A stretch of 64,000 bases of DNA from NCBI RefSeq assembly GCF_901827185.1, contig NZ_LR594671.1, forward strand, positions 992,001-1,056,000, read 5' to 3'. A model generated the notes under the pieces. It was not told where the DNA came from, did no database searches, and worked only from the letters and a program-made list of their open reading frames with translations. Below, one piece after another: positions 1 to 64,000 of this stretch. Origin of the DNA: Variovorax sp. PBL-E5 (GTDB lineage: Bacteria > Pseudomonadota > Gammaproteobacteria > Burkholderiales > Burkholderiaceae_C). Each line of letters starts with the position of its first letter. Positions within the stretch are counted from its first letter, which is position 1. A program made the translations under genes and the position numbers.

Positions 1-339
1 CCTGTCGTCGACCGGCTGCACAAGACGCTGACCTTCCATTCCTGGTATCCGGGCTGCCCGATGGAGAACGATGCCTACGACATCCCGAAGCCCAAGGACA
101 CCGAGCTGATCGTGCCGACGCTGCTGTTCGTGCCCTGCCTGGGCTATAGCGCGGGCGGATACCGGCTCGGCTACGGGGGGGGCTTCTACGATCGAACACT
201 GGCGGCGCTGGAGCCGCGGCCGTTCACCGTGGGCCTTGGCTTCACGAACGGATTCCTCGACGAGTTCGAACCGGAAGCGCACGACATGCCATTGGACGCG
301 ATCCTCAACGACAACGGGGTCGTCTGGCCAATCACTTGA
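1..339 (+). CDS. 5-formyltetrahydrofolate cyclo-ligase, C-terminal part (partial)
   Basis: The reading frame is open from base 1, so the true start lies outside the window and only about 112 C-terminal residues are visible. The family converts 5-formyl-THF to 5,10-methenyl-THF with ATP in the cytosol. The diagnostic glycine-rich motif GGYRLGYGGGFYDR is intact, preceded by a PTLLFVPCLGYS strand and followed by the usual hydrophobic GLGFTNGF strand and an acidic/His stretch (EPEAHDMPLDAI). The gene ends at a TGA at 337-339, and a structured repeat begins one base later. The next gene is convergent. Family assignment is secure; nothing can be said about its promoter. Confidence 0.9.
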   Translation, partial: PVVDRLHKTLTFHSWYPGCPMENDAYDIPKPKDTELIVPTLLFVPCLGYSAGGYRLGYGGGFYDRTLAALEPRPFTVGLGFTNGFLDEFEPEAHDMPLDAILNDNGVVWPIT

Positions 340-340
340 C

Positions 341-440
341 TCGCCCCCAGGCTTCGCGCACTTCGTGTCGCTTCGCCAACCCCCTGCCGGGGGCGACACC
401 GGCGGACCGGCGAAGCCGGATCCGCGGTGCCCCTGGAACT
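341..440 (+). repeat. Structured intergenic repeat, copy A
   Basis: First of three ~95-bp copies (others at 37849-37940 and 41462-41560). It starts right after the TGA of the cyclo-ligase gene, in the same orientation. It carries two hairpins: CCCCC/GGGGG arms at 380-384 and 389-393, and CCGGC/GCCGG arms at 407-411 and 415-419 with loop GAA. All copies share a CCCCCAG-type opening, an ACTTCGTGT block and an ATCCGCGGTG block after the second hairpin. Confidence 0.8.
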
Positions 441-460
441 GGAGCCGTCGCGGTGTCGAG

Positions 461-1444
461 TCAGTCCAACTGGTCGATGGTGTCGGGGTCGGGAATTTCG
501 CCGATGGTTTCGCGTGTGGTGGCGGCTTGCGCCTGCAGCCATTCGCAGAAGGCCTGGATCTCGGGGCGAGGCGCGCTGCGCGGGCCGACGATGAGCCAGT
601 AGGCCATGGGCGAGTCCATGCGGTGGTGCGGCAGGACTTCGATCAGGTCGCCGTTGGCCAGGCTCTCGGCGATCAGGGAGCTGCGTGCCAGCACCACGCC
701 CTGGCCGGTGAGTGCAGCCTGGACCATCTGGTAGGCGTAGTTGAAATAGAGCCAGCGCCGCGGCTGCGCGCGCTGCAGCTCGTTGACCTCGAACCAGCGG
801 CGCCAGGTGAGCCATTCGAGATGGCTTCGATGGGCGTCGCCGGCCTCGATCAGCGTGAAGCGTGCAATGTCCTGCGGCGCCTTGATGGCCGGGTTGCTCT
901 TGATGAGCCAGGGGCTCGCCACCGGCGTGATGGTTTCGCCGAAGAGGCGCAGCGAGCCGGCCGGCATGTTTTCGCGCGGGCCGTAGCGCAGCGCGAGGTC
1001 GACGTCGGCCATGCCCATGTCGAGCGCCACGTCGCTGGCATCGATGCGGATATCGATCTCGGGGTTGTCGCGCTGGAAGGCCTCGAGCCGCGGGATCAGC
1101 CACATGGATGCGAACGAGGCGAAGGTGGTGAGCGACACGCTCTTGCGTCCCGCGTTCTGTCGGATCTGGCGCACCGCGCCATCGATGCGCGGCAGCGACT
1201 GCTGGACGGCAAGCAGCAGCTGTGCACCGGCGCCCGTGAGTTCGACCGCACGGGTGTGGCGCAGGAACAGGCCGACCCCGACCTCTTCCTCGAGCGCCTG
1301 GATCTGCCGGCTGACGGCGGACTGCGTCAGCGCCATCTCTTCCGATGCGGCGCGGAAGTTCAGGTGCCGGGCGACCGCTTCGAAGGCGCGCAGGTGGCCG
1401 GCCGAGATCGGCCGGGAGCGCAGATGGGTCTGGGAATGCTGCAT
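461..1444 (-). CDS. LysR-family regulator (GcvA-like)
   Basis: A 327-residue LysR-type transcriptional regulator with an N-terminal winged helix-turn-helix at about residues 16-75 (AFEAVARHLNFRAASEEMALTQ, then SAVSRQIQALEEEVG) and a periplasmic-binding-like effector domain over the rest. The effector domain resembles the GcvA/AmpR branch (DLALRYGPRENMP, GQGVVLARSSLI). The ATG at 1444 gives the usual family length. The gene is divergent from the DUF2917 gene at 1593, separated by 148 bp holding a TGAT-N11-ATCA dyad, so it probably controls that neighbour and itself. The effector is unknown. Confidence 0.9.
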   Translation of the reverse strand: MQHSQTHLRSRPISAGHLRAFEAVARHLNFRAASEEMALTQSAVSRQIQALEEEVGVGLFLRHTRAVELTGAGAQLLLAVQQSLPRIDGAVRQIRQNAGRKSVSLTTFASFASMWLIPRLEAFQRDNPEIDIRIDASDVALDMGMADVDLALRYGPRENMPAGSLRLFGETITPVASPWLIKSNPAIKAPQDIARFTLIEAGDAHRSHLEWLTWRRWFEVNELQRAQPRRWLYFNYAYQMVQAALTGQGVVLARSSLIAESLANGDLIEVLPHHRMDSPMAYWLIVGPRSAPRPEIQAFCEWLQAQAATTRETIGEIPDPDTIDQLD

Positions 1445-1470
1445 GGGCGGTGACTTTCGGGCCGGACGAT

Positions 1471-1489
1471 TGATGCGAAACCGGAATCA
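1471..1489. promoter_or_regulatory. Candidate LysR operator (TGAT-N11-ATCA)
   Basis: A short dyad, TGAT at 1471-1474 and ATCA at 1486-1489, lies in the divergent promoter region between the LysR gene and the DUF2917 gene. LysR proteins usually bind such partial dyads between themselves and a divergent target. The arms are only 4 bp, so chance is possible. Confidence 0.3.
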
Positions 1490-1592
1490 GTAGGCTACCG
1501 CGTTTTCATTGGACCGCCAACGGCGGAAGGCCGATCATTCATTCCCGAAGCGCGCTATTGCGCTTCGGAGAAACCGCCTCAGGAGTTTGATC

Positions 1593-1919
1593 ATGTCCGC
1601 TGCTTACGCCCCCTCTTCGCTTCAGTCCCTGGCTGCCCGCCCCGCGGCCGTGCCACCGGCCGTGCGTCGCGGCGCATGGCAGTTGGCCGCAGGCCATGCC
1701 ATGAGTCTGAAGGCCTCCAGCGCGAGCATCTTGCGCATTCGCCAGGGCCGGGTCTGGGTCACCCGCGACGCCACCGCGAACTTCGGCAGCGAGGACATCG
1801 TGCTCGCACCCGGCGAGTCGCTGGCGATTGCGGCCGGTGAACGCATCGTGATGGAGCCATGGGACGGCTACGGCGCGACCTACAGCTGGGATGAGGCATC
1901 GGCCGCGGAAGCGGCCTGA
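1593..1919 (+). CDS. DUF2917 family protein
   Basis: A 108-residue protein beginning at ATG 1593, preceded by AGGAG at 1581-1585. The frame is open further upstream, but this start has the good ribosome site. The core (LKASSASILRIRQGRVWVT, SEDIVLAPGESLAI, GERIVMEPW) matches the DUF2917 cupin-like fold: a short beta-rich domain in which 'G-R-V-W-V-T' and 'L-x-P-G-E-S' are the recurring signatures. No catalytic residues are known for this family. It is paired with a divergent LysR regulator, an arrangement I recall from other Comamonadaceae. The function is unknown. Confidence 0.75.
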   Translation: MSAAYAPSSLQSLAARPAAVPPAVRRGAWQLAAGHAMSLKASSASILRIRQGRVWVTRDATANFGSEDIVLAPGESLAIAAGERIVMEPWDGYGATYSWDEASAAEAA

Positions 1920-1935
1920 ACTGGCGCCCGCCTCT

Positions 1936-2334
1936 TCAGCTGAAAATGTCGAGATCCGAGCGCAGGGCGAGAAAGCGTTCGAGGGCCTCGACGCCGTCAA
2001 GTTCGTGGATGCCGCCCATGTCGTCACCGATCGTCTCGACTTCCGCGAGGCCCATTTCGAAGCGCTCGTAGCGGCGCTTCGTCAGGGAGCCCTCGTACGC
2101 CACGCGCAATTGCGTGTGCCGGGGGTCGGCCTGGAGCCGGTCCATCAGCAACAGCACCTCCCCGCACGGGCCTTCGAAGTGCTGACAGAAGCGCTGGCCG
2201 TCGAACACCAGCAGGCCGGTGATCTGGTCCTGCAGGTTGCGGGCGCGTGCCGCGGTCACGATCTGGCCAACGACGGTGGCGGATTGATCGGGCGCAAGCA
2301 TGCTGCAGTAGAGGAATTCGTGGAGTTCGGCCAT
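1936..2334 (-). CDS. BLUF-domain blue-light sensor protein
   Basis: A 132-residue stand-alone BLUF (FAD-binding blue-light sensor) protein. The flavin-switch residues are all present with the spacing of AppA: Tyr9 in LYCSML, Asn33 in RARNLQDQITG, and Gln51 in FCQHFEG (24 and 18 residues apart, as in AppA Y21/N45/Q63). The C-terminal ~35 residues form a short tail without a GGDEF, EAL or cyclase domain, so signalling would be by protein-protein contact. It is divergent from the Crp/Fnr regulator at 2387 with only 52 bp between them, so the two promoters must overlap and a functional link is possible. ATG at 2334 was chosen because the BLUF strand begins immediately after it. Confidence 0.9.
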   Translation of the reverse strand: MAELHEFLYCSMLAPDQSATVVGQIVTAARARNLQDQITGLLVFDGQRFCQHFEGPCGEVLLLMDRLQADPRHTQLRVAYEGSLTKRRYERFEMGLAEVETIGDDMGGIHELDGVEALERFLALRSDLDIFS

Positions 2335-2386
2335 GGGTGACGGGTAGGGTGTGCGGAGTGTAGGAGCCCGAAATCCGCCGTGAAAT

Positions 2387-3193
2387 GTGAAAAGACACAG
2401 GGCGCGGCCCTATAGTGCTGGCGTGAAATTCGAGGACTACCCGGCCCCCGTCTCGCCGCCGCGCTGTGCGCATCCGTGCGGCCAGTGCGGACTGCGCAGC
2501 AACCCCGCTTTCATTCCCGTCTCCGACGAAGAACTGCGCGTCATCGAGTCGTTTCGCGGCGGCACGCGCGCCGTCGATGCCGGTGGCTCCGTCATCGAAG
2601 AGCATCGGCCCAGTCCGATGCTCTTCACGCTGTATTCGGGCTGGGCGTTTCGCTACAAGACGCTGAGCGATGGGCGCCGGCAGATCCTCAGCTTTCTGCT
2701 GCCGGGCGATTTCATCGGGTTGCAGGACGAATTCGCCGACGGCCAGACGCATGGCGTCGAAGCGGTGACGGGCGTGACGCTCTGTGCCTTTCCGCGCGAG
2801 AAACTCTGGAACCTGTTCCACGCGCAGCCCAAGCTGAGCTACGACATCACCTGGCTCGCAGCGCGCGAGGAAAAGATGGTGGACGACAACCTCGTGACGG
2901 CCGGCCGGCGCAACGCCGGCGAGCGTGTCGCGATGCTGCTGATGCATCTGTACCGCCGCGCGGAACGTGTCGGCATGGTGCGCGACGGCTGGGCCGAGTT
3001 TCCCATCAACCAGCAGCACATCGCCGATGCGCTGGGCTTGTCGCTGGTGCACACCAACAAGACCTTGCGGTACTTGCAGCGCCTGGGCCTCTACAAGATC
3101 GACAGCGGCTGGCTGCGTATCCTCGAGCCGCGCGCGCTCGAGACGCTCGGCGACTATTTCGAGCGGCCGATGCGGCCCGCGCCGCTGCTCTGA
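2387..3193 (+). CDS. Crp/Fnr-family regulator, possibly Fe-S containing
   Basis: A 268-residue cyclic-nucleotide-binding-fold regulator with a C-terminal winged helix (INQQHIADALGLSLVHTNKT). The N-terminus carries C27-x3-C31-x2-C34, and a fourth cysteine, C133 in TLCAFPREKL, falls where FNR has its C122 (same hydrophobic-Cys-x-x-P context). This suggests, but does not prove, an oxygen- or NO-sensing iron-sulfur cluster. The recognition helix (LVHTNKTLRYLQRLG) lacks the E-x-x-S-R of FNR, so a classical FNR box is not expected. Both possible starts are GTG (2387, or 2423 which drops 12 residues); neither has a clear ribosome site. It is divergent from the BLUF gene. Confidence 0.85.
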   Translation: MKRHRARPYSAGVKFEDYPAPVSPPRCAHPCGQCGLRSNPAFIPVSDEELRVIESFRGGTRAVDAGGSVIEEHRPSPMLFTLYSGWAFRYKTLSDGRRQILSFLLPGDFIGLQDEFADGQTHGVEAVTGVTLCAFPREKLWNLFHAQPKLSYDITWLAAREEKMVDDNLVTAGRRNAGERVAMLLMHLYRRAERVGMVRDGWAEFPINQQHIADALGLSLVHTNKTLRYLQRLGLYKIDSGWLRILEPRALETLGDYFERPMRPAPLL

Positions 3194-3296
3194 GCGCGGG
3201 CACCGGTCCATCGCGTATCGTAGAGGCTGTGCCCGGACGTCCTGGCCGCAGCCTCGTCCGGCAGCCGCCGGCCATTCTCATGACCGCCGCCCATCC

Positions 3297-4619
3297 GTGA
3301 ATATCCTGTCCCGCCTGCGCCAGATCGCCATCGTCGGCAGCGTCGAATCCCTGGGTGTGGTGCTCGGAGGCATCGCCGGGCTGCTCATCGTCAACGTGCT
3401 GCCGAAGGATCAGTACGCGGCCTACACCTTCCTCCTCGCCTGCATGACGCTGGTGCTGGGCGTGACCGATCTGGGCCTCTCCCATTGCTGCCTGCCGGTC
3501 GTCGGCCAGCGAAGCCGCGAGGTGCCCTGGGTCGTCGGCGCCTGCCATCAGGTGTTTCGCAAGCGCTGGCTGCTGCTGGGGCTCGGCCTCGTGATCGTGG
3601 GGCCGTACTGGTTCTACACCTCCAGGGAGCACGGCTGGTTCGGCGGCGGCTATTTCCTGGGGTCGGTGCTGATGCTGTTCGTGGTGCTGCTGGCGCTCAG
3701 AGAGCATTACGGCAACACGGTGCTGGTCATCCTTGGCCACATCTCGACGCTGAACCGCATCGGCTTCACGACGAACATCGTGCGGATCTCCTTCGTCGCG
3801 GTCGTGCTTCTGCTGCCGATCACGTCGTGGTCGATGGCCGGGATCGTGGCCGCCACCGCGGCGGCGAGCTTTGTCGCCGTGACGCTCTATCGCAGGGCAT
3901 TCAGATCACACGAGATCGCCGATTTCAGGCTCGATGCTGCCGATGTGAAGCGCGTGGACGCCCAGGTGATCCAGATCGCGAAGCCGCTGGTGCTGCCCGC
4001 CATTTTCTTCCAGGTCCAGGGCGTCATCACGGTGTTCCTGGTGTCGCTGCTCGGCACCTCCAACATGCTTGCGGAAGTGGGCGCCTTCGGTCGCCTGGCC
4101 ATGGTGTTGCTGGTGGTGGACCGCATCACCGGCACCTTGCTGTTCCCGGTGCTGGCCCGCTCGCCCGAGGGGCCGGCCCTGGCCTCCACGGTGGTGCGCG
4201 TGCACGGCCTGTACCTGCTGGCCATGGCGCTGATGGAGCTCTCGGCAGTCATGTTGCCGCAGTACTGGATCATTCTGCTCGGGCGGCAGTACCAGTCCAT
4301 GGCGCCGTACGTGTGGATCGTGTTTCTGGCCGCCATGCTCAACAATGCCTCGAACCTCGCCTTCAGGACGCTGACGGTGCGTGGGGCCACCTCCAAGCAG
4401 GGCTATGGCGTCGGCTTCATCCTTGCCGTGCAGGTGCTGTATCTATGGGTCTTCGGCGTCGCCGACCTGCGCGCCGCACTCGGCTTCAACCTCGCCACCG
4501 CGATGGCCCACGCCAGCTACCAGTACCTGTTGCTCGCGCTGCGGCTGCCGGAGTGGCGTCGGCAGGTGCCGGCAGACGGGTCCACGGACCAGGTGAGCGG
4601 AGCAGACGGCGACAGGTAG
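3297..4619 (+). CDS. Polysaccharide flippase (Wzx/MATE-like membrane protein)
   Basis: A 440-residue polytopic membrane protein with roughly twelve hydrophobic segments spread over its length, such as VESLGVVLGGIAGLLIVNVL near the N-terminus and AMALMELSAVMLPQYWIILLG later. The pattern, including the LPKDQYAAYTFLLA motif after the first segment, is that of the oligosaccharide flippase/polysaccharide biosynthesis family that moves lipid-linked glycans across the inner membrane. The likely start is the GTG at 3297; the frame is open upstream but overlaps the Crp/Fnr gene. It is convergent with the glycosyltransferase that begins on the next base after its stop, which suggests a small glycan cluster. 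Confidence 0.8.
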   Translation: MNILSRLRQIAIVGSVESLGVVLGGIAGLLIVNVLPKDQYAAYTFLLACMTLVLGVTDLGLSHCCLPVVGQRSREVPWVVGACHQVFRKRWLLLGLGLVIVGPYWFYTSREHGWFGGGYFLGSVLMLFVVLLALREHYGNTVLVILGHISTLNRIGFTTNIVRISFVAVVLLLPITSWSMAGIVAATAAASFVAVTLYRRAFRSHEIADFRLDAADVKRVDAQVIQIAKPLVLPAIFFQVQGVITVFLVSLLGTSNMLAEVGAFGRLAMVLLVVDRITGTLLFPVLARSPEGPALASTVVRVHGLYLLAMALMELSAVMLPQYWIILLGRQYQSMAPYVWIVFLAAMLNNASNLAFRTLTVRGATSKQGYGVGFILAVQVLYLWVFGVADLRAALGFNLATAMAHASYQYLLLALRLPEWRRQVPADGSTDQVSGADGDR

Positions 4620-5468
4620 TCAGCCGCGCGATGACTTCGGGGGGCGGCGTATCAAGAACCTGAGCGATTGGCTGAAAAGCCACGCATCGTGCTCGATTGC
4701 ATTTCTCAATCCGCGGCATCGGTATTTGAGCGCCCCCGGAATGGTTATCTTGACCAGCGAACGCAAGCCCAGGTAAGCGTAATACCTTGGAAGCGATGCG
4801 GGTGCCAGGTTTTTGTGCTTTTCCCAGAAATAAAATTCGCTCTTTTGCTGCTTGCCCCAGAACGCCATGCCACGTGATCTTCTCCAGGGGTGCGTCACCA
4901 CTGCATCCGGCACGAAAATTATCTTCGCTCCCTCATCGTCTATCCGTTTCTTCAGATCCATGTCTTCCATGGCTGCAAAAGGAAAATTCTCATCGAAGCC
5001 GTGCAACGAATCGAAGAGGGATTTTTTTATTGCGAAATTGCATGACCAGAGGTAGCCGCCAAAATTGATGGGAGACTCTTCGTCGAGGCGCTCTCTGGGG
5101 CGTTCGGCAATTGTTTTTCCCTCCAGCACCGTCGCCTGATTTGCCATGCCGTGAAGCGAGTGCAGCCATCCCTTGCCTGGCAGGCAATCGTCGTCCGTGA
5201 ATACCAGCCATTCTCCCTTTGCCTGTGCTGCGCCGTTATTGCGATTCGCGGCCGGGCCTCGACTGGGCCCTTCGAAGTATCGGACCCAGGGGAAATTCGC
5301 CGACAGATATTCCTTCAGCTCATTCTGTTTGGCGTCGTCGGAGACGATCACTTCAACGGTAAAGGGTTGCTCTCCCGATTCCGGGACGGTGAAATATTCC
5401 GAAAAGCAACTCAGACATTTGTACAGATCGGAGTGGCGGTTGTAAGTGGGAATGATCACGGAATACAT
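4620..5468 (-). CDS. Family 2 glycosyltransferase
   Basis: A 282-residue GT-A fold glycosyltransferase. The start YSVIIPTYNRHSDLYKCL is the nucleotide-binding entry strand; EVIVSDDAK, GPAANRNNGA and the metal-binding VFTDDDCLPG (DxD-type) follow, and the late acidic EDMDLKKRI supplies the presumed catalytic base. There is no membrane segment at the N-terminus. It lies 11 bp downstream of the acetyltransferase on the same strand and ends against the flippase. Codon use is visibly more AT-rich than in the neighbours (for example a run of eight T at 5022-5029 on the plus strand), which suggests recent acquisition. Donor sugar and acceptor cannot be told. Confidence 0.88.
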   Translation of the reverse strand: MYSVIIPTYNRHSDLYKCLSCFSEYFTVPESGEQPFTVEVIVSDDAKQNELKEYLSANFPWVRYFEGPSRGPAANRNNGAAQAKGEWLVFTDDDCLPGKGWLHSLHGMANQATVLEGKTIAERPRERLDEESPINFGGYLWSCNFAIKKSLFDSLHGFDENFPFAAMEDMDLKKRIDDEGAKIIFVPDAVVTHPWRRSRGMAFWGKQQKSEFYFWEKHKNLAPASLPRYYAYLGLRSLVKITIPGALKYRCRGLRNAIEHDAWLFSQSLRFLIRRPPKSSRG

Positions 5469-5479
5469 GTGTCACCTGC

Positions 5480-5959
5480 TCAATGAGACGAATCGAGATA
5501 GCGCATGATTTTGGCCGGGACGCCGGCGCAAATGCAGTTGTCGGGAACATCCTTGGTCACCACGCTGCCGGCCGCGATGATTGAATTCTTTCCGATGGTG
5601 ACACCCGGCATGACCATGGTGCCGGCGCCCAGCCAGCAGTTGCTCTGCAGCTCGACGGGAGAAAAAACAAGCTGATGTCGCTCGGCCGGATCGATCGGAT
5701 GCGTCACGCTGGTGATGACGCAATTTGCGCCGATCAAAGCGTTGTCATGGATGCGAACACCACCGGCAGCGTAGATGACGGTGTATCCATTGATATCTAC
5801 GTTGCTCCCAACGTCCATCCGATCCGTTCCCCAGATGAAAACACGGCGATCAATTCGTACCGAGGAGCCGCACGAGCGCAATGTCGACAGGGTCCAGGCA
5901 CTTTCGGCCTCCTGGATCAATGACCCAAGCTTGAATAATATGCGCTGAATGATGTTCAT
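5480..5959 (-). CDS. Hexapeptide-repeat O-acetyltransferase
   Basis: A 159-residue left-handed beta-helix acyltransferase of the maltose/galactoside O-acetyltransferase type. Hexapeptide repeats run from about residue 45 to the end (VDINGY, IHDNALIGANCVI, NCWLGAGTMVMPGVTIGKNSIIAAGSVV), with the expected active-site histidine in VTHPIDP and the closing CAGVPAKIMR motif. The substrate is probably a sugar in the glycan made by the adjacent glycosyltransferase and moved by the flippase; that is inference from position. It is the first gene of a two-gene leftward unit and shares its lower GC content. Confidence 0.88.
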   Translation of the reverse strand: MNIIQRILFKLGSLIQEAESAWTLSTLRSCGSSVRIDRRVFIWGTDRMDVGSNVDINGYTVIYAAGGVRIHDNALIGANCVITSVTHPIDPAERHQLVFSPVELQSNCWLGAGTMVMPGVTIGKNSIIAAGSVVTKDVPDNCICAGVPAKIMRYLDSSH

Positions 5960-6305
5960 TTTCTATCGAATTCCGCCATGGCAGCCAAGTGGCGGCCCCG
6001 TGAAATTCGTCGTCGCGTATGCGTGTCCTGACCTTGTTGCATTCTCGGGTGGGCTGGTGGGGCAGCGGCTCGGTTCAGGGAAAAGCGTTGCGAACCGGAC
6101 GCCTCGGTCGATGCCCTCTGTGTAATACATTATGTTGGAAATTGGCAGACCCCAGATTCGGCCGGCATGGATTTGGACGAGCGGACCGCGAAATTTGAAC
6201 GGTCTTCGAGGCCGTCGCGAGCATGGTCGGCCAGCCTGAGGCCCTCCGGAGAAGCCGGACACGCCGTCCGCGATAATCCAGCCCCCAACCGAACCGCCGC
6301 CGCAC
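5960..6305. other. Intergenic region between divergent acetyltransferase and glmU
   Basis: This 346-bp stretch contains no convincing gene. It must hold both divergent promoters. An AT-rich patch around 6119-6145 (TAATACATTATG then TTGGAAATTGG) is the only promoter-like sequence I could pick out. The GC content rises to the level of the surrounding genome toward glmU. Confidence 0.6.
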
Positions 6306-7742
6306 ATGTCCGATCCGCTTGCCCTGAACGATAGCAACACACCCGCGCTCGACGTGGTGATCCTGGCGGCCGGCAAGGGCACGCGAATGAAAAGCAGCCT
6401 GCCCAAGGTGCTGCATCGCCTGGCCGGACGCGCGCTGCTGGCGCACGTGCTGGAAACCGCCACGCGCCTTGGCGCGCGCCACGTGGTGGTGGTGACGGGC
6501 CATGGTGCGAACGACGTCGAAACGGCGATCGGCGAGGGCAATGGGCCGGTGTTCGTGCGCCAGGTTCCGCAGCTCGGCACCGGCCATGCCGTGCAGCAGG
6601 CAGCGCCGCTGTTGCCGGACGACGGCACGGTGGTGGTTCTCTCGGGCGACGTGCCGCTGATCTCCGAGGCGACCTTGCGCGCGCTGATCGCGGAAAGCGC
6701 GGGTCGGCGGCTCGCGCTGCTCACGATCCAGGTCGACGACCCGACCGGCTATGGCCGCATCGTGCGTGCCGAGGGCGCACAGGGCCTGGACGGCGAGGTG
6801 CTGGCCATCGTCGAGGAAAAGGACGCGAGCGAGACCCAGCGCGCGATCCGCGAGATCTATACCGGCGTGATGGCGGTCCCGGCCGTGCTGCTGAAGACCT
6901 GGCTCGCGCGCCTGGACAACAAGAACGCGCAGGGCGAGTACTACCTGACCGACGTGGTGAGCTTCGCCACCGTCGATGGCGTGCCGGTGGTCTCGCACCG
7001 CACCGAGGACGCGCTGCAGGTGGCCGGCGTCAACAGTCCCGCGCAGCTCGCGGCGCTCGAGCGCGCCTATCAGCTGCGCCAGGCCGACGCGCTGATGGCG
7101 CAAGGCATACGGCTGGCCGATCCGGCGCGCTTCGACCTGCGCGGCACGCTGGCCTGCGAGGCCGATGTCGAGATCGACGTCAACTGCGTGTTCGAAGGCG
7201 CCGTGTCGCTGGGTGCAGGCACGCGCGTCGGCGCCAATTGCGTGATCGCGAACGCGCGCATCGAGGCGGGCACGGTGATCCATCCGTTCACGCACATCGA
7301 CGGCGAGAAGGCCGGCGTGACCGTCGGTGCAGGCTCGCGGATCGGGCCCTTCGCCCGCCTGCGCCCGGGCGCCCGGCTGGGCCCCGAGGTGCACATCGGC
7401 AACTTCGTCGAAGTCAAGAACTCGACGCTGGGCGCGGGCGCCAAGGCCAACCATCTCGCCTACCTGGGCGATGCGACGGTCGGACAGCGCGTCAACTACG
7501 GGGCCGGCGCCATCACCGCCAATTACGACGGCGCCAACAAGCACCGCACGGTGATCGGGGACGACGTGCATGTGGGCAGCAACTGCGTGCTGGTCGCGCC
7601 GGTCACCATCGGCGCGGGCGGCACGGTGGGCGGCGGCTCGACGGTCACCAAGAGCACGGAGCCAGGCGCATTGACGATCTCGCGCGCCCGGCAAGCGAGC
7701 TTCCCGAACTGGGAGCGCCCGCGCAAGGCGCCGAAGGACTAG
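6306..7742 (+). CDS. glmU: Bifunctional GlcNAc-1-P uridyltransferase / GlcN-1-P acetyltransferase
   Basis: A 478-residue enzyme making UDP-N-acetylglucosamine for peptidoglycan and lipopolysaccharide. The N-terminal pyrophosphorylase domain has the nucleotide signature LAAGKGTRMKSSLPKVLH, the QLGTGHA loop, the LSGDVPL metal-site strand and the GEYYLTDV motif. The C-terminal left-handed beta-helix acetyltransferase domain runs from about residue 270 and contains RIGPFARLRPGA, HIGNFVEVKNS and NYGAGAITANYDGANKH. It is slightly longer than the E. coli enzyme (456) because of a 14-residue N-terminal extension. glmS follows 630 bp downstream, with a leftward Lrp-type gene between them. Confidence 0.97.
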   Translation: MSDPLALNDSNTPALDVVILAAGKGTRMKSSLPKVLHRLAGRALLAHVLETATRLGARHVVVVTGHGANDVETAIGEGNGPVFVRQVPQLGTGHAVQQAAPLLPDDGTVVVLSGDVPLISEATLRALIAESAGRRLALLTIQVDDPTGYGRIVRAEGAQGLDGEVLAIVEEKDASETQRAIREIYTGVMAVPAVLLKTWLARLDNKNAQGEYYLTDVVSFATVDGVPVVSHRTEDALQVAGVNSPAQLAALERAYQLRQADALMAQGIRLADPARFDLRGTLACEADVEIDVNCVFEGAVSLGAGTRVGANCVIANARIEAGTVIHPFTHIDGEKAGVTVGAGSRIGPFARLRPGARLGPEVHIGNFVEVKNSTLGAGAKANHLAYLGDATVGQRVNYGAGAITANYDGANKHRTVIGDDVHVGSNCVLVAPVTIGAGGTVGGGSTVTKSTEPGALTISRARQASFPNWERPRKAPKD

Positions 7743-7757
7743 AACCGTATCGCCGAT

Positions 7758-8237
7758 TCAGTTCGCGCCGGGCAGCGGGACACGCGGTTCGAATTTGGCG
7801 CGCTTGACGCTGAAGAAGGCCTTCACGTTGCGCACATTGGCATCGCTGGTGAAGAGGCGTTGCGCCAGCGCCTGGTATCCGGCCATGTCGCGCATCGCGA
7901 CGATCAGCACGAAGTCCGGTCCCGGCGAGACGCGATAGCACTGCTGCACGGCGTCGTCCTGCACCACCCGCTGCTCGAAGGCGTCCAGCGAAGCGGCATC
8001 CTGCCGATCCAGCGACAGCTCGACCACGGCCGTGAGGAGCGCGCCGACGCGGTCATGACGCAGGATCGCGACCTCCCGCTCGATCCAGCCCGCCTCGCGC
8101 AGGCGCCTGATGCGGCGAAGGCAGGTCGGTGCAGAAATGCCGATGCGTTCCGCGAGCGATTGGTTGCTCTCGGAGGCGTCGTGCTGGAGGGCGTCGAGCA
8201 GACGGCGGTCGATCTCATCTGTGGATTCAGATTTCAT
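7758..8237 (-). CDS. Lrp/AsnC-family transcriptional regulator
   Basis: A 159-residue regulator with an N-terminal winged helix (IDRRLLDALQHDASESNQSLAERIG, then SAPTCLRRIRRLREAGWI) and a C-terminal RAM ligand-binding domain (AVVELSLDRQ through GPDFVLIVAMRDMAGY). Such proteins form dimers to octamers and answer to amino acids. It lies between glmU and glmS, convergent with the first and divergent from the second, over a 136-bp AT-rich intergenic region. Regulation of itself, and perhaps of glmS, is plausible from position. The effector is not evident. Confidence 0.93.
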   Translation of the reverse strand: MKSESTDEIDRRLLDALQHDASESNQSLAERIGISAPTCLRRIRRLREAGWIEREVAILRHDRVGALLTAVVELSLDRQDAASLDAFEQRVVQDDAVQQCYRVSPGPDFVLIVAMRDMAGYQALAQRLFTSDANVRNVKAFFSVKRAKFEPRVPLPGAN

Positions 8238-8373
8238 GAATACGATGTTGGTGAAATAAATCTTTATGCTATCGAAAATAAGAAATTAAAAACCATAAAT
8301 TGAGAAGAATGGTAATCAAATTTCATATTACTGCCACTACTATCGCTACCGATCTCATCCAACAGGAGCAGCC
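8238..8373. promoter_or_regulatory. AT-rich divergent promoter region (lrp-type gene / glmS)
   Basis: This 136-bp region is strikingly AT-rich for this chromosome (for example 8255-8300 and 8309-8335) and separates two divergent genes. An AGGAG at 8364-8368 precedes the glmS ATG. The A/T tracts are typical of Lrp-family binding regions, but I see no clear repeated operator. Confidence 0.5.
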
Positions 8374-10254
8374 ATGTGTGGCATCGTCGGCGCCGTTTCC
8401 GGTCGCAACATCGTTCCCATCCTCGTGCAGGGGCTTCAGCGCCTCGAATACCGCGGCTACGACTCCTGTGGCGTGGCGATTCATTCGGGTGGCATCCAGC
8501 GGGCCCGAACCACCTCCCGCGTCGCCGATCTGCTCGCCCAGGTGCGCAACGACCGCATCGAAGGCGGCACCGGCATCGCCCACACGCGCTGGGCCACGCA
8601 TGGCGCGCCGGCAGTGCACAATGCCCATCCCCACTTCAGCCACGGCCCCGGCGCGGACGCCGAGTCGGCAAGACCGGGCCGCGTGGCGCTGGTCCACAAC
8701 GGCATCATCGAGAACCATGAGCCGCTGCGCGCTGCATTGCAGGCCAAGGGCTACGTGTTCGCAAGCCAGACCGACACCGAAGTCATCGCGCACCTGATCG
8801 ACAGCCACTACGACGGCGACCTGTTCGAGGCCGTCAAGGCGAGCGTGAAGCAATTGCAGGGCGCGTACGCCATCGCCGCGATCTGCCGCGACGAGCCGCA
8901 CCGTGTGGTCGGCGCGCGCGCGGGCTCGCCCTTGATTCTGGGCGTGGGTCAGGAGGCCGGCGAGAACTTCCTCGCCAGCGACGCGATGGCGCTGGCCGGC
9001 GTGACCGACCAGATCGTGTACCTCGAGGAAGGCGACGTGGCCGACATCCAGCCGGGCAAGTACTGGATCGTCGATCGCGACCACAGGCCGGTCACGCGAG
9101 CCGTGCGCACCGTCGTCGCGCACAGTGGCGCTGCGGAACTCGGCCCCTACCGGCACTACATGCAGAAGGAAATCTTCGAGCAGCCGAGGGCGATCGCCGA
9201 CACGCTCGAAGGCATCGAGGGCATCGTTCCCGAACTGTTCGACGGCGTCGCCGGCGATGGCACGCCGGGCGCGGCCGCATGGCGCGTCTTCAAGGACATC
9301 GACAAGGTGCTGATCCTTGCCTGCGGCACCAGCTACTACAGCGGTTGCACCGCCAAGTACTGGCTGGAGGGCATCGCGAAGATCCCGACGCAGGTCGAGA
9401 TCGCCAGCGAATACCGCTACCGCGACTCCGTGCCCGATCCGAAGACGCTGGTCGTGACCATCAGCCAGTCGGGCGAGACGGCCGATACGCTCGCCGCGCT
9501 CAAGCATGCGAGATCGCTCGGCATGGAACAGACGCTCACCATCTGCAACGTCGCGACCAGCGCGATGGTGCGCGAATGCAAGCTCGCCTACATCACGCGT
9601 GCCGGCGTGGAGATCGGCGTTGCATCCACCAAGGCCTTCACCACCCAGCTGGCGGGACTCTTCCTGCTCACGCTGGCGCTCGCGCAGGCCAAGCATCGCC
9701 TGAACGAAGCCGACGAAGCGCGCTATCTCAGGGAGATGCGCCACCTGCCGGCCGCGCTGCAGTCGGTGCTCGCGCTGGAGCCGCAGATCATCAGCTGGGC
9801 CGAGGACTTTGCGCGCAAGGAACATGCGCTGTTCCTCGGCCGCGGGCTGCACTATCCGATCGCGCTCGAAGGCGCGCTCAAGCTCAAGGAAGTGACCTAC
9901 ATCCACGCCGAGGCCTATGCGGCCGGCGAGCTCAAGCATGGTCCGCTCGCGCTGGTCACCAGCGAGATGCCGGTGGTCACCGTGGCGCCCAACGACGCGC
10001 TGCTCGAAAAGCTCAAGAGCAACCTGCAGGAAGTGCGCGCGCGCGGCGGCGTGCTCTACGTGCTGGCCGACAGCGATACCCACATCGAAAACAGCGAAGG
10101 CCTTCACGTGATCCGCATGCCCGAGCACTACGGCGCGCTGTCGCCGCTGCTGCACGTGGTGCCGCTGCAGCTGCTGGCCTATCACACGGCCTGTGCGCGC
10201 GGCACGGATGTCGACAAGCCGCGCAATCTGGCGAAGAGCGTGACGGTGGAGTAG
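8374..10254 (+). CDS. glmS: Glutamine-fructose-6-phosphate aminotransferase (isomerizing)
   Basis: A 626-residue enzyme forming glucosamine-6-phosphate from fructose-6-phosphate and glutamine, the first step of the pathway that glmU finishes. The nucleophile Cys2 is exposed by removal of Met ([10 protein letters not shown]). [12 protein letters not shown] and [10 protein letters not shown] belong to the class II glutaminase domain. Two SIS sugar-isomerase domains follow ([42 protein letters not shown]), and the C-terminus ends [12 protein letters not shown], the conserved tail of this family. Length and motif order are normal. Confidence 0.97.
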
Positions 10255-10258
10255 GGCG

Positions 10259-10531
10259 GTGGCATCGGCACATCTCATCATCCACGGGCATGTCCAGGGG
10301 GTGGGCTTCCGCTGGTCCATGGTCCAGGCCGCCAACCGGCTGGGCGTCAACGGCTGGGTGCGCAATCGCGTGGATGGCAGCGTGGAGGCGCTTGCCTGGG
10401 GCGATGCCTCTGCCGTGGATGCGCTGACCGACTGGGCGCGCCGCGGTCCGGCGGGAGCGCGCGTCGATCGAGTGGAAGTGGCGCAGGTGCTCGAACCCGC
10501 CGACGTGGTGAAAGGATTTGCAGTCCGCTAG
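10259..10531 (+). CDS. Acylphosphatase
   Basis: A 90-residue acylphosphatase that hydrolyses carboxyl-phosphate bonds. The phosphate-binding loop [11 protein letters not shown] includes the catalytic arginine, and the catalytic asparagine is in [15 protein letters not shown], with the usual spacing. It starts at GTG 10259, four bases after the glmS stop, so the two are probably co-transcribed. The next gene downstream is convergent. Confidence 0.92.
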
Positions 10532-10611
10532 CGGCGGTCGAGATCGATCTGATCGCTGCCATCGCATAGAGCGCACAAGGAAACGGCAGAGGGCGCGCTC
10601 GTTCGACAGCC

Positions 10612-10860
10612 TCATGCCCGGGCGCGTTGCGCGCGCTCGACGATGTCCGCACCCAGCACCTTCACGTACGCGGCATGGCGCAACTCTGCTTCGTGATGAG
10701 CTTCTCGCAATTTTTGCAGTGCATCGACGTGCGCACGATGCGGCGCTGAACCGCCCCCGCACAGATGATCGCCAAGCGCTTCGATCAGATCGGCGCGTGC
10801 CTCGACGAGTGCATCCCGGCTTCGCTCCACCATGTCATGCAGCGCGATCAGCCTGTCCAT
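10612..10860 (-). CDS. Small conserved hypothetical protein (paralogue of 33598-33906)
   Basis: An 82-residue, highly charged, probably all-helical protein. The frame is open to 11022, but the ATG at 10860 aligns with the start of its paralogue. Its core RADLIEALGDHLCGGGSAP is matched at 33598-33906 by RERLIESLGDRMCGSGQGP, followed in both by a helix with regularly spaced hydrophobics (DALQKLREAHHEAELRHAAY against ATLAALQAEEQRARAIHALC). No known domain is recognised. The single Cys before a Gly-rich turn is the most conserved feature. The function is unknown. Confidence 0.6.
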   Translation of the reverse strand: MDRLIALHDMVERSRDALVEARADLIEALGDHLCGGGSAPHRAHVDALQKLREAHHEAELRHAAYVKVLGADIVERAQRARA

Positions 10861-11118
10861 GCACCGAATGTAGAGACGGGGTGGCCTTGCCGCCATCGAA
10901 TTGACACTTCCTGAGAGTCCAGGCAGATCGTCGGAACTTTCGCACGAGTTGATCGGCGAAACTGTGCGCAGTCCAAGGCTGGCGCGGCAAACGCGACTTC
11001 CTTCCTGCCAGGAACAAGTCAACCCGACGCATCATGAGCAAGACGGGCCGGCCCACGGCTCGCGGAAGTTGTCCCACCTCGAGCGCTGACGCTCATCCCA
11101 TCAATCGCAACACTTTCA

Positions 11119-11487
11119 ATGAGCTCAATCCTCCGCGCGTGGACATTCTGGATACTGACGCCACTGCGCGAGGAATGCCGTGAATACCTGGAGCGCACCA
11201 AGCTCACCGAATACCGGGCCGTGGCGGGTTGTCAGCGTGCCGCTGCGTTGTTCCGCGACCTCGGTGACGGAAGCACGGAGGTGTCGGTGGTCTCGGTCTG
11301 GCATTCGATGGCGCACATCCGTGCGCACGTGGGCGACGATGTCCTGAAGTCCACCATCGATCCGGCAGACCGCGGCAAGCTTCTGGACCGCGAGCCGACC
11401 GTGCGCCATTACGACGCAACGGATCGGAGCACCATCGGCTTGATGCCTTCCGAGTGGCGTGTGCTCATTCGACCATCGGCCGAATAG
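11119..11487 (+). CDS. ABM-fold (antibiotic biosynthesis monooxygenase-like) protein
   Basis: A 122-residue protein with the ferredoxin-like alpha/beta pattern of small ABM-domain proteins: an early helix with acidic residues (LREECREYLERTKLTEY), a turn into a strand (GSTEVSVVSVWHSMAHIRAHVG) and a closing strand (PTVRHYDATD). The 'V-V-S-V-W-x-S-M-x-x-I-R-x-x-V-G' segment is the best match to the family. No cofactor residues can be assigned. It stands alone between leftward genes, with about 255 bp upstream in which no gene is seen. The ATG at 11119 lacks an obvious ribosome site. Confidence 0.55.
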   Translation: MSSILRAWTFWILTPLREECREYLERTKLTEYRAVAGCQRAAALFRDLGDGSTEVSVVSVWHSMAHIRAHVGDDVLKSTIDPADRGKLLDREPTVRHYDATDRSTIGLMPSEWRVLIRPSAE

Positions 11488-11500
11488 AGATCGCCTCGGT

Positions 11501-11989
11501 TCAACCCTGGGTCGCGTGCTCTTTCATCTTCGCGAGCGTCACGGCGAGCGCGGCGCCGCCGAGCACCTTGATGAGCCCCGCGTGCTGCGCATAGAACTGG
11601 CTCACCTGATCGACCACGCCGGGATGGGCCTGCTCGGCGTGCGCCGCGATCTCGGTGACCTGCGCCGGCGACAGCTGGCTGGCCTGGTCCGGCGTCAGCT
11701 GCGTCTGGCCGGGCGCCAGGACGCGCCCCAGCGCACCGCCGGCCGCCGCCGACAGCGCGGCCGGGCCGAGCGTGGCGAGGATCTGGTTCAGCACACCCGC
11801 CTGCTGAGAGGCGGACGACTGGCCGAAGAGATGCCCCACCATCTGGCTGAAGGGCGGTGTCTGGTCGGAACGCATCGCGGCGGCGAGTCCCGCGCCGAGC
11901 TGATCGGGCGACGCGTTCTGCGCGACCTCGTCGAAGTGCTTTTCGGCATTACCGCCGACCACCTGTTGCAGTACATCGAGCAGTCCCAT
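11501..11989 (-). CDS. DUF937/YidB-like protein
   Basis: A 162-residue protein starting at ATG 11989 behind GGAGAAACACC. It has the MGLLDVLQQVVGG start typical of YidB-like DUF937 proteins, a long Ala/Gln-rich helical middle (DQASQLSPAQVTEIAAHAEQ is a helical pair with a P-A-Q-V turn) and a hydrophobic C-terminal helix (LIKVLGGAALAVTLAKM). In this family the central repeats are thought to act in homomeric assembly; no enzyme activity is known. It lies just downstream of the broken DUF1266/DUF3597 locus on the same strand, 43 bp apart. The frame is open 26 codons further upstream but without a start signal. Confidence 0.75.
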   Translation of the reverse strand: MGLLDVLQQVVGGNAEKHFDEVAQNASPDQLGAGLAAAMRSDQTPPFSQMVGHLFGQSSASQQAGVLNQILATLGPAALSAAAGGALGRVLAPGQTQLTPDQASQLSPAQVTEIAAHAEQAHPGVVDQVSQFYAQHAGLIKVLGGAALAVTLAKMKEHATQG

Positions 11990-12032
11990 GGTGTTTCTCC
12001 TGAATGGAATCGAGTTGAAAGGGTGCCGATGC

Positions 12033-12864
12033 TCAGTCGCGCAATTCGCTCGGCACCTTGCCGCCATTGGCCGCGAGCCTGGTCATGACCTGGCGGTGCA
12101 GCCAGATGTTCATCTTCGCGGTGTCGCTGGTGTTCTCACGATAGCTCAGTTCGGCGGCGAGTTGACGACGCACCTCGAGGCCGCTGTCCAGGCCCAGCAA
12201 TTTCATGAGGTCGACGATCGACGTGCGCCAGTTCAGCGCCTGCGCGCCTCGCATGCCGTCGAGCAATGCCTCGACGTCGACCAGCGTGATGGCCGGCTGC
12301 GGCGACGCATGCACGAGACGCAGCGAATGGACGGACCTCAGGTCCGCCTGGGAATTCGGCGGTCCCCAAGGGGCTGCGTGCGAGATTGGCGTATGCCGAT
12401 CCTCGAGCAGCATCTTGTGGCTGCGCGCGATACGCCACCATGTCTTGCTGTCGTACATGTCGATCTCCCGGCGCAAGCCCATGCCGATGAGGGTCGACAG
12501 CGAATAGTCTCGCCACGAGGAATAGTGCATCCGCGCGTCCGCGCGACACGAACCCCGCGGCAACGCCGAGCCGCACCAGGTACGCGACCTGCTGAATGTC
12601 CCAGGCCATCGCGCAGAGGTGCTGCTCGGAGATTTCCTGCATGCCGACGACGCGGGCGCGCAGCGACAGAAAGATGCAGGTGTCGTGCGGCGCGCCGTAG
12701 CACTCCGAATCGACGACCCTTCCGCTGCGCCAGGCCGACAGCGCCTCGTCTTCCGCGGGCGTGGTCAAACCCAGCCATTTGCGTCGCTGCTCGATGACAC
12801 GCACGCACGCGTGGGACGAACTCACGCGCCATCGCGTCGCGACGATCGTTGTCCAGAACCTCAT
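12033..12864 (-). pseudogene. Broken DUF1266-like gene joined to a DUF3597 domain
   Basis: Two overlapping leftward frames share one gene. The first starts at ATG 12864 behind AAGGAAAGG and contains the DUF1266 entry motif AWDIQQVAYLVRLGVAAGFVS, but then runs out of homology. The expected continuation (MHYSSWRDYSLSTLIGMGLR, then SKTWWRIARSHKMLLEDR and a closing APWG) is in a second frame that begins around 12560. Fewer residues than usual separate the two halves, so the break looks like a small deletion plus frameshift rather than a single-base error. The second frame continues into a clear DUF3597 C-terminal domain (LNWRTSIVDLMKLLGLDSG, MNIWLHRQVMTRLAANGGKV) and ends at 12033. Whether DUF1266 and DUF3597 were ever one protein, or were joined by another deletion, cannot be decided here. 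Confidence 0.6.
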
Positions 12865-13027
12865 GCTTGGCCTTTCCTTTGCACCGATCTCCAGCGATCG
12901 ATCCGAGGAGCCGAGCCCTGCGTCCGCCCTGGAGTCTTCGACATGGATGCCGACTCTAGTGTTGCGAACCGCGTGCCGCAATCCAATTGACATTGCTTGA
13001 GGATTGCGAGGCGCCATCGGCCAGGGC

Positions 13028-13339
13028 CTATGCCGGCCGCGTCCACGACTTGTCGTTCACCACCTCTGCAATCTGGATCACGTAGTGCGTGAAGAGTTCT
13101 TTCCTGCCGAGCGGGATCGCCTTGCGATGCTCGGCGTTGTGCATCCAGGCGCGCAGCGCCTCGGCGTCGCGCCAATAGGAGAGCGTGACGACCTTGCCCG
13201 GGTTGTCGCGGCTCGTGAAGCTTTCCTTCGAGATGAAGCCGTCCAGCTTGCCGGCTTCGACCAGCAGCTCGGTCACGAGATCGCGGTTGCGCTGCTCCAT
13301 GCCGGGCATGGTTGCGAATTCGATGACGCAGATCAGCAC
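13028..13339 (-). CDS. ABM-domain (antibiotic biosynthesis monooxygenase-like) protein
   Basis: A 103-residue protein of the dimeric ferredoxin-like ABM family. The MLICVIEFATMPGMEQRNRD opening, the LDGFISKESFTSRDNPGKVV middle and the SYWRDAEALRAWMHNAEHRKA segment are typical; the last is the conserved W-x-x-x-x-x-x-x-W-x-x-x-x-x-H region of this group. It overlaps the last 7 bp of the acyl-CoA ligase gene and is the final gene of a four-gene leftward operon. A role in cofactor-free oxidation or in scavenging is possible, but the substrate is unknown. Confidence 0.8.
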   Translation of the reverse strand: MLICVIEFATMPGMEQRNRDLVTELLVEAGKLDGFISKESFTSRDNPGKVVTLSYWRDAEALRAWMHNAEHRKAIPLGRKELFTHYVIQIAEVVNDKSWTRPA

Positions 13340-14910
13340 GGGGAATCTCCTGTGGCGGTTTCGGCGGTCGCATCGTTGATCGGTGCGACTTGCAATGCCT
13401 TCTTGTCGATCTTGTTGACCGAGGTCTTGGGCAGCCGGTCGACGACGCTGATCTTCGCCGGCAGCTTGTATCTCGCGAGGTTGCGCGCGCAGTGCGCGTC
13501 GAGCTCGGCCCGGCTTGCCGTCATGCCTTCGCGCAGGGCGATGAAGGCGTGCAGCGTCTCGCCGCGGTAGTCATCGGCCTGGCCGATCACGGCCGCTTCC
13601 AGCACCGCAGGATGCTCGAGCAGCACATCCTCGATCTCGCGCGGATAGACGTTGTAGCCGCCGACGATGATCAGGTCTTTCTTGCGTCCGCGGATGAAGA
13701 GATAGCCGTCGTCGTCGAACTCGCCGAGGTCGCCGGTGTAGAGCCAGCCGTCGCGCAGGGCCTGCGCCGTTTCGAGCGGCAGGTTGCGATAGCCCTGCAT
13801 GAGCTGCGGCCCACGCGCCCGGATCTCTCCGCAGGCGTTGCGGCCCAGCGGCAGCCGGCCGGTCTCGACATCGACGATCTCGATCTCGGTTTGCGGCACA
13901 GGCTTGCCGACGGAGCCCGTCTTCACCGGCGCCGACGGCCCGTTGAAGCTGAGCACCGGCCCGGCTTCGGTCTGGCCGTAGCCCTCGAAGATCGGCACCT
14001 TGACCGTCTCTTCCCATTGCCTGAGCACCGCGGCCGGCAGCGCCGAGGCGCCCGAGTAGCAGACCTTCACGCTCGACCAGTCGGTGCCGGCGAAGCGCGG
14101 ATGGGCCATGAGCCCGACGAAGATCGCGGGGCTGCCGGGAAAGACGGTGATGCGCTCGCGCTCCACGGTGGCCAGAAGATCTTCGCGCCGGTAGGCGGAC
14201 AGGATGACGAGCGCACCGCGGCAGCGCGCCGCGAGGTACAGCCCCATCGCCATGCCATACGAATGGAAGAGCGGCATCGCGCACAGGATGCGTTCGGTGT
14301 CGGGTCGTGTCGGCAGCATCGCTTCGCGCTGCTCGACGTTGGCGCGCAGCGCCGCGTGGGTCAGCTCGACGCCCTTGGGGCGCCCCGAGGTGCCCCCGGT
14401 GTATTGCAGCAGTGCGAGCTGGCCGGGCTCGAGCGGCGCGAGCGTGCGGCTCGCGGCGTCCGCATCGTGCGCGCTCGTGGCCGCGAACCCGCCGTCGGAC
14501 CAGACGATGCGCATCGTCGAATCGTGCAGCAAGGCTTCTTTCAGCATCGGGCGCAGCGCGGCATCGGCGATCAGCGCATCGCACTGCGCATCGTCCAGCT
14601 GGACCTTGAGTTCCCGCGGCGTATAGGCCGGGTTCAGCGGCAGCAACTGGGCGCCGCTGGCGAGCACCGCGAAGTGCGCGACGCAGGCATCGATGCCGCT
14701 GGGCAGCAGCACCGCGATGCGGACGCCGCGCGAGCCCGGCACCGCGAGCCTGCGCGCCAGTGCGAGCACGGCATCGGCATACTTGGCATGGCTCAGCACC
14801 TTGCCATCGCAGACCAGCGCCTGGCGCGTGGGCGTGTGGGTGGCGGCTTCGAACAGCATCTCGACCACCGTGCCGCGGAACAGCGCGGCGAACGCAGCGT
14901 AGTCGCTCAT
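13333..14910 (-). CDS. Acyl-CoA ligase (AMP-forming)
   Basis: A 525-residue adenylate-forming enzyme that activates a carboxylic acid to its CoA thioester through an acyl-AMP. The P-loop YTGGTSGRPKG is at residues 170-180, the adenine motif is YGQTEAGP, and the hinge is GWLYTGDLGEFDDDGYLFI followed by GRKKDLIIVGGYNVYPREIE. The C-terminal catalytic lysine is in PKTSVNKIDKKAL. The ATG at 14910 overlaps the thiolase stop (ATGA). With the upstream thiolase and binding protein it forms an operon for uptake and breakdown of an acid. Fatty or aryl acids are both possible. Confidence 0.92.
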   Translation of the reverse strand: MSDYAAFAALFRGTVVEMLFEAATHTPTRQALVCDGKVLSHAKYADAVLALARRLAVPGSRGVRIAVLLPSGIDACVAHFAVLASGAQLLPLNPAYTPRELKVQLDDAQCDALIADAALRPMLKEALLHDSTMRIVWSDGGFAATSAHDADAASRTLAPLEPGQLALLQYTGGTSGRPKGVELTHAALRANVEQREAMLPTRPDTERILCAMPLFHSYGMAMGLYLAARCRGALVILSAYRREDLLATVERERITVFPGSPAIFVGLMAHPRFAGTDWSSVKVCYSGASALPAAVLRQWEETVKVPIFEGYGQTEAGPVLSFNGPSAPVKTGSVGKPVPQTEIEIVDVETGRLPLGRNACGEIRARGPQLMQGYRNLPLETAQALRDGWLYTGDLGEFDDDGYLFIRGRKKDLIIVGGYNVYPREIEDVLLEHPAVLEAAVIGQADDYRGETLHAFIALREGMTASRAELDAHCARNLARYKLPAKISVVDRLPKTSVNKIDKKALQVAPINDATAETATGDSPC

Positions 14911-16115
14911 GCGCGGGCGTCCGTGACCTCGACCACCACCGCCATCGCGCTGTCGCCTGCCGCGCAGCCGGTGAACAGGCCGTGCCCGCCGCCGCGCATT
15001 TCAAGGGCCTCGATCAGTTCGATGATCGCCCGCAATCCGGTCGGTGCCTGCGGATGGCCCCAGACCAGCGAGCAGCCGAAGCGGTTCATCTCCATCGCGT
15101 CGAGGCCGGTCTCGCGGGCGAGCACGATGTCGTTGACGATGAAGGGGTTGTGCGTGGTGACCGCATGCAGTTCGTCGAAGCGCAGCCCGGCGCGCGCCAT
15201 CGCTTCGCGGGCTGCCGGCACCGGCGCATACGGCATCGCCGCGATGTCGGTGCGCGCCTGGCCCGTCGCGACGATCCGGATCTCGATCTCGGGCCGCCGC
15301 GTGAGCTGCCGCGCCCGTTCGCGCGATGCGACCAGCATGCCGGCGCTGCCGTCCGCGGGATGCGTCTGTGCGCCATGGGTGACCGTCCCGCCTTCGATCA
15401 CGGGCCGCAGGCGCGCGAGGCCTTCGCGTGTTGTGGCATGGATGCCTTCGTCGCCCTGCAGCGTGGCGACGGTCTTGCGGAATGCCGCATCGGGCACCGC
15501 GAAGGGCAGGCGCATGAAGCGCGCATGGAAGGCGCCGTCGTCCTTCAGCGCCTCGCCGTATTGCGCATAGCGTTGCAGCACGAGTTCGTGTTGCGCCTCG
15601 GTGCCGATGCCGAAGCGGGCCGCGACGTTCTCCGCGGTCCGAACCATCGGAACGCCGGCCCAGGGGTCGCGCTCGAAATTCGCCATCACCCAGCTTTCGT
15701 TCTCGCCCGCCCCGCCGGGGCCGCGCGGATCGGGGTAGTAGATCTGCGGCCCGTTCGACACCCGGTCGGCCGTGATGACGAGCGTGCATTGCGAGGCGCC
15801 GAATGCGACCTCCTGCGAGGCCAGCGACACGCAGCGCGCCGAGGTCGCACAGGCCTGCGCGATCGTCGGCCCGGCCAGATGCGGCATCCCGGCCAGCGCC
15901 GCGACCCAGGGCAGCCCGTAGAAGGCGCCGCGCTGCGGAATCGTCGTGCCCAGCACGCCGCTGTCGATCAGCGCGGTGTCGATGTCGCGTTCCGCGAGGG
16001 ACTCGCGCGCGAGCCAGGCGCCGAACTCCAGCGCATGAAGATGCGACAGGCTGCCCTGCCAGCGCGCGAAGGGCGAGCACCAGTAGCCGCCGTAGGGGAC
16101 ATAGGCCTCGGTCAT
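14907..16115 (-). CDS. Thiolase-family protein (acetyl-CoA acetyltransferase-like)
   Basis: A 402-residue thiolase-fold protein. Catalytic Cys89 is in IAQACATSARC. The second cysteine, C384, is in FTGCAAGDSAMAV, and the conserved histidine, H354, is in WGHPQAPTG. The usual N-E-A-F tetrad of degradative thiolases is replaced by H322-N-P-F, as in the SCP-x/lipid-transfer-type branch, so exact chemistry is uncertain. It starts at ATG 16115, overlapping the end of the binding-protein gene by 4 bp, and overlaps the ligase start by 4 bp, so translation of the three genes is coupled. Probably the thiolytic step of the acid pathway in this operon. Confidence 0.87.
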   Translation of the reverse strand: MTEAYVPYGGYWCSPFARWQGSLSHLHALEFGAWLARESLAERDIDTALIDSGVLGTTIPQRGAFYGLPWVAALAGMPHLAGPTIAQACATSARCVSLASQEVAFGASQCTLVITADRVSNGPQIYYPDPRGPGGAGENESWVMANFERDPWAGVPMVRTAENVAARFGIGTEAQHELVLQRYAQYGEALKDDGAFHARFMRLPFAVPDAAFRKTVATLQGDEGIHATTREGLARLRPVIEGGTVTHGAQTHPADGSAGMLVASRERARQLTRRPEIEIRIVATGQARTDIAAMPYAPVPAAREAMARAGLRFDELHAVTTHNPFIVNDIVLARETGLDAMEMNRFGCSLVWGHPQAPTGLRAIIELIEALEMRGGGHGLFTGCAAGDSAMAVVVEVTDARA

Positions 16116-17266
16116 TCCGCAAGCCGCCAGTCGGCGTGGGATACGCGCACCATCACGCGCGCGCGCTTGTCCAGGCCGTTGTGGTCGGTGGGCGTGATGT
16201 GGTAGATGCCGTTGGTGCCCACGAGTCCGGCCGTGTTGTTCTCGAGCGCATCGCGCAGTGCGGCGCGGAACTCGGCCGTGCCGGGCCTGGCCTTCTTCAA
16301 TGCCACCGCGGACGCCTTGTCCAGCAGCAGGTAGCTGTCGTAGGCCCAGGTCGCGAAGGCGTTGACCGGCCCCGCGCCGTAGGCTTTGGTGTAGAGCGCG
16401 GAGAAGTCCTTCGATACCTTCTTCACCGGATCGCTGTCGGGCAGATCCTTGAACACCACCACCGGCCCGATCGGCGCCAGCGCGCCTTCGACGCGTGCGC
16501 CGCCGACGCGCAGGAAGTCGTCGTTGACCACGCCGTGCGTGTGGTAGATCGGTCCCTTGTAGCCGCGCTCGACCAGCGTCAGGTGCGGCAGCGCGGCCGG
16601 CGTGCCGGTGGCGCCGATCAGGATCGCATCGGGCTTGAGCGCCATGGTCTTGACCACCTGCGCCACCACCGAGCTGTCGGTGCGCTCGAAGCGCTCGTCG
16701 TTGAGCGGCTGGATGCCGTACTTGCCGCTCAGGGTCGCGAGGCTGTGCTGCACCTGGTCGCCCCAGGGCTGCGAGTAGCCGATGTAGCCGACCGTCTTGA
16801 TGCCCTTCTTCTTCATGTTCTCGAGCACCGCATCGATCATCAGGTCGGCCGACTGCGGCACCACGAAGACCCACGGGTGCTGGTTCGCGGGCACGTCCAT
16901 CGGTGCCGGCGACACCTGCGGCGTCCTGCTCTCCAGCGCGACCGACGCGAGGGCCAGCGCATTGGGCGTGTTGGAGGAGCCGATCAGCACGTCGACCTGG
17001 TCCGAGCTCACGAGCTTGCGCGCGTCCTTGAGTGCCAGGGTCGGGTCGGTGGCATCGTCCAGCACGATGTACTTCACGGGCTCGCCGCCCAGCTTGTCGG
17101 GCAGGAGCGCGATCATGTTCTTCTCGGGAATGCCCTGCGAGGACGCGGCGCCGGTCATGCTGAGCACCACGCCCACGGTGATCTCCGCATGGGCCCACGG
17201 CGCCAGGAGCAGCAGCGCGCAGGCGGCGCTGCACGTGAAGGGAAGGGGCAGGCGAAGACGTTTCAA
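16112..17266 (-). CDS. Branched-chain amino-acid-type ABC substrate-binding protein (orphan)
   Basis: A periplasmic binding protein of the Leu/Ile/Val (Peripla_BP_6) family with an N-terminal signal peptide ending at APWAHA, followed by EITVGVVLSMTGAAS. I prefer TTG 17266, because CGAGG lies 6 bases upstream and it gives a compact signal peptide (KRLRLPLPFTCSAACALLLL); ATGs at 17302 and 17323 would only lengthen the leader. No permease or ATPase gene is nearby, so it must borrow a transporter or serve as a sensor. It opens the operon with thiolase, CoA ligase and ABM protein, which suggests that it captures the acid that the operon degrades. The divergent LysR gene starts 130 bp away. Confidence 0.88.
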   Translation of the reverse strand: MKRLRLPLPFTCSAACALLLLAPWAHAEITVGVVLSMTGAASSQGIPEKNMIALLPDKLGGEPVKYIVLDDATDPTLALKDARKLVSSDQVDVLIGSSNTPNALALASVALESRTPQVSPAPMDVPANQHPWVFVVPQSADLMIDAVLENMKKKGIKTVGYIGYSQPWGDQVQHSLATLSGKYGIQPLNDERFERTDSSVVAQVVKTMALKPDAILIGATGTPAALPHLTLVERGYKGPIYHTHGVVNDDFLRVGGARVEGALAPIGPVVVFKDLPDSDPVKKVSKDFSALYTKAYGAGPVNAFATWAYDSYLLLDKASAVALKKARPGTAEFRAALRDALENNTAGLVGTNGIYHITPTDHNGLDKRARVMVRVSHADWRLAE

Positions 17267-17396
17267 GCGGAACCTCGAAGGATGGATGGATCGCCCCAGC
17301 ATAGGAGCCGCGGCCGCCGCCATCGACGGGCATGTTCAAAATGAATACGCATATAACCCCCGGGAAGGCGCAAGGAGCGTGCTGCAGAATGCGGCG

Positions 17397-18374
17397 ATGA
17401 CCCGCGAGACGAACGCCGACGCTCTCGACGCCCACGGCCCCTTGCCTTCGCTCGGCCATGTGCGCGCGCGGCTGCGCGTGCGCCACCTGGTGGTGATCGA
17501 GGCGCTGGCCCGGCGCAAGAACATCCGCCAGGCTGCCAGCGACCTGTTCGTGACCCAGCCCGCGGCCAGCAAGCTGCTGCAGGAGATCGAGTCCATCTTC
17601 GAGGCGCGGCTGTTCGAGCGCACCGCGCATGGCATCGAGATCACGCCCTACGGCGAGGTGCTGCTGCACTGGGCGCGCAAGGGCCTCGCCGACATGGACG
17701 CGGCGCATGCCGAGATCGCGGCCCTTCGCAACGGCTGGGAAGGGCGGGTGCGGGTCGGCGTCTTTCCGGTCGCCGGCACGGTGCTGGTGCCCGACGCCGC
17801 GACGCTGCTGCGCAAGCTGCGCCCGGGCATTCAGCTGAGCCTGCAGGAAGGGCTGGAAACCAGCCTGCTGCCCTTGCTGGATCAGGGGCAGCTCGATTGC
17901 GTGATCGGCCGCGCGACCTCGTCGCCCGGCTCGCGGCCCTTCACCTGCGAAATGCTGTTCGAGGAGCCGACGGTGATCGTCTGCGCCGTCGGCCATCCGC
18001 TGCTGCAGGACACCGACTGGACGCCGGCCCAGCTCGACCGCTTCGACTGGATCCTGCCGGCGCGCACCGGCCAGCTCTACACGCTGGTCGCCAGCGGCCT
18101 CGCGGCGCTGAAGGCCGCGGCACCGAGGGTGGCGGTCGAGACATCGTCGATCCTCACGCTGGTGGAAATCGTGCGGCAGACGCAGATGCTGTCCGCGATT
18201 CCGAGCGGCGTGGCGCGGCGCTTCGTGGACATCGGCCAGTTGCAGATCCTGCCGCTGACCCTGTCGGCGACGCTGCATCCGGTGTCCATCATGACCAGCC
18301 AGGGATCGCCCCTCCATCCGGCCACGGCCGCGTTCCTGAGCGCCGTGAAGACGGTCGCCGCGACGCGCGGGTGA
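17397..18374 (+). CDS. LysR-family regulator
   Basis: A 325-residue LysR regulator with the winged helix at about residues 28-90 (HLVVIEALARRKNIRQAASD, then VTQPAASKLLQEIE) and a GbpR/CbbR-like effector domain (VRVGVFPVAGTVLVPDA, LDCVIGRATSS). It starts at ATG 17397 and is divergent from the binding protein-thiolase-ligase operon, so it very probably regulates it. The intergenic region has an AT-rich core (17337-17356, with an ATGAATACGCAT dyad-like segment) where the two promoters would meet. The signal is probably the operon's acid substrate or its CoA ester. Confidence 0.92.
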   Translation: MTRETNADALDAHGPLPSLGHVRARLRVRHLVVIEALARRKNIRQAASDLFVTQPAASKLLQEIESIFEARLFERTAHGIEITPYGEVLLHWARKGLADMDAAHAEIAALRNGWEGRVRVGVFPVAGTVLVPDAATLLRKLRPGIQLSLQEGLETSLLPLLDQGQLDCVIGRATSSPGSRPFTCEMLFEEPTVIVCAVGHPLLQDTDWTPAQLDRFDWILPARTGQLYTLVASGLAALKAAAPRVAVETSSILTLVEIVRQTQMLSAIPSGVARRFVDIGQLQILPLTLSATLHPVSIMTSQGSPLHPATAAFLSAVKTVAATRG

Positions 18375-18417
18375 GGCCGGGCTTGTGCCAAGGCGGGGCG
18401 GCGATAGACTGTTCGCC

Positions 18418-18741
18418 ATGAAGACGCCTGTCCGGACGATCGTGATGGTGGCGCTGCTCCTCGCCGGCGCCGCCAGCAGGGCCAGCACCTGCGAGGACAT
18501 CAGCGCGCAGATCGACGCCAAGATCAAGGCCTCCGGCGTGGTCGGCTACACGCTCGCCACGGTCGACGCGGGCGCTCAGGTCGATGGCAAGGTCGTCGGT
18601 TCGTGCGATCTCGGCACCAGGAAGATCGTGTACGCGCGCAGCGATTCTTCCGCCACGACGCCGGCGCGCTCGCGCGACGAACCCATGCTGACCGAGTGCA
18701 AGGACGGCTCCGTGTCGATGGGCGGCAACTGCAGGAAGTGA
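18418..18741 (+). CDS. DUF1161 family secreted protein
   Basis: A 107-residue exported protein with a clear signal peptide (VRTIVMVALLLAGAASRAST). The mature part has the DUF1161 pattern: CEDISAQIDAKIKASGVVGY, then a short beta stretch and GSCDLGTRKIVYAR. Four cysteines (in TCED, GSCDLG, TECKDG and GNCRK) probably form two disulfides in the periplasm. DUF1161 proteins have no known function. It starts at ATG 18418, 43 bp after the LysR gene on the same strand. Confidence 0.8.
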   Translation: MKTPVRTIVMVALLLAGAASRASTCEDISAQIDAKIKASGVVGYTLATVDAGAQVDGKVVGSCDLGTRKIVYARSDSSATTPARSRDEPMLTECKDGSVSMGGNCRK

Positions 18742-18756
18742 TCGCGTAGCTTGCGC

Positions 18757-18790
18757 CTGCGCGGCCTGCGCGGCCTGCGCGGCCTGCGCG
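18757..18790 (+). repeat. 9-bp tandem repeat (CTGCGCGGC x 3.8)
   Basis: Three perfect copies of CTGCGCGGC (18757-18783) plus a partial fourth, just downstream of the DUF1161 stop. Being GC-rich and self-complementary in part, it may be a slippage tract. No gene spans it. Confidence 0.85.
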
Positions 18791-19020
18791 ATGCAAGCTC
18801 TCACTTATTCCAGCGTACAGCCTATGGCCTGCCCTGGCCTTGCCGGCGCCGCGCCGTCTCCGTTCGGCTAGTGCTTCCGGTGAATGTTTTCGCCGGCGCA
18901 GCGCCGTAGAGTCAAGGCTCGGACTGGGGGTCTGACCTGATGATCGCAATGTGGGTTCTTGTCGTGGGATGGATGACCTGGCGCAGAGGTGGGCAGCCGG
19001 TCCGGTGAGCCCTTGATTCG

Positions 19021-20841
19021 ATGAACCCCGCCTTCGCGCTCGACATACCCACCGTGCCCGGTCCGGCGGCGCAGGTCGACGACTACCTGTCGCTGGCGCT
19101 GGATTGGGCCGACAGCGTGCGGGACACCGCACACACCCTGCCCGAGGGCATGCGGCTGCTCGACTACGAGATCATCGGACCGGTCGGCGAGGGCGGCTTC
19201 GGCATCGTCTACCTGGCCTGGGACCATGCGCTCCAGCAGCACGTGGCGATCAAGGAATACCTGCCGGCGGTGCTCGCCTCGCGTGCCAGCGTCTCGTCGG
19301 CGGTGGTGGTCAAGTCGCAGCGCCACATGGACAACTTCCGCATCGGGCTGCGCAGCTTCGTCAACGAGGCACGCATCCTGGCGCGCTTCGATCATCCGTC
19401 GCTGGTGCGGGTGCTGCACTTCTGGGAAGGCAACGGCACGGCCTACATGGCGATGCCGTATTACGAGGGCCCGACGCTCGCACGCGCGCTGGCCGAACTC
19501 GGCCGGCCGCCCGAGGAAGCCGAACTGCTCGAATGGCTGCGCCCGTTGCTGGATGCGCTCGGCGCCATGCATGCGCAGAGTTGCTTTCACCGCGACATCG
19601 CGCCCGACAATATCCTGCTCACGGACCATGGTCCGGTGCTGCTGGACTTCGGCGCAGCGCGTCGTGTGATCGACGGCCTGGGAAACTCGCCGACGGTGGT
19701 GTTCAAGCCCGGCTTCGCGCCGATCGAGCAGTACGGCGAAGTCGCTTCGATGACGCAGGGCGCATGGACCGACGTGTACGCGCTGGCCGGCGTGGTGTAC
19801 GCGGCGATCACCGGGCAGCCGCCGACACCGTCGATCGAACGCCTGATGGACGACCGGCTGCAGCCGCTGTCCGAACTCGCGCGCGGCCGCTACAGCGACC
19901 ATTTTCTGGCGGCTGTCGATGCCGCGCTCTCGCTGCATCCGCGCAACCGGCCTCAAAGCGCGGCCGAGTTCCTGGCGCGGCTGAGCTGTGCGCAGCGGCT
20001 CGAGGACCTGGACCTCGTGCGCGCGCTGCGTGGACTCGATGCGCAGGAGCGCGCAGCGCCGCCGGCCGCGACGAACAGCGCGACCATCGAGGCGGCCCGA
20101 CCCACCGAGACCTGCGAACCTGAGCTGCCTCAGTGTCAGGTCGAGGTGGCCGATGGCCCGATGCCGCAGACCGAGCCGCCGGCGCCGCGTGTCGAGCCCT
20201 GGGTGTTCGCCGCCATGACGCGCCGCACGGTGCCGCGCGTGGCGCGGCGGCGCTTCGGCGGCCCGACCAAACTCGCTGCGCTCGCCGTGGCGGCCGTGGT
20301 GCTGGCGGGCGCTTTCGTCGTGAGCCATCAGCGGACCGGCGCCCCGGTGCTCGCGGCGCCTGCGGCGACATCGCTCGCATCCGTGCCGGTGCCCGCGGCG
20401 GCCGTGCCCGTGCCGGAACCGACGCCGCAGCCGGTCGAAGCTGCGCCGGCGCCCGAGACCGCAAGGCTCGAGCCCACCACGCCGCCAGTGCCCGAACGCC
20501 ACGAAGCACCGCGAAGCCCGATCGTTGAACAGCCATCCCTGCGCTTCGACACACCGGATGCCAGACCGGCCGCCGAGCCCTCGCCCGCGCAGGCCGCCGC
20601 GCCAGCAGCCGTCGAGCCGCTTCGAAAGGCCATGCCGCGTGCGCCCGTCGGCGCCGCGCGCGCGACCCGGCGCGAAGTGCGCGCCCCGGCGAGCGAAGCC
20701 ATCGCGCCGCCGGCCACGGTCCCCGCGGCAGTGCCCGACATCGCGCAGGCCCGCGCCCGCTGTACCGAGATGCTTCAACGCGCTTCGCTCGAAGCCCTGG
20801 CGCCCGGCGAGGCCGCTTTCCTGAGAAAGGAGTGCGAATGA
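19021..20841 (+). CDS. Membrane-anchored serine/threonine protein kinase
   Basis: A 606-residue Hanks-type kinase. Visible motifs are the glycine loop GEGGFG (56-61), the ATP lysine K78 in VAIKEY, the helix-C glutamate E116, the catalytic loop HRDIAPDN (190-197) and DFG (209-211). The usual HRDxK lysine is replaced by alanine, a variant I know from many proteobacterial kinases of this group. A single membrane segment (AALAVAAVVLAGAFVVSH) lies near 417-436, followed by a long Ala/Pro-rich periplasmic tail ending in a small Cys-containing helical segment. The stop overlaps the next gene's ATG, so it is co-translated with the OmpA-like lipoprotein. Confidence 0.92.
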   Translation: MNPAFALDIPTVPGPAAQVDDYLSLALDWADSVRDTAHTLPEGMRLLDYEIIGPVGEGGFGIVYLAWDHALQQHVAIKEYLPAVLASRASVSSAVVVKSQRHMDNFRIGLRSFVNEARILARFDHPSLVRVLHFWEGNGTAYMAMPYYEGPTLARALAELGRPPEEAELLEWLRPLLDALGAMHAQSCFHRDIAPDNILLTDHGPVLLDFGAARRVIDGLGNSPTVVFKPGFAPIEQYGEVASMTQGAWTDVYALAGVVYAAITGQPPTPSIERLMDDRLQPLSELARGRYSDHFLAAVDAALSLHPRNRPQSAAEFLARLSCAQRLEDLDLVRALRGLDAQERAAPPAATNSATIEAARPTETCEPELPQCQVEVADGPMPQTEPPAPRVEPWVFAAMTRRTVPRVARRRFGGPTKLAALAVAAVVLAGAFVVSHQRTGAPVLAAPAATSLASVPVPAAAVPVPEPTPQPVEAAPAPETARLEPTTPPVPERHEAPRSPIVEQPSLRFDTPDARPAAEPSPAQAAAPAAVEPLRKAMPRAPVGAARATRREVRAPASEAIAPPATVPAAVPDIAQARARCTEMLQRASLEALAPGEAAFLRKECE

Positions 20842-22076
20842 TGACCACCGCCTTCGCTCGCGGGCTGCATGCCCTGTCCTTGTCCGGCGCCGTGCTGCTC
20901 GCGCTCGGTCTGGCCGGCTGCGCCGCGCCGCCGGCACCGTCCTCCACGGCCGCGCTGCCCTTCGAGCAGGCCGTCGCGCAGGCCACCGACGAGCTCCTGA
21001 TGCAGACGCAGAAAGGGCCGGCCCTGCTCGCCAGGCTCGGCGCCCGGCGCGGCGTGGTGCTCGATCCGATGATCGATGCCGACGGCGCGCAGCAGACCGT
21101 GGCGACACAACGGCTGCAGGACCAGGTCGGCGAGCGCATCCAGGCAAAGCACGATGCCTTCGAGATGCTGCCGTTCCGGAGCGCGAACCTGGGCAAGGCC
21201 CGCTACCTGCTCACCGGCACGATGAAGCGCCTTTCGACCGACGAGCCGCACAGCCCGTTGAAGATCGAGCTGGCACTGACCGAACTGGGCAGCGGCATCG
21301 TGGCCGCGCATGCCGCTGCCGTGGCGCGCGACGAGGGACTCGACGCCACGCCGCTGCGCTACGACCAGGACACGCCGGTGCCCAACAAGGATCCGGTGAT
21401 CGAGAGCTACATACGCACCACCGCCACGCCGACCGGCCAGCACGCCGATCCGTACTACCTGGCCCACATCGCGGCGGCACCCGCGATCCAGGAGGCCACC
21501 ACGCTCTACAACGCCGGCCGCTACGAGGACGCGCTGGCGCAGTACAGCGGCGCGGGCGAAACGCCGGCCGGCGAACAGCAGCTGCGCGTGCTCAACGGCA
21601 TCTATCTGAGCTCGACGAAGCTGGGCCGCACGTCCGACGCCGAGCAGGCCTTCGGCAGGATCGTCGCCTACGGCATCGCCAATCAGCAGCTCAAGGTCAA
21701 GTTCCTGTTCAGTCCGGGCAGCACCGAGTTCTGGCCCGAGCCGAAGATCAGCGGCCCCTACGCCATGTGGCTGCGCGAGATCGCCAGGCGCAGCACCGAG
21801 GTCAGGGTCTGCATGGATGTCGTCGGCCACACCAGCCATACCGGCTCGGTCGCGTACAACGATTCGCTCTCGCTGCAGCGCGCGCGCTACATCCGCCAGC
21901 GGCTGATCGGCGAATCCACCGCGCTGAACGCGCGCATCACCTTCAGTGGCAAGGGCTTCCGCGAGAACATCATCGGCAGCGGCACGGACGATGCCGTCGA
22001 CGCACTCGATCGCCGCGTCGAGTTCAGGATCGTGGACTGCGCCGAGCGCCCCGGCGGCGTCGCGAACGCCGGGTAA
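20838..22076 (+). CDS. OmpA-family lipoprotein
   Basis: A 412-residue outer-membrane lipoprotein. The signal peptide ends in the lipobox LAGC. A central domain (residues ~40-240) includes a TPR-like pair (EATTLYNAGRYEDALAQYSG). The C-terminal OmpA/Pal peptidoglycan-binding domain has VVGHTSHTGSVAYND, LSLQRARYIRQRLIGE and DALDRRVEFRIV. The ATG at 20838 overlaps the kinase stop by 4 bp, with AAAGGAG just upstream. The pair suggests that the kinase senses or controls an envelope function. A link to type VI secretion is conceivable, but no T6SS gene is present. Confidence 0.88.
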   Translation: MMTTAFARGLHALSLSGAVLLALGLAGCAAPPAPSSTAALPFEQAVAQATDELLMQTQKGPALLARLGARRGVVLDPMIDADGAQQTVATQRLQDQVGERIQAKHDAFEMLPFRSANLGKARYLLTGTMKRLSTDEPHSPLKIELALTELGSGIVAAHAAAVARDEGLDATPLRYDQDTPVPNKDPVIESYIRTTATPTGQHADPYYLAHIAAAPAIQEATTLYNAGRYEDALAQYSGAGETPAGEQQLRVLNGIYLSSTKLGRTSDAEQAFGRIVAYGIANQQLKVKFLFSPGSTEFWPEPKISGPYAMWLREIARRSTEVRVCMDVVGHTSHTGSVAYNDSLSLQRARYIRQRLIGESTALNARITFSGKGFRENIIGSGTDDAVDALDRRVEFRIVDCAERPGGVANAG

Positions 22077-22206
22077 GACCCGGCGCAGCGCATGGGAGGA
22101 CACTGATACACTGCCGCCGCCGAGCGAGCGACGGTAGCCTACTCTCCGAGTTGCGTCAGGGGCGCTTGCAAGCGGTCCCACCACAACGACAAGCCGGAGA
22201 CAAGCC

Positions 22207-23235
22207 ATGAGCATCCCATCGGTCCTTTCGACACGCAACACCGTCCTCGCACTGGCGGCCTTCACGGCGCTGGCCGGCGCGGCCCGGGCCGACGTGCTCG
22301 ACGACGTCAAGGCGCACGGCGTCGTCAAGTGCGGCGTGACGCAGGCCGCACCCGGCTTCTCGGCCGAGGACAACACCGGCACCCGCAAGGGCTTCGACAT
22401 CGACCTGTGCAAGGCCATCGCCGCCTCCACGCTGGGCGACGAGACCAAGATCCAGCTGGTCCCGATGGACCTGAAGACCGCCTTCGCGGGCCTGCCCACC
22501 GGCGCGGTCGACGTGCTCACGCACCGCTTCACCTGGACCCAGAGCCGCGACGTCAGCGGCCTGAAGTTCCCGAAGGTCATGTTCTTCGACGGCCAGGGCT
22601 TCGCCGTGACCACCAAGTCGAAGGCCAACAAGGTGGCCGACCTCAACAACGCCACGATCTGCACCGCGCAGGGCAGCACGTCGGAACTCATCGTGGCCGA
22701 CTACTTCCGCGCCCACAAGCTCAAGTACAAGATCGTCACCTTCGCCTCGCAGGAGCAGGCCTGGGATGCGTTCGTGAGCAAGCGCTGCGACGCCGCCATC
22801 AACGACCGCTCGGGCCTCGCTGCGCGCCTGGCCGCGCTGCCCAACCGCGACGAGTTCAAGGTGCTGACCGAGACCGTGTCCAACGAGCCCATCGGCCCGA
22901 TCGTGGCCCAGGGCCAGCCGCGCTGGGAAGCCGTGGTGCGCTTCACGCTGAACGCGCTGGTGGCGGCGGAGGAGCTGGGCGTGACGCAGGCCAACGTCGA
23001 CGAGCAGCGCAGCTCGCAGAGCCCCGACGTGCAGCGCCTGCTCGGCGTCACGGGCGACTTCGGCACCAAGCTCGGCCTCGGCAATGACTGGGCCTACAAG
23101 GCGATCAAGGCGGTGGGCAACTACGGCGACGTCTGGGACCGCAACGTCGGCCCCAAGACGCCGCTGCGGCTGGAGCGCGGACGCAATGCGCTGATCGCCA
23201 ATGGCGGCCTCATGATGTCGATTCCGGTCCGTTGA
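22207..23235 (+). CDS. aapJ: General L-amino-acid ABC transporter, substrate-binding protein
   Basis: A 342-residue periplasmic binding protein of the polar-amino-acid family (SBP type 3), in the AapJ/BztA subgroup that has unusually long proteins. After a signal peptide ending GAARA, the mature part has VKCGVTQAAPGFSAEDN, KGFDIDLCKAIAAST, the DVLTHRFTWTQSRD strand and late NEPIGPIVAQGQPRW. It begins the operon AapJ-Q-M-P, with an RBS-like GGAGA at 22196-22200. The substrate may be broader or different from plain amino acids, given the enzymes encoded downstream. Confidence 0.9.
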   Translation: MSIPSVLSTRNTVLALAAFTALAGAARADVLDDVKAHGVVKCGVTQAAPGFSAEDNTGTRKGFDIDLCKAIAASTLGDETKIQLVPMDLKTAFAGLPTGAVDVLTHRFTWTQSRDVSGLKFPKVMFFDGQGFAVTTKSKANKVADLNNATICTAQGSTSELIVADYFRAHKLKYKIVTFASQEQAWDAFVSKRCDAAINDRSGLAARLAALPNRDEFKVLTETVSNEPIGPIVAQGQPRWEAVVRFTLNALVAAEELGVTQANVDEQRSSQSPDVQRLLGVTGDFGTKLGLGNDWAYKAIKAVGNYGDVWDRNVGPKTPLRLERGRNALIANGGLMMSIPVR

Positions 23236-23283
23236 TCGTCCGGGGCCGGCCGCTGCCGCGGTGGCCGCGCCCCTGCTTCCCGC

Positions 23284-24456
23284 ATGACGGCACATCCCCG
23301 CCCCAGGCTCTCGCGCGCCGTTCTGCTGGAACGGCTGCCGGGCTATGTCGGGCAGCTCGTGCTGCTCGGGGCCGTGGCCTGGCTGCTGTGGCGCGGCTTC
23401 TCCAACTTCGTCGTCAACGCGCACGCGCACGGCGTGTCGATGGGCTATGGCTTCCTGCGCGGCGAGGCGGGCTTCGAGATCGCGCAGGCGATGGTCCCTT
23501 TCGGGCCGGCATCGAGCTACTGGGACGCGATCGTCGTCGCCACGCTCAACACGCTGCTGGTGGTCGCGCTCGCCAGCGTGCTCGGCACCCTGATCGCGCT
23601 GCTCGTCGCCTTCGGCCGGCTGAGCGCGCATCCGCTGATCCGCGGCGCATCGACGGCCTATGTCGAGCTCTTTCGCAACATCCCGCTCTTGCTGCAGATC
23701 TTCTTCTGGTACTTCTCCGCCATCGCACTGCTGCCGGGCGTGGGCGACAGCTTCGAGCTCGGCGCCGTGCTGCTGAACAACCGCGGCCTCTTCCTGCCGC
23801 GCTTGCTGATGACCGGCGCCGCGGTCTGGAGCGTCGTGGCGGCGGTCGTGGTTTTCGCCGTGCTGTTCATTGCGCTGCGGCGCGTGCGCAGGGCGCGCGG
23901 GGCGGCCGGTACTGGCACGCTCGCGTTGAGCGCCGTGCTGCTGCTCGCGCTGTGCCTTGCGCCGCTGGCGCTGATGCATGCGCAGTTCGCCCTCGACCGA
24001 CCGGGCGCCGAAGGCTTCAACGTCAGCGGCGGCTTCGCGCTGCTGCCCGAGCTGATCGCGCTGACGCTCGGCCTGTCGATCTACAACAGCACCTTCCTGG
24101 CCGAGATCTTTCGCGCCGGCATCCTGTCGGTGCCGCGCGGCCAGACCGAGGCCGCGGCCACCGTCGGACTGACCGGCGTGCGCGCGGCCGTGCTGGTCGT
24201 GCTGCCGCAGGCCCTGCGGCTGGCGCTGCCGCCGGCGGCGGGGCAGTACCAGACGCTGGCCAAGGCGTCCTCGCTGGCGGCCGCCATCGGCTATCCGGAC
24301 ATCATGCAGATCGTCGGCGGCACGGTGCTGAGCCAGACCGGCCAGGCGCTGGAGGCGATGGCACTGGTCGTGCTGCTGTACGCGGCGATCAACCTGGTCA
24401 TCGCGCTGGTGGTGAACCTGGCGAATCGGCGCCTGCTCCGGTCGCAAGGGCGTTGA
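23284..24456 (+). CDS. aapQ: Amino-acid ABC transporter permease, AapQ type
   Basis: A 390-residue inner-membrane permease with the characteristic long insertion between the first membrane segments that marks AapQ/BztB. The HisM-type signature is in the C-terminal half (AEIFRAGILSVPRGQTEAAA, i.e. the EAA loop contacting the ATPase) and is followed by ALRLALPPAAGQYQTLAKAS. About eight hydrophobic segments are visible. It forms a heterodimer with the next permease; the genes are adjacent (one base apart). Confidence 0.9.
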   Translation: MTAHPRPRLSRAVLLERLPGYVGQLVLLGAVAWLLWRGFSNFVVNAHAHGVSMGYGFLRGEAGFEIAQAMVPFGPASSYWDAIVVATLNTLLVVALASVLGTLIALLVAFGRLSAHPLIRGASTAYVELFRNIPLLLQIFFWYFSAIALLPGVGDSFELGAVLLNNRGLFLPRLLMTGAAVWSVVAAVVVFAVLFIALRRVRRARGAAGTGTLALSAVLLLALCLAPLALMHAQFALDRPGAEGFNVSGGFALLPELIALTLGLSIYNSTFLAEIFRAGILSVPRGQTEAAATVGLTGVRAAVLVVLPQALRLALPPAAGQYQTLAKASSLAAAIGYPDIMQIVGGTVLSQTGQALEAMALVVLLYAAINLVIALVVNLANRRLLRSQGR

Positions 24457-24457
24457 G

Positions 24458-25555
24458 ATGACTTCCTTCGTCCGCACCACGCTGATCGATCCCCGGCCCG
24501 CGCCCGTCGCCGTGGTGCCCACGCTCACGCGCTGGCGCCGGACCTGGTTCCCGAGCGTGGCGATGGGCCTCCTGTCCTTGCTGCTGCTGGCGCTGCTCGT
24601 CGTCGCCGGCTGGCGCTTCTTCGGCTGGGCGCTGGTGCGCGCGCACTGGCTCGGCGTGTCGAGCAGCGCCTGCCCGGGCGACGACGGCGCCTGCTGGGCC
24701 TTCATCATCGCGCGCTGGAAGCCCTGGCTGGTCGGCGACTATCCCTCGGACCAGCTGTGGCGCGCATGGACCTGCTTCGCGGTGTTCGCGCTGTTCTGGG
24801 GCTGGGCGGTGCGGCGCGCGCACGGCGCCAGCCAGCAGCGCGTGCTGCTGGGCTTCGTGCTGCTGCCGGTGTTCTTCTTCCTGCTGCTGCTCGGCAGCGG
24901 CGTGCTGCCCTTCGTGCCGCCGACGCGCTGGGGCGGGCTGCTGCTGACGCTGGTCGCCACGCTCGCGACCTTCGCCACCGCCCTGCCGCTGGGTCTCTTG
25001 CTCGCGCTCGGGCGCCGCTCGCGGCTGCCGATCGTGCGCTGGCTGTGCACCGCCTTCGTCGAGGGCATGCGCGCGGTGCCGCTGCTGGTCGTGCTCTTCA
25101 TCGCCGCCACGCTGCTGCCGATGTTCCTGCCGGCCGGCCTGAACGTCGACCTGTTCACGCGCGCGGTCGTGGCCTTCGCGCTCTTCAACGCGGCGATGGC
25201 GGCCGAGGTCTTCCGCGGCGGGCTGCAGACCATCGGCCGCGGCCAGCGCGAGGCCGCGACCACCGTCGGCCTGAGCGAACTCGCCGCGCTGGCCCTGGTC
25301 GTGCTGCCGCAGGCCGTGACCGCGGTGGTGCCGGCGCTGGTGAACATCATGATCTCGGTGGTCAAGGAGACGACGCTGCTCTCGGTGATCGGCGTCAACG
25401 ACCTGCTGGGCGCGGTGGAAAGCGGCGCCAAGTCACCGGAGTGGAACGGCGAATCCAATATCCTGACATCCGGCCATGTCTTCCTCGCGCTGGCCTACTT
25501 CATCATCTGCTGGGGGCTGTCGCGCTACAGCCGCCGGCTCGAAGCCCGGCGTTGA
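24458..25555 (+). CDS. aapM: Amino-acid ABC transporter permease, AapM type
   Basis: A 365-residue permease, the second of the AapQ/AapM pair. An N-terminal cytoplasmic/first-segment region ([19 protein letters not shown]) is followed by a long loop with a CPGDDGACW motif. The transport core has [15 protein letters not shown], the EAA loop [19 protein letters not shown], and the terminal [20 protein letters not shown]. It starts at ATG 24458 directly after aapQ, and the ATPase gene follows 19 bp after its stop. Confidence 0.9.
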
Positions 25556-25574
25556 CCCACCTGAATCCCCCCCG

Positions 25575-26351
<777 letters not shown>

Positions 26352-26405
26352 CCCGCCTCTTTCCCACGGCGACAAAAAAGCGCCACACCCCAGGAGACCT
26401 GATTC

Positions 26406-27386
26406 ATGACCGTGATCGATGTCCACACCCACATGTTCACCACCCAGTGGCTCGAACTGCTCAAGGCCGAGGGCGGCATGTACAACATCAAGACGCGCCC
26501 CGACGGCCAGCGCGAGATCTTCCGCGGCGACACGCCGGTGGTGCTGCCGCAGGCGGGCCACTTCGACTACGACCTGCGCATCAAGCACATGGACGCGGCC
26601 GGCATCGACATCTCGATCGTCTCGCTCACCTGTCCCAACGTGTACTGGGGCGGCGAGGAGGTCAGCTGCCGCGCCGCGCGCGAGTCGAACGACAACATGG
26701 CCGAGGCGCAGCGCACGTATCCCGACCGCATCCGCTGGTTCACCTCGCTGCCGTGGGAATACCCGCAGCGCGCGGTCGAGGAACTGGAGCGCACCTGCGC
26801 CAACGGCGCGTCCGGCGTCATGGTGCTGGCCAACGTGTCGGGGCGCAGCCTCACGGATCCGTTCTTCGCGCCGATCTGGGCCGAGATCGACAAGCGCAAG
26901 CTGCCGGTGCTGGTGCACCCGACCGACCCGCCCGGCGTCGACATGATGGACATGACCAAGTTCGACCTCAGCTGGTCGGTCGGCTTCATGTTCGACACCA
27001 CGCTGGCCTTCACGCGCATGATCTTCGAGGGCTTCTTCGACAAGTACCCCCATCTCAAGATGATCGCCTCGCACGGCGGCGGCACGCTGCCCTACCTGGT
27101 CGGCCGCTTCGAGAAGGGCGACGAGGTGGAACTCGCCGAGCGGCGCCAGATGAAGCGCAAGCCGACCGACTACCTGCGCCACATCTACTTCGACAGCATC
27201 ACCTACAACCTCGGCGCGCTGCAGTACCTGATCTCGGTGGTGGGCGCCGAGCACGTGATGCTCGGCACCGACTGGCCGCACTGGGTGCACGACACCAAGG
27301 GCGCCTTCGCCAACACCGCGCGGCTGCCGCAGGACCAGACCGATGCGGTCCGCTTCGCCAACGCGCGGCGCGTCTTCAATCTCTGA
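26406..27386 (+). CDS. Amidohydrolase-family decarboxylase/hydrolase (ACMSD-like)
   Basis: A 326-residue TIM-barrel metal-dependent enzyme of the amidohydrolase_2/ACMSD family. The metal ligands are in VIDVHTHM (H7, H9), VLVHPTDPPG (~H170) and the late LGTDWPHW (~D287), with IASHGGGTLPYLVGR near residue 221. In this family (aminocarboxymuconate-semialdehyde decarboxylase, gamma-resorcylate and 5-carboxyvanillate decarboxylases) the chemistry is mostly non-oxidative decarboxylation. The exact substrate is not evident. It lies in the operon between the amino-acid ABC transporter and the Bug binding protein, preceded by AGGAGA at 26391-26396. Confidence 0.85.
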   Translation: MTVIDVHTHMFTTQWLELLKAEGGMYNIKTRPDGQREIFRGDTPVVLPQAGHFDYDLRIKHMDAAGIDISIVSLTCPNVYWGGEEVSCRAARESNDNMAEAQRTYPDRIRWFTSLPWEYPQRAVEELERTCANGASGVMVLANVSGRSLTDPFFAPIWAEIDKRKLPVLVHPTDPPGVDMMDMTKFDLSWSVGFMFDTTLAFTRMIFEGFFDKYPHLKMIASHGGGTLPYLVGRFEKGDEVELAERRQMKRKPTDYLRHIYFDSITYNLGALQYLISVVGAEHVMLGTDWPHWVHDTKGAFANTARLPQDQTDAVRFANARRVFNL

Positions 27387-27400
27387 GCCGGCGAGCGAAC

Positions 27401-28372
27401 ATGAAACTGCATCTGATGAAAAACATCGCACTGGGTCTCGCGGCCTGCCTCGTCATGGCGCCGCTGTGGGCGCAGACCGACAACAAGCCCCTGCACCTCG
27501 TCGTGCCCTTCGCGGCCGGCGGCGCACAGGACGTGATCGGCCGCTACCTCGGTGCCAAGCTCGGCGAGAAGCTCGGCACGACGGTGGTCATCGACAACAA
27601 GGCGGGTGCCGGCGGCATCGTCGCAGCGGAGTTCGTGGCCAAGGCGAGCGACGGCGCGACCTTGTTCCTGGCGACCGGCGGCGCCATCACCATCGCGCCG
27701 CACCTGCAGCCCAAGCTGCCCTACGATCCGGTGCACGACTTCGCGCCGGTGGCGCTGATCGCCGACACGCCGATGACGCTCTCGGTGCGCACCGAGAGCC
27801 CCTACAAGTCGGTCGCCGACGTGCTCGCCGATGCGAAGAAGCGGCCGGGCCAGGTGAGCTACGCCTCGACCGGCAACGGCACCGTGTCGCATCTCACGGG
27901 CGCGCTGCTCGCGCAGAGCACCGGCGTGCAGCTGCTGCATGTGCCCTACCGCGGCGCGTCGCCGGCGCTGACCGACCTGGTCGGCGGGCAGGTCTCGATG
28001 ATCGTCACCAGCTCGGCGTCCATCGATCCGATGGTGGAGAGCGGCAAGGCGCGCGTGCTGGCGACCTTCTCGCGCGCGTCGCTGTCCAACCTTCGCAACG
28101 TGCCGACGGTCAGCGACGCGATCGGCGTGCCCGGCATGGAGGTGCCGGTGTGGGTCGGCGTGATGGCGCCGGTGCACATGCCGCAGGAGCGCATCAAGGC
28201 GCTCGGCGCGGCGCTGGTCGACATCTGCAAGCTGCCGGAAACGCAGCAGTACTTCGCGCGGCTCGGTGCGGTGAACACCTGCGGCGACGGTGCGGCGCTG
28301 GGCAAGGTGGTCGCCGAGGACAGCCAGCGCTGGGCCCGGGTCATCAAGGCCGGCGGGATCAAGATTGACTGA
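27401..28372 (+). CDS. Bug/TctC-family tripartite tricarboxylate-type substrate-binding protein
   Basis: A 323-residue periplasmic binding protein of the Bug family, which is greatly expanded in Bordetella and Comamonadaceae. It has a signal peptide (LGLAACLVMAPLWAQ), then LHLVVPFAAGGAQDVIGRY (the phosphate/carboxylate-binding loop of the family), VVIDNKAGAGGIVAAEFVAK, SYASTGNGTVSHLTG and LLHVPYRGASPALTDLVGG. No TctA/TctB membrane partners are encoded nearby. It follows the amidohydrolase gene by 14 bp and overlaps the next gene by 8 bp. Confidence 0.92.
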   Translation: MKLHLMKNIALGLAACLVMAPLWAQTDNKPLHLVVPFAAGGAQDVIGRYLGAKLGEKLGTTVVIDNKAGAGGIVAAEFVAKASDGATLFLATGGAITIAPHLQPKLPYDPVHDFAPVALIADTPMTLSVRTESPYKSVADVLADAKKRPGQVSYASTGNGTVSHLTGALLAQSTGVQLLHVPYRGASPALTDLVGGQVSMIVTSSASIDPMVESGKARVLATFSRASLSNLRNVPTVSDAIGVPGMEVPVWVGVMAPVHMPQERIKALGAALVDICKLPETQQYFARLGAVNTCGDGAALGKVVAEDSQRWARVIKAGGIKID

Positions 28373-29474
28373 GGCGGCCGCGGGTTCGTCGTTCGGCGAT
28401 GCGGCGGCGGCGCGGTATCGGGTCGGCATCGCGGGCGCCGGCGCGATCGCGCTGGCCAGCGCGGCCTGGCTGAGCCGGGCCGGCCACGGCGTGATGCTGT
28501 GGTCGCCTGGTGGAACGGGCGCCGAGGCGCTGCGCACGCGCGCGCTGACGGTCGAAGGCCTGCAGCCCTGCGCAGTCGCGGTGGAGGTGGCCGACGATGC
28601 GGCCCAGCTGTGCCGCGCATCGGACGTGCTGCTGATCGCGCTGCCGCTCAACGGCCACCGGCGCGTGATGGATGCGTTGCTGCCGTGGCTGCGCGAGGGG
28701 CAGGTGGTGATCGTGAGCGCGATGGGATCGCTGTCGTCCCTCTATCTGCACGAGCGCGCGCGGCGCGCGGGCAAGGCGCTGACCGTGGCCAGCTTCGGCA
28801 CCACGGTGCTGACTGCGCGCCGGGAGTCGGATGCGCAGGTCCGGATCATGACGCGGCGCAAGGCCATCGGCGTGTCGGCGCTGCCGAGTGCGCAGACCGC
28901 GGCCTGCGTGGCGCTGTGCAGCGCGCTGTTCGGCGACGGCTTCTTCGCGCAGGCCAATGCACTGGTCAGTGCGCTCGTGAACGTCAATGCGGAGTCCCAT
29001 GGCCCGCTCGCGATCTACAACTGGACGCGCATCGAGCGGGCCGAGCACTGGCCGCAGTACCACTGCATGACGCCCGCGGTGGCGCGGGTGATCGAAACGC
29101 TGGACGGCGAGCGGCGCGCGCTCGCGAGCGCCTTCGGCATCGAGGTCGGCACCATCGAGGACCATTTCGCGAAGTCCTTCGGCACCGCATCCGCGCGCCT
29201 GGCGGACATCGCGGCCGAGCTGCATGCGAAGCGCGGCGGGCCGCCGGGGCCGACGCGCACGGACACGCGCTACGTGGCGGAGGACATGCCCTTCGGCCTC
29301 GCGTTCGTGGAAGCGCTCGGCCGCATCGCCGCCGTGCCGACGCCGGCCACGCGCACCATCGTCGATGCCGCCTCGCTGATCGGCGGCGTCGACTACCGGC
29401 TGCAGAACGATCTGCTGGAACCGCTGGGGCTGGCCGGCGAAACGGTCGCCGGCCTGCGCGCGCGGCTGGACTGA
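28365..29474 (+). CDS. NAD/NADP octopine/nopaline (opine) dehydrogenase-family protein
   Basis: A 369-residue dehydrogenase with an N-terminal Rossmann fold (VGIAGAGAIALASAAWLSR) and a C-terminal all-helical domain of the octopine dehydrogenase family. In that domain HGPLAIYNWTRIERAEHWPQYHCM is split by the expected catalytic His, and EDMPFGLAFVEALGRI and ASLIGGVDYR follow. These enzymes join or split N-(carboxyalkyl) amino acids. The probable start is TTG 28365, overlapping the Bug gene by 8 bp; no ATG or GTG gives a complete Rossmann strand. It is the last gene of the rightward operon and suggests an opine-like or N-substituted amino acid as substrate. Confidence 0.8.
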   Translation: MTEAAAGSSFGDAAAARYRVGIAGAGAIALASAAWLSRAGHGVMLWSPGGTGAEALRTRALTVEGLQPCAVAVEVADDAAQLCRASDVLLIALPLNGHRRVMDALLPWLREGQVVIVSAMGSLSSLYLHERARRAGKALTVASFGTTVLTARRESDAQVRIMTRRKAIGVSALPSAQTAACVALCSALFGDGFFAQANALVSALVNVNAESHGPLAIYNWTRIERAEHWPQYHCMTPAVARVIETLDGERRALASAFGIEVGTIEDHFAKSFGTASARLADIAAELHAKRGGPPGPTRTDTRYVAEDMPFGLAFVEALGRIAAVPTPATRTIVDAASLIGGVDYRLQNDLLEPLGLAGETVAGLRARLD

Positions 29475-29475
29475 C

Positions 29476-30060
29476 TCATGCCGGAAAGACCGGCTCTCCG
29501 AGGTTGAGCATCAGCCGGTTGGCCCAGGCGAAGAGCGCCACCGAATGGATCAGGTCCAGGATCTCCAGCTCGGCCAGGCCGGCTTGCCGCAGCGCGCGGA
29601 TGTCCTCGGCCGCGATCTCGTCGGGCGCCGATCCGAGCCGCACCGAGAAGGCGACGATGGCCTTCTCGCGCGCCGTGGTGCCGGCCGACGAGGGCTCGGT
29701 GAACACCTGCTCGATCACGTCGCTGCGCTTGGCGAGCTGTTCGAAGCGTTGCGCGTGAACCGAGGCGCAGTAGACGCAGCCGTTGACGCGCGACTCGACG
29801 GTGGCGCCGAGTTCGCGCTCGGCGCGCGGCATGCCGCCGGGCGCGAACATGATCGCGTTGAAGGCGATCGACCGCTGCATCAGGATCTCGGGCTGATGGG
29901 CCAGCAGCAGGAAGTAGGGCGAGCTTCGGGCCTGCGCGCTCATCTCGTCCATCGCGGCCAGCTGCGCCGGCGTGGCGGTGTCGAGGTTCACCACGTCCAG
30001 CCAGGGCTTCCATGCGAGCACCTCGGTGGTGAAGCCGTGGATGCGGATCGGCTCGCTCAT
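29476..30060 (-). CDS. CMD/AhpD-like alkylhydroperoxidase-domain protein (Avi_7169-like)
   Basis: A 194-residue protein of the carboxymuconolactone decarboxylase superfamily in the AhpD-like branch. The redox pair C95-x2-C98 and H102 are in NGCVYCASVHAQRFE, with the supporting glutamates just upstream (RAERELGATVES). As I recall the family, such proteins are co-located with a partner CMD protein lacking the cysteines, which is exactly the next gene. It overlaps that gene by 4 bp (start ATG 30060). Presumed to deal with a peroxide or a reactive product of the monooxygenase. Confidence 0.85.
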   Translation of the reverse strand: MSEPIRIHGFTTEVLAWKPWLDVVNLDTATPAQLAAMDEMSAQARSSPYFLLLAHQPEILMQRSIAFNAIMFAPGGMPRAERELGATVESRVNGCVYCASVHAQRFEQLAKRSDVIEQVFTEPSSAGTTAREKAIVAFSVRLGSAPDEIAAEDIRALRQAGLAELEILDLIHSVALFAWANRLMLNLGEPVFPA

Positions 30061-30584
30061 GGCGCCACCTCCGCGGCGGCCATCGCCTGGAGGCCCGCCG
30101 CGAGGCGGACCTGATAGGACAGGAAGGCGATCAACTGACCCAGCGCGACGATGGCCGGCGTCGTGAGGCCGCATGCGGCGAGCGACTGCAATGCGGCGCG
30201 GTCGCCTTCGATGGGCCGCTGCATGAGCCGGCCCGCGAAGCCCAGCATCGTGCCGAGGCGCGGGTCGGCCAGCGACGACAGCGCGCCGCGCTCGACGGCA
30301 TCGAGCACCTGCGGCTCGGCGCCTTCGGCCACGAGCCGCTCGCGGTAGTGGCCGGCCAGGCTGTCGGCTTTCGCGACGCGGCAGGCATGCCATGCGACCA
30401 GCAGGCGTTCGATCACCGAGAGACCTTCGACCGTCGGCGAGAACATCGCCTCCAGGCTGCCCTGCGTGGCGGCGATGACCTTGGGCCGTTGCTGCCGCAC
30501 GTCCCAGGTCGGCTGGCCCGCGGCGAGCGGCACGATGGCGTCGATCAGGTCGACGGCCGGCGAGGAAGAAGTTGCGGATGTCAT
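30057..30584 (-). CDS. CMD-domain protein without redox cysteines (Avi_7170-like)
   Basis: A 175-residue, all-helical CMD-domain protein (VEGLSVIERLLVAWHACRVA, DPRLGTMLGFAGRLMQ, ALGQLIAFLSYQVRLAAGLQ). It lacks the C-x-x-C of AhpD-like proteins; a single Cys in WHACRVA occupies another helix. It resembles the family that accompanies an AhpD-like partner in small oxidative cassettes. The ATG at 30584 overlaps the monooxygenase stop by 4 bp, and its own stop overlaps the next ATG, so the three genes are translationally coupled. Confidence 0.75.
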   Translation of the reverse strand: MTSATSSSPAVDLIDAIVPLAAGQPTWDVRQQRPKVIAATQGSLEAMFSPTVEGLSVIERLLVAWHACRVAKADSLAGHYRERLVAEGAEPQVLDAVERGALSSLADPRLGTMLGFAGRLMQRPIEGDRAALQSLAACGLTTPAIVALGQLIAFLSYQVRLAAGLQAMAAAEVAP

Positions 30585-32086
30585 GGCGTGTTGTAGCGGG
30601 TGCTTTCGGTTCGGGGATCGCGTGCCGGCCCGGGCGGTGCGGCGGGCACCCACTCGTCGCCGAACAGTTCCGGTTCGTCGTAGGCCTCGAGGCGCGCGAA
30701 GTGGTGCTCGAAGTCCTCGCGATAGAACAGGCTGGCCATGCCGCCGGCCAGGCGCCGCGCGCCTTCGCTGATCGCGGGGATGTCGCCCGACACCGTGCCG
30801 TGCGAGAGCGCGGCCGGATAGCAGAAGCAATGGATGCGGTCGAGCCCGGGGCATGTGCCCGCGCTCTTTTCCTGGAACTCGAAGACCGGTCCCAGGTCGG
30901 GCGAGTCGGACAGTTCCTGGTCGTCGTCGCCGGGCGCGGGCGCGAAGCGATCGCCCCATGCGCGCACGTGGGGTGCAATGGCGGCGAGCTCGGGGCGGTT
31001 CTGCCAATCGACCTGGAAGCCGGTGGAGACGATCAGGAAGTCGAAGATGAATTCGCCCTTCGGCGTCGATGCGCGCAGCACTTCGCCGTCCCACGCGATC
31101 CGCTGGATCGGGCAGCTCATGTTGAAGCGCGCGTTGGGATGGCGCGAGACGCGCAGCGTGCTGCCGTGCGGCGGCGGCGTGTTCGACACGTTGATGTAGT
31201 GGCGCACGCGCCATTTGAGTTCGTCGGGCAGGTCGTAGTGTCCCTGCGTCAGCCCCGGCACGCCGGCGCCCTTGCCCTTGTTCACGCGCGGCAGGTCGTC
31301 GCGGCGGATCAGCAGGTCGACGCTCTGCGCACCGGCCTCCAGCGCAGTGGCCGCGCTGTCCATCGCCGACGAGCCGGCGCCGACCACGCCCACGCGCAGG
31401 CCGGCCAGCTGCGCATAGTCCATTTCGTCGGAAGAATGCGCCCATTTCGCGCGCGGCAGCGCGCTGGTGAAGGCCGGGATCGCGGGGCCGCCAAGACCAT
31501 CGCGGCCGGTGGCCAGCACGACGCGGCGCGCCAGCACGTGCTCGTTGCCCGCCGGCGTGCGCAGGTCGAGGCGCACCATCGCGTCGGCGCGCGGATGCAC
31601 GCCGGTGATGGCGATGTCGTTGCGCACGTCGACCGACATCACGCGCCGGTACCAGCGCAGGTAGTCCATCCATTGAAGGCGCGGGATCTTGTCGAGCGCG
31701 GCCCAGGCCTCGGCGCCGTACTGCGCTTCGAACCACGCGCGGAAGGTGAGCGCGGGCAGGCCCAGCGCGGGGCCGGTGAGTTCCTTGGGCGATCGCAGCG
31801 TCTCCATGCGGGCCGTGGTCGCCCATGGGCCTTCGCAACCCGCGCTCGAGCGATCGAACACCGCCGCCTGGATGCCCTGCTGCGAAAGAGCCGCCGCCGC
31901 GGCCAGGCCGGCCTGGCCGCCGCCGACGATGGCCACGTCCAGCACGCGCTCGCCGTCGTGCCGGCACGCCGGCATCCAGGAGCGCGCGGGCCAGCCCAGG
32001 CACTCGAGGTCCTTGGCGAGCCGTTGTTCGAGCGCGGCAAGGCCGCCGGGCCGGGGCGGTAGGGCGAAAGCAGGGTCTGTGGTCAT
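30581..32086 (-). CDS. Flavin-containing monooxygenase (FMO-like)
   Basis: A 501-residue two-dinucleotide-fold flavoprotein. The FAD motif VAIVGGGQAGLAAAAAL is at residues 52-68; an internal ATGRDGLGG marks the end of the FAD domain. The NADPH motif VGVVGAGSSAMDSAA lies near residue 230, followed by DLLIRRDDLPR. The segment between (WAHSSDEMDYAQLAG) is in the position of the FMO identifying motif but diverges from it, so the reaction may differ from N- or S-oxidation. It is the first gene of the leftward FMO-CMD-CMD unit that converges on the opine-dehydrogenase gene. Confidence 0.88.
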   Translation of the reverse strand: MTTDPAFALPPRPGGLAALEQRLAKDLECLGWPARSWMPACRHDGERVLDVAIVGGGQAGLAAAAALSQQGIQAAVFDRSSAGCEGPWATTARMETLRSPKELTGPALGLPALTFRAWFEAQYGAEAWAALDKIPRLQWMDYLRWYRRVMSVDVRNDIAITGVHPRADAMVRLDLRTPAGNEHVLARRVVLATGRDGLGGPAIPAFTSALPRAKWAHSSDEMDYAQLAGLRVGVVGAGSSAMDSAATALEAGAQSVDLLIRRDDLPRVNKGKGAGVPGLTQGHYDLPDELKWRVRHYINVSNTPPPHGSTLRVSRHPNARFNMSCPIQRIAWDGEVLRASTPKGEFIFDFLIVSTGFQVDWQNRPELAAIAPHVRAWGDRFAPAPGDDDQELSDSPDLGPVFEFQEKSAGTCPGLDRIHCFCYPAALSHGTVSGDIPAISEGARRLAGGMASLFYREDFEHHFARLEAYDEPELFGDEWVPAAPPGPARDPRTESTRYNTP

Positions 32087-32203
32087 CTTGCAAGGGCTTG
32101 GGTTCGACCGAGGCGCAGGGCGGCTGCTTTCGCGGCCCGCGCTCGTGGGGTCGATTGTCGCGGATGGAATTTCGGGATCTGCGTCCGCGGCGCAGCGGAC
32201 GGA

Positions 32204-32665
32204 TTAAGAAGCGGCAGAGGTAACGCACCCGCAGAAAATTCTCTCCCGGATTGGGCCGCTTGATGTCCGCGTTCGAGAAGTGCTGCAGCCGCAGCGACAG
32301 CTCGTGCTGGCCGCGCGCGCCGAAGTTGCGGCCGGTGCCGATCTGTTCGGTGAACTGGAAGGCCGTGCTGAATTGGCGATGGCGCCGATCTGCGTGTAGC
32401 CGTGATGGCCCGGGCCGCTGGCTTGCGGCGCGCGCCATTGGCTCAGGAAGAAGTCCCCGTAGAACGACAGCGGGCCGCCGAGGACCGACGGCCCATAGGC
32501 CCACGGCGTCACGAGACCCACTTCCATCGCGTTGGTGCCCGTGTCGCCGTGCGGTGCGCGGCCTGCCTCGACGTAGATGCCGTTGGATTGATCGTCAAAC
32601 GCTGCAGCGCAGGCGGACAGCGACAGCAGTCCGGTGAACACCAGGGCCCTGGCGCATGTCGACAT
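32204..32665 (-). pseudogene. Lipid A 3-O-deacylase (PagL-like), broken by internal deletion and frameshift
   Basis: The first frame starts at ATG 32665 with a signal peptide (ALVFTGLLSLSACAAAF) and the beta-barrel beginning (LSFYGDFFLSQWRAP, then HGYTQIGAIA). Homology then jumps to another frame near 32375, which carries the barrel end: FSTAFQFTEQIGTGRNFGA, and the catalytic region LRLQHFSNADIKRPNPGENF with the His and Ser of PagL. About 30-35 residues expected between the halves (the RYxx...FVEAG segment) are missing, and the final frame reads through where the family ends (RYLCRF). The gene therefore looks decayed by a ~100-bp deletion plus loss of its stop, although a sequencing error cannot be ruled out for the terminal change. 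Confidence 0.75.
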
Positions 32666-32674
32666 CGTCCGTGC

Positions 32675-33259
32675 TCAAGGCTGGACCTCGGTGATCTTGG
32701 CGCCTTGCACCGAGACGCCGGCTTCCAGGCCCACGTTGGTCAGCACGAAGCCGACGACGGGCTGCCGGATCGTGTTGGTGTCGATGCTGCCGTTGGCGCC
32801 GATGGTCGCGGCGGCCACGGTGGCATCCGCGCCGGCGGTCCAGCCCTTGCTGTTGCGGAACTTGTTCAGCGCCTCCTCGGAATTGAACAGATAGATCACC
32901 GCCTTCGATTGCGCGCCGGCCTGCAAGCCGATCGAACCCGCGGTCGTGCTGTAGTAGGCCTGCGTGCGGCCGTTCACGCGCAGCGCGCCGCGGCCGTACT
33001 CGGCGCCGACGCCCAGGCTGGCACCCACCACCGACGGGAACACCAGCACGCCTCTGGCTCGGGCCACCATGTCGCGCGAGCCCGCCACCGAGTCGTACAG
33101 CTTGGACAGCGAGGCATCGACCTGGGCATCGATGGATGTGCGCGAGGAGGTGCTGCTCGCATGGTCGGCCGGGCGCGTGGTGGTGCAACCGACGAAGGCG
33201 ATGCTGCAGGCGGCCAGTGCGGTGGCGCTGCAGAAAGTTCGGAGACTCGAGGGTTTCAT
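32675..33259 (-). CDS. SYLF/YSC84-domain lipoprotein
   Basis: A 194-residue exported protein with a lipobox (SIAFVGC) and a SYLF lipid-binding domain: DSVAGSRDMVARARGVLVFP, VVGASLGVGAEYGRGALRV, SIGLQAGAQSKAVIYLFNSE and GANGSIDTNTIRQPVVGFVL follow the family order. It is probably outer-membrane or periplasmic. Start ATG 33259 is preceded by AAGGAAGG. An inverted repeat GCGATC-N8-GATCGC lies about 60 bp upstream of the start. The decayed pagL-like gene is immediately downstream. Confidence 0.85.
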   Translation of the reverse strand: MKPSSLRTFCSATALAACSIAFVGCTTTRPADHASSTSSRTSIDAQVDASLSKLYDSVAGSRDMVARARGVLVFPSVVGASLGVGAEYGRGALRVNGRTQAYYSTTAGSIGLQAGAQSKAVIYLFNSEEALNKFRNSKGWTAGADATVAAATIGANGSIDTNTIRQPVVGFVLTNVGLEAGVSVQGAKITEVQP

Positions 33260-33318
33260 GATGTCCTTCCTTTGACGAAGCAGATGGGAACGATGAGCGT
33301 GGCTGCCGACGAGGCAGC

Positions 33319-33338
33319 GCGATCAAATGCTAGATCGC
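33319..33338. promoter_or_regulatory. Inverted repeat upstream of the SYLF gene
   Basis: GCGATC at 33319-33324 and GATCGC at 33333-33338 form a perfect 6-bp dyad with an 8-bp AT-rich spacer (AAATGCTA), 60-80 bp upstream of the leftward SYLF gene. It has the form of an operator, but no regulator is indicated. Confidence 0.35.
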
Positions 33339-33597
33339 TGCGCACGCGGTCGAAGCGACAAGGGAAGACGGCCTACGCAAGCTTGCGGCGCCATGGAAGG
33401 CGCCGATGCCTGTTTTCTGCGGCGCTGGGCTGACCATCCGAGGCCGAGTCCCTGCGGGCATCGCGGCACCGAAGGCAATGCTGGCTCAGGATGGGGAATT
33501 CTTCCTACATACCGGCGTGCGCGCGGCGTCGACCTTCGCATGGATGCAAAGCAAAGCAATGAACGCCGAGCAGCACCGCTGCTCGAACAAAGCAATC

Positions 33598-33906
33598 ATG
33601 GGTGGGCCTGAGAAACATACGGAACTGGAAAGACTTCGCAGGATGCTCCACAGCGCGGAGGCGGCTGTGGCCGACTGGCGCGAACGGCTCATCGAGTCGC
33701 TGGGTGACCGGATGTGCGGCAGCGGGCAGGGACCGGCGCCCGAGGACCTCGCAACCCTTGCAGCGCTGCAGGCCGAGGAACAGCGCGCCAGGGCCATCCA
33801 TGCACTGTGCCTGATCTGGGCCGTGGCGCCGTCCGATGTACGCTCGGCGGTCGAACCGACTCCTTCAGGCACGCTCCATGGCCACATCCGCTTTCGAACC
33901 CGATGA
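33598..33906 (+). CDS. Small conserved hypothetical protein (paralogue of 10612-10860)
   Basis: A 102-residue charged helical protein beginning at ATG 33598, chosen because it aligns with the start of the paralogue at 10860. The shared core is LIESLGDRMCGSGQGP, preceded by a helix (LRRMLHSAEAAVADWRER) and followed by a second one (LATLAALQAEEQRARAIH). The frame is open upstream to 33406 without a ribosome site. Its last 29 bp overlap the start of the IlvD/Edd gene in another frame, and the final ~30 residues are not shared with the paralogue. The function is unknown. Confidence 0.55.
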   Translation: MGGPEKHTELERLRRMLHSAEAAVADWRERLIESLGDRMCGSGQGPAPEDLATLAALQAEEQRARAIHALCLIWAVAPSDVRSAVEPTPSGTLHGHIRFRTR

Positions 33907-35626
33907 CGATGCCGACGCCTCGGGCATGCGCCGCGGCCTGACCAGCTACGGCGACGCCGGCTTCTCGCTGTTCCTGCGCAAGGCCTTCATCAAGGGCGCG
34001 GGCTACACCGACGCCGCGCTCGACCGGCCGGTGGTCGGCATCGCCAGCACCGGCAGCGCGTACAACCCGTGCCACGGCAACGTGCCGCAGCTGATGGAGG
34101 CCATCCGGCGCGGCGTGATGCTGGCGGGCGGCCTGCCGATGGACTTCCCGACCATCTCCATCCACGAGAGCTTCTCGGCGCCGACCAGCATGTACCTGCG
34201 CAACCTCATGTCGATGGACACCGAGGAGATGGTGCGCGCGCAACCGATGGACGCCGTCGTGCTGATCGGCGGCTGCGACAAGACGGTGCCGGCGCAGCTC
34301 ATGGGCGCAGCCTCCGCGGGCATCCCCTCGATCCAGCTGATCACCGGCTCGATGCTGACCGGCAGCCACCGCGGCGAGCGCGTCGGCGCCTGCACCGACT
34401 GCCGGCGCTACTGGGCGAAGTACCGCGCGGGTGACATCGACGCCGATGAAATCGCCGACGTGAACGACCAGCTGGTGGCCAGCGTGGGCACCTGCTCGGT
34501 GATGGGCACGGCCAGCACCATGGCCTGCATCGCCGAGGCGCTCGGCATGACGATGCCCGGCGGCGCGTCGCCACCGGCCGTCACCGCGGACCGCATCCGC
34601 ATTGCCGAGCAGACAGGTGCGCAGGCGGTGCAGATGGCGCGCGACGGCCTGACCATCGACAAGGTGCTCACGCCCGCCGCGTTCGAGAATGCGATGCGGG
34701 TGCTGCTGGCGATCGGCGGCTCGACCAACGGCATCGTGCACCTGACGGCGATCGCGGGCCGCATGGGCCTGGACGTCGACCTCGATGCGCTGGATCGCAT
34801 GGGGCGCGAGACGCCCGTGCTGCTCGATCTCAAGCCCTCGGGCCAGCACTACATGGAGGACTTCCACAAGGCCGGCGGCATGGCGACGCTGCTGCGGGAG
34901 CTCAAGCCGCTGCTGAAGCTCGATGCCATGACCGTGACCGGCCGCACGCTGGGCGAAGAGATCGACCGCGCGGGGCCGGGCTTCGTGCAGGAGGTGGTGC
35001 GACCGATCGCCGACCCGATCTATCCCCAGGGCGGCATCGCCGTGCTGCGCGGCAACCTGGCGCCCGGCGGCGCGATCATCAAGCAGTCCGCGGCGGACGC
35101 CGGCCTGATGGAGCACGAGGGCCGCGCCGTGGTCTTCGAGAACGTCGAGGACCTGGCCCTGCGCATCGACCGCGACGATCTGGACGTCACGCGCGACGAC
35201 ATCCTGGTGCTCAAGAACATCGGCCCCATGGGCGCGCCGGGCATGCCCGAGGCGGGCTACATCCCGATCCCGCGCAAGCTCGCGCGCGCGGGCGTGAAGG
35301 ACATCGTTCGCATCTCCGACGGGCGCATGAGCGGCACGGCCTTCGGCACCATCGTGCTGCACGTGACGCCCGAATCCGCCATCGGCGGACCGCTCGCCCA
35401 TGTGCGCAACGGCGACCGCATCCGCTTGAGCGTGGCGAGGCGCGAGATCACGCTGCGCGTGCCCGATGGCGAACTGGCGCGCCGTGCCGCCGAATCGCCA
35501 GTGGCCGAGCCGACGGCCGAACGCGGCTATCGCAAGCTCTTTCTGCAGAGCGTGACGCAGGCCGACCGGGGCGTCGATTTCGATTTCCTGCGTGCGCCGA
35601 AGACGCTCGGCAAGGTGCCGCGATAG
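33878..35626 (+). CDS. IlvD/Edd-family sugar-acid dehydratase (paralogue 1)
   Basis: A 582-residue Fe-S dehydratase. The cluster cysteines C65 (YNPCHGNV), C133 (GGCDKTVPAQ) and C206 (GTCSVMGTASTM) are spaced 68 and 73 residues apart, exactly as in the second dehydratase at 49090, and Lys135 is the presumed carbamylated metal ligand. Family members dehydrate dihydroxy-acids or aldonic acids. It diverges from the arabinonate type in the region after the first Cys and may be a broad dihydroxy-acid dehydratase or act on another sugar acid. It is about 15 kb from the arabinonate dehydratase and separated from the sugar operon by small secreted-protein genes. Confidence 0.9.
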   Translation: MATSAFEPDDDADASGMRRGLTSYGDAGFSLFLRKAFIKGAGYTDAALDRPVVGIASTGSAYNPCHGNVPQLMEAIRRGVMLAGGLPMDFPTISIHESFSAPTSMYLRNLMSMDTEEMVRAQPMDAVVLIGGCDKTVPAQLMGAASAGIPSIQLITGSMLTGSHRGERVGACTDCRRYWAKYRAGDIDADEIADVNDQLVASVGTCSVMGTASTMACIAEALGMTMPGGASPPAVTADRIRIAEQTGAQAVQMARDGLTIDKVLTPAAFENAMRVLLAIGGSTNGIVHLTAIAGRMGLDVDLDALDRMGRETPVLLDLKPSGQHYMEDFHKAGGMATLLRELKPLLKLDAMTVTGRTLGEEIDRAGPGFVQEVVRPIADPIYPQGGIAVLRGNLAPGGAIIKQSAADAGLMEHEGRAVVFENVEDLALRIDRDDLDVTRDDILVLKNIGPMGAPGMPEAGYIPIPRKLARAGVKDIVRISDGRMSGTAFGTIVLHVTPESAIGGPLAHVRNGDRIRLSVARREITLRVPDGELARRAAESPVAEPTAERGYRKLFLQSVTQADRGVDFDFLRAPKTLGKVPR

Positions 35627-35765
35627 ACAGGCGCGGCGCTTCTCGCGCAGGCGAAAGACTTGCCTGCAAATCGATGAAAAGCGCACGCCGCGCGGCTGCC
35701 GAAAACGCGCCGCAGGCGTACGATGGCACAAGCCGAACACACCATGTTCGATCCGGGCAAAGCTC

Positions 35766-36167
35766 ATGAAGACGCGTTTGGTACTGGGTGCGCATGCAGC
35801 GGCAGCCATGATCCTGACCTGCATTCCTGCGAGCGGCCAGAGCATGCAGCAGGCCGATTCGCCGATCGCCAGCGAGCAGCTGGAAAGCGACTACCGCGTG
35901 ATCGCCGCGCGCTGCGGGACACCGGCCTTCGAGAAAGCCTTCACCCGTCGTTCGAAGGCCGCCGTCGCCGCCGGCCTGGTCGTGAAGGGCCGGGATCCCG
36001 TCGCTGTCGAGAAGAACATCACCGCCCTGCGGCGCAACCCGATCGTGCTGGTGTCGGCGTCGGCCGATTGCCCTGCCCGCCTGGCCCAGCTGAACGAACT
36101 CCTGAAGAGCCGCAACGGCCTGATCAAGGCCGCGCATGAGCGAGGCGCTGCGCGAGGGTCCCGCTGA
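35766..36167 (+). CDS. Small secreted hypothetical protein
   Basis: A 133-residue protein with an N-terminal signal peptide (LVLGAHAAAAMILTCIPASG) and a mature part that is mostly charged helix. Cys pairs are possible between AARCGTPAF and SADCPARL. I recognise no family. Start ATG 35766 follows the dehydratase stop by 139 bp. It is convergent with the repeat-protein gene; the terminator hairpin of that gene lies just after its own stop and may serve both. Confidence 0.55.
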   Translation: MKTRLVLGAHAAAAMILTCIPASGQSMQQADSPIASEQLESDYRVIAARCGTPAFEKAFTRRSKAAVAAGLVVKGRDPVAVEKNITALRRNPIVLVSASADCPARLAQLNELLKSRNGLIKAAHERGAARGSR

Positions 36168-36171
36168 AACG

Positions 36172-36205
36172 AAAAAAAAACGGGCCATGCTCGGCGCATG
36201 GCCCG
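36172..36205 (-). terminator. Rho-independent terminator
   Basis: A perfect 10-bp stem (36181-36190 with 36196-36205, loop TCGGC). Read leftward it is followed by nine T (A9 at 36172-36180 on the plus strand), the classic form. It lies 21 bp beyond the stop of the leftward secreted repeat-protein gene and could also slow transcription from the left. Confidence 0.9.
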
Positions 36206-36226
36206 GTCCTTCGGGTGCCCGGCTGT

Positions 36227-36607
36227 TTACAGCGAGGCTTGGTTGAAGCCGCGCGCAGCGGCACGGGCCTCGGCGCGAACCGCGGCGCGGTCGACGTTGC
36301 TCGCCAGGATCGGCGCCACGCCAGCCGATGCGCCTTCCGCATACGGGTCGGCGCTGTGCGCGGCGGCGACGGCTTGCGAGCGGATCGTTGCGCGGTCGAC
36401 GTTGCTGGCCAGAACCGGCGCCACGCCAGCCGATGCGCCTTCCGCATACGGGTCGGCACTGTGCGCCGCGATCACGGCTTGCGAACTCACTTCGGCACGG
36501 CTGTTGGCCGAAACGAGGGGATGCACGCCCTCATAGGTTTCGGCTTGCGCACCGGCCACGGCGAGAAGCGAAAGGGCTGCGGCGGCGATGATCTTCGAGG
36601 TCTTCAT
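36227..36607 (-). CDS. Small secreted repeat protein (DUF4148-like)
   Basis: A 126-residue exported protein (signal peptide KIIAAAALSLLAVAGAQA). The mature part has a near-perfect 35-residue tandem repeat: residues 42-76 (SQAVIAAHSADPYAEGASAG...) and 77-111 (SQAVAAAHSADPYAEGASAG...), with a degenerate half repeat before it. The DNA copies are also nearly identical with a 105-bp period (around 36305-36514), pointing to recent duplication. ATG 36607 has AAGGA upstream. It resembles a group of small secreted proteins common in Comamonadaceae. It has its own strong terminator and probably its own regulated promoter (ACCTAG repeats upstream). Confidence 0.75.
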   Translation of the reverse strand: MKTSKIIAAAALSLLAVAGAQAETYEGVHPLVSANSRAEVSSQAVIAAHSADPYAEGASAGVAPVLASNVDRATIRSQAVAAAHSADPYAEGASAGVAPILASNVDRAAVRAEARAAARGFNQASL

Positions 36608-36751
36608 TTTCAATGTCCTTCAAATGCTTTTGGATGATTCGAACCGGTCTTGGGTGGGTCACCGTCCCTTCGGGGGCGGCCACCTCGCTCGGTGCCCTGT
36701 TCACCCAGATCCGCCGTGTGGCGGGTCTGTGGGTGAATTGTGCGCTGAGAA

Positions 36752-36770
36752 CTAGGTGAAAACCCTAGGT
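36752..36770 (-). promoter_or_regulatory. Direct repeat ACCTAG upstream of the secreted repeat-protein gene
   Basis: Read leftward, ACCTAG occurs twice with a 13-bp period (plus-strand CTAGGT at 36752-36757 and 36765-36770), about 150 bp upstream of ATG 36607; an AAACCCTAG recurs at 36817-36825. This may be a regulator site shared with the SMP-30 region, but I cannot name the regulator. Confidence 0.3.
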
Positions 36771-36897
36771 AAATCGAATCGCGGTGTTCATACGCAGGAA
36801 ACAATCGACCGAGGGCAAACCCTAGTCTGGGGGTCGATTCTTTGGTGGGAATGAGGAGGCGTGTCGGACAAGGCCGCGTCTTGGCGCGCCTTCGTCC

Positions 36898-37818
36898 TCA
36901 GCCGCCGAAGCGCGGCGCGGGCAAACCCGTGGCGTCGGTGCGAACGGCGAACAGGCCGCCGGCCTCCGGCTCGGCCTCGCGTTGCGCGGGCGTGAGATCG
37001 CTGGTCGCGCTGCTGATGAACAGCGTGCGCAGGTCCGGGCCGCCGAAGGCGCAATTGGTGATGTGGCGGGTGGGCAGCTTCACGCGGCACAGTTCGGCCG
37101 CGCTCACCGGGTCGTGGCAGCTCACGCAGGCGCCGCCCCAGTGCGCGATCCAGAGCCGGCCGGCGGCATCGGTGGTCATGCCGTCGGGCAGGCCGTCGCC
37201 GTGCGCGAAGCGCAGCCATTCGCGCTTGCCGCTCGGCGTTCCGGTCGCCATGTCGAAGTCGTAGGCGAAGACGCGGCCTCTCACCGTGTCGTTGAAGTAC
37301 ATCGTGCGGCCGTCGGCCGACCAGGTCGGGCCGTTGGTGACCGCGAAGCCGTCGTCGTGCCGGCTGCAGCGGCCGTCCGGATCGAAGCGATAGAGCGCAC
37401 CGGTCGGTGCCTTGCAGGCGAAGTCCATCGTGCCGCCCCAGAAGCGGCCCTTCGCATCGCACTTGCCGTCGTTGAAGCGGTTGGCCGTGCGCTCCGGTTC
37501 AGGCTCGAGCAGATACCGGGGCGGGACCTCGGCCGCGGCAGGATCGAACAGCGCGAAGCCGCGGCGCAGCGTGACGATCAGGCCCGGGTCGCCGGCGCGC
37601 TCGGCAACCGCCGAGATCTCCTCGTCGAAGCTCCAGCTGGTGCGCATGTCGCTCGCCGGATCGATGCGATGCAGCCGCCGCTCGAGGATGTCGACCCAGT
37701 ACAGCGCCTGCTCGCGCTGCGACCACAGCGTGCCCTCGCCGAGCGTGGCTGCGGCGGGCCAGATGCAACGGGGCGCTTCGAGAATCGACGGTGCAGATGA
37801 CGAGGGATTGGTGTTCAA
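36898..37818 (-). CDS. SMP-30/gluconolactonase-family sugar lactonase
   Basis: A 306-residue six-bladed propeller lactonase. Metal ligands are visible: Glu28 (LGEGTLW), Asn162 (TNGPTWSADG) and Asp212 (LPDGMTTDAAG), with the substrate-side RFNDGKCDAKGRFWGGT segment. It hydrolyses sugar-acid lactones, here probably L-arabino-1,4-lactone to L-arabinonate. The start is most likely TTG 37818, since GGAGA lies 7 bases upstream and no ATG or GTG is in the right place. Next to it on the same strand, and separated by a structured repeat, is the LysR regulator of the sugar operon. Confidence 0.88.
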   Translation of the reverse strand: MNTNPSSSAPSILEAPRCIWPAAATLGEGTLWSQREQALYWVDILERRLHRIDPASDMRTSWSFDEEISAVAERAGDPGLIVTLRRGFALFDPAAAEVPPRYLLEPEPERTANRFNDGKCDAKGRFWGGTMDFACKAPTGALYRFDPDGRCSRHDDGFAVTNGPTWSADGRTMYFNDTVRGRVFAYDFDMATGTPSGKREWLRFAHGDGLPDGMTTDAAGRLWIAHWGGACVSCHDPVSAAELCRVKLPTRHITNCAFGGPDLRTLFISSATSDLTPAQREAEPEAGGLFAVRTDATGLPAPRFGG

Positions 37819-37848
37819 GCAAGTCTCCTGGGGTATTTGTCCTTTGCG

Positions 37849-37940
37849 GGAAACACCGCGGATCTGGCTCTGCCAGTCCGCCGGTGTTGCCCCCTGCAAG
37901 GGGGTGCAGAGCCACACGAAGTGGGCGAGGCTGGGGGTGA
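37849..37940 (-). repeat. Structured intergenic repeat, copy B
   Basis: Second copy of the ~95-bp element, inverted relative to the window. It begins four bases beyond the TGA (37944-37946) of the leftward LysR gene and points the same way as that gene. The first hairpin has CCCCC/GGGGG arms (37900-37904 with 37890-37894). The second has CTGGC/GCCAG arms (37872-37876 with 37864-37868), both arms changed relative to CCGGC/GCCGG in copies A and C, which keeps the pairing. Confidence 0.8.
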
Positions 37941-37943
37941 GTT

Positions 37944-38906
37944 TCATACTTCTGGGTCTAGGCGGCGTCCGTAGGCCTTGAGGCTCGCGGCTTTGAGCGC
38001 CTTCATCATCACCTTCGCCGCGGGCGACAGCAACCGGTCCGTGCGCGTGATGATGCCGAACGCATCCATGTGGCAAGGCATCTCGAGCGGCAGCACGGCG
38101 ACGATGCCGTGCGACGCGTAGTAGTGGGCCACGTCGGTGGCCAGCACCGCGATCAGGTCGCTCTGCTGCAGCATGCGCGTGATGAACAGCAGCGCAGCCG
38201 TCTCGATCACGTTGATCGGCGGCTGCACGCCTTCTTCCTGGAACATCAGTTCGAAGCGGTGGCGCAGCACGCTGCCGGCCGGCGGCACGATCCAGCCGGC
38301 CGACACCACGTCGCGCAGGCCGAGCCCGCTCGTGCCGAGCAGCGGATGCCCGGGGCGCACCAGCGCGCAGACCGGCTCCTCGGTCAGCGCCTCGTAGCGC
38401 AGCTGCGACTTGTCGTGCTCGGCGAAGAGGCGTGCCACCAGGATGTCGAGCTTGCCTTGCTCGAGCCGTTCGAGCAGCACCGGGCTGGTCTCGATCTCGA
38501 GCGCGATGCGCAGCGTGGGCTGCTCGCGCTTGACCGCCGCCACCGCCGGCGGCAGCAGCGTGAGTCCGGGCGCGGTGATCGCCCCGACGTTGACCTGGCC
38601 GAAGCGCCCGGCCTTGAGCGCCGCGACCTCGTCATGCGCCTGGTTCAGGCTGGCGAGCGCGCCGCGCGCGTGGCGGATCATCGCCTCGCCATACCAGGTC
38701 GGCCGCATGCCGCGCGGATGGCGCTCGAACAGCGAGACCTCCAGCACATCCTCCAGGTCCTTGAGCAGCTTCGAGGCCGCCGGCTGCGTCATGTTCAGCA
38801 CCTGGGCCGCGCGGTGGATGTTGCCTTCCTCGGCGAGGGCCACGAGCAGCAGCAACTGCCGGGTCTTCAGACGCGCACGGATGAACCAGTGCGTGTAGTT
38901 GGTCAT
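37944..38906 (-). CDS. LysR-family regulator (GbpR-like)
   Basis: A 320-residue LysR regulator with the winged helix at about residues 12-75 (LLLLVALAEEGNIHRAAQ, then NMTQPAASKLLKDLED) and a GbpR-type effector domain (VNVGAITAPGLTLLPPAVAA, LDILVARLFAEHDKSQLRYE). GbpR-like proteins regulate sugar-binding-protein operons. The start ATG 38906 is behind AGGAAA. It is divergent from the aldehyde dehydrogenase gene, and a TCCAA-N7-TTGGA dyad lies between, overlapping the candidate promoter. It probably controls the sugar transport and catabolism operon to its right, in response to the sugar or its acid. Confidence 0.93.
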   Translation of the reverse strand: MTNYTHWFIRARLKTRQLLLLVALAEEGNIHRAAQVLNMTQPAASKLLKDLEDVLEVSLFERHPRGMRPTWYGEAMIRHARGALASLNQAHDEVAALKAGRFGQVNVGAITAPGLTLLPPAVAAVKREQPTLRIALEIETSPVLLERLEQGKLDILVARLFAEHDKSQLRYEALTEEPVCALVRPGHPLLGTSGLGLRDVVSAGWIVPPAGSVLRHRFELMFQEEGVQPPINVIETAALLFITRMLQQSDLIAVLATDVAHYYASHGIVAVLPLEMPCHMDAFGIITRTDRLLSPAAKVMMKALKAASLKAYGRRLDPEV

Positions 38907-38943
38907 GGGGTTTTCCTGAATGCGGTTTTCGATATCGATTCGA

Positions 38944-38985
38944 TCCAAAGAATGATTGGAAAGATATAGGTGCGATTCCTACACT
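38944..38985 (+). promoter_or_regulatory. LysR box overlapping the promoter of the sugar operon
   Basis: A perfect dyad TCCAA (38944-38948)-N7-TTGGA (38956-38960) has the T-N11-A-type layout of LysR boxes. Its right arm is also the candidate -35 (TTGGAA, 38956-38961); an 18-bp spacer leads to TACACT (38980-38985) as -10. Transcription would start about 38991-38993, almost on the TTG start codon of the dehydrogenase gene. Confidence 0.55.
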
Positions 38986-38994
38986 CGCCGCACC

Positions 38995-40446
38995 TTGAAG
39001 CGCAGTGACCTCCAGCAGAACGCCCGGCAGTACATCAACGGCCGCTGGGAGACCGGCGTGACCACCGGCATCAGCGAGAACCCCTCCGACACGCGCGAGG
39101 TGGTGGCCGAGTACGCACGTGCCGACCGCAGCCAGACCGAGCTTGCGATCCGCGCGGCCGTCGATGCCTTCGCGCACTGGAGCCTGAGCACGCCGCAGCG
39201 GCGCGCCGACGTGCTCGATCGCATCGGCGGCGAGATCCTCGCGCGTTGCGACGCGCTGGGCGCGCTGCTGGCCCGCGAGGAGGGCAAGACGCTGGCCGAA
39301 GCCGTCGGCGAAGCCACCCGCGCAGGACAGATCTTCAAGTTCTTCGCCGGCGAGGCCCTGCGCGGCGGCGGCGAGATCCTGGCCTCGGTGCGGCCCGGCG
39401 TGCAGGTCGACGTCACGCGCGAACCGGTCGGCGTGGTCGGCCTCATCACGCCCTGGAACTTCCCGCTCGCCATCCCGGCCTGGAAGATCGCGCCGGCCCT
39501 CGCGCACGGCAACAGCGTGGTGTTCAAGCCGGCCGAACTGGTCCCGGCTTGCGGCTGGGCGCTGGCCGAGATCATCAGCCGCGCCGGCTTGCCGGCCGGC
39601 ACCTTCAACCTCGTGATGGGCAGCGGCCGCGAGGTCGGGCAGACGATCGTCGACAGCCCGCTGGTCGATGCCATCAGCTTCACCGGCTCGGTCGCCACCG
39701 GCGAGCGCATCCTGCAGGCCGCGGCGGCACGGCGCGCCAAGGTGCAGCTCGAGATGGGCGGCAAGAATCCGCTGGTGGTGCTGGCCGATGCCGACCTCGA
39801 CCGCGCGGTCGATTGCGCGCTGCAGGGCGCGTACTTCTCGACCGGCCAGCGCTGCACCGCATCGAGCCGGCTGATCGTCGAGGCGCCGGTGCACGATGCC
39901 TTCGTCGTCCGCCTTCGCCATCGGCTCGCCGCACTCAAGGTCGGCCATGCGCTGGAGCGCGGCATCGACATCGGCCCGGTGGTCGACCGCCGGCAGCTCG
40001 AACAGAACCAGGCCTGGCTCGCGATCGCGAACGACGAAGGCGCCGAGCACGTCTGTGGCGGCGAGTTGATCGAGCGGCCGACGCCCGGCCACTACATGAA
40101 TCCTGCGCTGTTCCTCGCGCGGCCGGAGCACCGCGTGGCGCGCGAAGAGATCTTCGGCCCGATCGCCTGCGTACTGCGCGCCGACGACTATGCGCATGCG
40201 CTGGCGCTCGCCAACGACACGCCCTTCGGCCTCTGCGCCGGCATCTGCACCAGCTCGCTGGCGCAGGCCACCCACTTCAAGCGCCATGCCCGGGTCGGCA
40301 TGACGATGGTCAACCTGCCCACCGCCGGCGTCGACTACCACGTGCCCTTCGGCGGGCGCCGCGCATCGAGCTACGGACCGCGCGAGCAGGGCCGCCACGC
40401 GGCGGAGTTCTACACCACCGTCAAGACCGGCTACGTGCTGGCCTGA
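38995..40446 (+). CDS. Aldehyde dehydrogenase (2-oxoglutarate semialdehyde dehydrogenase)
   Basis: A 483-residue NAD(P)-dependent aldehyde dehydrogenase. The proton-relay Asn155 is in ITPWNFPLAIP, the cofactor loop FTGSVATGERI is near 229-239, general base Glu253 is in LEMGGKNP and nucleophile Cys287 is in STGQRCTAS. In the non-phosphorylative pentose pathway this enzyme turns 2-oxoglutarate semialdehyde into 2-oxoglutarate, and the operon context supports that role. The start is probably TTG 38995, since the promoter-like sequence overlaps any earlier start; the mRNA would then be nearly leaderless. The ABC binding-protein gene follows after 48 bp. Confidence 0.9.
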   Translation: MKRSDLQQNARQYINGRWETGVTTGISENPSDTREVVAEYARADRSQTELAIRAAVDAFAHWSLSTPQRRADVLDRIGGEILARCDALGALLAREEGKTLAEAVGEATRAGQIFKFFAGEALRGGGEILASVRPGVQVDVTREPVGVVGLITPWNFPLAIPAWKIAPALAHGNSVVFKPAELVPACGWALAEIISRAGLPAGTFNLVMGSGREVGQTIVDSPLVDAISFTGSVATGERILQAAAARRAKVQLEMGGKNPLVVLADADLDRAVDCALQGAYFSTGQRCTASSRLIVEAPVHDAFVVRLRHRLAALKVGHALERGIDIGPVVDRRQLEQNQAWLAIANDEGAEHVCGGELIERPTPGHYMNPALFLARPEHRVAREEIFGPIACVLRADDYAHALALANDTPFGLCAGICTSSLAQATHFKRHARVGMTMVNLPTAGVDYHVPFGGRRASSYGPREQGRHAAEFYTTVKTGYVLA

Positions 40447-40494
40447 GCGCAGGTGCCGCACCGGAGTTTTTCACCACGCCAACCAGGAGACACC

Positions 40495-41460
40495 ATGAAA
40501 CTGAACCGTCGCACTCTCACCGTGGCGCTCGCCAGCGCCTCGCTGTCCTCGCTGCTGCCGGCCACGGCCTTCGCGCAGAAGAAGCTGGTCCTGGGTTTTG
40601 CCCAGGTCGGCGCCGAAAGCGAATGGCGCACCGCCAACACCGAGTCGATCAAGTCCTCGGCCCAGGACGCGGGCATCGAGCTCAAGTTCTCCGATGCGCA
40701 GCAGAAGCAGGAGAACCAGATCAAGGCGATCCGTTCGTACATCGCGCAGAAGGTCGACGTGATCGCGTTCTCGCCGGTGGTCGAATCGGGCTGGGAACCG
40801 GTGCTGCGCGAAGCCAAGGCCGCGAAGATTCCCGTGGTGCTGACCGACCGCTCGGTGGACACCAAGGACGACTCGCTCTACGTCACCTTCATGGGCTCCG
40901 ACTTCATCGAGGAAGGGCGCAAGGCCGGCCGCTGGCTGGTCGAGAAGATGAAGGACCAGAAGGGCGACGTCAACATCGTCGAGCTGCAGGGCACGGTGGG
41001 CTCGGCGCCGGCGATCGACCGCAAGAAGGGCTTCGAGGAAATCATCAAGTCCGATCCGAAGTTCAAGATCATCCGCTCGCAGACCGGCGACTTCACGCGC
41101 GCCAAGGGCAAGGAGGTGATGGAAGCTTTCTTGAAAGCCGACGGCAAGAAGATCAACGTGCTCTTCGCGCACAACGACGACATGGCGATCGGCGCCATCC
41201 AGGCCATCGAGGAAGCGGGCCTGAAGCCGGCCAAGGACATCGTGATCATCTCGATCGACGGCGTGAAGGGCGCGTTCGAGGCCATGATGGCCGGCAAGCT
41301 CAATGTCTCGGTCGAATGCAGCCCGCTGCTCGGGCCGCAGCTGATGAGTGCGGTGAAGGACATCAAGGCCGGCAAGACCTTGCCCAAGCGCATCGTGACC
41401 GTCGAAAGCATCTTCCCCATGGAAGTGGCGGCGGCTGAGTTCCCGAAGCGCAAATATTGA
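40495..41460 (+). CDS. ytfQ: Sugar ABC transporter substrate-binding protein (YtfQ-like)
   Basis: A 321-residue periplasmic sugar-binding protein of the LacI/RbsB fold with a signal peptide ending FAQ. The start of the mature part, [20 protein letters not shown], is characteristic of YtfQ, the galactofuranose/arabinose-type binding protein, and [20 protein letters not shown] and [19 protein letters not shown] follow. Its transporter partners (YtfR, YtfT, YjfF) are encoded at 45424-49048, beyond the ChvE-GguAB genes, so the two systems are interleaved in one transcription direction. Start ATG 40495 is preceded by AGGAGA. Confidence 0.9.
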
Positions 41461-41461
41461 G

Positions 41462-41560
41462 CACACCCCCAGGCTTGCCCACTTCGTGTGGCCGCCAACC
41501 CCCTTGCAGGGGGCAACACCAGCGGACCGGCAAAGCCGGATCCGCGGTGTTCCTGGAACT
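41462..41560 (+). repeat. Structured intergenic repeat, copy C
   Basis: Third copy of the ~95-bp element, in the gap between the ytfQ-like and chvE-like genes and in their direction. It starts one base after the TGA of ytfQ. Hairpin 1: CCCCC 41499-41503 / GGGGG 41509-41513. Hairpin 2: CCGGC 41527-41531 / GCCGG 41535-41539. It would be transcribed within the operon. Confidence 0.8.
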
Positions 41561-41581
41561 GAATACAACGGAGACTCTTCA

Positions 41582-42652
41582 ATGAAACGCAACTTCCTCA
41601 AGACCCTGCTCGCTGGCGCCGCGTTCGCGCTGATCGGCCTCGCGCCGCCGGCCCAGGCCCAGGACAAGGGTCTCATCGCCATCTCGATGCCGACCAAGTC
41701 GTCGGCGCGCTGGATCGCCGACGGCGCCAACATGGTCAAGGACTTCCAGGCCAAGGGCTACAAGACCGATCTGCAGTACGCCGACGACGACATCCCCAAC
41801 CAGTTGGCGCAGATCGAGAACATGGTGACCAAGGGCTCGAAGGTGCTGGTGATCGCCGCCATCGACGGCACCACCCTGTCGGACGTGCTGCAGAAGGCGG
41901 CCGACAAGGGCGTCAAGGTGATCGCCTACGACCGGCTGATCAGGGGCTCGAAGAACGTCGACTACTACGCCACCTTCGACAACTTCCAGGTCGGCGTGCT
42001 GCAGGCCGGCTACATCGAGAACGCGCTCAAGCTCAAGGAAGGCAAGGGCCCGTTCAACATCGAGCTGTTCGGCGGATCGCCGGACGACAACAACGCCTTC
42101 TTCTTCTACAACGGCGCGATGTCGGTGTTGAAGCCCTACCTCGACAGCGGCAAGCTGGTGGTGCGCAGCAAGCAGATGGGCATGGACAAGGTCTCGACCC
42201 TGCGCTGGGACGGCGCGGTGGCGCAGGCGCGCATGGACAACCTGCTGTCGGCCTACTACACCAAGGACCACGTCGATGCCGTGCTGTCGCCCTATGACGG
42301 GCTGTCGATCGGCATCATCTCGTCGTTGAAAGGCGTAGGCTACGGCTCGCCGCAGCAGCCGATGCCGGTGGTGACCGGGCAGGATGCCGAAGTGCCGTCG
42401 ATCAAGTCGATCCTGAAGAAGGAGCAGACTTCGACCGTGTTCAAGGACACGCGCGAACTCGCCAAGGTCACGGTGAACATGGTGGACGCGATGCTGGCCG
42501 GCAAGCAGCCCGAGGTGAACGACACCAAGACCTACAACAACGGCGTCAAGATCGTGCCCTCGTACCTGCTCAAGCCGGTGAGCGTCGATGCCTCGAACTG
42601 GAAGCAGGTGCTGGTCGACAGCGGCTATTACAAGGACAGCCAGTTCAAGTAG
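41582..42652 (+). CDS. chvE: Multiple-sugar-binding periplasmic protein (ChvE-like)
   Basis: A 356-residue periplasmic sugar-binding protein. After the signal peptide (PPAQAQ) comes [20 protein letters not shown], then [39 protein letters not shown] and [17 protein letters not shown], all of the ChvE/XylF subgroup. ChvE-GguAB systems take up arabinose, galactose, xylose and similar monosaccharides. It starts at ATG 41582 behind GGAGA, just after repeat copy C, and leads straight into gguA (11 bp). Confidence 0.92.
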
Positions 42653-42663
42653 AAGGAGACAGG

Positions 42664-44208
42664 GTGCAGGACGTCATTCTGGAGATGCGCGGCATCACCA
42701 AGACCTTCCCCGGCGTGAACGCGCTGGACAACGTCAACCTCGCGGTGCGCGCCGGCGAGATCCACGCGGTGGTCGGCGAGAACGGCGCCGGCAAGTCCAC
42801 GCTGATGAAGGTGCTGAGCGGCGTCTACCCCTGCGACTCCTATGCGGGCGAGATCCATTTCGAAGGCGAGCTGCGCCGCTTCAGGGGCATCGCCGACAGC
42901 GAGAAGATCGGCATCATCATCATCCACCAGGAGCTGGCGCTGGTGCCGCTGCTCTCGATCGCCGAGAACATCTTCCTCGGCAACGAGACGGCCAAGGGCG
43001 GCGTGATCGACTGGTTCGCCGCCTATGCGAAGACGCGCGCGCTGCTGGCCAAGGTCGGGCTGCGCGAGCCGCCGACGGCGCTGGTCACGCACCTGGGTGT
43101 CGGCAAGCAGCAGCTGGTCGAGATCGCGAAAGCACTGTCGAAGGAGGTCAAGCTCCTGATCCTCGACGAGCCGACCGCGAGCCTCAACGAGAGCGACAGC
43201 GATGCGCTGCTGGCGCTCTTGCTCGAACTCAAGGCGCAGGGCATCGCATCGATCCTGATCTCGCACAAGCTCAACGAGATCGCCAAGGTGGCCGACTCGA
43301 TCACCGTGCTGCGCGACGGCGCGACGGTGGAAACCATGGACTGCCGCGGCGAAGGCGTCAGCGAGGACCGCATCATCCGCGGCATGGTGGGCCGCGACAT
43401 GGCGCACCGCTATCCGCAGCGCACGCCGAAGATCGGCGAGACCGTGTTCGAGGTGCGCGACTGGCGCGTGCACCATGCGCAGCACGCCGATCGCGAGACG
43501 ATCAAGGGCGTGAATCTGCATGTGCGGCGCGGCGAGATCGTCGGCATCGCCGGCCTGATGGGCGCCGGCCGCACCGAGTTCGCGATGAGCGTGTTCGGCC
43601 GCGCCTGGGGCCAGCGCATCAGCGGCTCGGTGTGGATGCACGGCAAGGAGGTCGACGTCTCGACCATCCGCCGCGCCATCGACCACGGCATCGCCTACGT
43701 CACCGAGGACCGCAAGAGCCTGGGCCTGCTGCTGGACGAGGACATCCGCAAGAACGTGACATTGGCCAACCTCGCCGCGGTGTCCGACGGCGGCGTGATC
43801 GACGAGGGCCGCGAGTTCAAGGTCGCCCAGGACTATCGGCGCATGCTCAACATCCGTTCCGCCGGCGTGCAGCAGCAGGTGGTCAATCTGTCGGGCGGCA
43901 ATCAGCAGAAGGTGGTGCTGGGCAAGTGGCTGTTCGCGCGGCCCGAACTGCTCATGCTCGACGAGCCGACGCGCGGCATCGATGTCGGCGCCAAGTACGA
44001 GATCTACACGCTCATCGACCAGCTCGCGAGCGAAGGCAAGGGCATTCTCATGATCTCATCCGAACTGCCCGAACTGCTCGGGATGTGCGACCGCATCTAC
44101 GTGATGAACGAAGGGCGCTTCGTGGCCGAGTTTCCGGCGGCACAAGCATCGCAGGAAAAGATCATGCGCGTCATCGTCGCCTCGGGGAGTTCTGTCCATG
44201 CAGCGTGA
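42664..44208 (+). CDS. gguA: Sugar ABC transporter ATP-binding protein (GguA/MmsA)
   Basis: A 514-residue tandem-ATPase subunit for monosaccharide import. The first cassette has Walker [15 protein letters not shown] and [15 protein letters not shown]; the second has a non-canonical Walker A ([14 protein letters not shown]) as usual for this family, and an intact signature [14 protein letters not shown] with [16 protein letters not shown]. It starts at GTG 42664 behind AAGGAG. It overlaps gguB by 11 bp. It is the ATPase for the ChvE-type system. Confidence 0.93.
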
Positions 44209-45427
44209 GCCCGAAGCCGCCGTGAAGCCGGCCGCACCAATCACGACGCCCGTCGCCACTGCGGCCGCCGCCGAGCACGCGGGCTTCCTCAAGAACAACC
44301 TGCGCGAATACGGCATGCTGATCTCGCTGGTCGCGATCATGGTGCTGTTCCAGGTGCTGACCGACGGCACGCTGATGCGGCCGCTCAATCTCACCAACCT
44401 GCTGCTGCAGAACAGCTACATCGTGATCATGGCGCTCGGCATGCTGCTGGTGATCGTGGCCGGCCACATCGACCTGTCGGTGGGCTCGGTGGCCGGCTTC
44501 ATCGGCGCGCTGGCCGCGGTGCTGATGGTGGAGTACGACTGGAATTTCGTGCCGGCCTGCATCGTCTGCCTGATCGCGGGCGGGCTGGTCGGCGCGGCGC
44601 AGGGCTGGTTCGTGGCGTTCTTTCGCATCCCGTCCTTCATCGTCACGCTGGCCGGCATGCTGGTGTTCAAGGGGCTCACGCTGGCCTTGCTGGCAGGGCA
44701 GTCGGTCGGGCCGTTCCCCGAGGTGTTCCAGAAGCTGAGTTCGGGCTTCGTGCCCGACGTGCTGGGCGGTGAAAGCCTGCGCACCACCTCGCTGTTGCTG
44801 GGCGTGGCGGCCGCCGCAGCGCTGGTCTTCTTCAAGCTGCGCGGCCGCGCCAAGCTCGCGAAGTACGGCATGGCGCAGGAGCCCTATGCCTTCTTCCTCG
44901 GCAAGAACCTGTTCTTCGCCGCGATCATCGTTCTGCTCTGCTACCTGCTCGCGACCTACAAGGGCCTGCCGAACGTGCTGATCGTGATGGCGGTGCTGAT
45001 CGTGGCCTACGATTTCGTCACCAACCGCACCACGGTCGGGCGGCGCATCTACGCGCTCGGCGGCAACGAGAAGGCGGCGCGGCTGTCGGGCATCAAGACG
45101 CAGCGGCTGGCCTTCCTTACCTTCGTCAACATGGGCGTGCTGGCCGCGCTGGCGGGCCTGGTGTTCGCGGCGCGGCTCAACACCGCGACACCCAAGGCGG
45201 GCCTGGGCTTCGAGCTCGACGTGATCGCGGCCTGCTTCATCGGCGGCGCCTCGGCCTCGGGCGGCGTCGGCAAGGTGATGGGCGCGGTGATCGGCGCCTT
45301 CGTGATGGGCGTGATGAACAACGGCATGTCGATCCTCGGCATCGGCATCGACTACCAGCAGGTCATCAAGGGGCTGGTGCTGCTGGCCGCGGTCTTCATC
45401 GACGTCTACAACAAAAATAAAACATGA
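44198..45427 (+). CDS. gguB: Sugar ABC transporter permease (GguB)
   Basis: A 409-residue inner-membrane permease of the ribose/xylose type. Ten or so membrane segments are visible, with [40 protein letters not shown] and late [20 protein letters not shown] cytoplasmic N-terminal tail (~45 residues, Ala/Pro-rich) precedes the first segment. It starts within the end of gguA and overlaps the next ATPase gene by 4 bp, so the ChvE-GguAB set is translationally joined to the YtfRT-YjfF set. Confidence 0.92.
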
Positions 45428-46956
45428 CCGAAGCCCTCGCCTTTTTGCAGGCGCCGGTGCTGTCGCTGACCGGCATCCACAAGCAGTTCAACGGCGTGCC
45501 TGCGCTGCGCGACGTGGCGCTCGCGCTGCGGCCGGGCGAGATCCATGCGCTGATGGGGCAGAACGGCGCGGGCAAGTCGACCCTGATCAAGGTGCTCACC
45601 GGCGTCTACACCGCCGACAGCGGCGAGATGCGGCTGGCGGGCCGTGCGATCCGGCCGGCCTCGCCGCTGGAGGCGCAGCGCCTGGGCATCAGCACGGTCT
45701 ATCAGGAAGTCAACCTGTGCCCGAACCTGTCGGTGGCCGAGAACATCTTCTCGGGCCGCTATCCGCGCTGCGGCCCGGCGCAGGGCTTTCGCATCGACTG
45801 GGCGAAGGTGCACCGCGATGCGCGCGCGCTGCTGGCGCGGCTGGAGGTCGATATCGACGTCACGCAGCTGCTGTCGAGCTATTCGGTGGCGGTGCAGCAG
45901 ATGGTCGCGATCGCGCGCGCGCTCGGCCTGTCGTCGACGGTGCTGATCCTCGACGAGCCGACTTCGAGCCTGGACGACGACGAGGTCAAGAGCCTGTTCG
46001 CCGTGCTGCGCCGGCTGCGCGGCGAAGGCCTCGCGATCCTGTTCGTCACGCATTTCCTGAACCAGGTCTATGCGGTGTCGGACCGCATCACGGTGCTGCG
46101 CAATGGCGGCTGGGTCGGCGAATGGGCCGCGGCCGATCTGCCGCCGCAGGCGCTGATCTCGGCCATGGTCGGTCGCGAACTCGCGGCACAGGCCACCGGC
46201 CATGCGCAATTGCCCGTCATCGACGAAGCCGCGCGGCCGGTGCTCGAGGCCCAGGCGATCGGGCAGGCCGGCCAGCTGCAGCCGGTCGACCTGCGCGTGC
46301 GCCCGGGTGAGGTGGTGGGCCTCGCGGGCCTGCTGGGTTCGGGCCGCACCGAACTCGCGCGCCTGCTGTTCGGCCTGGCCGTGCCCGATTGCGGCAGCCT
46401 CAGCGTGGACGGCGTCGCGGTCACGTTCGCCAACCCGGCCGATGCGGTGCGACACGGCTTGGCGTTGTGCCCCGAGGAGCGCAAGACCGACGGCATCGTG
46501 GCCGAGCTGTCGCTGCGCGAGAACATCGCGCTGGCGCTGCAGGCGCGGCGCGGCATGCGCAACACGCTGTCGCGCGCCGAGCAGACCGCATTGGCCGAGC
46601 GCTTCGTCAAGGCGCTGGGCATCAAGACGGCCAGCGTCGACACGCCGATCGGCCTGCTCTCGGGCGGCAACCAGCAGAAGGCGCTGCTGGCGCGCTGGCT
46701 GGCGACCGGGCCGCGCCTGCTGATCCTCGACGAGCCGACGCGCGGCATCGACGTCGCGGCCAAGCAGGAAATCATGGACGAGATCCTGCGCCTGGCGCGC
46801 GGCGGCATGGCGGTGCTCTTCATCTCGTCGGAGATGAACGAGGTGGTGCGGATCTCGCACCGCATCGCGGTGCTGCGCGAACGGCGCAAGGTGGGTGAGC
46901 TGCCCGAGGGCAGCAGCGAGGACGCGGTGTACGACCTGATCGCAGCGGAATCATGA
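45424..46956 (+). CDS. ytfR: Sugar ABC transporter ATP-binding protein (YtfR-like)
   Basis: A 510-residue tandem ATPase. The first cassette has [16 protein letters not shown] and LILDEPTSSLDDDEVKSL. The second has [28 protein letters not shown] and [18 protein letters not shown]. It belongs to the YtfR group rather than to GguA, judging from the neighbours YtfT and YjfF and the YtfQ-type binding protein upstream. ATG 45424 overlaps the gguB stop by 4 bp, and its stop overlaps the next gene likewise. Confidence 0.9.
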   Translation: MTEALAFLQAPVLSLTGIHKQFNGVPALRDVALALRPGEIHALMGQNGAGKSTLIKVLTGVYTADSGEMRLAGRAIRPASPLEAQRLGISTVYQEVNLCPNLSVAENIFSGRYPRCGPAQGFRIDWAKVHRDARALLARLEVDIDVTQLLSSYSVAVQQMVAIARALGLSSTVLILDEPTSSLDDDEVKSLFAVLRRLRGEGLAILFVTHFLNQVYAVSDRITVLRNGGWVGEWAAADLPPQALISAMVGRELAAQATGHAQLPVIDEAARPVLEAQAIGQAGQLQPVDLRVRPGEVVGLAGLLGSGRTELARLLFGLAVPDCGSLSVDGVAVTFANPADAVRHGLALCPEERKTDGIVAELSLRENIALALQARRGMRNTLSRAEQTALAERFVKALGIKTASVDTPIGLLSGGNQQKALLARWLATGPRLLILDEPTRGIDVAAKQEIMDEILRLARGGMAVLFISSEMNEVVRISHRIAVLRERRKVGELPEGSSEDAVYDLIAAES

Positions 46957-48020
46957 AGACCCCCGCCTCCGAAACCGTCGCCCGCGCGTTCCACCACCGC
47001 CTCGCGTGGCCGCTCGTGACGCTGTTCGTGCTGCTGGCCATCAACGCGATCTTCAACGCGAGCTTCCTGCACCTGGAATGGCGCGGCGGCCATCTGTACG
47101 GCAGCCTGATCGACATCCTGAACCGCGCGGCGCCGCTGGTGCTGGTGTCGCTCGGCATGACGCTGGTGATCGCGACACGCGGCATCGACATCTCGGTCGG
47201 CGCGGTGGTGGCGATCGCGGCGGCGCTGGCCGCCTGGATGATCGGCGGTTCGCTGGTCGTCAGCAACGGCGCGGCGGCCGAGGTCAGCCGCTTCCCGATG
47301 TGGATGGCGATCCTCGCGGCGCTCGGCGCGGCGCTGGCCTGCGGCCTGTGGAACGGCCTCCTGGTGGCGCGCGTCGGCATGCAGCCGATCATCGCGACGC
47401 TGATCCTGATGGTGGCGGGCCGCGGCATCGCGCAGCTGATCACCGGCGGGCAGATCATCACGATCTACTACAAGCCCTTCTTCTTCATCGGCAGCGGCTA
47501 TCTGTTCGGGCTGCCGTTCTCGGTCTATGTCGCGGCGCTGGTGTTCGTGCTGCTCTATCTCGCGATCACTCGCAGCGCGCTCGGCCTTTTCATCCAGGCG
47601 GTCGGCATCAACCCGAGTGCCGCGCACGTGGCCGGCGTGCGGGCGCGCCGCATCATCCTCAGCGCCTACATGTTCTGCGGCTTCTGCGCCGGCGTGGCGG
47701 GCCTCCTGATCAGCTCCAACGTCAAGAGCGCCGACGGCAACAACGCGGGGCAGCTGCTGGAACTGGACGCGATCCTCGCCGTCACGCTTGGCGGCACGCT
47801 GCTCACGGGCGGGCGCTTCAGCCTGGTCGGCAGCGTGATCGGCGCATTGATCATCCAGACGCTGACCTACGCGATCTACTCGCTGGGCGTGCCGCCCGAG
47901 ATCAACCTGGTGGTGAAGGCCGTCGTGGTGTTCGCGGTGATGCTGGTGCAGTCGGCCGAGTTCCGCGCCAGCCTGCGCGTGCTGGTGCAGCGGCCGGTGC
48001 GTGGGGCTTTGAAGCCATGA
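46953..48020 (+). CDS. ytfT: Sugar ABC transporter permease (YtfT-like)
   Basis: A 355-residue permease with the ribose-type pattern: ATRGIDISVGAVVAIAAALA, GMQPIIATLILMVAGRGIAQ, ITGGQIITIYYKPFFFIGSG and LLELDAILAVTLGGTLLTGG. The Gly-rich FIGSGYLFGLPFSVYV region is typical of YtfT. It overlaps both neighbours by 4 bp (ATGA). It pairs with the YjfF-type permease that follows, giving a heterodimeric channel. Confidence 0.92.
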   Translation: MKTPASETVARAFHHRLAWPLVTLFVLLAINAIFNASFLHLEWRGGHLYGSLIDILNRAAPLVLVSLGMTLVIATRGIDISVGAVVAIAAALAAWMIGGSLVVSNGAAAEVSRFPMWMAILAALGAALACGLWNGLLVARVGMQPIIATLILMVAGRGIAQLITGGQIITIYYKPFFFIGSGYLFGLPFSVYVAALVFVLLYLAITRSALGLFIQAVGINPSAAHVAGVRARRIILSAYMFCGFCAGVAGLLISSNVKSADGNNAGQLLELDAILAVTLGGTLLTGGRFSLVGSVIGALIIQTLTYAIYSLGVPPEINLVVKAVVVFAVMLVQSAEFRASLRVLVQRPVRGALKP

Positions 48021-49048
48021 GTGCACTGATCTCGCGTCCCACAGAAACCGCCGCGCCTGCGACGGTGCCCCGGCCTGCACGCGTGCGCCTCAATCCCAGG
48101 CACCTGCCGCTGGCCGCCACCATCTCGCTGTTCGTGCTGATGGGCACGCTGGGCTCGGTGCGCTACGACGGCTTCTTCTCGCTGCAGGTCTTCCTGAACC
48201 TGCTGATCGACAACGCCTTTCTGTGCATCGTCGCGGTCGGCATGACCTTCGTGATCCTGTCGGGCGGCATCGATCTGTCGGTGGGTTCGGTGATCGCGCT
48301 GACCACGATGGTCTCGGCCGCATTGGTCGAGAAGCAGGGTTGGAGTCCGGCGATCGTGATCCCGCTGGTGCTGGCGATGGGCACGCTGTTCGGCGCCTTC
48401 ATGGGCGTGCTGATCGAGCGCTTCCGGTTGCAGCCCTTCATCGTGACGCTGGCCGGCATGTTCCTCGCGCGCGGCCTGTGCTATCTGATCAGCATCGATT
48501 CGATCAGCATCACCAACGAGACCTATTCGGCGCTCTCGCAGTGGCGGCTGCCGGTCTGGGGCGATGCGTCCATCTCGCTGTCGGCGCTGATCGCGCTGGC
48601 CGTGGTTGCGCTCGGTGTGTTCATTGCGCATTGCACACCCTTCGGCCGCACCGTCTATGCGATCGGCGGCAGCGAGCAGTCGGCGCTGCTGATGGGACTG
48701 CCGGTGCGCAGCACCGTCGTCGGCGTCTACACGCTCTCGGGCTTCTGCTCGGCGCTGGGCGGCGTGGTGTTTACCTTCTACATGCTGTCGGGCTACGGCC
48801 TGCACGCGGTCGGCCTCGAGCTCGATGCGATCGCGGCCGTGGTGATCGGCGGCACGCTGCTCAGCGGCGGCGTCGGCTACGTGATCGGCACGCTGTTCGG
48901 CGTGCTGATGCTGGGCATCATCCAGACGCTCATCTCTTTCGACGGCACGCTGAGTTCGTGGTGGACGCGCATCGTGGTCGGTGCCTTGCTCTTCGTCTTC
49001 TGCCTGTTGCAGCGGCTGTTCACCGCGCGCAGCGCGCGGCGCGGCTGA
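48017..49048 (+). CDS. yjfF: Sugar ABC transporter permease (YjfF-like)
   Basis: A 343-residue permease, partner of YtfT. Typical features are [51 protein letters not shown] and YTLSGFCSALGGVVFTFYML. A ~30-residue cytoplasmic start (SRPTETAAPATVPRPARV) precedes the first membrane segment. It completes the YtfQRT-YjfF transporter. The dehydratase gene follows 41 bp later on the same strand, so transport and catabolism are co-transcribed. Confidence 0.92.
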   Translation: MSALISRPTETAAPATVPRPARVRLNPRHLPLAATISLFVLMGTLGSVRYDGFFSLQVFLNLLIDNAFLCIVAVGMTFVILSGGIDLSVGSVIALTTMVSAALVEKQGWSPAIVIPLVLAMGTLFGAFMGVLIERFRLQPFIVTLAGMFLARGLCYLISIDSISITNETYSALSQWRLPVWGDASISLSALIALAVVALGVFIAHCTPFGRTVYAIGGSEQSALLMGLPVRSTVVGVYTLSGFCSALGGVVFTFYMLSGYGLHAVGLELDAIAAVVIGGTLLSGGVGYVIGTLFGVLMLGIIQTLISFDGTLSSWWTRIVVGALLFVFCLLQRLFTARSARRG

Positions 49049-49089
49049 GGTCGGCCGCTCCTCTTCGTCTCTCACAGAAAAGTCCACGC

Positions 49090-50829
49090 ATGCCCGACAC
49101 CGCGAAGAAGAAGCTGCGCTCCACCGAATGGTTCGGTGCGGCCGACAAGAACGGCTTCATGTACCGCAGCTGGATGAAGAACCAGGGCGTGCCCGACCAC
49201 GAGTTCGACGGCCGGCCGATCATCGGCATCTGCAACACCTGGTCGGAGCTCACGCCCTGCAACGCGCACTTTCGCAAGATCGCCGAGCACGTCAAGCGCG
49301 GCGTCTCCGAGGCCGGCGGCTTCCCGGTCGAGTTCCCGGTGTTCTCCAACGGCGAATCCAACCTGCGGCCGACTGCAATGCTCACGCGCAACCTTGCGAG
49401 CATGGATGTCGAGGAAGCGATTCGCGGCAACCCGATCGACGCCGTGGTGCTGCTCACCGGCTGCGACAAGACCACGCCGGCACTGCTGATGGGCGCCGCG
49501 AGCTGCGACGTGCCGACCATCGTCGTCACCGGCGGGCCGATGCTCAACGGCAAGCTCGAAGGCCGCGACATCGGCTCGGGCACGGCCGTGTGGCAACTGC
49601 ACGAAGCGATGAAGGCGGGCGAGATCGACGTCCACCAGTTCCTCTCGGCGGAGGCGGGCATGTCGCGTTCGGCGGGCACCTGCAACACCATGGGCACCGC
49701 GTCCACCATGGCCTGCATGGCCGAGGCGCTGGGCGTCTCGCTGCCGCACAACGCGGCCATTCCGGCGGTCGATGCGCGGCGCTACGTGCTGGCGCAGATG
49801 TCGGGCATGCGCATCGTCGAGATGGCGCGCGAAGGGCTGGTGCTGTCGAAGATCCTCACGCGCGCGGCCTTCGAGAACGCGATCCGCACCAACGCCGCGA
49901 TCGGCGGCTCGACCAATGCGGTGATCCATCTGAAGGCGATCGCGGGCCGCATCGGCGTGCCGCTCGAGCTCGAGGACTGGACCCGCATCGGCCGCGGCAC
50001 GCCGACGCTGGTCGACCTGATGCCCTCGGGCCGTTTCCTGATGGAGGAGTTCTATTACGCGGGCGGCCTGCCTGCCGTGCTGCGCCGCCTCGGCGAGCAT
50101 GGCCTGCTGCCGCATCCCGATGCGCTCACGGTCAACGGGCAGTCGCTGTGGGACAACGTGCGCAACGCGCCCAGTCACAACGACGAGGTGATCCGCCAGC
50201 TCGACAATCCGCTCATCGAGGACGGCGGCATCTGCATCCTGCGCGGTAACCTGGCGCCGCGCGGCGCGGTGCTCAAGCCCTCGGCCGCGTCGCCCGAATT
50301 GCTGCGGCACCGCGGCCGCGCGGTGGTGTTCGAGAACTTCGAGCATTACAAGGAACGCATCGTCGACGAGACGCTCGAGGTCGACGCCAGCTCCGTGCTG
50401 GTGATGAAGCACTGCGGCCCCAAGGGCTATCCCGGCATGGCCGAGGTCGGCAACATGGGCCTGCCGCCGAAGCTGCTGCGCCAGGGCATCAAGGACATGG
50501 TGCGCATCTCGGACGCGCGCATGAGCGGCACCGCCTACGGCACGGTGGTGCTGCACGTGGCGCCCGAGGCGGCCGACGGCGGTCCGCTGGCCGCGGTGCG
50601 CGACGGCGACTGGATCGAACTCGATTGCGAGCAGGGCCGCCTGCACCTGGACATCGGCGACGACGAACTGAGGGCGCGGCTGGCTGCGCTGCAGGCCGAC
50701 ATGGCGCCGCCCGGTGGCGGCGGCTATCGGCGCTTGTATGTCGAGCACGTGCTGCAGGCGGACGAGGGCTGCGACTTCGACTTCCTGGTCGGCTGCCGCG
50801 GCGCGGCCGTGCCACGCCATTCGCATTGA
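49090..50829 (+). CDS. L-arabinonate dehydratase (IlvD/Edd family)
   Basis: A 579-residue Fe-S dehydratase very similar throughout to the Rhizobium L-arabinonate dehydratase as I remember it (for example LRSTEWFGAADKNGFMYRSW, WLKNQG-type region, FSNGESNLRPTAMLTRNLAS, SAGTCNTMGTASTMACMAEA). Cluster cysteines C57 (TPCN), C125 (GCDKTTP) and C198 (GTCNTMG) have the 68/73 spacing of that enzyme, and K127 is the presumed carbamylated lysine. It produces L-2-keto-3-deoxyarabonate. Related aldonic acids such as D-fuconate or D-galactonate are also possible substrates. Confidence 0.93.
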   Translation: MPDTAKKKLRSTEWFGAADKNGFMYRSWMKNQGVPDHEFDGRPIIGICNTWSELTPCNAHFRKIAEHVKRGVSEAGGFPVEFPVFSNGESNLRPTAMLTRNLASMDVEEAIRGNPIDAVVLLTGCDKTTPALLMGAASCDVPTIVVTGGPMLNGKLEGRDIGSGTAVWQLHEAMKAGEIDVHQFLSAEAGMSRSAGTCNTMGTASTMACMAEALGVSLPHNAAIPAVDARRYVLAQMSGMRIVEMAREGLVLSKILTRAAFENAIRTNAAIGGSTNAVIHLKAIAGRIGVPLELEDWTRIGRGTPTLVDLMPSGRFLMEEFYYAGGLPAVLRRLGEHGLLPHPDALTVNGQSLWDNVRNAPSHNDEVIRQLDNPLIEDGGICILRGNLAPRGAVLKPSAASPELLRHRGRAVVFENFEHYKERIVDETLEVDASSVLVMKHCGPKGYPGMAEVGNMGLPPKLLRQGIKDMVRISDARMSGTAYGTVVLHVAPEAADGGPLAAVRDGDWIELDCEQGRLHLDIGDDELRARLAALQADMAPPGGGGYRRLYVEHVLQADEGCDFDFLVGCRGAAVPRHSH

Positions 50830-50851
50830 TCCATCGACCCGGACTTTCACC

Positions 50852-51781
50852 ATGACCTCTTCGACCCCGCCCCGCTACCGCGGCATTTTTCCGGTCGCGC
50901 CGACCCCCTTCACCGAGCGCGGTGAACTCGACCTCGCCAGCCAGAGGCGCTGCATCGATTTCATGATCGACGCGGGCTCGGACGGCATCTGCATCCTCGC
51001 CAACTTCTCCGAGCAGTTCGTGCTGTCGGACGACGAACGCGAGCTGCTGACCCGCACCGTGCTCGAACACGTCGCCGGCCGCGTGCCGGTGATCGTCACC
51101 ACCACCCACTTCGCAACCCGTGTCTGCATCGAGCGCAGCCTGCGCGCGCAGGCGATGGGCGCGGCCATGCTGATGGTGATGCCGCCCTACCATGGCGCCA
51201 CCTTCCGCGTGCCCGAGCCGCAGATCTTCGACTTCTATGCGCGGCTGTCCGATGCGGTGGACGTCCCGATCATGGTGCAGGACGCGCCGGCCAGCGGCAC
51301 CGTGCTGTCGGTGCCCTTCCTCGCGCGCATGGCACGGGAGATCGAGCACCTGGCGTACTTCAAGATCGAGACTGCCGGCGCGGCCGCGAAGATTCGCGAG
51401 CTGATCCGCCTGGGCGGCGACGCGATCGAAGGTCCGTGGGACGGCGAGGAAGCCATCACGCTGATGCCCGACCTCGATGCCGGCGCCACCGGCTCGATGA
51501 CCGGGGGTGCCTATGCCGATGGCCTCCGGCCGATCCTCATGGACCATCTCGCAGGCCGGCGCGAAGAGGCTTTGGTGCGCTACCAGCAATGGCTGCCGCT
51601 GATCAACTACGAGAACCGGCAGGCCGGGCTGCTGGCCTGCAAGGCCTTGATGAAGGAGGGCGGCGTGATCGATTGCGAAGCGCCGCGCCATCCGCTGCCG
51701 GCGCTGCATCCGGACACGCGCGCGGGACTGATCGAAACCGCGCGCCGGCTCGATCCGCTGGTGCTGCGCTGGGGCCGCTGA
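50852..51781 (+). CDS. DapA-family 2-keto-3-deoxy-sugar-acid dehydratase/aldolase
   Basis: A 309-residue (beta/alpha)8 enzyme of the dihydrodipicolinate synthase family. The barrel start RGIFPVAPTPFTERGELDLA and the Schiff-base lysine K171 in LAYFKIETAG are in place. The usual Y-N-x-P is replaced by VQDAPASG, as expected for the L-2-keto-3-deoxyarabonate dehydratase branch rather than for DapA itself. In that pathway it forms 2-oxoglutarate semialdehyde, the substrate of the dehydrogenase at 38995. An aldolase giving pyruvate is the alternative. Start ATG 50852, 22 bp after the dehydratase gene. Confidence 0.85.
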   Translation: MTSSTPPRYRGIFPVAPTPFTERGELDLASQRRCIDFMIDAGSDGICILANFSEQFVLSDDERELLTRTVLEHVAGRVPVIVTTTHFATRVCIERSLRAQAMGAAMLMVMPPYHGATFRVPEPQIFDFYARLSDAVDVPIMVQDAPASGTVLSVPFLARMAREIEHLAYFKIETAGAAAKIRELIRLGGDAIEGPWDGEEAITLMPDLDAGATGSMTGGAYADGLRPILMDHLAGRREEALVRYQQWLPLINYENRQAGLLACKALMKEGGVIDCEAPRHPLPALHPDTRAGLIETARRLDPLVLRWGR

Positions 51782-51794
51782 AGGCTTCGCCCGC

Positions 51795-53294
51795 TCAGTC
51801 CTTGCCGGTCCAGAAGCGGCGCGCCTGCGCGATCTTGGCCAGTGCCTCGCCGCAGGCCTGTGCGCTCGCTGGCTGGCGCGCGGCCAGCCAGCCGGCGGCG
51901 AACCATGCGCGGCCGTCTTGCGCGGCCGCGTCGCGGTAGGCGGCGATGGCCACGGCGTTGTCGTTGTGATTGCCCAATGCGTCCTGGGCCGGGTGCAGAT
52001 CCTCGAGGTAGCGCCGTGCCTTGCGCTGTCCGAACAGCGGCGCGACGAACTCACCCAGGTAGCGCAGGCGCTTGAGCCGCTTGCGCACGCGGTGCTGTTC
52101 GAGCGCCGAGAGCGCCTCGAAGCGCCGGCCGTCGCGCACCACCTGGCGGTGCAGCTTCGAGAGGCGTTCGCGCAGCAGCTTGCGCACCGGACTGCCGTGC
52201 TGCGCCGAGGGCGCGGCGGGCGGCAAGGCGGCTTCGATCAGGCCCATCAGCGCATTCTGGAAGGGCGCAGCGCGCACCACCTCGCGCGCCTCGAGGGCCA
52301 TGCCATCGGGTGGCTCGGGCCATGTGATCGAGGGGCCGCCCGCCGCCTCGACCAGCGGTTGCACGATCTGCAGCAGGCGTTCGCGGTCACGCTGCCGGCC
52401 GAGCGCACGGAAGGTGTCCGCCAGCACCGGTTCGCACGACGGATCGAGGCCGGGTGCGAACGCGGCCATCTCGCGCAGCGCGGTGCGCAGGCGCCGGATG
52501 CCGATGCGCAGTTGGTGCACATGCTCGGCGTCCGGGCTGCCCGCTGCGACCTCGCTGGCGTTGGGAAGAATCTGTGTCAGGCAGCTGTTCAGCACGGCGC
52601 GGAACAGTTCCTCGCCACCGGGTTCGCCATCGAATTGCGGTGCGGCGGCGTGAACCGGTTCGCCGTGCGCGGCGCCGCGCGACAGCTGCTGCGCACGCTG
52701 CGACTTGGACACCGTGTCGAGCCAGAGCCCGTAGCGGTTGCGCCAGCGCCGCGCGAGTTCGAGCAGCGCCTGCGGACTGCCGCGCTTGAGTTCGATCTCG
52801 AGTTCGCGCACCGGATGCGAGCGCTCGCCGGCCTGCACCTCGCCGCGGTCGAAGGCGAGTTCGAGCAGCGCGTCGCCGGTGCGCATCTCGCGCGTGGTAC
52901 GCCAGACGTCGGTGCCGTAGAGCGGGACCAGTTCGGCATGAGCTGCATCGTGGCCCGCCTTGCGCAAGGCGCGGTCAATGCGGTCGCCGACCGGCGTGCC
53001 GGCATGCCGCAGCGCCGACGGCACGGGCTGGTCGCTGGCGCGCTCGGTCGGGATCTCGACGTTGTGCTCGTGGCGCTGCAGCGGGCCGTCCGATGGCGCC
53101 TTGGCGGTCTGAACCCACGCATTGCCTTCGCGCCGCAGCCGCAGGACCACATGCGCGGCCGCCAGCGCGCCGTCCGCCGTGTCGAAATAGTGGGCGCGCA
53201 GCCGCGTGCGCTGCGAGCGCCCGCGGGCAACCGCCGCTTCGAGCGGCTTGCGGTACCGCGGATCGACCTGGAACTTGAGTTCGAATTCGATCAC
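51795..53294 (-). CDS. CYTH-CHAD protein (inorganic triphosphatase-like)
   Basis: A 499-residue two-domain protein. The CYTH domain starts with E3-x-E5-x-K7 (VIEFELKFQV), the family's hallmark, and continues with RTRLRAHYFDTADGALAAAH, VLRLRREGNAWVQTAK and ELEIELKRGSPQALLEL. The C-terminal CHAD helical domain has conserved histidines and arginines (EHVHQLRIGIRRLRTALREM, LSKLHRQVVRDGRRFEALS, RVRKRLKRLRYLGEF). CYTH enzymes cleave triphosphate; CHAD binds polyphosphate. The start is probably GTG 53294, placing ExExK at the very N-terminus. It is convergent with the sugar operon. Confidence 0.9.
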   Translation of the reverse strand: MIEFELKFQVDPRYRKPLEAAVARGRSQRTRLRAHYFDTADGALAAAHVVLRLRREGNAWVQTAKAPSDGPLQRHEHNVEIPTERASDQPVPSALRHAGTPVGDRIDRALRKAGHDAAHAELVPLYGTDVWRTTREMRTGDALLELAFDRGEVQAGERSHPVRELEIELKRGSPQALLELARRWRNRYGLWLDTVSKSQRAQQLSRGAAHGEPVHAAAPQFDGEPGGEELFRAVLNSCLTQILPNASEVAAGSPDAEHVHQLRIGIRRLRTALREMAAFAPGLDPSCEPVLADTFRALGRQRDRERLLQIVQPLVEAAGGPSITWPEPPDGMALEAREVVRAAPFQNALMGLIEAALPPAAPSAQHGSPVRKLLRERLSKLHRQVVRDGRRFEALSALEQHRVRKRLKRLRYLGEFVAPLFGQRKARRYLEDLHPAQDALGNHNDNAVAIAAYRDAAAQDGRAWFAAGWLAARQPASAQACGEALAKIAQARRFWTGKD

Positions 53295-53325
53295 GGTGCC
53301 GTACACGCACGTCGCTGCGCGTTCC

Positions 53326-53574
53326 TCAATCGAGTTCGCTGACCTGCATCGACAGATCGAACAGCTTGGACTTGCTCGCGTAGTAGCGGTCGAGGCGCCA
53401 CTCCCGCAGGATGTCCATGGCAAGCTGGAAGCTCTTGTAGTCGAGCGTGTACAGCGTGACCAGTTCGAAGCTGCGCTCGGATTCGAGGGCGAGCACGAGC
53501 CGGGCGAGGACCTGGGCCGACTCGTTGGTCGGGTCCGTTTCAATGAATCGGCGCGCGACCTTGATGGCATTCAT
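53326..53574 (-). CDS. Small conserved hypothetical protein
   Basis: An 82-residue acidic protein starting at ATG 53574 behind GAGGAAAAG. It is mostly helical (VLARLVLALESERSFELVTL, YKSFQLAMDILREWRLDRYY) with no Cys and no membrane segment. It probably forms a unit with the CYTH-CHAD gene 31 bp downstream. I recall similar short ORFs in related bacteria but no function for them. Confidence 0.65.
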   Translation of the reverse strand: MNAIKVARRFIETDPTNESAQVLARLVLALESERSFELVTLYTLDYKSFQLAMDILREWRLDRYYASKSKLFDLSMQVSELD

Positions 53575-53681
53575 GGGAGCTTTTCCTCGGTTCAGACAGG
53601 CCCATGACTATAGCCAGCGCCGTGCCACGCTTTATGACAGGCGCGTGACAAAGTAGGGCATAGGTTTGCCCTGCCGGACGC

Positions 53682-54191
53682 TCACTGCATGGGGCGCATG
53701 GGTTGCATAGGTTGCATAGGTTGCATAGGTTGCATAGGCTGCATCGGTTGCGCCTGCATCGGCATCGGCTGCTGCATCGGTCGTGCCTGCTGCATCGGTG
53801 CGGAGATCGGTGTGACGGTCTCGCGGATCAGTCCGCCGCCCATCACGCTGCCTTCGATTTCCGTCCTTCCGGTGCCGCGCACGCGGGCTTCGCAGGCGGC
53901 GCGGTCGTCGGCCGTCTGCTGCAGGGTGCATCGTGCCAGGGCGTTCTGTTCGTAGGTCTGCGGCGACGCACTGACGAGCCCGCCGCGCCGTGCGGCCTCG
54001 CGGGCCGCGCCGGCTTCGCGCAGGCAGGCGGCGCGGTCCTGCTGGATGCCGTCGCAGACGGCGCGCTCGCGCTGCATGCGGGCGTCGGAACCCGGTCCGC
54101 GCAATGGCTCGGCCGCGAAGCCGGGCGCGGCACTGGCGAGACCGGCCGCGGCGAACAGGACGGCCAGGCTCGAACGAAGGGTAGCTTTCAT
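53682..54191 (-). CDS. Secreted protein with Met-Gln-Pro tail
   Basis: A 169-residue exported protein (signal peptide LAVLFAAAGLASAAPGFA) with four cysteines in helical segments (AVCDGIQQDRAACLREAG, ARCTLQQTADDRAACEARVR) arranged as two C-x8/x11-C pairs. The last ~35 residues are a low-complexity tail of MQP and MQ(A/Q)P units, coded by the 9-bp DNA repeat at 53702-53737 and flanking degenerate copies. Tail length probably varies between strains. ATG 54191 is followed by a Lys/Arg charge and a hydrophobic core; the frame is open upstream but without a ribosome site. The function is unknown. Confidence 0.7.
   Translation of the reverse strand: MKATLRSSLAVLFAAAGLASAAPGFAAEPLRGPGSDARMQRERAVCDGIQQDRAACLREAGAAREAARRGGLVSASPQTYEQNALARCTLQQTADDRAACEARVRGTGRTEIEGSVMGGGLIRETVTPISAPMQQARPMQQPMPMQAQPMQPMQPMQPMQPMQPMRPMQ
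53702..53737 (+). repeat. 9-bp tandem repeat (GTTGCATAG x 4)
   Basis: Four perfect copies of GTTGCATAG, with degenerate copies on both sides (to about 53690 and 53790). On the minus strand it codes MQP-type tripeptides at the C-terminus of the secreted protein. A slippage-prone coding microsatellite; units of 9 bp keep the frame. Confidence 0.9.
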
Positions 54192-54410
54192 GGGATCACT
54201 CCTAGATGTGCGGCGCCACGCGCCAGGGATGCCGCAGTGTGGCGGTGGCCCGGCCACCCGGGTTGTGGGACATCAGGGGCGCTTGGCTTGGCGTGGAGAC
54301 GGAGATTCGTGTGGGACATGTCCGTCAGACTGACACGAACTCATCGGGCGCCGGACTGTTGCGCGCGGCATGCCGGCCTTGCCGGACAAGGCCGCGCGCT
54401 GCGAAGCAGT

Positions 54411-56978
54411 TCAGCCCGCGGCGATGCGGCGGGCGAGGTGCGCGAGCGCTTCCTCGACCTGGTCGACCAGGATCAGCGACAGGTCACCCGGCCGCAGCCG
54501 GTCGAGCGCGGTGTCGATGGCGATGAACTCGCCGCGGATCTCGTCGATGGCGCGCGTGCGCTGCGCGCCTTCGAGACCTTGCCGAAGCAGCGCCATGACT
54601 TCGCCGTCGGCGCGGCCGCGCTGCGCCGCGTCCTGGTAGAGGATCACGTCGTCGAAGGCCTGGCCGAGGATGGCGGTCTGGTCGCGGATGTCGCAGTCGC
54701 GCCGGTCGCCGGCGCCGCTGATCACCACCGAGCGCTTCTTCGCCGGCATGGTGTCGACGGCGGCCACCAGCGCGCGCATCGCGTCGGTGTTGTGGCCGTA
54801 GTCGGCGATCACGGTGGCGCCGCGAAAGTCCATCACGTTGAAGCGGCCGGGCACGCCGGCGGCGTCGTTCATGAAGCTGGCGAGGCCGCTGCGGATGGTG
54901 TCCCAGTCCAGGCCCACGGCCCAGGCCGCGGCCACCGAGGCCATCACGTTGTCGACCTGGAAGCCGATGGTGCCGTTGCGCGTGATCTGCACATCGCGCA
55001 GCGGAATGCGTTCGCGCCACGAGCCCTCGGCGGCGACCAGCGTGTCCTGGTCGACGTAGACGGTGCGCTTGCCCTGGGCGCGGTGCGTGGCCATCACCGG
55101 GTGCTGGCGGTCGGCCGCGAAGAAGATCACGTGGCCGGGACAGCTGGCCGCCATCGCGGCCACGTTCGAATCGGCCGCGTTGAGCACCGCGTAGCCGCCG
55201 GGCGCCACGTTGCGCACCACCACGCGCTTGAGCACCGCGAGGTCCTCGACGGTGCTGATGTAGTTCAGGCCGAGATGGTCGCCGCTGCCGATGTTGGTCA
55301 CCACCGCCACCTGGCAGCGGTCGAAGCCCAGGCCCTCGCGCAGCACGCCGCCGCGCGCGACCTCGAACACGGCGGCATCGACGTCGGGGTGCAGCAGCAC
55401 GTTGCGCGCGCTCTTCGGGCCGCTGCAGTCGCCGCTGTCGGTCTGGCGGCCGTCGACCCAGACGCCGTCGGTGTTGGTCATGCCGGTGCGCAGGCCGCTG
55501 GAGGCAAGCAGGTGGTTGATCAGCCGCGCGGTGGTGGTCTTGCCGTTGGTGCCGGTGACCGCGACCGTCGGGATGCGGCCGTCGTCGCCGTGCGCGAAAA
55601 GCGTGTCCATCACCGCTTCGCCGACCGCGCGGCCGCGGCCGAAGGAGGGCGAGATGTGCATGCGCAGCCCGGGCGCGGCGTTGACCTCGACCACGCCGCC
55701 GTGCTGCTCTTCGAGCGGGCGCAGCACGTTCTCGCAGACCATGTCCACGCCGCAAATGTGCAGGCCGACCATCTGCGCCGCATCGACCGCGCGCGCCGCG
55801 ACCTCGGGATGGACGGTGTCGGTCACGTCGGTGGCGGTGCCGCCGGTCGAGAGGTTGGCGTTGTTGCGCAGCACCACGCGCTGGCCGCGCGCGGGCACGC
55901 TGTCGGGCGCGAGGCCTTGCGATTCGAGGCGGCCGATCGCGATGTCGTCGAGCCGGATCTTGGTCAGCGAGGTCGCATGGCCTTCGCCGCGCCGCGGGTC
56001 CTGGTTGACCGCATCCACCAGTTGGCGCACGCTGTTGCGGCCGTCGCCGATCACCTGCGGCGGGTCGCGGCGCGCGGCGGCGACCAGCCGGTCGCCCACC
56101 ACCAGCAGGCGGAAGTCGAAGCCGGGCAGGAAGCGCTCGACCATCACCTCGCCATACGCCGCGGCCGAATCGTGGGCCGCGAAGAGCTGTTCGCGCGTCG
56201 TGATGTTGACGGTGACGCCCTTGCCCTGGTTGCCGTCCTGCGGCTTCACGACCACCGGCAGGCCGATCTCGAGCGCCGCGGCCCAGCCGTCCTGCGCATC
56301 CTTGACCGGACGCCCCAGCGGCACCGGCACGCCGGCCGCGTTGAGCAACTGCTTGGTGAGTTCCTTGTCCTGCGCGATCGCCTCGGCCACGCCGCTGGTG
56401 CTGTCGACCTCGGCGGCCTGGATGCGGCGCTGCTTGGAGCCCCAGCCGAACTGCACCAGGCTGCCGCGCGTGAGGCGCCGGTAGGGAATGCCGCGCGCGA
56501 CGGCGGCGTCGACGATCGAGCCGGTGCTCGGGCCGAGGCGCTCGGACTCGTCGAGTTCGCGCAGTTCGGTGATGGCCGCGGCCGCATCGAAGTCGGTGCC
56601 GGCCAGCGCGGCATCGATCAGTTGCTTGCCCAGCTCGACCGCACGCCGGCCGACGGCTTCCTCGCAGTACTGCATCGTGACCTGGTAGACGCCTTCCTCG
56701 ACCGTGCGCGAGGTATGGCCGAAGCTCGCGGCGCATCCGGCCTGCGACTGCAGCGCGACGACCGCGTTCTCGAGCACGTGCGCGAGCGCGAGCGGCTGGC
56801 CCAGCACGATCGGATGCAGCTCGCCGATGGTCGGGAACAGCGCGCGCAGCCGGGCCTCGAAACCGGGCAGCCGCTCGATCGCGTTCTCGTCGCCATGGCA
56901 GGCCACGACGGCCTCGATGCAGGTGTGGCGGCTCCAGAGATTGGGGCCGCGCAAGGCGCGAATGCGGGTGACTTCCAT
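54411..56978 (-). CDS. cphA: Cyanophycin synthetase
   Basis: An 855-residue enzyme that polymerises aspartate and arginine into cyanophycin. The N-terminal domain (EVTRIRALRGPNLWSRHTCI) is followed by an ATP-grasp domain (VVKPQDGNQGKGVTVNI, EVMVERFLPGFDFRLLVVG, VVEVNAAPGLRMH) and a Mur-ligase-like domain with an intact P-loop VTGTNGKTTTARL near residue 475 and DYGHNTDAMRALV late. Both ATP sites look functional. It lies 29 bp downstream of the second cphA-like gene on the same strand. ATG 56978 begins exactly at the conserved N-terminus. Confidence 0.95.
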   Translation of the reverse strand: MEVTRIRALRGPNLWSRHTCIEAVVACHGDENAIERLPGFEARLRALFPTIGELHPIVLGQPLALAHVLENAVVALQSQAGCAASFGHTSRTVEEGVYQVTMQYCEEAVGRRAVELGKQLIDAALAGTDFDAAAAITELRELDESERLGPSTGSIVDAAVARGIPYRRLTRGSLVQFGWGSKQRRIQAAEVDSTSGVAEAIAQDKELTKQLLNAAGVPVPLGRPVKDAQDGWAAALEIGLPVVVKPQDGNQGKGVTVNITTREQLFAAHDSAAAYGEVMVERFLPGFDFRLLVVGDRLVAAARRDPPQVIGDGRNSVRQLVDAVNQDPRRGEGHATSLTKIRLDDIAIGRLESQGLAPDSVPARGQRVVLRNNANLSTGGTATDVTDTVHPEVAARAVDAAQMVGLHICGVDMVCENVLRPLEEQHGGVVEVNAAPGLRMHISPSFGRGRAVGEAVMDTLFAHGDDGRIPTVAVTGTNGKTTTARLINHLLASSGLRTGMTNTDGVWVDGRQTDSGDCSGPKSARNVLLHPDVDAAVFEVARGGVLREGLGFDRCQVAVVTNIGSGDHLGLNYISTVEDLAVLKRVVVRNVAPGGYAVLNAADSNVAAMAASCPGHVIFFAADRQHPVMATHRAQGKRTVYVDQDTLVAAEGSWRERIPLRDVQITRNGTIGFQVDNVMASVAAAWAVGLDWDTIRSGLASFMNDAAGVPGRFNVMDFRGATVIADYGHNTDAMRALVAAVDTMPAKKRSVVISGAGDRRDCDIRDQTAILGQAFDDVILYQDAAQRGRADGEVMALLRQGLEGAQRTRAIDEIRGEFIAIDTALDRLRPGDLSLILVDQVEEALAHLARRIAAG

Positions 56979-57007
56979 GGCGTGGGTGCCGGCGAGCGCT
57001 GCGCCGG

Positions 57008-59248
57008 TCAGTTGAGTTGTTGTTCGGGCGCGAGCAGGGTCTGCGACAGCTGCAGCGAGGCGAGTGCCGCATGCAGGTCGGCTTCGAAGGCTTCGACGCC
57101 GGCGCCGATCAGGTTCAGCGGGATGCCCAGCGCCCAGGCCGCGGCGACCGCAGCAAGAAGGCTTTCGAGGCTGACACCGGCGTGCGTCGCGCGCCAGATC
57201 GTCAGGCGGCCGAGGCCGGGCAGGAAGGATTCGCTGCTGCCGTTGGCGAGCACCACGCGGTCCTGCCGCACCAGCACGGCCTTGCCGCCCGCGCTTTGAT
57301 GCTTGCCCACGGCTTCGGCCTGCGGGTCGACGGCATAGAGGATCACGTCGCCATCGCACAGCGGCGCGAGCCCGGCCACGCGCGGGTCGGCTGCGTTGAG
57401 CACCGCGGTGCCGTCGGGCAGCACCACGTCGACCTGGGTGCGCAGCACCTTCACCAGCTGGTCGCTTTCGGCGATGTCGAATTCGGCCAGCGCCTCGGCG
57501 CCTTCCAGGTCGGTCACGATGCCGACCGTGCAGCGGTCGTAGGCCAGGCCGTCGCGCAGGATGGTTTCGGCGCCGTTCTCGATCACCACCGCCTGCACCG
57601 CGCGGTTCACCAGCAGGCGATGGCCGGCTTCCCAGCTGGCGCTGTCGCGCGCATCGACGCGGCGGCGTTCGAGGAACAGGCCGTCGCGGCAGGCCAGGCC
57701 GGTGTGGCGGCCGCCGAGGCCGATCAGCCATGCGACCAGGCGCGCGAGCACGGCGGTGTCGCGCGAGCCGGCCACGCCGACGACCGGAATGCGCCCGGGC
57801 GCATCGTCCGGAAAGAGGTGGTCGCAGATCGCGCGGCCCACCGGGCGCGGCGAACCGACGGCCGGCTTCAGGTGCATCAGCAAGCCGGGACCGGCGTTGA
57901 CTTCGACGATCGCGCCGCCCTGCGGCGCCAGCGGCCGGCCGATGTCCTGCGCCACCAGATCGACGCCCGCGATGTCGAGCCCGACCACGCGCGCCGCCAG
58001 CACGGCCGCATGCGCGACCTCGGGATGGACCTGGTCGGTGCAGTCGATCGCCATGTTGCCGTTGCGCTGGATCGTGACCACGCGGCCGGCGGCAGGCATC
58101 GCGGCGGCATCGAGATCCTGTCGCTTGAGTTCGAGCTGCAGCTTGGCGTCGGTCGCGACGTCGATGAAGTCGAGCGGGAATTCCTCTTCGACGCCGCGGC
58201 GCGGATCGCTGTTGAGCTGGCTGTCGATCAGCTGCGCCACGGTCGCGCTGCCGTCGCCGGTCACGGTGATGATCTCGCCGCGCGCGGCGGCGACCACCTG
58301 GCCGCCGACCACCAGCAGGCGGTGCTCGTGGCCGCGGATGAAGCGCTCGACCATCACGTCGCTGCCTTCGGGTTCGGCGACCGCGAAGGCGGCCAGCACT
58401 TCGTCGCGCGTGTGCAGTTCGAGCGAGACGCCGCGGCCGTGGTTGGCGTCCGAGGGCTTGACGGCCACCGGCAGGCCGATGTCCTCGGCGGCATCCCAGG
58501 CTTCTTCGGCGCTGGCCACGACCTGGCCTTCGGGCACCGGCACGCCGCAGCTGGCCAGCAGCGACTTGGTGAGCTCCTTGTCGCTGGCGATCGATTCGCC
58601 GATCGCGCTGGTGTAGTCGGTTTCGGCGGTCCAGATGCGCTGCTGGTTGGCGCCGTAGCCGAGCTGGACCAGGTTGCCGCTGTTGAGCCGCATGTGCGGA
58701 ATGCCGCGGTCGGTGGCCGCGCTCACGATGCAGGCGGTGCTCGGGCCGAGGTAGCAGTCCTCGACCTTGCGCTTGACGGCATCGACGGCGCGCTGGACAT
58801 CGGTGGCGCCGAAGGGATCGTTGTTGATCGCTGCCATCAGCAGGCGATGGCCCTCGGTCAGCGCGACGCGGGCCACCTGCTCGTCGCGCGCGCGGAACAC
58901 CATGCGGTAGACGCCCTGCTGGGAGGTACTGCGCGTCTGGCCGAAGCCGGTGGGCATGCCGGCGAGGTTGAGCAGCTCGATCACGACGTGCTCCAGCACG
59001 TGGCCCGACCAGGTACCCTCGGTCAGGCGCTGGATGAAGCCGCCGCGCTCGCCGACGCCGCAGTGGTGCTCGATCAGCGCCGGCAGCAGCGTGGTCAGGC
59101 GGTCGGTGAAGCCGTCGATCTTGTTGGAGGGATGGTCTTCGAGCGCGCCCAGATCGAGCCAGACTTCCAGCACGGGGCGGTAGGTCCAGAGATTGGGGCC
59201 ACGCAAATAGTTGACGCGCAGGAGTCGGATGTCGTCGAAACGGGACAT
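57008..59248 (-). CDS. Cyanophycin synthetase-like protein with degenerate Mur-ligase site (CphA')
   Basis: A 746-residue homologue (766 if the ATG at 59308 is used). The N-terminal and ATP-grasp parts are conserved (VNYLRGPNLWTYRPVLE, VAVKPSDANHGRGVSLEL, DVMVERFIRGHEHRLLVVGG, IVEVNAGPGLLMH). In the Mur-ligase domain the P-loop reads VVGVAGSRDTAVLARLV, so the GKT of a nucleotide-binding loop is gone, and the C-terminus is about 100 residues shorter than in CphA. It is therefore probably a one-ATP-site enzyme, comparable in layout to CphA2-type proteins, or an accessory subunit. The first gene of the cph pair; the ABC transporter gene diverges from it. Confidence 0.9.
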   Translation of the reverse strand: MSRFDDIRLLRVNYLRGPNLWTYRPVLEVWLDLGALEDHPSNKIDGFTDRLTTLLPALIEHHCGVGERGGFIQRLTEGTWSGHVLEHVVIELLNLAGMPTGFGQTRSTSQQGVYRMVFRARDEQVARVALTEGHRLLMAAINNDPFGATDVQRAVDAVKRKVEDCYLGPSTACIVSAATDRGIPHMRLNSGNLVQLGYGANQQRIWTAETDYTSAIGESIASDKELTKSLLASCGVPVPEGQVVASAEEAWDAAEDIGLPVAVKPSDANHGRGVSLELHTRDEVLAAFAVAEPEGSDVMVERFIRGHEHRLLVVGGQVVAAARGEIITVTGDGSATVAQLIDSQLNSDPRRGVEEEFPLDFIDVATDAKLQLELKRQDLDAAAMPAAGRVVTIQRNGNMAIDCTDQVHPEVAHAAVLAARVVGLDIAGVDLVAQDIGRPLAPQGGAIVEVNAGPGLLMHLKPAVGSPRPVGRAICDHLFPDDAPGRIPVVGVAGSRDTAVLARLVAWLIGLGGRHTGLACRDGLFLERRRVDARDSASWEAGHRLLVNRAVQAVVIENGAETILRDGLAYDRCTVGIVTDLEGAEALAEFDIAESDQLVKVLRTQVDVVLPDGTAVLNAADPRVAGLAPLCDGDVILYAVDPQAEAVGKHQSAGGKAVLVRQDRVVLANGSSESFLPGLGRLTIWRATHAGVSLESLLAAVAAAWALGIPLNLIGAGVEAFEADLHAALASLQLSQTLLAPEQQLN

Positions 59249-59375
59249 GGAAACGTTCGATGTGCTTTGGCCGAGCACGGTGTCGCCTTCAAGCGCGCCC
59301 ATGGTCATCGGTCAGAATCGGCGCCCGAGGAGCGCCATGAAGAGCCCATCGACGGCCCTGAAGTACAGAAACACA

Positions 59376-61655
59376 ATGCAACATCACGATCCAGTCGGCA
59401 CCCCGGAGGGCGAAGGAGGAGGGGCTTCAGACGCTCTGAAAAGCCGGCTCGTAGCCGCGGAAAACGTTTTGGCGAGCCTGCCGGTTGACCTCGATGGGGA
59501 ACTTCGGTTTGCATCCGGTCAGTTGGCGTTGACCGATCGTCGCCTGCTGGCGCGCGACGCCGACGGCGCCTGGCGCGAGTGGCCCCTGGGAGAACCGGGC
59601 GGGCTGGCGCTGCAGTTCGCCGATCACGCGGGCGTCGGCACGCTCGACTTGGTAGATACCCGCGGTCGGCTGGCCCGCTGGCGCTACACGCTGGCCCATC
59701 AGGCCGCCGCACTGCGATTGCAAAAGCTGTTCGACCAGCGCGCGGCCGGCGTCGCCCAGGCGACAGCCGCAGCGGCCGAAGTCGACGACGGCCTGCCGCC
59801 CGAGCCCGAGATGCAGGCTCCGCCCTCGACCTGGGTGCTGCTGCGCCTGGCGCGCTTCGCCAAGCCCTATCGCAAGCAGTTGATCGCAGGCTTCCTGCTC
59901 ACGCTGGCCTCCACCGCCGCCACGCTGGTGCCGCCCTATCTCACGATTCCGCTGATGGACGACATCCTGATCCCGTTCCAGAACGGGCAGAAGATCGCGG
60001 TCGCCAAGGTGGTGATGTTCCTCGGCGCGCTGCTGGCCGCGGCGCTCACGGGCTGGGCGCTGGGCTGGGCGCGAACCTACCTGCTGGCGCTGGTCTCCGA
60101 GCGCATCGGCGCCGACCTGCGCACCACCACTTACGAACACTTGCTCACCTTGCCGCTCGATTACTTCGGTGGCAAGCGCACCGGCGACCTGATGTCGCGC
60201 ATCGGATCGGAGACGGATCGCATCAACGTTTTCCTTTCATTGCATGCGCTCGATTTCCTCACCGACGTCCTGATGATCGCGATGACGGCGGTGATCCTGT
60301 TCTCGATCAATCCGCTCCTGGCCGTCGTGACGCTGGTGCCGCTGCCCTTCATCGCCTGGATGATCCACGTGGTGCGCGACCGGCTGCGCACCGGCTTCGA
60401 GAAGATCGATCGCGTGTGGAGCGAGGTGACCAACGTGCTGGCCGACACCATCCCCGGTATTCGCGTGGTCAAGGCCTTCGCCCAGGAGCAGCGCGAAGCG
60501 CGCCGCTTCCATGCTGCCAACGCCTACAACCTGCAGGTCAACGACAAGCTCAACAAGACCTGGTCGCTGTTCACGCCCAGCGTGTCGCTCCTGACCGAGA
60601 TCGGCCTCCTGGTGGTCTGGGGCTTCGGCATCTGGCAGGTGGCGCGCGGGCGCATCACGGTCGGCGTGCTGACGGCCTTCATCGCCTACATCGGCCGCTT
60701 CTACACGCGGCTCGATTCGATGAGCCGCATCGTCTCGGTCACGCAGAAGGCCGCAGCCGGCGCCAAGCGCATCTTCGACATCCTCGACCATGTGAGCAAC
60801 GTGCCCGAGCCTGCCAACCCGGTGAAGGTCGAGCGCGTGCAGGGCCGCATCGAGATGAGCGATGTGGGCTTTCGCTACGGCAGCCGCGCGGTGATCCGCG
60901 ACCTCGACCTCGTGATCGAGCCGGGCGAGATGATCGGGCTGGTCGGCCACAGCGGTTCGGGCAAGAGCACGCTGGTCAACCTGATCTGCCGCTTCTACGA
61001 CGTGACCGACGGCGCCATCAAGGTCGACGGCACCGACATCCGTCGCTTCGCCGTCGCCGACTACCGGCGCCATGTCGGCCTGGTGCTGCAGGAGCCTTTC
61101 CTCTTCTTCGGCACCATCGCGCAGAACATCGCCTACGGCAAGCCCGAGGCCACGCGCGAGGAAGTCGTGGCCGCGGCGCGCGCCGCGCATGCGCACGACT
61201 TCATCCTGCGTCTTGCGCACGGCTACGACTCGCTGGTCGGCGAGCGCGGCCAGGGCCTGTCGGGCGGCGAGCGGCAGCGCATCAGCATCGCGCGTGCGCT
61301 CCTGATCGACCCGCGCATCCTGATCCTCGACGAAGCCACCTCCGCAGTCGACACCGAGACCGAGAAGGAAATCCAGAAAGCGCTCGACAACCTGGTGCAG
61401 GGCCGCACCACGATCGCGATCGCGCACCGCCTGTCGACCCTGCGCAAGGCCGACCGGCTGGTGGTGATGGACCGCGGCGAGATCGTCGAGGTCGGGCCGC
61501 ACGATGCGTTGATGGAAAAGCAGGGCGCCTACTGGCGGCTCTACCAGGCGCAGCTCAGGCAGAACGACGACGAAAGCCCGGGCGCCGCCGACGAGCGTGC
61601 TTCCGTGGCGATGGCGCTCGGCGGCCATGCGGCCCATCCGGCGGGGAACGCATGA
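59376..61655 (+). CDS. Cyanophycin-associated ABC transporter (ATPase-permease fusion)
   Basis: A 759-residue half-transporter of the exporter type. An unusual ~150-residue N-terminal soluble domain (VDLDGELRFASGQLALTDRR, ...) precedes six membrane segments (LIAGFLLTLASTAATLVPPY, ...). The nucleotide-binding domain has Walker A GHSGSGKST near 523, LSGGERQRISIARAL near 627 and LILDEATSAVDTETE. I know this family as regularly located next to cphA genes. It overlaps the DUF1854 gene by 4 bp and is divergent from the cph pair. It could move cyanophycin-derived peptides; direction and substrate are unknown. Confidence 0.9.
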   Translation: MQHHDPVGTPEGEGGGASDALKSRLVAAENVLASLPVDLDGELRFASGQLALTDRRLLARDADGAWREWPLGEPGGLALQFADHAGVGTLDLVDTRGRLARWRYTLAHQAAALRLQKLFDQRAAGVAQATAAAAEVDDGLPPEPEMQAPPSTWVLLRLARFAKPYRKQLIAGFLLTLASTAATLVPPYLTIPLMDDILIPFQNGQKIAVAKVVMFLGALLAAALTGWALGWARTYLLALVSERIGADLRTTTYEHLLTLPLDYFGGKRTGDLMSRIGSETDRINVFLSLHALDFLTDVLMIAMTAVILFSINPLLAVVTLVPLPFIAWMIHVVRDRLRTGFEKIDRVWSEVTNVLADTIPGIRVVKAFAQEQREARRFHAANAYNLQVNDKLNKTWSLFTPSVSLLTEIGLLVVWGFGIWQVARGRITVGVLTAFIAYIGRFYTRLDSMSRIVSVTQKAAAGAKRIFDILDHVSNVPEPANPVKVERVQGRIEMSDVGFRYGSRAVIRDLDLVIEPGEMIGLVGHSGSGKSTLVNLICRFYDVTDGAIKVDGTDIRRFAVADYRRHVGLVLQEPFLFFGTIAQNIAYGKPEATREEVVAAARAAHAHDFILRLAHGYDSLVGERGQGLSGGERQRISIARALLIDPRILILDEATSAVDTETEKEIQKALDNLVQGRTTIAIAHRLSTLRKADRLVVMDRGEIVEVGPHDALMEKQGAYWRLYQAQLRQNDDESPGAADERASVAMALGGHAAHPAGNA

Positions 61656-62116
61656 ACGATTTCAACCTGGAGCGCGATGCCTTCGGCCGGCTGGTGCTGA
61701 TCGATGCCGAGGGCCTGCGCCACGAAGGCGTGGTGCCGGTGCGCGCCTTTCCGCTCACCGCGCCGGCCGACGGCATTTCGCTGGTCGGCGGCGACGGCCG
61801 TGAATTGGTATGGATCGACCGCCTCGATGCATTGCCCGAAACCGCGCGCACGCTGATCGACGAGGACCTCGCCGCACGCGACTTCGCGCCGACGCTGCTG
61901 AAGCTGCACAAGGTGTCGAGCTTCGGCGTGCCCAGCACCTGGCACGTGAGCACCGACCGCGGCGAGACCCGCTTCGTGCTCAAGGCCGAGGAAGACATCC
62001 GGCGGCTGGACGACGGCGCGCTGCTGATCGCGAGCGCAAATGGCGTGCAGTTCCGCATCCCCGATGCGAAGGCGCTGGACCGCGGGTCGCGCAAGCTGCT
62101 GGAGCGCTTCCTCTGA
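61652..62116 (+). CDS. DUF1854 protein (cyanophycin-locus partner)
   Basis: A 154-residue protein, the DUF1854 family. It has the acidic start NDFNLERDAFGRLVLIDAEG, the VVPVRAFPLTAPADGISLVG strand pair and the central LHKVSSFGVPSTWHVSTDRG, followed by VLKAEEDIRRLDDGALLIA. No catalytic residues are evident. It overlaps the ABC transporter gene by 4 bp, so the two are produced together. In families I recall, DUF1854 always accompanies this transporter beside cphA, which points to a dedicated cytoplasmic partner. Confidence 0.88.
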   Translation: MNDFNLERDAFGRLVLIDAEGLRHEGVVPVRAFPLTAPADGISLVGGDGRELVWIDRLDALPETARTLIDEDLAARDFAPTLLKLHKVSSFGVPSTWHVSTDRGETRFVLKAEEDIRRLDDGALLIASANGVQFRIPDAKALDRGSRKLLERFL

Positions 62117-62233
62117 TCACGACAAGCGTGGCGGCCCCGGCGACGAGGTGTCTGGTCATCATGCAGCGCATCGTATCGGCGGTTGCGGCAAGCAGTGCCA
62201 AACTCGCGTCCTCGTCCGAAACGCGTCCGCATC

Positions 62234-62935
62234 ATGCACACCACCGCACTCGTCCTGTTCTCCGGCGGCCAGGATTCCGCCACCTGCCTGGCCGATGCGC
62301 TCGAGACATACGAGCGCGTGGAAACCATCGGCTTCGACTATGGGCAGCGCCATCGCATCGAGCTCGAAGTTCGCGCCACGGTGCTTGCCCATCTGCGCGA
62401 GCGTTTTCCACGCTGGGCGCCGCGTCTCGGCGATGACCATCTGCTGTCGGTCGACGTGCTGGGCCAGATCAGCGCCTCGTCGCTGACGCAGGACATCGCG
62501 TTCGAGATGCAGGCCGACGGCCTGCCCAACACCTTCGTGCCGGGCCGCAACCTGCTGTTTCTCACGCTGGCCGCCGCGCTGGCCTACCGGCGTGGCCTGC
62601 AGGTGATCGTCACCGGCGTCTGCGAGACCGATTTCTCGGGCTATCCCGATTGCCGCGACGACACGATGAAGGCGATGCAGCTCGCGCTCTCCCTCGGCAT
62701 GGAACGCCGCTTCCTCATCGAGACCCCGCTGATGTGGATCGACAAGGCGGCGACCTGGGCCATGGCGCATCGATTGGGTGGCGATGCGCTGGTCGAGCTG
62801 ATCGTCGAGGACACGCACACCTGCTACCTGGGCGACCGCACGCATCGCCACGCCTGGGGCTACGGCTGCGGCACCTGCCCCGCGTGCGAGCTGCGCGCGC
62901 GGGGCTGGGAGCGTTACGTCGCGGTGAGCCGGTAG
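62234..62935 (+). CDS. queC: 7-cyano-7-deazaguanine synthase
   Basis: A 233-residue PP-loop ATPase that makes preQ0 from 7-carboxy-7-deazaguanine, for queuosine in tRNA. The PP-loop LFSGGQDS is at residues 8-15, the [20 protein letters not shown] segment follows, and zinc ligands C197, C212, C215 and C218 are in CYLGD and [12 protein letters not shown]. The start at ATG 62234 gives the normal N-terminus; the frame is open further up without homology. The last 22 bp overlap the end of a convergent ABC transporter gene. No other queuosine gene is present here. Confidence 0.96.
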
Positions 62936-64000
62936 CGTCCCTGCGCGTCCGGCGCATCGGTGCCGCTCGCCTCGATGCGGTAGGCGGCCGTTGCGCCCTC
63001 GGCGTTGGGCCGCAGATCCCAGCGGCGCTGGTGGTGCGCGCCGAGCGTCGAGCGGTGGGCGATCGAGATGATCGCGCCCTTCGCTTTCGTGACCTGTGCG
63101 ACCAGGCGCGCGTAGAGCGTCGCCTCGGCATCCTCGTCGAGCGCGCTGGTGGCTTCGTCGGCCAGCACCCACGCCGGCTTCTTGAGCAGCACCCGCGCGA
63201 TCGCCAGCCGCTGCTGCTCGCCGCCGGAGAGCTTCTGGCTCCATGCGTCCTGCCGGTCGAGTTGGTCGGCGAGCTGCGGCAGCAGTGCATCGCGCAAGGC
63301 CTGTCGCAGGGCGTCGTCGCCGTAGCTGTCGGCCGGCTGCGGATAGGCCAGTGCGTCGCGCAGGCGGCCGTCGGGAAAGTAGGGTCGCTGCGGAATGAAC
63401 ATGGTGTCGGCCGGGATCGCCACCTGTCCGCGCGCATGCGGCCAGATGCCTGCGAGGCTGCGGAACAGGCTCGACTTGCCGCTGCCCGAAGGCCCGTGGA
63501 CCAGCACCGAGTCGCCGGCCGCGACATGCAGGTCGGTACCGGCCAGCAGCATGCGGCCGCCCGGCAATGCGACATCGAGGCCGCGGGCGTCGAGGGTGTC
63601 CGGGCTGGCCGACGTGACCAGCTGCGTGTTGTCGGTCGACTGCTGCGTCAGACTCTCCTCGAAGCCGGCCAGCCGGTCCGTCGTGGCCTTCCAGACCGCG
63701 ATCGACATGTAGTTGTCGACCAGCCAGCTGAGCGAATCCTGCACGCGGCCGAAGGCCGAATTGATCTGCATCAGCTGGCCCAATTGAATGGCGCCGCTGA
63801 AGTAGCGCGGCGATGCCACGATCATCGGAAAGATGACCGCGGCCTGGCCGAAGAAACTGCTGAACCAGGTGAGGTTCTTCTGGCTCTTGATCAGCGTGAA
63901 GTAGTTGCGCATCACGGCCGCGAAGCCGAGGTCCAGCTGGCGCCGTTCGACCGTCTCGCCGCCGTCGAGCGCGATCGCCTCGCTGTATTCGCGCACGCGC
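62914..64000 (-). CDS. ABC transporter, ATPase-permease fusion (ABCD/YddA-like), C-terminal part (partial)
   Basis: About 362 C-terminal residues; the gene continues beyond the window end. The visible membrane part has the EAA-like motif [13 protein letters not shown] that marks the ABC_membrane_2 group (YddA, ABCD, SbmA-related), followed by hydrophobic segments. The ATPase domain has Walker [25 protein letters not shown] and [17 protein letters not shown]. The substrate may be a peptide, cobalamin or an acyl compound; the missing N-terminus would help. It converges on queC with a 22-bp overlap of the two coding ends. Confidence 0.88.

Follow-up and report, generated by a model that had tools for sequence, protein, structure and literature searches.

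Three copies of a structured repeat in the window

We analysed a stretch of 64,000 nucleotides from Variovorax sp. PBL-E5 (contig NZ_LR594671.1, positions 992,001 to 1,056,000), hereafter the window, in which three genes are each followed by one copy of a non-coding repeat that measures about 95 nt and is predicted to form three hairpins. Copy A (338..446, plus strand; 992338-992446 on the contig) matches our covariance model R1 with 115.9 bits, copy B (37837..37943, minus strand; 1029837-1029943) with 103 bits and copy C (41460..41566, plus strand; 1033460-1033566) with 114.1 bits. At the places reported by a first-pass annotation of this DNA (341-440 on the plus strand, 37849-37940 on the minus strand and 41462-41560 on the plus strand), the three copies can be aligned over about 95 nt. 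An nhmmer search of 2 Mb containing the window revealed no fourth copy within the window at E ≤ 0.01, and none of 4227 Rfam families matched the window at gathering score.

The gene upstream of copy A, of which the window holds the 3' part (1..339, plus strand), belongs to the 5-formyltetrahydrofolate cyclo-ligase family (Pfam PF01812, 73.9 bits) and ends with a TGA at 337..339 (plus strand). Copy B follows the TGA (37944..37946, minus strand) of a LysR-family regulator gene (37944..38906, minus strand; Pfam PF03466 and PF00126), and copy C the TGA (41458..41460, plus strand) of a gene for a periplasmic binding protein (40495..41460, plus strand; Pfam PF13407), downstream of which a second gene of this type (also PF13407) begins at 41582. 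The 3' neighbour is a converging LysR gene for copy A and a same-strand gene for copies B and C. All three copies lie in sense orientation relative to their host gene, and their conserved R-CCCCC block starts 3 nt (A), 5 nt (B) and 4 nt (C) after the stop codon, so that the reported position just behind a stop, in the orientation of the gene, is confirmed for each of them.

Conserved pairing in the predicted structure

The structure was predicted from an alignment of 64 full copies (alignment A2). In copy A, hairpin 1 (GCGCAC / TTC loop / GTG-T-CGC) would occupy positions 356..371, hairpin 2 (CCCCC / GGGGG) positions 380..393 and hairpin 3, a long stem with a 3-nt loop, positions 397..429, all on the plus strand. 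Standard pairing was found in 98.3% of the pair cells of A2, and 99 cells had changed on both sides of a pair, compared with 25.0 (sd 3.6) in shuffled alignments. An excess of double changes over random substitution had been named beforehand as a check on the repeat, and it is clearly present. Structures slid along the alignment gave only 5-23 double-change cells, a comparison that favours the real structure because the latter was derived from the same alignment. Covariation support comes from hairpins 1 and 3, most of it from hairpin 3; hairpin 2 hardly varies, gives no evidence of covariation and is sometimes absent from the minimum-energy folds of single copies. The compensatory change first noticed in copy B (CTGGC/GCCAG) proved to be real, the pair concerned being C-G in 62 and U-A in two of the 64 copies.

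Folded as RNA, the three window copies gave z scores of -3.0, -3.3 and -3.6, and the two DNA strands of copy A gave -3.2 and -2.9. Within the stems, G-U and A-C combinations occurred at 15:17 in alignment A2 and 7:6 in alignment A4 (22:23 when pooled). As G-U is no commoner than A-C, the pairing test gives RNA no advantage over DNA as the level of constraint. In several copies (for instance at contig positions 485646, 616565 and 785528), hairpin 3 is followed by one more GC hairpin, a fourth and optional one that is GGCCTGGCTTCGCCGGCC-like. We also considered a general need for structure behind the stop codons of this genome, and rejected it: in 150 gaps sampled from 217 long gaps free of the element, the mean z score was -0.4 and 13% fell below -2 (mononucleotide shuffles), compared with 58% of the elements.

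Placement behind stop codons in the genome of PBL-E5

The genome of PBL-E5 contains at least 148 R1 matches (150 candidates scored). Placement was studied in 2 Mb of the chromosome including the window, picked by position only, with gene calls from a home-made caller. This region holds 68 copies (nhmmer, E below 1e-8), balanced between the strands (36 plus, 32 minus). For 57 of them, the distance from a same-strand stop codon to the start of the copy is -1 to 10 nt, with 36 of these at 3-5 nt, whereas random intergenic points in random orientation are stop-adjacent in 4.3% of 200,000 draws. A cruder ORF test, the one applied to other genomes below, places 54 of the 68 copies behind a stop. The first-pass annotation had singled out the lack of any genome-wide preference for stops and orientation as the observation that would speak against it, and both preferences were found. 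Its statement that the repeat always sits behind a stop is true of the three window copies and too strong for the region, where 11 of the 68 copies have no same-strand stop within 10 nt; six of these 11 exceptions are inverted, with their 3' end no more than 30 nt from the stop of a converging gene. The distance from the element to the next gene is broad (11-196 nt, 5th to 95th percentile), so it is the stop, rather than the next start, to which the element is tied. In addition, where 100 nt or more separate a stop-adjacent copy from the next gene, as is the case for seven copies, the copy is always located 3-5 nt from the stop. The gene downstream is on the same strand for 43 of the 57 stop-adjacent copies, a share like that of all genes (1400/1908). 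A tail-to-tail pair of copies in a BIME-like arrangement lies within 255 nt at contig positions 328304-328558.

The host genes have features of their own. TAG stops are enriched (26/57, compared with 284/1687 genes; p 2e-7), and AT makes up 52% of the 6 nt that precede the stop, compared with 34% in all genes. The 10 nt flanking the element on its 5' side are 58% AT at host genes and 59% AT at the 11 exceptions, for an intergenic mean of 37%; that the exceptions share this AT-rich flank suggests an insertion preference. Codon bias, for which our score is only a proxy based on the home-made gene caller, is stronger in hosts (medians 0.652 vs 0.540; p 4e-8). Downstream of the element, a T5 run is present at 10 of the 57 hosts, compared with 73 of 1630 other stops. 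Taken together, the codon bias and the downstream T5 runs suggest that the hosts are expressed genes.

Distribution and relation to known repeat families

Matches to R1 were present in all 61 genomes of the genus sample, in 135 of the 200 genomes (106 of 141 genera) of the family sample at E 1e-6, and in seven of the 200 genomes of the order sample, three of these seven being family members that include PBL-E5 itself; here, as in the PBL-E5 genome, the per-genome match counts are lower bounds, with up to 63 matches taken per genome in the genus sample and up to 19 in the family and order samples. Six plasmid records match the element (three from Variovorax and three from one Comamonadaceae isolate), and no match was found in 50,697 phage records. 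For other genomes, 56 of 60 matches were used, since three matches of locus L127 share a stretch with L220 and one weak L220 match was excluded. These 56 were taken among the best-scoring matches (53 in the family, three outside). In 44 of them, the distance from the stop of a same-strand ORF to the match is -1 to 13 nt, compared with 1.1% of random points in the loci concerned. A pattern scan of named genomes returned at least 120 stretches, those listed being from Achromobacter, Bordetella, one Ramlibacter bin and one Burkholderiaceae bin; a longer BRE-like pattern had no matches. The Achromobacter/Bordetella set comprises 80 of these at least 120 stretches and gives 78 first copies, later tandem copies and copies less than 400 nt from the start of the locus being excluded. 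Among the matches listed, a stop precedes 65 of the 78 first copies at a distance of 1-14 nt, compared with 1.7% of random points, and TAG is again common in the hosts (29/65, among the matches listed).

By its description, the repeat appears to belong to the Beta-proteobacterial Repeat Element (BRE) type (Hot et al. 2011, PMC3110155). The main account gives BREs a length of about 90 bp (75-91 bp in Bordetella) and a GC content of about 69% (PMC3110155); the repeat described here measures about 95 nt and its GC content is 65-78% in two sets of model matches (77 and 60). The listed range of BREs covers Bordetella and Comamonadaceae, Variovorax being absent from that list (PMC3110155), and our repeat, as model R1 or as a pattern of the same anatomy, matches genomes of Bordetella and Achromobacter and is found throughout the family sample. 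BREs were further described as mostly intergenic, arranged in tandem copies, variable in occupancy between species and numbering at most 29 per genome (PMC3110155). We saw the tandem habit in L230 and in some Achromobacter loci, where copies are about 76-79 nt apart; in the 2 Mb of PBL-E5, copies are as a rule single. Some BRE repeats were noted to overlap ORF ends, and their function was said to need investigation (PMC3110155). As far as its main text goes, in which neither 'stop codon' nor 'hairpin' occurs, the BRE paper gives no stop rule, no orientation rule and no hairpins (PMC3110155). We found no report of a stop rule for the BRE-type family in the open literature, to which our search was largely confined, and the link between this little-studied betaproteobacterial repeat family and the ends of genes has apparently escaped notice so far. 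From a region with a BRE, the RNA bprJ of Bordetella pertussis was detected by Northern blot (PMC3110155), and bprJ is described as changed in an RNase III mutant (PMC8386462).

Other small repeats share single traits with this family. Enterobacterial REP/BIME elements and GTAG/CGTC-tagged REPs are palindromic and intergenic, and some lie near upstream stops (PMC12306157, PMC3733652, PMC2817692); in Escherichia coli, 446 of 4,072 REPs were counted as having an upstream stop no more than 15 nt away (PMC12306157). Unlike our repeat, they are described as 20-40 bp long, ending in GTAG or CGTC and accompanied by a RAYT (PMC12306157, PMC3733652, PMC2817692). The repeat described here has about 95 nt and three hairpins, no convincing linkage to a RAYT and a far larger share of copies at stops (57/68). 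It has no fixed GTAG foot either, a G preceding the TAG in only some of the 26 TAG hosts. ERIC/IRU and YPAL, miniature elements of intergenic DNA, are likewise small and non-autonomous, and their sites may be filled or empty; an effect on the stability of upstream transcripts has been proposed for YPAL (PMC2229807). They resemble our repeat neither in sequence nor in structure. ERIC elements are reported to have terminal inverted repeats, TA ends and a target duplication, and YPAL to duplicate 3-26 bp (PMC2229807); by eye, we noticed no duplication at our repeat.

Turnover at homologous stops

We compared the three sites with their homologues in related genomes. At site A, all 30 loci (PBL-E5 included) were usable: 14 carry a BRE-type element (truncated in L169 and L177), six carry a second, related hairpin repeat that we call type III, in one case in the orientation of the converging gene, and ten carry neither, three of these ten having 0-1 nt between the two stops. 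At site C, 29 of 30 loci could be joined (PBL-E5 included; L148 was not joined). Nineteen of the 29 were labelled as carriers on the basis of an intergenic distance above 80 nt, a label that also counts degraded copies, and the other ten have gaps of 12-67 nt; at least two of these ten show, by eye, other GC-rich inverted repeats. At site B, seven of 30 loci could be joined, and the element is present in PBL-E5 alone. The position of the stop codon is homologous throughout the 59 joined loci of sites A and C. Trees built from the flanks require eight state changes at each of these two sites, and their supported branches force at least five changes for BRE at A and at least six at C. The states are clustered on the tree at A (8 changes, compared with a shuffled mean of 13.1) and not at C (8, compared with 8.4). 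Such repeated changes around a fixed stop mean that the element is gained and lost, or gives way to another sequence, while its place stays the same. Gain, loss or replacement has thus been repeated at two orthologous stops with the position of the stop unchanged, in good agreement with the suggestion of a small REP-like mobile element aimed at the ends of genes. Comparing filled and empty sites between species, we noticed neither terminal inverted repeats nor a target-site duplication by eye.

Type III (...CACTTCGTGT...CCCCCCGAGGGGG...) is a hairpin family found beside stops in either orientation; at site A it occurs in L162 and L172-L176. The 2 Mb of PBL-E5 contain seven type III matches (near contig positions 204425, 917132, 927582, 1298421, 1745519, 1755060 and 1933987), four of them following a same-strand stop at 1-7 nt and the remaining three inverted, 2-21 nt from the stop of a converging gene. 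In L180 and L185 at site A, the place that the element has in relatives, between the stop and the converging gene, is taken by an unrelated sequence with many GGACGCAGAGGACGC-like motifs, which looks like another repeat family. Finally, in L170 and L171 at site A and in L134 at site C, the full element is separated from the stop by a partial second copy, as if a new piece had landed on the stop side.

Discussion

The tie of the repeat to stop codons, its orientation bias and its conserved pairing are direct observations, and so is its repeated gain, loss or replacement at the two homologous stops compared, whose position did not change. To account for them, we favour, with about an even chance of being right, the idea that the BRE-type three-hairpin repeat is an mRNA 3'-end structure spread by a separate mobilising system. 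A putative system acting in trans would spread the element, which would settle directly behind stop codons in the direction of the gene. Once transcribed, the hairpins might build a block where the coding sequence ends, which could shield the upstream message from 3'-5' decay and set it apart from the next gene of an operon. Enterobacterial REPs are held to act as a decay barrier of this kind in operons. If the hairpin block shields the message, the place right behind the stop would be useful, or at least best tolerated. In favour of this idea are the placement at stops in all the sets compared, the conserved pairing, the signs that the hosts are expressed genes, the weaker structure in long gaps free of the element and the bprJ RNA of Bordetella pertussis. 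Four points temper it. That G-U is no commoner than A-C would be unexpected if the constraint acted on the sense RNA alone; the RNA-level 3'-end element proposed by the first-pass annotation is plausible and, with ratios of 15:17 and 7:6, not established. The unclustered states at site C, together with the several relatives that do without the element, show no strong benefit. At the Y1_Tnp loci examined, no mobilising enzyme for the repeat came to light. Moreover, the AT-rich 5' flanks, present at the exceptions too, and the enrichment in TAG also fit an insertion preference.

This last point leads to a view that we hold to be possible although clearly less probable, namely that insertion machinery picks stops or an AT-rich context and that the element is a stop-seeking parasite, useless to its host. 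The AT content before host stops and in the 5' flanks, the TAG bias shared by the Achromobacter/Bordetella hosts and the presence of different repeat families at the same stop are all in its favour. However, AT-rich stretches also exist elsewhere between genes, yet 57 of the 68 copies are at stops and in one orientation; the Y1_Tnp loci examined yielded no enzyme for it, nor was a target duplication seen by eye. Insertion might instead be random, with only those copies right behind stops persisting because the original gaps were tiny. The three relatives with a 0-1 nt gap at site A and four with a 12-nt gap at site C are consistent with such survivorship, which we nevertheless consider improbable. 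It is already weakened by the long gaps, in which all seven copies still hug the stop, and a uniform distribution in the present gaps would place only 30% of copies within 10 nt; survivorship alone also leaves the orientation bias in convergent gaps without explanation.

GC-rich hairpins behind stops also recall a transcription terminator or an attenuator, although this function is hardly probable here. A T5 run occurs inside the element in one of 57 cases, which does not look like an intrinsic terminator made of a GC hairpin and a T run, and the share of same-strand genes downstream is that of genes in general. Copy A folded alone at 97 nt does adopt the switch fold, in which the stop-proximal C-run would compete with the G-run to sense the ribosome, but minimum-energy folds use it in only seven of the 64 copies, with no association with the flanking bases (p 1.0), so that the attenuator of the first-pass annotation, as a ribosome-sensitive alternative fold, finds no support. 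The lowest probability, a very small one, goes to the idea that a RAYT (Y1) transposase moves the repeat as a REP/REPIN. A single Y1_Tnp gene is indeed present in 17 of the 20 genomes searched and in PBL-E5, and one of these 18 loci has a weak adjoining match (L368 1813-1905, 23.2 bits). The other 17, that of PBL-E5 included, show no match to the element, and three of the 20 genomes (G080, G354 and G394) have no Y1_Tnp hit, although two of them hold tens of matches with strong bit scores. The length of the element, its three hairpins and the missing GTAG foot also differ from a REP, and with no convincing linkage at any of the 18 loci we rejected mobilisation by RAYT. The Y1_Tnp gene of PBL-E5 (L029; contig positions 1157296-1157625) is single and without flanking repeats, and is followed by what looks like a glutamate synthase gene, as we presume from its reading frame. 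These five readings of the mechanism overlap in part; we rank the 3'-end structure highest, followed in turn by the parasite, survivorship, the terminator and RAYT.

Tentatively, and with more doubt than confidence, one may go further and regard BRE as a stop-codon-seeking mobile repeat that inserts in sense at the ends of coding sequences across more than one Burkholderiales family, other hairpin families taking the same places. Stop-seeking insertion of this type would perhaps be coupled to transcription or to the termination of translation. Small bacterial repeats are usually just somewhere between genes. Sites A and C, where one and the same stop occurs in nature with and without the element, make both readings of the repeat testable. 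If true, stop-tied sense repeats in many genera would represent either an unnoticed layer of gene control at the 3' end or a mobile repeat that recognises the ends of genes.
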